The notes under the pieces were generated by a model. It was given only the letters and a program-made list of their open reading frames with translations, made no database searches and had not been told where the DNA came from. The translations under genes were made by a program, and so were the position numbers. From positions 1-9,158 of the forward strand of contig JAHEDF010000134.1 in assembly GCA_024641365.1 (NCBI GenBank): DNA of 9,158 nucleotides, in the 5' to 3' direction. Of the stretch, positions 1 to 9,158 are shown in pieces. The stretch comes from Planctomycetota bacterium. GTDB lineage: Bacteria; Planctomycetota; UBA11346. Numbering within the stretch: the stretch's first letter is position 1; every line of letters begins with the position of its first letter.

Positions 1-194
1 TAGGTCAATAAATCACATAATAAATTCAAAAGGGCTGAAAGCCCGACACATGATACATCACCGAAATAAATGAAAGCCGAATGCAATACGGATAATAAAT
101 ATATGTCGGTCCTTCAGACCTCTTTTTTTATTTATCATTTATACCTGTACCTAGGGCTGCACCCTAGGCTCCTATATGCCGCGCCTTTGGCGCT
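1..194. repeat. Palindromic-ended element X, copy 1 (left end cut off by window)
   Basis: Nearly identical to positions 2034-2226; the only difference I see is in the T-run (121-129 against 2154-2161). Inside are a GGGCTGAAAGCCC hairpin (about 34-46) and a GGTCCTTCAGACC hairpin followed by a T-run (about 108-129). The right end (150-194) holds two palindromes, CCTAGGGCTGCACCCTAGG and GCGCCTTTGGCGC. The matching left inverted end lies before the window. There is no coding capacity. Most likely a small non-autonomous mobile or REP/BIME-like element; the class is inferred. Confidence 0.8.
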
Positions 195-214
195 CAATTT
201 TGGCAGATAATAAT

Positions 215-256
215 TTCGCCCTTCGCCCTTCGCCCTTCGCCCTTCGCCGTTCGCCT
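215..256. repeat. 7-bp tandem repeat (TTCGCCC), six units
   Basis: Four perfect TTCGCCC units (215-242) are followed by TTCGCCG and TTCGCCT (243-256). The array sits directly after element X, beginning in a conserved ATAATTTCGCC junction. The equivalent array at 2247-2274 has only four units, so unit number differs between otherwise near-identical blocks. Confidence 0.85.
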
Positions 257-300
257 TGCGCGCCCATAACGTTAACCCGGGCGGGAGGGCAACGCCCGAC

Positions 301-438
301 CCGGACGCCGAGTGACGGTTGGCGGGCAAAATAGTCGCGTAGCGACGCCCGCCAATTTTTTCCTAGCGCAGCGTAGAAAAAAAGTTCCCGACAAAGTCCG
401 TGGGGGTTTGGGGGCAAAGCCCCCGAAACAAAAAGCTA
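301..438 (+). repeat. Three-hairpin repeat, copy A
   Basis: Conserved lead CCGGACGCCGAG. Hairpin 1 (319-355) has outer arms TTGGCGGGC and GCCCGCCAA and an inner stem GTCGC/GCGAC, and is followed by six T. Hairpin 2 (about 356-383) is a T6/A7 stem with an inner CTA/TAG pairing. A linker carries CGACAAAG (389-396). Hairpin 3 (406-429) has arms GTTTGGGGGC and GCCCCC-G-AAAC. The right end supplies the TAG stop (complement of 436-438) of the TPR gene. Hairpin 1 plus T6 also looks like an intrinsic terminator for plus-strand transcription. A smaller stem (GGGC-AAC-GCCC, 287-297) precedes the unit. Confidence 0.85.
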
Positions 439-1584
439 TTTCTCACGCTCAAGCCACGTTTGATATTGTGGTGATTTAACAAAATCGGCGTAGGCGGGCA
501 CCTTCGACAGATCTTGAATTTCTATCGCAAATCGCTTTTTTACTTCACCGAGCCAATCAAGTACGGTATCATAATCTTTTTCTTTGAGGGCAATCTCGAG
601 GCCTGCCCACCAAACATTTTGTAAATTTGGCTCAAGCTCCATGGCACGTTTGATGTGTACGCGCGCCTCTTTTAAATTGCCGCTCGTTACATGAACCATT
701 GCGCGCAGTGTACACATCCAGGCATCATCAGTCTTTAAAATGCCTGCAATAGTATCAATGCATACCAGACATTCTTTGAAACGTTTGGCTAATATATAGC
801 GATCTATATTAATCAGATGAATACTGGGATCGGCTGGGAATTTCTTGACATACTCTTCCATTACGGATGCGTAGAGCACTTGGTCGAGATTTTGTGCCGC
901 CATGACACGTTGAATTTGGATGGCCTTGGTTTCTTTGACTGCCTCAGGAAGTGAATCAAGGACCTCGAATAATTCCTTGAATTTTCCCGCAGAGCGTAAT
1001 TTCGGCAATTTATTAAAACTATCTAAGACGAGAGTTGCCTGATCTTTTCCGATTTTAAATACACGTTCCAATATGCCTGGTTCACCAATAGCTAATACAG
1101 GTACAAATAAATTACGAATTGTGAGGCTAAAATTTTCACCAGTGGCATAAACATACACATCATGTACTTGTGGTTTGCCAGCGCCATTATCTTCGAGTGC
1201 AAAGTCGTGATAATTGCATGCGCCGTTTGGCTGTAACATCCGGAAAAGCGCATGCCAGTGTTTGTTTTCAAGATAAACACGCAGCACATGATAATTGCCA
1301 CCACCAGCGATTGCTCCAGCAATTTGACCGGGCAACTGCAAGTTGGCGGGTGTTTTTGCGAAGCCCGCTACCGAATCTGCATAGACCTGAGGAGACAATC
1401 CCAAAGGAGTTAAGGCGAGCTCTCCAAGTCGTTCTTGGCTAAAATCGGCGGCCAGTCGAGCGCCGCTATCACCGGCATTTAATCCCGCCGCAACCTCAGT
1501 TGCCCATTCGGTAACGATTTTTTCATTTAATTCGGCGGCTACGGCATTGAGGCACAGTAAGGCACAAAAGAGAATGCGAATCAT
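436..1584 (-). CDS. Exported TPR-containing protein of PVC type
   Basis: A 382-residue protein of unknown molecular role, probably periplasmic or surface-exposed. Residues 1-17 form a short signal peptide ending AVAA before ELN, with no lipobox. The N-terminal half (about 20-165) carries the run NYHDF (124-128) and DVYVYATGE (142-150), which I associate with an uncharacterised domain of planctomycetal and verrucomicrobial TPR proteins. The C-terminal half (about 190-345) is helical, with one clear TPR-like pair near 286-319 ending AMELEPN. The tail contains YADFVKSPQYQTWL. The ATG at 1584 follows AAAGGACAG about 2-10 bases upstream, a good ribosome binding site. The gene stands alone between two repeat blocks, and its TAG stop lies at the end of copy A. 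TPR proteins usually act as scaffolds; no enzyme motif is visible. Confidence 0.88.
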   Translation of the reverse strand: MIRILFCALLCLNAVAAELNEKIVTEWATEVAAGLNAGDSGARLAADFSQERLGELALTPLGLSPQVYADSVAGFAKTPANLQLPGQIAGAIAGGGNYHVLRVYLENKHWHALFRMLQPNGACNYHDFALEDNGAGKPQVHDVYVYATGENFSLTIRNLFVPVLAIGEPGILERVFKIGKDQATLVLDSFNKLPKLRSAGKFKELFEVLDSLPEAVKETKAIQIQRVMAAQNLDQVLYASVMEEYVKKFPADPSIHLINIDRYILAKRFKECLVCIDTIAGILKTDDAWMCTLRAMVHVTSGNLKEARVHIKRAMELEPNLQNVWWAGLEIALKEKDYDTVLDWLGEVKKRFAIEIQDLSKVPAYADFVKSPQYQTWLEREK

Positions 1585-1622
1585 GGCTGTCCTTTAATTA
1601 GGGGCGACAATTTGTAATATAA

Positions 1623-1646
1623 ATGCATTATGCTGTCATTATGCAT
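1623..1646. promoter_or_regulatory. Imperfect inverted repeat upstream of TPR gene
   Basis: ATGCATTATG and CATTATGCAT pair at 9 of 10 positions around a CTGT loop, about 40 bp upstream of the TPR gene start. Size and position suit an operator for a dimeric regulator, but no convincing -35/-10 pair accompanies it. The sequence is AT-rich, so chance is possible. Confidence 0.25.
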
Positions 1647-1734
1647 GATGGGCAAAATACATGCACTCATAGCGGAGGCAATCAACCATTTAAAAGAGAT
1701 GTAAACCCCCTAACGCAACAAAAACCACCGTTTT

Positions 1735-1826
1735 TTGAAAAAAATCCCAAAAGAACAAACCAAGTCCGCAGCGCAAATGAGCAAGTGCCGACAAAGACGA
1801 GGGCACAACCCTCAAAACCCCAGCGT
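1735..1826 (+). repeat. Decayed three-hairpin repeat relic H
   Basis: The order of parts resembles copies A-F: a TTTTTT/AAAAAAA segment near 1733-1744, an AGCGCA segment (1770-1775), the linker CCGACAAAG (1788-1796), then a stem GAGGG-CACAA-CCCTC (1799-1813) followed by AAAAC. Hairpin 1 is not recognisable. The assignment rests on the linker plus the hairpin 3 position and is tentative. Confidence 0.5.
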
Positions 1827-1872
1827 TCGCCATTTGCCAAATAAAATAAAATTAATGTCCTATAAAAAATTA

Positions 1873-1892
1873 GCGAGGGCCTGCGAGGGCCT
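1873..1892. repeat. 10-bp tandem duplication GCGAGGGCCT
   Basis: GCGAGGGCCT occurs twice in a row (1873-1882 and 1883-1892). The GCGAGGGC core also appears in the right arms of copies E and F (GCGCGAGGGC), so this may be a leftover of the same repeat system. Confidence 0.55.
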
Positions 1893-1896
1893 AACC

Positions 1897-1926
1897 GGGA
1901 CAGACACCTGCTTCCACCTGTCACAC
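1897..1926. repeat. REP-like stem containing GGGACAGACACC
   Basis: GACAG (1899-1903) can pair with CTGTC (1918-1922), and CACCTG occurs twice inside. The GGGACAGACACC motif resembles sequences I associate with REP elements mobilised by REP-associated Y1 transposases. This is recollection rather than a search result, and no such transposase is in the window. Confidence 0.35.
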
Positions 1927-1992
1927 AATGGCTTACATCTTTTTTTCAACGTAAAAATGAAAAAATAGACGAACAGATGTCGTCATAACCCA

Positions 1993-2226
1993 AGCGCCAA
2001 CGGCGCGACATATATGAGCCTAGGGTGCAGCCCTAGGTCAATAAATCACATAATAAATTCAAAAGGGCTGAAAGCCCGACACATGATACATCACCGAAAT
2101 AAATGAAAGCCGAATGCAATACGGATAATAAATATATGTCGGTCCTTCAGACCTTTTTTTTATTTATCATTTATACCTGTACCTAGGGCTGCACCCTAGG
2201 CTCCTATATGCCGCGCCTTTGGCGCT
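1993..2226. repeat. Palindromic-ended element X, copy 2 (complete, 234 bp)
   Basis: The left end 1993-2037 and right end 2182-2226 are 45-bp inverted repeats matching at 42 positions. Each end is built of two palindromes: GCGCC-AAC-GGCGC (left) or GCGCC-TTT-GGCGC (right), and CCTAGGG-loop-CCCTAGG. The interior carries GGGCTGAAAGCCC and GGTCCTTCAGACC followed by eight T. It is noncoding. The size and hairpin ends suit a MITE-like or REP/BIME-like element. I see no clear target-site duplication. Confidence 0.85.
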
Positions 2227-2246
2227 CAATTTTGGCAGATAATAAT

Positions 2247-2274
2247 TTCGCCGTTCGCCCTTCGCCCTTCGCAC
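2247..2274. repeat. 7-bp tandem repeat, four units
   Basis: TTCGCCG, TTCGCCC, TTCGCCC and TTCGCAC follow element X copy 2 in the same place as the six-unit array at 215-256. Confidence 0.8.
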
Positions 2275-2311
2275 CCATAACGTTAACCCGACCGGGAGGG
2301 CAAAGCCCGAC

Positions 2312-2441
2312 CCGGACGCCGAGTGACGGTGGGCGGGCAAAATAGCGCGCAGCGCGCCCGCCCATTTTTTCCTAGCGGAGCGTAGAAAAAAAGCTCCCGA
2401 CAAAGTCCGTGGGGTTTGGGGCAACGCCCCGAAACAAATAA
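2312..2441 (+). repeat. Three-hairpin repeat, copy B
   Basis: Same order as copy A. Hairpin 1 has arms TGGGCGGGC/GCCCGCCCA with inner GCGC/GCGC, then T6. Hairpin 2 has a T6/A7 stem with loop GAG. CGACAAAG is at 2398-2405. Hairpin 3 is GTTTGGGGC-AAC-GCCCC-G-AAAC. It is followed directly by copy C. A short GGGC-AAA-GCCC stem (about 2298-2308) precedes it, as in block 1. Confidence 0.85.
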
Positions 2442-2571
2442 CCGGACGCCGAGTGACGGTGGGCGGGCAAAATAGCGCGCAGCGCGCCCGCCCATTTTTT
2501 GCAAGCGCAGCGCAGTAAAAAAAGCTCCCGACAAAGTCCGCGGGGTTTGGGGCAACGCCCCGAAACAAACA
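2442..2571 (+). repeat. Three-hairpin repeat, copy C (tandem to B)
   Basis: Tandem to copy B. Hairpin 1 is identical to B, but hairpin 2 differs (TTTTTTGCAAGCG against CGCAGTAAAAAAA). The linker CGACAAAG is at 2529-2536, and TCCGCGGGG replaces TCCGTGGGG. Variation between tandem neighbours suggests that individual hairpins were swapped or diverged separately. Confidence 0.85.
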
Positions 2572-2645
2572 GTCCCGACAAAGTCCGTGGGGGTTTGGGG
2601 GCAAAGCCCCCGAAACAAAAAGCCTAGGCCCCCGAAGCAAAAAGC
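2572..2645 (+). repeat. Partial copy D plus duplicated right-end fragment
   Basis: Only the right part is present: CGACAAAG (2576-2583) and the GGGGGC-AAA-GCCCCC hairpin. The 18-bp end at 2606-2623 is repeated at 2628-2645 with one change (GAAAC to GAAGC). CTAG lies between them. The second fragment lies within the coding region of the neighbouring minus-strand gene. Confidence 0.8.
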
Positions 2646-3343
2646 ATTTCAGACAACTTCCAAGAACCAGCGTCGGTCTTTTTGAACCACAAATTTGTTG
2701 ATGGCGTTTTAATTAAATACGCATCATCACCATATTTTTGTATAAAAACAATATTGTCATCAAATTTATCTCTGAGTTCTGACATATTAATACAATTGTT
2801 TTCGTACTGATCATCTGCCGTAAATGTTAACCGTTCTGGTAGGCAATAGGTTTCGAGCTGGGGTTCATTTGCGCTAATAATTCCTGCGCTTAATTCGTTG
2901 AACGACACGAGTAATTCTAATGGCAGGGTTATGTTTTCTTGATGGCTAGGAATGTAGTCAGCCGTTTTATTTTCTGAGGGCACGTTGTGATTGAGGGTTG
3001 TGGATTGCTGAGCAACACCAGCTTTGGGTTCCAATGCCACAGTTTCTTCGGTCGTTTCCATCGCTAATAAAGTTTCGTCGTCTAGAGTTGTTTCATGTGA
3101 ATGCTGATAATGACTTAACGCAGCAGGGGGCGCTACCTGTCTAAGCAGAGGTATGCGAACACGATGACGTGTGTGAGTAGGACGCATATCGTTTTTGCGA
3201 TATCGGCGCGATCCCAGCAAAACAGGCTCATGGAGGGCTTTAGCGACCGGAGCGTTCTTTTTAATAACCAGAACTTCATCGGTCTGTGCAGCACGATTAT
3301 CGCGGATTACTAAGCGAGGCGGGGTGATGCAGGCGCTGTTCAT
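2624..3343 (-). CDS. Orphan protein with repeat-derived C-terminus
   Basis: A 239-residue protein I do not recognise. There is no signal peptide and no membrane segment. Residues 8-70 are rich in Arg and Lys (for example RRYRKNDMR, 46-54). Residues 80-135 are acidic and Thr/Glu-rich, probably disordered. Residues 165-239 look folded, with DDNIVFIQKYGDDAYLIK (195-212) and NLWFKK (217-222) suggesting beta strands. The ATG at 3343 is preferred because GGAGGT lies five bases upstream; a further in-frame ATG at 3361 has a weaker site. The last residues, LFASGA, and the TAG stop are encoded by repeat fragment D, so the original C-terminus may have been replaced. Being Glu/Asp- and Arg-rich without export signal, it probably acts in the cytoplasm. 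No function is proposed. Confidence 0.65.
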   Translation of the reverse strand: MNSACITPPRLVIRDNRAAQTDEVLVIKKNAPVAKALHEPVLLGSRRYRKNDMRPTHTRHRVRIPLLRQVAPPAALSHYQHSHETTLDDETLLAMETTEETVALEPKAGVAQQSTTLNHNVPSENKTADYIPSHQENITLPLELLVSFNELSAGIISANEPQLETYCLPERLTFTADDQYENNCINMSELRDKFDDNIVFIQKYGDDAYLIKTPSTNLWFKKTDAGSWKLSEMLFASGA

Positions 3344-3691
3344 GGTGACCTCCATGACCATCTCTACGAGGCAGCTGTGATTTTCTTATTGGGTAATTCC
3401 ATTGATAATATTAGGGGCATGGTCATAAGGAGCAAAACCACGTAAAGCACAGGACTTAGTGCGAATCTTATGCACCACGATGAGCATGAGCAGCAATAGA
3501 AATCGGCGCTGTGGGTGTCCTCACTTTGCGAGAAGGCATTCGATCATGTCAGGTTATTGTAAGTAAAAACCACATAGCGAAAACGATTCGAGGATGAAAA
3601 TGTCAGCCTCGTGTCAGGGTTTTAAATAATGAGCATCGTGATTAGCTCGCATCGGTACGCAGATGCGATGAAACAAGGAGCGCTTGGAAAT
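3344..3691. other. Divergent intergenic region
   Basis: It lies between the orphan gene (-) and the sulfatase (+), so promoters for both should be here, but I find no confident -35/-10 pair. A small stem CGAGG/CCTCG lies near 3588-3610. The frame of the sulfatase stays open upstream to 3629, but that extension has no ribosome binding site and would bury the signal peptide. No three-hairpin repeat occurs here. Confidence 0.5.
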
Positions 3692-5113
3692 ATGAGCCAC
3701 ATGATTTTAAAAATAAGCAACAAATTTCGCAGCAAAGCTTGGTGCGTTATACTACTGGTTACATTTAGTTGGGCGGTCCATGCTGCTGAGCGTCCGAATA
3801 TTATTATAATATTTGTCGACGATATGACCTATGGTGGCATTGGTTACGAAAATCCTCAAGTGAAAACCCCACATTTAAATGCGTTAGCCGCACAAGGATT
3901 GATTTTGAAACAGGCCTTTGCTGCGTCACCGATTTGTGCGGCGAGCCGTGCATCTGGCATGACCGGATTATATCCACAACAACACGGTGTTATTTCCTTA
4001 GACGCAGGTAAATTTTCGACCTTTAAAGAAAAAGGCGACAAAGCAGCACAAACATTGCCGAATTATTTACGTCAGGCTGGCTATTATACGGCGATGTACG
4101 GGAAATCGCATCTCGGTGATCCGAAGTCGTATGGTTTTGAAGAAGGCAAGGAATATAAAGACGTGTTTGATAAAGAAACATTTACGACGTGTGAGGCGTT
4201 TCTGGAACGCGCCAAAGATTTAGGAAAGCCCTTTTTTCTTTGGCTCTCTCCACGACAACCACATGTGCCATTGATCCCAGAACAACAATGGCTGGACCTC
4301 TATGACGAAAATACGTTAACGCCGCCTGAAAATTTTCTCGAAAAGCCGTTAACGGAAAGTATTTACAATCAAGGTAAACCGGGGGAAAATTATTACCGCG
4401 ATAGTGGCTATACTAAAAATTGGCTAAAATTACCATCTGGTCCACCGCGTTCGACTGATGTCATTAAAAAATTTACGAAGGCTTATTATGCAACCATTAG
4501 CCATTTGGATAGTCAAATAGGACATTTCAAACAACGTCTGGATGAATTAGCACTCAGCGATAACACCATCATTTTCTTTATCTCCGATAACGGCTATCAC
4601 TTAGGCAGCCATGGCCTCGGTAATAAAATTACTATGCATGAAGAATCAGTACACTTACCAATGTTTGTGACCTGGCCTCAGGGCATCAAACCGGCACAAC
4701 AATCAGCAGCTTTAGTTTCCAGCCTCGATATTTTCCCAACAGTTTTATCATTGGCAGTAGCCGCAATTCCTGAACAAATCATGGGTAAATCCTTAGAGCC
4801 ATTATTTAATGATCCAACAGTCGCAATTCGTGACGTGGTATTTAGTGAATGTGCAGGTGTCGGCAGCAAGCCAGGCGATGGTCATCGCATGGCTCGCTCA
4901 CAAGAGTGGAAATATGTGCTCACCGATACCAACGAAGAATATTTATTTGATCTCACCCGTGATAAGACAGAACAAATCAATGTCCTCAAAGATCCCACGC
5001 AAACACACTCAGTCACCGCCGAACATTTACGCAAAGCCATGGCCGAATGGATGAAAAATATAAACGACCGCCCCTTCGAGCCAAAAAAATCAGCTGAGTC
5101 AACGGGACAATAA
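3692..5113 (+). CDS. Secreted sulfatase (type I, arylsulfatase family)
   Basis: Hydrolyses sulfate esters, probably on a glycan, outside the cytoplasm. Numbering runs from the upstream ATG at 3629 (494 codons). The hydrophobic segment at 38-51 followed by HAAERPN is a signal peptide, so the start is more likely 3692 (residue 22; AAGGAG 11 bases upstream) or 3701. Type I sulfatase features: metal-binding DD at 64-65, formylglycine motif C103-A-A-S-R107 followed by MTGLYP, YGKSHLG (157-163, K159), PH at 211-212, SDNGYHLGSHGL (319-330, D320/N321) and K333. The C-terminal subdomain has SSLDIFPTVLSLA (364-376). The motif is C-x-A-x-R rather than the usual C-x-P-x-R. Length is normal for the family. 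An orphan lipoprotein gene follows 58 bp downstream and is probably cotranscribed. Substrate cannot be inferred. Confidence 0.93.
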   Translation: MSHMILKISNKFRSKAWCVILLVTFSWAVHAAERPNIIIIFVDDMTYGGIGYENPQVKTPHLNALAAQGLILKQAFAASPICAASRASGMTGLYPQQHGVISLDAGKFSTFKEKGDKAAQTLPNYLRQAGYYTAMYGKSHLGDPKSYGFEEGKEYKDVFDKETFTTCEAFLERAKDLGKPFFLWLSPRQPHVPLIPEQQWLDLYDENTLTPPENFLEKPLTESIYNQGKPGENYYRDSGYTKNWLKLPSGPPRSTDVIKKFTKAYYATISHLDSQIGHFKQRLDELALSDNTIIFFISDNGYHLGSHGLGNKITMHEESVHLPMFVTWPQGIKPAQQSAALVSSLDIFPTVLSLAVAAIPEQIMGKSLEPLFNDPTVAIRDVVFSECAGVGSKPGDGHRMARSQEWKYVLTDTNEEYLFDLTRDKTEQINVLKDPTQTHSVTAEHLRKAMAEWMKNINDRPFEPKKSAESTGQ

Positions 5114-5171
5114 ATAAAAATTATTTTTTCATTTACGATGCATTTTTGTCCTTTACCCTTTGCCCATTACT

Positions 5172-5726
5172 ATGACCTACTCACAACTTAACCGTAGTCT
5201 GCTGTTTTTTTTAATAATAGGTATTATCGCTGTGATGAGTGCCTGCGCAGAGGAAAAGACACCAATGAAAGCAGAACGAGCATTAGAGAAAAGCGACGGC
5301 GATCGAACGTTGGTTCAACATAACCAAGGTGGCCCAACTGATACGGTAGTATTCTATCCCTATTATGAGCAACGGGCGGTGTTGATGATTCATATTGGCA
5401 ATAAAGACAAATCTTTTCCCGCAAGTGGTTCGGTGTCACTTTTACCCCCAACAACGACGCGTGAGGGCATTGATAAATTCATTAATAATTCGTATTCCGA
5501 TGCGTTGCATCCCGATGCCCCTGAAGCAATGGAGACGATTAAATTACCGGCTGATATTATTCAGGTAAAGGCAGGCGATATTATTGGTCAAGACACGAAT
5601 CCTTCCGATGAAAAAGAGGTTTTTGATAATTATCGCGTTAAATTATCTGTAAAAAAACATAACGCTGCGGGTAAATTTACCCTGTCAGCAATAGAAGATG
5701 ACGTCAGTGTCTTTTTGAAAAAATAA
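5172..5726 (+). CDS. Predicted lipoprotein of unknown function
   Basis: A 184-residue protein with an N-terminal hydrophobic segment ending VMSAC, an acceptable lipobox, so it is probably lipid-anchored. The ATG at 5172 is preferred over an in-frame TTG at 5160. Neither has a clear ribosome binding site, which fits translation coupled to the sulfatase upstream. After the Cys comes a charged linker, then a probably beta-rich domain (about 55-184) with VVFYPYY and AVLMIHIGNKDKSF, a central region with DALHPDAPEAME, and a C-terminal KFTLSAIEDDVSVFLKK. I recognise no family. It sits between a sulfatase and the convergent BNR lipoprotein, suggesting a role in the same extracellular process. A binding or accessory protein is one guess. 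Confidence 0.75.
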   Translation: MTYSQLNRSLLFFLIIGIIAVMSACAEEKTPMKAERALEKSDGDRTLVQHNQGGPTDTVVFYPYYEQRAVLMIHIGNKDKSFPASGSVSLLPPTTTREGIDKFINNSYSDALHPDAPEAMETIKLPADIIQVKAGDIIGQDTNPSDEKEVFDNYRVKLSVKKHNAAGKFTLSAIEDDVSVFLKK

Positions 5727-5777
5727 TGAGCTAAATTGCATTTAGGTTAAAATACGCGGAATATTATTTACAGCAAA

Positions 5778-6914
5778 TTACTCAGGCCATTTCCCGTCAT
5801 TAAATTGTTGCATAGTTAATTTTTTTGGGTCGAGCACCACATGACAAATGTGCCGACGTTGCCAACTATAGGTAATATGTACTAAACCATCGGCGCTTTG
5901 AATAACCGCAGGATAAGAAAATTCTCCAGGCTGATCGGCTAAAATAAGCGATGGGTGCCATTGTACGCCATCGTTACTCAGCGCGACGTTTAAAAAATCA
6001 CGACCGGAGGTAATGTGATTATAGACCAAAAGCTGGCGACCATCATGCAAAGTGACGGCATCAATGCTTGAATTAGGATTTGGTAACGTGGTTTCAGTCA
6101 TTTCCCCCCAGGTATTTCCAAGATCATGCGACCACACCTGCGTAATGATGCCTTCACGTGAACGACATAATATTTGTAATGAATTGTCCGCATGTTGCAG
6201 TATGGTTGGTTGAATAGCATCAAATGTGTGGCCATTTAATGGCCCGCTGCTGGTCCAATGTAAGCCATCCAATGTCGTCGTTTCCATGACGACGCGCCAT
6301 CCACGCGACAAAATTCGCAGTCCTGATGCTTCGGTGCTTGATGGACACAACAAGCTGCCATTCCACAACAATAATGGTTTGGTGCGAATAGGTCCTAAAA
6401 TATTGTCTGGCAGCGGTTGCCCCTCGCTCCAAGTCTGCCCACCATCGGTGGAATATTTGCGCATGCCCCACCAATGCCGCGGACTTTTTCCAACTTTATA
6501 GAACAACCATAATGGCCCTTGTGGCGACTGATAAAGCACAGGATTCCAACATGGCAGGGGATTACCATCGTCCCCCATGCCGTCCGCAATCATTTGTGGT
6601 TCGCTCCATTTATTATTTTTCGTTTTGCGACTCGACCAAATTTTTACATCGCTCCACCCTTCATGCGATCCCGAAAACCACGCGCACACTAAGCTGTCTC
6701 CAGCTTCAGCAATGGTTGAGGAATGACACATAGGAAATAAATTATCCCGATAAATCATTTCCTCAGAAATAATTCCGGGCTGCAATAAAATTTGATCATG
6801 CGAAACGCGCTCAATATGCGAACGTGACAATTCCGGCGCACATCCCGTCAGCCCAAACCAACCGCACAAGAAAAGCAAAATAAAGGTAAAAAAGTTGACC
6901 AACTGATTTCGCAT
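5778..6914 (-). CDS. BNR-propeller (sialidase-like) lipoprotein
   Basis: A 378-residue protein from the preferred ATG at 6914. The signal peptide ends in a perfect lipobox, LTGC (22-25), so it is probably lipid-anchored. The rest fits the BNR_2 (sialidase-like) six-bladed propeller: Asp-boxes STDGGQTW (155-162) and SHDLGNTW (262-269), plus weaker LDGLHW and SNDGVQW. Conserved stretches of this group include PCWNPVL (121-127), LFYKVG (137-142), GPIRTKP (174-180), PSSTE (191-195), IQPTIL (234-239), LCRSR (249-253), LPNPNSSIDAVTL (277-289), and EFSYPAVIQ (331-339). The N-terminal RIP motif of true sialidases is not seen; the first blade has LFPMCHSST instead. It is probably a glycosidase or glycan-binding propeller, with sialidase activity uncertain. 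The frame remains open to 7049, but that extension would place the signal peptide internally. Confidence 0.88.
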   Translation of the reverse strand: MRNQLVNFFTFILLFLCGWFGLTGCAPELSRSHIERVSHDQILLQPGIISEEMIYRDNLFPMCHSSTIAEAGDSLVCAWFSGSHEGWSDVKIWSSRKTKNNKWSEPQMIADGMGDDGNPLPCWNPVLYQSPQGPLWLFYKVGKSPRHWWGMRKYSTDGGQTWSEGQPLPDNILGPIRTKPLLLWNGSLLCPSSTEASGLRILSRGWRVVMETTTLDGLHWTSSGPLNGHTFDAIQPTILQHADNSLQILCRSREGIITQVWSHDLGNTWGEMTETTLPNPNSSIDAVTLHDGRQLLVYNHITSGRDFLNVALSNDGVQWHPSLILADQPGEFSYPAVIQSADGLVHITYSWQRRHICHVVLDPKKLTMQQFNDGKWPE

Positions 6915-6968
6915 TACTTTACCCCGCACAGTTAATTGGAGGCCACTATTAAAGCCCAACATCCATAA

Positions 6969-6974
6969 AGTATA
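6969..6974 (-). promoter_or_regulatory. Possible -10 box (TATACT) for the BNR gene
   Basis: On the minus strand, TATACT lies 55 bases upstream of the ATG at 6914, a plausible leader length, and would exclude the longer start at 7049. No good -35 hexamer is found at 16-18 bp spacing, so support is weak. Confidence 0.22.
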
Positions 6975-7104
6975 CACTAAATGAACGCCTAGTTCGCTAA
7001 TCCCCCACGCAGTTAAAGTGTTCGGCAGGGTGATAGAGCAGAGCCCCATATAGACGCAGAGAAGTGATTGATGGGCATAAATATGTCACCAATTACCTGT
7101 AATT

Positions 7105-7140
7105 AACTAGGCACGAGCCGTATGAACTAGGCACGAGCCG
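7105..7140. repeat. 16-bp direct repeat, period 20
   Basis: AACTAGGCACGAGCCG occurs at 7105-7120 and 7125-7140, directly before three-hairpin copy E. CACGAGCCG also precedes copy F (9017-9025), so it belongs to the left flank of the repeat system. Confidence 0.75.
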
Positions 7141-7150
7141 CCAGGCGAGC

Positions 7151-7333
7151 GGACGCCGAGTGGACGGTGGGCGGGTAAAATAGTCGCGTAGCGACGCCCG
7201 CCCATTTTTTCAAAGCGCAGCGCATGAAAAAAAGCTCCCGACAAAGTCCGTGGGGTTTGGGGCAAGCCCCGAAACAAAAAGTCCGTGGGAGCGCGAGGGC
7301 GTAAGCCCTCGAAACTAAACCCCCTCGAAACTA
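7151..7333 (+). repeat. Three-hairpin repeat, copy E, with double right end
   Basis: Hairpin 1 has arms TGGGCGGGT/GCCCGCCCA (a G-T pair at the inner base) and inner GTCGC/GCGAC as in copy A, then T6. Hairpin 2 is TTTTTTCA/TGAAAAAA. CGACAAAG is at 7239-7246. Two different right ends follow one another: the GTTTGGGG type (about 7255-7275) and a GTCCGTGGGAGCGC type with the stem CGAGGGC-GTAA-GCCCTCG (7295-7312). The tail CCTCGAAACTA is partly duplicated (7307-7317, 7323-7333). The last CTA is the complement of the TAG stop of the second sulfatase. Confidence 0.85.
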
Positions 7334-8653
7334 CAGACCCAGCTGTTTAAAAGCCCGAGCTAATTCCATGCGAATAACCGCACTCATCTCCGAATCATTT
7401 TCCACTTTAAATGGATATTGTTCCAAAGGATCTTGGGCCATGTGATATAAACGACCGTCGTTATATAATTTCCATGCTTGATTACGCACCCATTTTAAGC
7501 CGGAGCTTTTTCCGTCTGGTTCGACGCCACCAGGTTTTGGCAGCACCGCTTCTTCGCAATAAGAAAAAGTACGAGTGGACGGTTTATTACTCCGAATGCG
7601 ATCGGCAAAACTAATGCCGTCGATTGGGCGGTCTGCCGGTAATGCTGCACCAGCTAAATCTAAAAACGTTGGTAAGAAGTCAGAAAAATCTACCAAGTCA
7701 TTAATGACTTGTCCTGGCTGAATAACACCTGGCCAGTTGACGATCATAGGGACATTGGTGCCAGCATCAGTTAATTGCTTTTTCCCACCAGGAATTAATA
7801 ACCCATCACGTTTTGATACCACAGGTACGCTAATTAATTTATTACCTTCTGCACCAATAATGATGCTTGGCGGTGTTCCATTATCAGCGACAAAAATAAT
7901 AATTGTTTTTTCACGAAGTTTAAGCGCGTTTAAAGCCGTCACGAGTCGACCAACATTACGATCAGTTTCTGCAATCATTTCTGCATAACTATCATAGCGC
8001 CCAAAATGTCCGCGCGGCACGGGTTCTGCTAAGTCATCGGTGACTTCGTGAGCAAGTGCCATGGAATAATAGGCAATAAAAGGGCGATCTTTATTTGCCT
8101 TCATAAATTCTATCATGTAGTGCATATATAAGTCAGGGCCGTAGTGGCCGAGGGTGTCAGTACGAACGGCTCCATTGTGGTACACCATCGGCTCGTAATA
8201 GCGCGGACCTTCATGCCAACCGAATAAATTCCACTCCTGAAAACCTAAACGATGTGGGTGCTGCAAATCATCTTTCAATAAACATAATTGCCATTTACCA
8301 GCAATGCCGGTGGCATAGCCATGCTTTTGTAATAACGACGACCAGGTAAAAGGCTCTTCGCTCTTAGGGAAATCACCCCATGTCACCGGACCGTGACGAA
8401 ATGGATATTTTCCAGTCATGATGGTTATCCGCGATGGATGACAAACGGGCATGCTGTAAGCATGATTAAATTTCATACCCGTGCGCGCTAATTCATTGAG
8501 GTGCGGTGTCGGATAAGACTGCCCACCATAGCATTCTAATACTTCTTGCCCAATGTCGTCGGCAAGAATAAAAAGAATGTTTGGTTTCTCTGCGGTAAAC
8601 GATTGCTCAATAACGAGAGCGAAGATCAGCAAAGTAGTGAATAATTTATGCAT
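7331..8653 (-). CDS. Secreted sulfatase (type I, canonical CxPSR)
   Basis: A 440-residue sulfatase acting outside the cytoplasm on an unknown sulfate ester. Residues 1-20 form a signal peptide ending SFTA before EKPN. Catalytic features in order: metal-binding DD (32-33), the canonical formylglycine motif C71-H-P-S-R75 followed by MTGKYP, AGKWQL with K120, LAHE with H202, VADNGT (255-260, D257/N258), and [14 protein letters not shown] (289-302, K291 or K292). [15 protein letters not shown] (321-335) marks the C-terminal part. [12 protein letters not shown] (365-376) may help form the substrate pocket. Differing from the first sulfatase in motif and substrate-side loops, it probably has another specificity. 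The ATG at 8653 has no strong ribosome binding site. The TAG stop lies at the end of repeat copy E. Monocistronic in this window. Confidence 0.93.
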
Positions 8654-8819
8654 AATTAAATACCATGGTTTGAGTCGTTAAATTAGGAAAGATGATTGAT
8701 CAATAGTCTGTGCACGATGCGACTGATCCCAGCATAGTCATTTGTCAAAAACGCCGAACAGGTTAACACAGAGCAAGCAAAATGAATGCATAACAATCAA
8801 TAATTTCGCCATTGCGCCA

Positions 8820-8955
8820 TTTTGTTTTGGGGCTCTGCCCCAAGCCCCGCGCTCCTTTGTCGCGTCTTTTTTTGCTGCACTTCGCTTACAAAAAATAATC
8901 GGGCGGTCGCTTTGCTCCCATTTTGCCCGATTACCGCCGCTCGGCGGACGTGATT
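8820..8955 (-). repeat. Diverged three-hairpin repeat, copy G, inverted
   Basis: Read on the minus strand, it keeps the order of copies A-F. A CCGC-CGA-GCGG stem replaces CGCCGAGTGACGG. Hairpin 1 has perfect arms AATCGGGC/GCCCGATT (8897-8904 and 8925-8932). A T6/A7 segment follows, then CGACAAAG (8855-8862) and hairpin 3 GGGGC/GCCCC (8829-8841). Primary sequence is strongly changed while the pairing is retained. Confidence 0.7.
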
Positions 8956-8990
8956 TTGGCAAAGGGATGTATTTGTTTGTAACGACAATC

Positions 8991-9004
8991 TTCGCCATTC
9001 GCCC
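8991..9004. repeat. Two heptamer units before copy F
   Basis: TTCGCCA and TTCGCCC lie 30 bp upstream of copy F, the same relative order as the arrays at 215-256 and 2247-2274. A similar degenerate pair occurs at 8805-8819 after an ATAATTTCGCC junction. Confidence 0.5.
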
Positions 9005-9033
9005 TGAGTTACGCAACACGAGCCGCAGGCTCG

Positions 9034-9158
9034 CGGACGCCGAGTGACGGTGGGCGGGCAAAATAGCGCGCAGCGCGCCCGCCCATTTTTTCCTAGCGGA
9101 GCGTAGAAAAAAAGCTCACGACAAAGTCCGTGGGAGCGCGAGGGCAGCGCCCACGAAA
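9034..9158 (+). repeat. Three-hairpin repeat, copy F (runs to window edge)
   Basis: Left part and hairpins 1 and 2 are the same as copy B. CGACAAAG is at 9119-9126. The right end is the GTCCGTGGGAGCGC type also seen in copy E, with stem GGGC-AGC-GCCC and an end CCCACGAAA at the edge. By analogy with A, D and E, a TAG stop of a minus-strand gene is expected just beyond. Confidence 0.85.

Follow-up and report, generated by a model that had tools for sequence, protein, structure and literature searches.

The described systems closest to the element reported here are the REP and BIME sequences, which are high-copy, extragenic, folded repeats with irregular hairpins (PMC2817692, PMC8266576, PMC3733652). 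REPs span 20–40 bp (PMC3733652), and those with a GTAG tag are recognized as single strands and with strand specificity (PMC2817692, PMC8266576, PMC3733652). The attC sites also fold, as the bottom strand behind a gene, and their unpaired bases are possible markers of which strand is which (PMC6393395). MITEs, BOX, RUP and ERIC are short, non-coding, mobile and intergenic, modular in build and sometimes clustered (in part from PMC10969869). Within the Planctomycetota there is Acido-Lenti-1 (RF01687), another high-copy palindromic repeat.

The element has features in common with all of these and departs from each. Whereas a REP is a single palindrome of 20–40 bp (PMC3733652), the element is about 140 bases long (range about 130–165), with a branched core of 99 positions, containing a three-way junction, and a further hairpin, hairpin 3. 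It has no invariant GTAG or CGTC motif, its hairpin 1 being preceded mostly by (C/T)GG, and, unlike REPs, it is placed one way behind genes. From attC it differs in its branched fold and in having no cassette arrays, no AAC/GTT boxes and no link to an integrase; from MITEs it differs in the strong covariation of that fold, with no terminal inverted repeats noticed. Acido-Lenti-1 consists of two short hairpins of unrelated sequence and is found in genomes without the element. By the tests made, the element belongs neither to the REPs nor to the attC sites. As a kind, it adds three things to what is seen in REP-like elements: a three-way junction, loops of the DNA type, and a position behind genes that is oriented one way. 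Among titles and the opening parts of abstracts in a paper library that covers a minority of subscription papers, no description of it was found, and this non-coding, mobile, high-copy, structured family is apparently new. Directly observed are a covarying fold, a high copy number, restriction to one class among the genomes searched, tandem arrays, two presence/absence sites and 3′-end-to-3′-end placement. Our main reading, to which we give a probability of about 60%, is that of a mobile REP-like element that acts as folded single-stranded DNA, is served by a trans-acting enzyme and is aimed at gene ends.

The window, by which we mean the whole stretch of DNA analysed, appears to be a complete metagenome contig, as its own proteins are listed on a contig of 9,158 bases. 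The sequence-only reading had counted seven copies, A to G, and a relic, H. The repeat family is real, and the arm sequences quoted for it are present in the window copies, but the count changes. With the covariance model R1, described below, six full copies are found; three other stretches hold only 3′ parts and have no R1 match at E ≤ 1e-4, so the count becomes six copies and three fragments, as follows.

301–430, plus strand: full copy, core 301–402, then hairpin 3; R1 86.4 bits
1789–1815, plus strand: candidate 3′ fragment with CGACAAAG and a stem resembling hairpin 3; seen in the sequence, without an R1 match
2312–2438, plus strand: full copy, core 2312–2411, hairpin 3 at 2418–2430, tail GAAACAAA; R1 96.0 bits
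2442–2571, plus strand: full copy, head to tail with the copy at 2312, core 2442–2542, then hairpin 3; R1 89.7 bits
2574–2618, plus strand: 3′ fragment, CGACAAAG and hairpin 3; repeat family D3
7149–7278, plus strand: full copy, core 7149–7252, then hairpin 3; R1 77.9 bits
7279–7312, plus strand: 3′ fragment with a second hairpin 3; repeat family D10
8826–8951, minus strand: full copy of a diverged subfamily, core 8848–8951, hairpin 3 below 8848; R1 74.1 bits
9033–9158, plus strand: full core 9033–9132 and a partial hairpin 3 at the contig end; R1 98.9 bits

The adjacent copies that had been read at 2312–2571 are indeed two full copies (cores 2312–2411 and 2442–2542), with a hairpin 3 behind each. 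What had been called copy G does carry the AATCGGGC arms, but it is a minus-strand copy (core 8848–8951) and is assigned to a diverged subfamily because of its 74 bits and its close sister in genome G212 of the same class (L097:1688–1793, 71 bits). Both contig ends fall inside repeats, and about 400 bases, which include a copy of Acido-Lenti-1 along with the first copy of the repeat, occur twice, at 1–430 and 2034–2440; the assembly of the contig therefore probably stopped at repeats. The two long copies differ in a short tandem run of TTCGCCC-like units, at about 215–260 and 2245–2272.

Six proteins are likely in the window: two sulfatases, one protein with a BNR domain and three without a Pfam match. 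The product of the minus-strand gene 436–1584 (382 amino acids) has two other relatives, at 52% and 32% identity, among the matches listed for the best 7995 candidates scored, and one of the two is named as a TPR protein. Acido-Lenti-1 matches lie at 150–194 and 2182–2226 on the plus strand and at 1993–2037 on the minus strand, two of them forming an inverted pair about 145 bases apart. This repeat occurs in 24 of 99 Planctomycetota genomes, where dozens of copies and an inverted paired arrangement are frequent, and looks more like REP doublets than like one small RNA gene.

From 5′ to 3′, the element runs from helix P0 through the internal loop CGCCGAG/CGACAAAG into helix P1, which encloses hairpins 1 and 2 in the three-way junction; the return strands of P1 and P0, hairpin 3 and an A-rich tail follow. 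An upstream hairpin precedes P0 in many copies. The parts of the core at 2312, all on the plus strand, are as follows.

2313–2317, plus strand: P0 5′ strand CGGAC, pairing with 2405–2409 (columns 2–6 with 102–106 of alignment A2)
2317–2323, plus strand: 5′ side of the internal loop, CGCCGAG, in which the outer C closes P0 and the inner G closes P1; invariant in alignments A1 and A2
2323–2327, plus strand: P1 5′ strand, pairing with 2394–2398; 3 of 5 pairs in this copy, covarying in relatives
2330–2364, plus strand: hairpin 1, with a one-sided A-rich bulge at 2339–2344 and a GCA loop (alignment and fold prediction)
2365–2392, plus strand: hairpin 2, with the T run and the A run as its outer arms (alignment)
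2398–2405, plus strand: internal loop 3′ strand CGACAAAG
2405–2409, plus strand: P0 3′ strand GTCCG (alignment A2)

Helices P0 and P1 were absent from the earlier parse, which was revised after relatives had been found. CGCCGAG and CGACAAAG, taken there for a lead and a linker, are conserved, but they lie opposite each other in a single internal loop, with P0 outside and P1 inside. The described order of T6, hairpin 2 and A7 names parts that are all present, though they make up one hairpin, T6 and A7 being its outer stem. The arms of hairpin 1 hold, and a one-sided bulge with the motif ANAAT, below a GNA loop, had gone unnoted. The unpaired motifs are near-fixed: among 148 distinct copies, CGCCGAG is exact in 120, CGACAAAG in 112, and ANAAT is present in 135.

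In the window itself the outer helices are less regular. The five plus-strand copies have P0 as CGGAC/GTCCG, and the minus-strand copy keeps 3 of 5 P0 pairs in frame. Read off the alignment, P1 is weak, with 3 of 5 pairs in copies 301, 2312, 2442 and 7149 and 4 of 5 in 9033 and 8848. The evidence for P0 and P1 comes from relatives. Fold prediction recovers hairpins 1 and 2 in the window copies and P0/P1 in part, and in some copies a predicted local hairpin, CGCC-GAGN-GGCG, competes with P0/P1. In the 123 of 150 copies with enough flank, the predicted DNA folding energy averages −8.1 kcal/mol for the 40 bases before the core, against −5.9 in controls, and −12.2 kcal/mol for the 50 bases after it, against −7.8. 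A likeness of AAAGTCCG to RNase P RNA was set aside, as its TCCG covaries.

The fold is kept while its letters change. A first alignment of 18 copies, six from the window and twelve relatives, was made by MAFFT without structure; in it, 89.1% of stem cells pair, against 35–44% when the partners are slid, 22 of 34 pairs have changed on both sides, and none of 500 shuffles reached its covariation score. Model R1 was built from this alignment and used in all later searches; one of these gave 199 matches in 97 sources. Among the best 150 of these (148 distinct), which were aligned by fitting to R1 and include many copies from the same genome, 94.9% of cells pair, against 29–44% when slid; 30 of 34 pairs show double changes, and the covariation score is 0.453, compared with 0.113 in shuffles. 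With one best copy from each of 18 genomes and the window (n = 19, also fitted to the model, a doubtful G210 row having been removed), 610 of 630 cells pair (96.8%) and both partners have changed in 30 of 34 pairs, with 155 double changes against 18–29 when slid. The bases that pair just outside the internal loop change together, as CGGA/TCCG, CGGG/CCCG, CGAC/GTCG, GCTGA/TCAGC and CAGA/TCTG, and so do those just inside it, as GGAC/GTCC, TGGC/GCCA, CGGC/GCCG, GGGT/ACCC and CCCT/AGGG. The hairpins and their compensatory changes are real, in agreement with the sequence-only claim that the arms change together.

That claim went further, to selection on a folded RNA or single-stranded DNA, and the covarying P0 and P1 together with the near-fixed unpaired motifs support this as well. 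The check proposed for it, covariation across genome-wide copies, was run with the model and shuffles, short of R-scape, and leaves the claim standing; since P0 and P1 covary and the unpaired motifs are near-fixed, recent duplication with random decay does not explain the copies. Another route to matched arms would need no selection on the fold at all: mobile palindromes spreading in MITE-like fashion, with arms kept alike by template switching, that is, quasipalindrome correction. The element is palindromic, tandemly amplified and mobile, and one-sided intermediates are near absent (pair 6–117 has 54 double changes and no single one in the best 150 matches), as such correction would predict. 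However, P0 and P1, at the base of the branched structure, covary like the hairpins although their strands lie about 65–90 bases apart; the internal loop and the bulge are near-fixed; and in the hairpin loop the middle base varies while G and A stay. We consider this route very unlikely.

If selection acts on the fold, it has to be asked in which nucleic acid. In the element's stems, G.T occurs in 53 of 4726 cells (1.1%) and A.C in 17; with two poorly aligned pairs added, the counts are 60 and 20 of 5010. In the tRNAs at the same loci (n = 76 of 91 found, the others having failed the pairing filter), G.T occupies 61 of 912 cells (6.7%) and A.C 4, so that G.T is six times rarer in the element. 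The loops are also informative. The loop of hairpin 1 is C(GNA)G in all but 4 of 148 copies (144), and its middle base is C in 59, A in 55, T in 22 and G in 8; outside the elements C(GNA)G makes up 69 of 503 C-G-closed triloops and the reverse, C(TNC)G, 37. In hairpin 2 the loop is C(GNA)G in 70 of 148 copies, and among the 28 C-G-closed loops of four bases, counted from listed loop types that cover 141 of the 148 copies, 16 are GNNA, 3 of these being GNRA, and none is UNCG. The group that discovered the DNA mini-hairpins reports extraordinary stability for those that combine a loop of the GNA or GNNA type with two or more G-C pairs (PMC4686876). The rarity of G.T relative to tRNAs and the stable-DNA type of the loops lead us to lean to DNA as the substance of the fold.

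The same counts suggest which strand folds. On the plus strand P1 has 28 G.T against 3 A.C, and at least three pairs in both P0 and P1 are predicted in 128 of 150 copies on the plus strand against 101 on the minus strand with RNA energies, and in 109 against 87 with DNA energies. G.T in excess of A.C and better recovery of P0/P1 both make the plus strand the likely folding strand.

Some of this speaks for RNA. G.T remains commoner than A.C (53 to 17), a pattern expected of RNA too, and R1 itself favours G-U; RNA energies predict the fold at least as well as DNA energies (128 against 109 of 150). A structured RNA could be an antisense or small RNA from the plus strand, or a 3′-end element that protects or ends the abutting mRNA; hairpin 3 lies directly behind stop codons, and REP hairpins can protect mRNA ends (PMC12306157). 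On the other side are the low G.T and the DNA-type loops just described, and, for an mRNA element, an asymmetry that favours the strand antisense to the gene and not the mRNA strand. In addition, no Rfam family matched, and by eye most relatives have no T run after the hairpins. We regard a structured RNA as unlikely and keep DNA as the preferred substance of the fold. A general role as terminator was set aside separately, as the T run that follows hairpin 1 in the window copies is, by eye, not present in most relatives. With Rfam 15, no family reached threshold on the element in the window, where Acido-Lenti-1 was the only family found elsewhere; eiav_FSE at 2542–2576 reached 19.2 bits, its gathering score being 40. 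In five related loci Rfam 15 gave tRNA and sub-threshold tRNA-like matches, all outside the element.

Relatives of the element were found in one class only. An exact-pattern scan matched one viral contig stretch and 12 genome contig stretches, all 13 without the element's flanks and judged to be chance, and the plasmid and phage collections gave no match; one chance pattern match, in a Pirellulales genome, served as the entry point to the phylum Planctomycetota. A DNA search with window positions 2290–2640 matched 8 of 199 Planctomycetota genomes, with true copies in four (G021, G186, G091 and G125). Three others (G157, G117 and G172) have only hairpin 3 in common and no R1 match, and the G210 match (E 0.002) was judged to be chance. 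With R1, 18 of 23 genomes of one class have the element; these 23 form the order of G021 and, as sampled, also its whole class. With at most 150 candidates scored per genome there are 642 matches: 140 in G215, 116 in G125, 88 in G021, 86 in G221, 64 in G216 and fewer in the others, three of which have a single match. Across the phylum, 294 sampled genomes were searched with stricter filters and 14 candidates scored per genome, so that weak relatives may be missed; 17 were positive, all in the same class. None of 200 Pseudomonadota genomes held the element by R1. Among the genomes searched, it is thus restricted to one class.

Copies often stand in tandem. Of the best 150 rows, 147 were placed, in 112 arrays: 82 single copies, 25 pairs and 5 triples. 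One long run is in G021 (L162, 8303–10746), where 16 consecutive copies follow at steps of 149–160 bases, with a last step of 213. Its early steps are of 149 bases and later ones alternate between about 149 and about 160, the second type having a longer hairpin 2 in the copy printed.

The position of the element relative to genes is one-sided. Gene calls came from a coding score made for this analysis, which found 4 of 6 likely window genes, and tRNA calls from ARAGORN; 30 of the 112 arrays overlap an ORF call, many of them probably spurious. On the 3′ side of the element the neighbour shows its own 3′ end in 74 of 102 cases, against 49 of 100 on the 5′ side and 52% for random gaps; with the ORF-overlapping arrays left out, the figures are 59 of 74 and 37 of 74. 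Among neighbours within 100 bases, the element's 3′ side faces a 3′ end, that of an opposite-strand gene, in 58 of 66 cases, and the 5′ side in 26 of 38; since close 5′ neighbours also mostly show a 3′ end, the bias may be due in part to the space available behind genes. In 47 of the 74 cases the facing 3′ end lies within 47 bases of the core end, approximately the length of hairpin 3. Nine of the 3′-side neighbours are tRNAs, and 7 of these have their 3′ end towards the element. ARAGORN also reports large tRNA arrays, of 23 tRNAs in G021 (L049, 9645–14360), 20 in G186 (L054) and 22 in G222 (L178), with element copies between the tRNAs.

The window has the same arrangement at three places. The 3′ end of the copy at 301–430 adjoins the stop of the minus-strand gene 436–1584, the fragment 2574–2618 adjoins the stop (2624) of the minus-strand ORF 2624–3361, and the next gene after the fragment 7279–7312, on the minus strand at 7331–8653, ends facing it. 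No gene stop is faced in this way by the minus-strand copy or by the copy at 9033, which the contig end cuts off. Abutted protein genes end in TAG in 26 of 54 cases, compared with 161 of 862 gene calls. In G125 the end common to two tandem copies reads CTAAACAG, and because both copies have this end, the element itself seems to supply the stop TAG there. Orientation shows no clear bias relative to GC skew (56 of 95), and hence no lagging-strand signal.

Comparison of orthologous sites among the fetched loci gave four candidate pairs, two of which are clear cases of presence against absence. In G219 (L195) two genes are separated by an element that follows a TAG stop directly, whereas in G171 (L193) the relatives of these genes almost touch; the alignment gaps are 302 and 81 bases. 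In G125 (L124) there are two copies where G221 (L142) has none, with gaps of 434 and 91 bases, the base-by-base alignment being clear on one side only. The third pair, G125 and G021, is too diverged to judge, and the fourth candidate consists of the tRNA arrays of G021 and G222. Presence and absence at orthologous sites is what a mobile element would leave, and loss in the relative is possible for the element-free sites. The element's ends are diffuse in four genomes, and both occupied/empty pairs are too diverged to fix the ends or a target duplication.

An element of this kind would need an enzyme, and two known kinds were considered. The element might be a diverged target of an enzyme already known to act on single strands, either an attC-like site for the integron integrases of this class or a composite REP moved by TnpA-REP (RAYT). 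As with attC, the strand that folds is the bottom one and stands behind a stop codon; integron integrases above the curated cut-off occur in 10 of 23 class genomes (L218–L227) and Y1_Tnp (PF01797) in 20 of 23. Hairpin 1 (CGGAT-ANAAT ... ATCCG) resembles the CGGATAA ... ATCCG forms among the enterobacterial REPs (PMC2817692), in which TnpA-REP needs the stem bulge (PMC8266576), a likeness that may be convergence. However, none of the 20 Y1_Tnp loci, one per positive genome and about 1.5 kb on each side, holds a copy, so that no RAYT gene flanked by inverted copies was found there, and G216 has 64 copies and no Y1_Tnp match, draft genomes being liable to lack genes. Nor is there a copy in any of 12 integrase-search loci, 10 above and 2 below the cut-off, within about 1.5 kb; the element occurs in 9 of 10 genomes with an integron integrase and in 9 of 13 without (Fisher p 0.34). 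No link to the integron integrase was seen in these counts. The core triplets of attC R boxes are AAC/GTT, and such triplets are absent among the invariant or nearly invariant columns of the element alignments, as is a GTAG head. A known enzyme acting on a diverged site is, in our estimate, very improbable.

We return to the main reading, a REP-like element, and propose the following. The plus strand would fold as P0, the CGCCGAG/CGACAAAG loop, P1, the junction of hairpin 1, with its ANAAT bulge and GNA loop, and hairpin 2, and then hairpin 3, and it would be as single-stranded DNA that this fold acts. Its internal loop and bulge would be read by a trans-acting protein, probably a transposase or recombinase that works on folded single strands, and insertion would be aimed at gene ends in one orientation, which makes the folding strand the bottom strand of the gene concerned. 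The mode can be likened to that of REP elements read by TnpA-REP, with a putative enzyme. A bolder version is that the element is a new single-stranded DNA recombination or insertion site, a three-way junction read through CGCCGAG/CGACAAAG, with the bottom strand behind genes and tRNAs, and independent of integron integrases and RAYTs; this version we hold to be quite unlikely.

It is rare for a natural DNA fold to show so much covariation that the sequence reveals it. Should this indeed be DNA, the 642 matches in 18 genomes provide several hundred natural variants of one single-stranded DNA structure, whose branch point, conserved loop and bulge would be a rich set for studying how proteins read folded DNA. 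The one-way placement behind genes and tRNAs across the class points to a novel targeting mechanism. On the practical side, copies lie at many contig ends, those of the window included.

Outside the class, loci L017 and L025 (G157), L018 (G117) and L021 (G172) hold other repeats that end in a like hairpin 3. Theirs reads GGGGG-TTC/TCC-GGGGGC-NNN-GCCCCC and stands behind a different stem with AAATCC; perhaps there is a wider set of Planctomycetota elements with a common hairpin-3 module.
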